Assembly: GCA_030528845.1 (NCBI GenBank) | Contig: JAUMYC010000072.1 | Location: 1-5,096, forward strand | Source: Eubacteriales bacterium | GTDB lineage: Bacteria; Bacillota_A; Clostridia; Christensenellales; Aristaeellaceae | DNA: 5,096 nucleotides | Direction: 5' to 3' | In this document: piece by piece, positions 1 through 5,096 of the stretch | How the letters are laid out: each line of letters starts with the position of its first letter | How positions within the stretch are numbered: position 1 is the stretch's first letter | Notes under the pieces: generated by a model | Databases searched by the model: none | Told to the model about the DNA's origin: nothing | Seen by the model: the letters and a program-made list of their open reading frames with translations, nothing else | Translations under genes and position numbers: made by a program

Positions 1-1480
1 TGTCCGCGCCGTGACGACGCTCGATGTTCATCATCTTGGTGATGGGCATGCCGCCGGCGATCCATTCCTCGGCGGGCTTGGACAGGTTGGAGACCTTGGA
101 GAGGTATCCGTTGTAGCCGTACTGGATCAGCATGAAGGCGTTGTAGCCCAGGGAGTAGCAGTAGTCGGCATCGAAGTTGGACGGGAACGCGCAGCGGCCT
201 TCGTAGCCCAGGAAGTGATGCAGCGGGGAGAACTTGCCCTTGTAGGAGCCGGCAGCCTTGCGGGCGGCCAGATTGTTCTTGACCATCTCGGAGAAGAGCT
301 TTTCGGACTCGATGAGGGAGACCTGAACGTTGCCGTGCGGGTCGCGCTCGAGGAAGAGCTGCTGCTGGATGCTCTGGGGCAGGATGGCGAAGACGGCCAT
401 GGATTCCTTGGTCAGGCCGTTCTCGATGAAGGCGTACTTTTCTTCCCAGGTGGGCAGGGCGTTGAACGCCTCGGCCTTTTCGCCGGCGAGGAGCTCGTTG
501 ATCTCGGCGATCAGCTTGGAGAATTCCGGAACGAACTCGACGATGCCCTCGGGGATGATGGCCACGCCGAAGTTCCAGCCCTTGGCCGCGCGGCCGGCGA
601 CGGAATCGGCGATGTAGTCGGTGATCTGGGCCAGAGACATCTGCTTGGCGGCCACTTCTTCGCCGATGAGGCAGATGTTGGGCTGGGTCTCCAGCGCGCA
701 TTCCAGAGCGACGTGGGAGGCGGAGCGGCCCATGACCTTCACAAAGTGCCAATACTTCTTGGCGGAGTTGGCGTCGCGCTCGATATTACCGATGATCTCG
801 GAATAGGTCTTGGTGGCGGTGTCAAAGCCGAAGGAGCATTCGATGTCCTCGTTCTTGAGGTCGCCGTCGATGGTCTTGGGGCAGCCGATGACCTGCACGC
901 CGGTGTTGTGGGCGGCAAAATATTCGGCCAGAACGGCAGCGTTGGTGTTGGAGTCGTCGCCGCCGATGATGACCAGCGCGGTGATGCCGTGCTTTTTGCA
1001 CATTTCGGCGACCACGGCGAACTGCTCTTCGGTCTCGAGCTTGGTGCGGCCGGAGCCGATGATGTCGAAGCCGCCGGTGTTGCGATACTGGTTGATATAT
1101 TCGTCGTCAAAGATGACATAATCATCTTCGAGCAGGCCGCTCGGGCCGCCCTTGAAGCCGAAGAGGACGTTGTCCTTGTCGGTGGCCTTCAGCGCGTCGT
1201 ACAGACCGCAGATAACGTTGTGTCCGCCCGGAGCCTGACCGCCGGAGAGGATGACGCCGACGACCTGCTTCTTGGCTTCGGAGGTGTTCTGCCCCTTCTG
1301 GAAGGTGATCTCGTTCTTGCCGTAGGTGTTGGGGAAGAGGGCCTTGATCTTTTCCTGATCCGCAACGCTTTCGGTGGCATTGCCGTTGTGCACGCTGATC
1401 TCAGCGATGCCGTTACGGAGCATGCCGGGCAGCTTGGGGCTGTACTGATATCTCGCGATCTGGAGAGGGGACAGTTTCAT
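1..1480 (-). CDS. pfp: Diphosphate--fructose-6-phosphate 1-phosphotransferase (PPi-dependent phosphofructokinase, long form), 3'-truncated by window edge
   Basis: This enzyme reversibly phosphorylates fructose 6-phosphate to fructose 1,6-bisphosphate in the cytoplasm, using pyrophosphate instead of ATP, so glycolysis can run with less ATP cost. Reading the minus strand from 1480 gives 493 open codons with no stop. The N-terminus ([18 protein letters not shown]) is typical of the long plant/spirochaete-type family. Visible motifs are the glycine-rich [11 protein letters not shown] near residues 79-88, GGDDSNTNA at 173-181, PKTIDGDLK at 201-209 with the catalytic Asp205, MGRSASH at 250-256, PEG at 310-312 and GYEGRC at 425-430. 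The second Asp of GGDD (176) and Lys202 of PKTIDGD are the residues known to mark PPi rather than ATP use. Family members are about 550 residues, so roughly 60 C-terminal residues are missing. The start is supported by AAGGAG at 1490-1495, nine bases upstream. It is transcribed divergently from the ATPase. Identity is near certain; PPi use is inferred from the motif residues. Confidence 0.95.
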
Positions 1481-1511
1481 CGTTAAACACTCCTTACAGT
1501 TGATTCGAGTA

Positions 1512-1526
1512 GTATACTCCGTATAC
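1512..1526. promoter_or_regulatory. Candidate operator: paired GTATAC repeat over the pfp transcription start
   Basis: GTATAC-TCC-GTATAC consists of two identical, self-palindromic six-base sites three bases apart. It directly abuts the pfp -10 box and covers the predicted transcription start, the usual place for a repressor site. GTATAC cores occur in operators of some GntR-family regulators, but no regulator gene is in the window, so the binding protein is unknown. It could also be a chance AT-rich repeat. Confidence 0.4.
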
Positions 1527-1555
1527 ATTATAATCCATTTTCCCTTCATCGTAAA
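1527..1555 (-). promoter_or_regulatory. Sigma-A-type promoter of pfp
   Basis: On the minus strand there is a perfect -10 TATAAT (1532-1527) and a -35 TTTACG (1555-1550, four of six consensus bases), separated by exactly 17 bases. Transcription would start near 1520, giving a leader of about 40 bases before the pfp start codon that contains the AAGGAG ribosome binding site. No other minus-strand pair of similar quality was seen upstream of pfp. Confidence 0.75.
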
Positions 1556-1699
1556 CAGCATTTTTATTATCTTTGGCGCGCGGCGCTTCCGCACGCCCGC
1601 GGCAATGCCCTCCCGCGCCGCCGGGCAGAAAAGAAAACACAAAGGCGGCATTATGGGGAAAAAGAGGCAAAAAGCCACAATGGTTTCCTATTATATGAA

Positions 1700-1728
1700 T
1701 TGACGGGGAGGGGCGGTCGTGCTATAAT
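1700..1728 (+). promoter_or_regulatory. Extended -10 sigma-A promoter for the riboswitch-ATPase transcript
   Basis: TTGACG (1700-1705, five of six -35 consensus bases) and a perfect TATAAT (1723-1728) are 17 bases apart. A TG at 1720-1721 makes it an extended -10 promoter. Transcription should start near 1735, only a few bases before the riboswitch P1 stem, giving a leader of about 188 bases. Such a near-consensus promoter suggests high constant initiation, with control left to the riboswitch downstream. Confidence 0.9.
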
Positions 1729-1741
1729 TTTCAAGGAACCC

Positions 1742-1835
1742 GCATGGGGGAGTAGTTTGCGCCATACGCGCGTCCGGTCAACAGCACGCCGCCGAGGAAG
1801 GCGGTCTGGCCGGCCTTAAAGAACGAGACTCATGC
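1742..1835 (+). promoter_or_regulatory. yybP-ykoY family manganese riboswitch aptamer
   Basis: This RNA element senses Mn2+ in the nascent transcript. The closing stem P1 is GCATGGG (1742-1748) with CTCATGC (1829-1835), seven pairs including one G-U. Inside it are the family's hallmark segments: the GGGGAGTAG sequence ending at 1755, GGTCAACA (1776-1783), CCGG followed by CCTT (1810-1817) and GAGAC just before the 3' side of P1 (1825-1829). Internal hairpins are visible as GCGC/GCGC (1759-1762 with 1768-1771) and CCGCC/GGCGG (1789-1793 with 1800-1804, six-base loop). CCGG at 1774-1777 can pair with CCGG at 1810-1813. The class is known to bind Mn2+ and to precede P-type ATPases and MntP-type exporters, which matches the gene that follows. 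The class assignment is from recognised consensus and context, not from a covariance search. Confidence 0.9.
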
Positions 1836-1873
1836 ACGAGAAGCTCGTGCGCGTCCCGTTCTTGTTTTTGTTT
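1819..1873 (+). terminator. Intrinsic terminator forming the riboswitch expression platform
   Basis: A long hairpin is followed directly by a T-rich run. The lower stem pairs AAGAACG (1819-1825) with CGTTCTT (1857-1863); after an A/C mismatch, GAC (1827-1829) pairs with GTC (1853-1855). After a small internal loop the upper stem pairs GCACGAG (1834-1840) with CTCGTGC (1844-1850) across an AAG loop. The T-rich tract is at 1862-1873. The 5' half of the hairpin reuses the GAGAC segment and the 3' strand of P1 (1829-1835), so aptamer and terminator cannot both form. This predicts an ON switch in which Mn2+ stabilises P1 and allows read-through into the ATPase. Confidence 0.88.
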
Positions 1874-1903
1874 GAAAAGGCAGCGCGCGCAGGAACGAAC
1901 AAA

Positions 1904-1914
1904 GAGGAATGGAG
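1904..1914 (+). promoter_or_regulatory. Ribosome binding site deciding the ATPase start
   Basis: GAGG (1904-1907) and GGAG (1911-1914) lie upstream of two closely spaced ATGs. GGAG is eight bases from the ATG at 1923, which is in frame with the ATPase. The ATG at 1918 is out of frame and reads ATG-GTA-TGA, stopping at once. The open frame continues upstream of 1923 into the terminator T tract, but that extension is basic and unlike the family, so 1923 is preferred. Confidence 0.75.
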
Positions 1915-1922
1915 AGTATGGT

Positions 1923-4541
1923 ATGACCGAGTATTCCATGCAGACAAAAGAATTGCTCAAGAAGCTCAATACGAACGAAGAGCAGGGCCTTTCGACGGAA
2001 CAGGCAAAGCAGCTGCTGGCCGAGCACGGCCGCAACGAACTGCGCGCCGCCAAGAAAAAGACCATGCTGCAGCGGTTCATGGATCAGTTCAAGGACGTCA
2101 TGATCCTCATCCTGATCATCGCCGCGCTGATCTCCTTTGTCGTGGCCGTGCGCGGGCACGACCCGAAGGAGTTCTTTGAACCCGTGCTGATTTTGGCCAT
2201 CGTCTTCCTGAACGCCTTCATGGGCGTGATGCAGGAGAGCAAGGCCGAAAAGGCGATGGAGGCGCTCAAGAGCCTCTCCGCGCCGCATGCGCGCGTGGTG
2301 CGCGGCGGCAAGGAGCTCGTCGTGGACGCGGCAGAGCTCGTGCCCGGCGACATCATCCTCGTCGAAGCCGGCGATTTCATCCCGGCAGACGCGCGATTGC
2401 TGCAGAGCGCCTCGCTCAAGAGCGAGGAATCCGCGCTCACGGGCGAATCCGTGCCTTCGGAGAAGGATGCGCGGCTGGAGATCGAGCCGAACGCGCCTCT
2501 GGGCGACCGCAAGAACATGCTCTATTCCGGCTGCAGCGTGACCTACGGCCGCGGCCGTGCCGTCGTCACCGCCACGGGCATGCAGACGGAAATGGGCCGC
2601 ATCGCCAACCTGCTCGAGGGCGCGGGCGAAGGCCAGACGCCCCTGCAGAAGAAGCTGGCGGACCTGGGCAAGATGCTCGGCTTCGTCGCCATCGCGGCCT
2701 GCGCGGTCATCTTCGGCGTGGGCCTGCTCAACGGCATCCCCGTCCTCAAGATCTTCATGACCGCCGTCTCGCTGGCCGTCTCTGCCATCCCGGAGGGCCT
2801 TCCGGCGATCGTTACCGTCGTGCTGTCCATCGGCGTGGAGCGCATGGCGAAGAAAAACGCGATCATCCGCCGTCTGCCTGCGGTCGAAACGCTCGGCAGC
2901 GCCTCGGTCATCTGCTCGGATAAGACCGGCACCCTCACCCAGAACCGCATGACCCTCGTGCAGGGCTATCTGACGGCCGGCGGCGTGCAGGAGGAGATCA
3001 GCGAGCACAACTCGCCCGAAATGCGCCGCATGCTCAGCTATGCTACCCTCTGCTGCGACGGCTCCTTCAGCGTGGAGGACGGCGAGGAGAAGCACATCGG
3101 CGACCCGACGGAGACCTCCATCATCGCAGCGGCCTACAAAAACGGCATCCTGCGCGACGAGCTGCGCGCGGCCTCGCCCCGCCTGAGCGAGATCCCCTTT
3201 GATTCCGACCGCAAGCTGATGACCACCGTGCAGAAGATCGACGGCAAGATCATCGCCGTGACCAAGGGCGCATACGATTCCATCTCCCGCCGTGCCGTCG
3301 CGGGCGACAGCGACGCCGTTGCGCGCATGGTGGACGATATGAGCGAAAACGCGCTGCGCGTGCTCGCCGTCGCCATCCGCGAGCTCGACAGCGTGCCGGA
3401 AAACCCGACCAGCGAAGAGCTGGAGAAGGATCTGACCCTCATCGGCCTCGTGGGCATGATCGACCCGCCGCGTCCGGAAGTGCGCGACGCCGTGGCGGTC
3501 TGCCGTCAGGCGGGCATCAAGCCGGTCATGATCACCGGCGACCACGTGGTCACCGCGGCGGCCATCGCCAAGGATCTGGGCATCATGCAGCCCGGAGACA
3601 GGGCCGTCACGGGCGTGCAGCTCAAGGAAATGTCCGAAGAAGAGCTCGACAGGAGCGTGCGCGATATCGCAGTGTACGCCCGCGTGAGCCCGGAAGACAA
3701 GATCCGCATCGTGCGCGCATGGCAGAAGAAGGACGAGATCGTGGCCATGACGGGCGACGGCGTGAACGACGCGCCCGCACTCAAGGCTGCGGACATCGGC
3801 TGCGCCATGGGCATCACCGGTACGGACGTGGCCAAGGGCGCCTCCGCCATGACGCTTTCCGACGATAACTTCACCACCATCGTCGACGCCGTGCGCGAGG
3901 GCCGCGGCATCTACGACAACATCCGCAAGGTCGTCGGCTTCCTGCTGGGCACCAACATCGGCGAGATCCTGACCGTGTTCTTCGCCATGATCCTCTGGCA
4001 TCAGAGCCCGCTGCTCTCCATGCAGCTGCTCCTGATCAACCTCGCCACCGACAGCCTGCCCGCCATTGCGCTGGGCATGGAGGCCGTGGAAAGGGACGTC
4101 ATGACGCGCAAGCCGCGCCCGAAGAGCGAGGGCCTGTTCGCCCACGGCTACGGCCTGCAGATCGCGCTGCAGGGCTGCCTCTTTGGCCTGCTCACGCTCA
4201 TCGGCTACCGCGCCGGCCTGCATATGACAGGCTCCATCGAAGGCGGCCAGACCTCCGCGTTCGTCGTGCTCGCCCTCTCGCAGGTCGTGCAGGCGTTCAA
4301 CATGCGCTCCGAAAAGAGCCTCTTCTCCATCGGCGTGTTCACCAACAAAAAGCTCAACATGGCGGCGCTTTCCTCGCTGGCCATCGTGCTGGCCGTGGCG
4401 TTCATCCCGCCGCTGCGCATCGTCTTTGAGCTGGCCGTGCTGCCGGTGCAGGTCTGGCTGGTCTGCATCGTGCTGATCCTCGCCCCGCTCCCGGTCATGG
4501 AGGTCGCGAAGATCTTTATGAGCCGCAGGGGGAACAAATAA
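1923..4541 (+). CDS. P2-type (SERCA-like) cation-transporting P-type ATPase, probable Mn2+/Ca2+ exporter
   Basis: This 872-residue membrane pump uses ATP to move divalent cations out of the cytoplasm and is complete. In order it shows an N-terminal cation-ATPase domain (about 3-55), helices M1-M2 (about 58-103), an actuator domain with TGES at 173-176, M3-M4 (about 250-306) with PEGLP at 290-294, and the phosphorylation motif CSDKTGTLT at 331-339, where Asp333 is the phosphorylated residue. The nucleotide-binding domain follows with KGA at 448-450, then DPPR at 514-517, MITGD at 536-540 and TGDGVNDAP at 610-618, and finally M5-M10 (about 668-859). Ion-binding positions of SERCA are present in M4 (Glu291), M5 (Asn678, Glu681) and M6 (Asn706, Thr709, Asp710). 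In M8 the position of SERCA Glu908 appears to be Gln787. There is no heavy-metal-binding N-terminal domain, arguing against a Cu/Zn/Cd pump. The upstream manganese riboswitch points to Mn2+ export, as in related lactococcal and streptococcal pumps. Ca2+ remains possible; sequence alone does not settle the ion. Confidence 0.96.
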   Translation: MTEYSMQTKELLKKLNTNEEQGLSTEQAKQLLAEHGRNELRAAKKKTMLQRFMDQFKDVMILILIIAALISFVVAVRGHDPKEFFEPVLILAIVFLNAFMGVMQESKAEKAMEALKSLSAPHARVVRGGKELVVDAAELVPGDIILVEAGDFIPADARLLQSASLKSEESALTGESVPSEKDARLEIEPNAPLGDRKNMLYSGCSVTYGRGRAVVTATGMQTEMGRIANLLEGAGEGQTPLQKKLADLGKMLGFVAIAACAVIFGVGLLNGIPVLKIFMTAVSLAVSAIPEGLPAIVTVVLSIGVERMAKKNAIIRRLPAVETLGSASVICSDKTGTLTQNRMTLVQGYLTAGGVQEEISEHNSPEMRRMLSYATLCCDGSFSVEDGEEKHIGDPTETSIIAAAYKNGILRDELRAASPRLSEIPFDSDRKLMTTVQKIDGKIIAVTKGAYDSISRRAVAGDSDAVARMVDDMSENALRVLAVAIRELDSVPENPTSEELEKDLTLIGLVGMIDPPRPEVRDAVAVCRQAGIKPVMITGDHVVTAAAIAKDLGIMQPGDRAVTGVQLKEMSEEELDRSVRDIAVYARVSPEDKIRIVRAWQKKDEIVAMTGDGVNDAPALKAADIGCAMGITGTDVAKGASAMTLSDDNFTTIVDAVREGRGIYDNIRKVVGFLLGTNIGEILTVFFAMILWHQSPLLSMQLLLINLATDSLPAIALGMEAVERDVMTRKPRPKSEGLFAHGYGLQIALQGCLFGLLTLIGYRAGLHMTGSIEGGQTSAFVVLALSQVVQAFNMRSEKSLFSIGVFTNKKLNMAALSSLAIVLAVAFIPPLRIVFELAVLPVQVWLVCIVLILAPLPVMEVAKIFMSRRGNK

Positions 4542-4594
4542 CCCGCACCGCGCGTCCCAATAGGTAATCTATTCATATAGAGGAGGAATTTGCC
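4542..4594 (+). promoter_or_regulatory. Short intergenic spacer with strong ribosome binding site
   Basis: The spacer of 53 bases carries AGGAGG at 4581-4586, eight bases before the ATG at 4595. It contains a small CTAT-TCAT-ATAG palindrome (4569-4580) but no GC-rich hairpin with a T run. CATATAG is only a weak -10 candidate, with no matching -35 seen. Co-transcription with the ATPase is therefore possible but not shown. Confidence 0.6.
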
Positions 4595-5096
4595 ATGAGA
4601 ACGACCCCGGTCAGGAGAATCGCAGCCCTGCTGATGAGCATTTTCATGCTCGTGGGCATGCTGCCGGCGTTCGCTGCGGCCGTTTGCCCGCTCTGCGGCG
4701 GAACGAACGTCACGCAGGAGGCCGTTGAATCGGTCAGGATCCATGGAAATGGCGACGGAACCCATACCACCACCAAGGTCACCACTGTACTGACTTATTG
4801 CAGCGATTGTCAGGTCACCTCCGACGCGCAGGAGACCCTCGGCGCGAGCGAGACGACCGATTGCGTCTATCCGGAAGAGGGCGGCGTCTGCGAAGCCTGC
4901 CTCACCACTCCCTGCGGTCATTCCGCTGCGATGCTGGACCAGATCTGGATCGGCATGGGCTACACCTGCGAGCCCTTGAACAAGGAGTTCCATGCGCTCT
5001 ATTCCAACGCCGTGCTGGCGGACGTGTGCATGGAGTGCGAAGAGATCGTCAGGTACTATGAAGACTCCGCTGAGAGCGAGTATATCGAGAACGAAC
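4595..5096 (+). CDS. Secreted cysteine-rich protein with CxxC pairs, function unknown, 3'-truncated by window edge
   Basis: I do not recognise this gene as a named family. The visible 167 codons begin with a clear Sec signal peptide: basic TPVRR, a hydrophobic stretch (about 9-24) and a likely cleavage after AFA at residue 27. The mature part contains eleven cysteines, including four CxxC pairs (31/34 within CPLCGG, 69/72, 99/102, 145/148) and single cysteines at 90, 107 (in CGH) and 125. The GGVCEACL segment resembles knuckle-like CxxC repeats often seen in secreted proteins of gut Clostridia. The pairs could bind zinc or form disulfides outside the cell. A Thr-rich stretch lies at 56-64 and an acidic one near 146-167. 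There is no stop before the edge, so total length and any anchor or C-terminal domain are unknown. The start is fixed by AGGAGG eight bases upstream. It may share the Mn2+-controlled transcript of the ATPase, but no functional link is evident from the sequence. Confidence 0.85.
   Translation, partial: MRTTPVRRIAALLMSIFMLVGMLPAFAAAVCPLCGGTNVTQEAVESVRIHGNGDGTHTTTKVTTVLTYCSDCQVTSDAQETLGASETTDCVYPEEGGVCEACLTTPCGHSAAMLDQIWIGMGYTCEPLNKEFHALYSNAVLADVCMECEEIVRYYEDSAESEYIENE

Follow-up and report, generated by a model that had tools for sequence, protein, structure and literature searches.

A P4-less aptamer of the yybP-ykoY (Mn2+) riboswitch class with an overlapping terminator upstream of a P-type cation ATPase gene

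The ATPase gene and its leader

The window, that is, the whole stretch of 5,096 nucleotides that was analysed (Eubacteriales bacterium, contig JAUMYC010000072.1), contains a gene for a P-type IIA cation ATPase of 872 amino acids, which is preceded by a structured leader (Table 1). A divergent gene on the minus strand (2-1480) encodes a diphosphate-dependent phosphofructokinase (TIGR02477, above cut-off) and has its own promoter-like site at 1555-1527. The section 4595-5095 covers the start of a protein that by eye appears to be secreted and contains cysteines; searches of this protein against Pfam and NCBIfam gave nothing at E ≤ 0.001.

The ATPase matched models of the PMR1, SERCA, and PMCA types, each below the model's own cut-off, and the best NCBIfam model was the PMR1-type TIGR01522 (675 bits, cut-off 798). 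The nearest solved chains are Ca2+-transporting ATPases, including one labelled Listeria lmo0841. In the M5 region, the pump reads TNIGE, whereas the solved Ca2+ ATPase 6zhf reads GNLGA. The pump therefore has a carboxylate that 6zhf lacks, which is perhaps relevant to ion stoichiometry or ion choice.

Table 1. Features of the ATPase locus and its leader (positions in the window)
Feature	Position	Strand	Basis
Sigma-70-like promoter, TTGACG-17-TATAAT, TG before the second hexamer	1700..1728	+	11/12 matches
yybP-ykoY-type aptamer without P4	1742..1835	+	R2 match 1741-1836, 61.3 bits, E 1.2e-15
P1.1 (switch helix), 5' strand GCAUGGG	1742..1748	+	pairs with 1829-1835; sequence and RNAfold
L1, 5' side GGAGUA	1749..1754	+	sequence; aligned by R2
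P1.2, 5' strand GUUU	1755..1758	+	pairs with GAAC 1821-1824; fold and covariation in relatives
P2 hairpin GCGC-CAUAC-GCGC	1759..1771	+	fold and covariation in relatives
P3.1, 5' strand	1772..1780	+	pairs with 1807-1815, single mismatch 1773/1814; fold, R2
L3 (ACAGCAC)	1781..1787	+	sequence, compared with L3 quoted in PMC6754395
P3.2 hairpin GCCGCC-GAGGAA-GGCGGU	1788..1805	+	fold
P3.1, 3' strand	1807..1815	+	fold, R2
Joint UUAAA, at the P4 position of four-way members	1816..1820	+	fold; joints of relatives
Intrinsic terminator hairpin	1819..1863	+	-22.3 kcal/mol alone; overlaps 3' strands of P1.2, L1, and P1.1
P1.2, 3' strand GAAC	1821..1824	+	fold
L1, 3' side, GAGA of GAGAC	1825..1828	+	sequence
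P1.1, 3' strand CUCAUGC	1829..1835	+	common to aptamer and terminator; RNAfold
U tract GUUUUUGUUU	1864..1873	+	sequence, directly 3' of the terminator hairpin
P-type IIA cation ATPase, 872 aa	1923..4541	+	NCBIfam/Pfam models, solved chains

The segments GGGGAGUAG (1747-1755), GUCAACA (1777-1783), CUGG (1806-1809), and GAGAC (1825-1829) can be read directly in the leader. Unconstrained folding of 1736-1840 with RNAfold returned P1.1 with seven pairs (one of them G-U), six unpaired L1 bases, P1.2, P2, and the P3.1-L3-P3.2 arm, and thus every helix listed in Table 1. The GGGGAGUAG segment faces GAGAC, with P1.1 and P1.2 on either side, as in L1 of the class. The hallmark segments and the seven-pair P1 stem that a first-pass annotation had read from the letters were thereby confirmed. 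The junction is three-way and carries the unpaired UUAAA where four-way members have P4. The plain folding energy of the leader is ordinary when compared with shuffled sequences (z -1.48 and -0.56).

In the crystal structures described in PMC6754395, Mn2+ sits between L1 and L3, and one of its contacts is the N7 of an invariable adenosine. By its sequence context (GUCAACA-GCAC), A1783 is the counterpart of this Mn2+-coordinating residue, which is A41 in L. lactis and A48 in X. oryzae; the match was made by hand to the segments UCA41 (L. lactis) and ACA48 (X. oryzae) quoted there. The adenosine that distinguishes L3 of the class is thus present in the window.

Membership in the yybP-ykoY class

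A covariance-model search against the yybP-ykoY family had been proposed as a check of the class, with a missing match named as grounds for refutation. With RF00080 of Rfam release 15 (177 positions, gathering cut-off 45 bits), this search was negative: the leader did not reach the cut-off and gave no match even when E-values up to 10 were allowed. The negative result has no refuting force, because two validated switches fared similarly: E. coli mntP scored 41.6 bits, below the cut-off, and E. coli alx was not found at E ≤ 1. In the printed consensus of RF00080, P1 is unpaired, and the match to E. coli mntP stops before GAGAC. Among 20 genomes with relatives of the pump, matches at E ≤ 10 occurred in 10 and exceeded the cut-off in none; among 14 control genomes, matches occurred in nine and exceeded the cut-off in two. 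The gathering cut-off is a rule of the database and not a property of the RNA, and it is not a fair test of this leader.

Since RF00080 fails on validated switches, an own covariance model (R2) was built from alignment A4, which comprises 11 relatives and excludes the window. R2 matched the window at 1741-1836 with the values given in Table 1, and this was the only match at E ≤ 10; according to a warning issued by the tool, E-values of models of this kind are approximate. In A4, 91.1% of the cells were paired, compared with a mean of 82.1% after shuffling and 26-44% when the partners were slid. Pairs changed on both sides numbered 12 (5.6 in shuffled alignments), whereas the count of further pair types (27) was unremarkable against a shuffled value of 25.0. 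Covariation was found in the relatives for P1.1, P1.2, P2, P3.1, and P3.2, with P3.2 being the weakest helix (76.4% of cells paired). Of the P4-less elements, 73 have a compact 3' side; the second pair of P1.2 was formed in 72 of these and the third in 63 (shuffled means 54.7 and 30.3 of 74, a set that includes the window). At locus L125, an element ahead of an ATPase gene scored 69.3 bits with R2 and has an L3 tail identical to that of the window.

Two earlier constructs were discarded. Model R1 included the window, and its MAFFT alignment, in which 63.4% of the cells were paired, was off by one in P3.1 for some of the sequences. Alignment A3, with Enterococcus rows, showed the same P3.1 shift and was set aside.

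A plain terminator or attenuator that resembles an aptamer by chance and binds no ligand would be compatible with the ordinary z-scores and with the missing Rfam match. We consider it extremely improbable in view of the match to an independent model, the covariation of the helices in relatives, and the recurrence of the element before Mn2+ transporter genes (see below). The first-pass assignment to the yybP-ykoY class was upheld by the R2 match and by this covariation, and 1742-1835 is confirmed as an aptamer of the yybP-ykoY (Mn2+) class, for which metal binding is predicted.

P1.2 seems to be longer in the window than in L. lactis. The crystallized L. lactis yoaB and X. oryzae members resemble the window in L1, in the key adenosine of L3, and in the competition between P1.1 and a terminator as described for them, but they have a four-way junction with P4 instead of a three-way junction with a UUAAA joint. 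E. coli mntP (L101) shares L1, L3 (GUCAACAUACU), P1.2, P2, and P3 with the window, but shows P4 when folded in a like manner.

A Mn2+/Ca2+ riboswitch at mgtA of Streptococcus pneumoniae was reportedly described by Martin in 2019. According to PMC9495176 and PMC11434433, this element has a three-way junction and activates transcription with a cation ATPase downstream, and in these respects, as far as its description goes, it is like the window. Because a three-way junction is reported for mgtA (PMC9495176), P4 was not treated as defining the class. A predicted Mn2+ riboswitch is also located upstream of the P-type ATPase CD2503 of Clostridioides difficile, to which the likeness is one of gene type (PMC11477304); the same source gives the L. 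lactis gene as an orthologue of a C. difficile P-type ATPase. Searches of a limited set of literature showed no dedicated description of the three-way yybP-ykoY form, and no first sighting is claimed.

Terminator overlap and predicted switching

The promoter-like sequence upstream of the aptamer would place the transcript start at approximately 1735; shuffles of the region contained on average 0.5 promoter-like sites. The first-pass annotation had located the 3' strand of P1 and the conserved GAGAC within the 5' half of a strong terminator ending in a T tract, and RNAfold reproduced this arrangement. Because the terminator includes the 3' strands of P1.2, L1, and P1.1, the aptamer and terminator folds are mutually exclusive. 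For 1736-1870, the free fold reached -55.5 kcal/mol compared with -42.8 kcal/mol when P1.1 and P1.2 were forced. The proposed default termination by a mutually exclusive hairpin holds computationally. In nascent RNA ending at 1840, the minimum fold is the aptamer with P1, P1.2, P2, and P3. At 1850-1855, P1.2, P2, and P3 are still part of the minimum, but P1.1 has given way to the upper terminator stem (1834-1850). Once the transcript ends at 1858-1863, the whole terminator is the minimum.

A simple terminator scan of the window reported no site. For the strand-swap pairing ahead of the T run, 3 of 100 shuffles were equal or better, which was counted against it. Across 86 elements, a first measure of terminator overlap did not separate real tails (69/86) from shuffled ones (60/86). 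With a second measure, a duplex score, 49 of the 86 elements, including the window, ranked at or below 5 of 100 shuffles.

As described in PMC6754395 and PMC11087558, Mn2+ binding stabilizes the distal P1.1 against the terminator, and the L. lactis yoaB member is described as a Mn2+-specific ON switch (PMC9190785). One review (PMC11477304) terms Mn2+ riboswitches OFF switches, a label that does not fit PMC6754395, PMC11087558, or the layout in the window. Since the putative ligand A1783, L1, and a P1.1 shared with the terminator are all present, the leader would be off by default and on in the presence of the metal. Very probably, the leader acts as an ON switch of transcription that belongs to the yybP-ykoY (Mn2+) class, lacks P4, and controls the ATPase by an exclusive terminator.

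In the course of events that we infer for metal binding, readthrough, the direction of control, and the ion of the pump, RNA polymerase would start at approximately 1735 and produce the aptamer first, with P1.1 as part of the best fold once 1835 has emerged. At high Mn2+, binding between L1 and L3 with A1783 as a ligand would dock the P1 and P3 legs. The docked aptamer would hold P1.1 and P1.2, thereby withholding 1819-1835 from the terminator, which would remain incomplete, and the ATPase gene would be transcribed. At low Mn2+, 1844-1863 would displace the weakly held P1.1 and P1.2, the terminator would form, and transcription would stop in the U tract. The ATPase produced may serve as an overflow pump for Mn2+ and possibly also for Ca2+.

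Control mainly at the level of translation or via Rho has a precedent in E. coli mntP, for which a translational riboswitch and Rho-dependent regulation are described (PMC11647493). In the window, such a mode is very unlikely: P1.1 shares sequence with a strong hairpin that runs into a U tract, and the probable ribosome-binding region (judged by eye at approximately 1904-1916) is about 40 bases farther downstream. In this respect, the window differs from E. coli mntP.

Distribution, associated genes, and the ion

A search with R2 in 80 ATPase loci collected by protein homology, a few of which hold little upstream sequence, gave matches at E ≤ 0.01 in 32. The element was located upstream of the ATPase gene on the same strand in 24 of the 80 loci, nine of which are part of R2 itself. 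Many relatives of the pump therefore seem not to be controlled by such a switch. In L010, the element faces away from the ATPase gene and precedes a divergent mntP. In seven Enterococcus loci (L033, L035, L037, L038, L040, L043, and L058), the switch lies 3' of the ATPase gene at approximately 5870-6064; in L033 and L043, as well as in L049, which was recovered by R1 alone, the gene that comes next resembles a Kup potassium transporter by eye. The ATPase leaders of L022 (1253-1343), L026 and L027 (2839-2930 in both), and L032 (2817-2914) have the same architecture with an altered L3, reading GUUAGCA or GGUAGCA instead of GUCAACA, and GAGAU instead of GAGAC. By their sequence, they are candidates for a changed ion preference.

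Whole genomes of two orders were searched with a pattern consisting of GGGAGUAG, GUCAACA, and AGAC with set gaps; because GGGAGUAG and GUCAACA are part of the pattern, their conservation in this census is not independent evidence. In the first order (that of genome G012 and of L012, Anaeromassilibacillus), the pattern occurred in 98 of 295 genomes and the reversed pattern in four; in the second (that of G314 and of L057, Eisenbergiella), the numbers were 64 of 295 and six. From these, 110 and 71 places were taken, with the row of G063 and one duplicate of L083 omitted from the first search. Five of them (L139, L153, L188, L234, and L261) were judged chance matches by eye and dropped, and 107 and 69 elements remained.

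Constrained folding of each element called P2 present and P4 absent in 85/107 cases of the first order and 44/69 of the second, that is, in 129 of 176 elements; the calls are mechanical, and some of the few calls with both P2 and P4 or with neither resemble misfolds. E. coli mntP, folded as a control, was called with both helices. Among 74 compact cases, to which the window belongs, 50 had UUAAA, UUAAU, or UGAAA as the joint in place of P4. Nearest genes were assigned by similarity to six reference proteins. Downstream of the P4-less elements of the first order, these were mntP (47), the ATPase (28), a Na+/Ca2+ exchanger (4), GDT1 (2), and OadB (1), with three left without assignment; in the second order, they were mntP (29), the ATPase (10), and the exchanger (3), with two without assignment. 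Both orders together gave 76 mntP and 38 ATPase genes among the 129. Pfam searches on eight pieces confirmed the exchanger, OadB, TetR, GDT1, and DUF47 assignments.

The reciprocal three-way form, in which P2 is missing and P4 is kept, was called mechanically in 27 elements (e.g., L104, L105, L108, L155-L157, L161-L163, L223, and L226-L228). Its neighbours, in small numbers, were the ATPase (20), GDT1 (3), and OadB (1), with three without assignment and mntP in no case. Switches of the Mn2+ type also preceded genes for OadB, a sodium-pump decarboxylase subunit (L104, L112, and L117; Pfam on L104 only), and for a TetR-like regulator (L127 and L147; Pfam on L127 only). In L209, a DUF47 protein (PiT-like, by Pfam) follows the switch, and the next gene resembles a phosphate transporter by eye.

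The frequent position of the P4-less element before mntP supports Mn2+ as the ion, as do its GDT1 neighbours; for GDT1 (UPF0016), PMC7380456 gives 328 of 333 strains with the gene as having it under a Mn2+ switch. In six loci (L141, L142, L160, L178, L224, and L248), mntP and, after it, the ATPase gene lie behind a single P4-less switch; the most plausible role of a pump that is coupled in this way to a Mn2+ exporter is in Mn2+ overflow. These neighbours and shared operons speak for Mn2+, the ion that the first-pass annotation had assigned to the pump; this assignment is putative, as the closest solved chains are Ca2+-transporting ATPases.

With the same fold and terminator logic, the physiological ligand might instead be Ca2+ or a Mn2+/Ca2+ mixture and not Mn2+ alone. 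The solved relatives of the pump point in this direction, and for mgtA of Streptococcus a review describes a response to both ions, with Ca2+ bound more tightly by the aptamer and Mn2+ as the stronger activator (PMC9495176); some yybP variants are considered probable sensors of other divalent ions (PMC7266159). Furthermore, most mntP leaders diverge from many ATPase leaders in the part of L3 that follows the key adenosine; in the window, this tail reads GCAC and is ATPase-like. In P4-less elements of the first order, an A two bases after the key adenosine was present in 38/47 mntP leaders compared with 4/28 ATPase leaders (p 2.5e-8, uncorrected for kinship and with the window left out). A hand-made list of seven first-order genomes with both genes gave 7/7 and 1/7, respectively, and G313 and G007, from outside this order, agreed with the contrast. 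With an earlier gene assignment, the contrast persisted when the set was thinned at 80% or 75% identity, but not at 70%, where only four clusters were left. The difference is not strict, however: in the second order, 28/29 mntP leaders and also 7/10 ATPase leaders of the P4-less form had the A (p 0.045), whereas all topologies together gave 29/30 and 8/22 (p 2.2e-6). As the gene-linked rule is strong in the first order and only partly repeated in the second, we treat it as no more than a lead. Moreover, the two crystal structures share the metal contacts but differ in how the bases 3' of the Mn2+-binding adenosine fold (PMC6754395), so the L3 difference may be neutral. Taking into account that the P4-less form also precedes mntP and GDT1 and that mntP and the ATPase share a switch in six loci, we consider a ligand other than Mn2+ alone unlikely.

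The switch in the window is of a known kind and adds a well-supported P4-less example to the Mn2+ riboswitch class. Because this P4-less element escapes RF00080 and validated switches fall below its cut-off, annotation based on that model probably undercounts Mn2+ switches in the groups sampled. A wider reading, which we consider unlikely on present evidence, is that the P4-less yybP-ykoY form, the commonest among the pattern matches in both orders, constitutes a large, structurally separate subtype whose L3 is tuned to the gene. Leaders of mntP would then mostly retain the A two bases past the Mn2+-binding adenosine, whereas many ATPase leaders, including that of the window, lack it and would respond to Ca2+ or Mn2+/Ca2+ at another set point. 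If true, this would provide sequence-defined candidates for the suspected yybP variants of altered specificity. The census yields pairs of mntP-leader and ATPase-leader aptamers from one genome, such as L136 and L125 of G274, which are available for direct tests of ion specificity.
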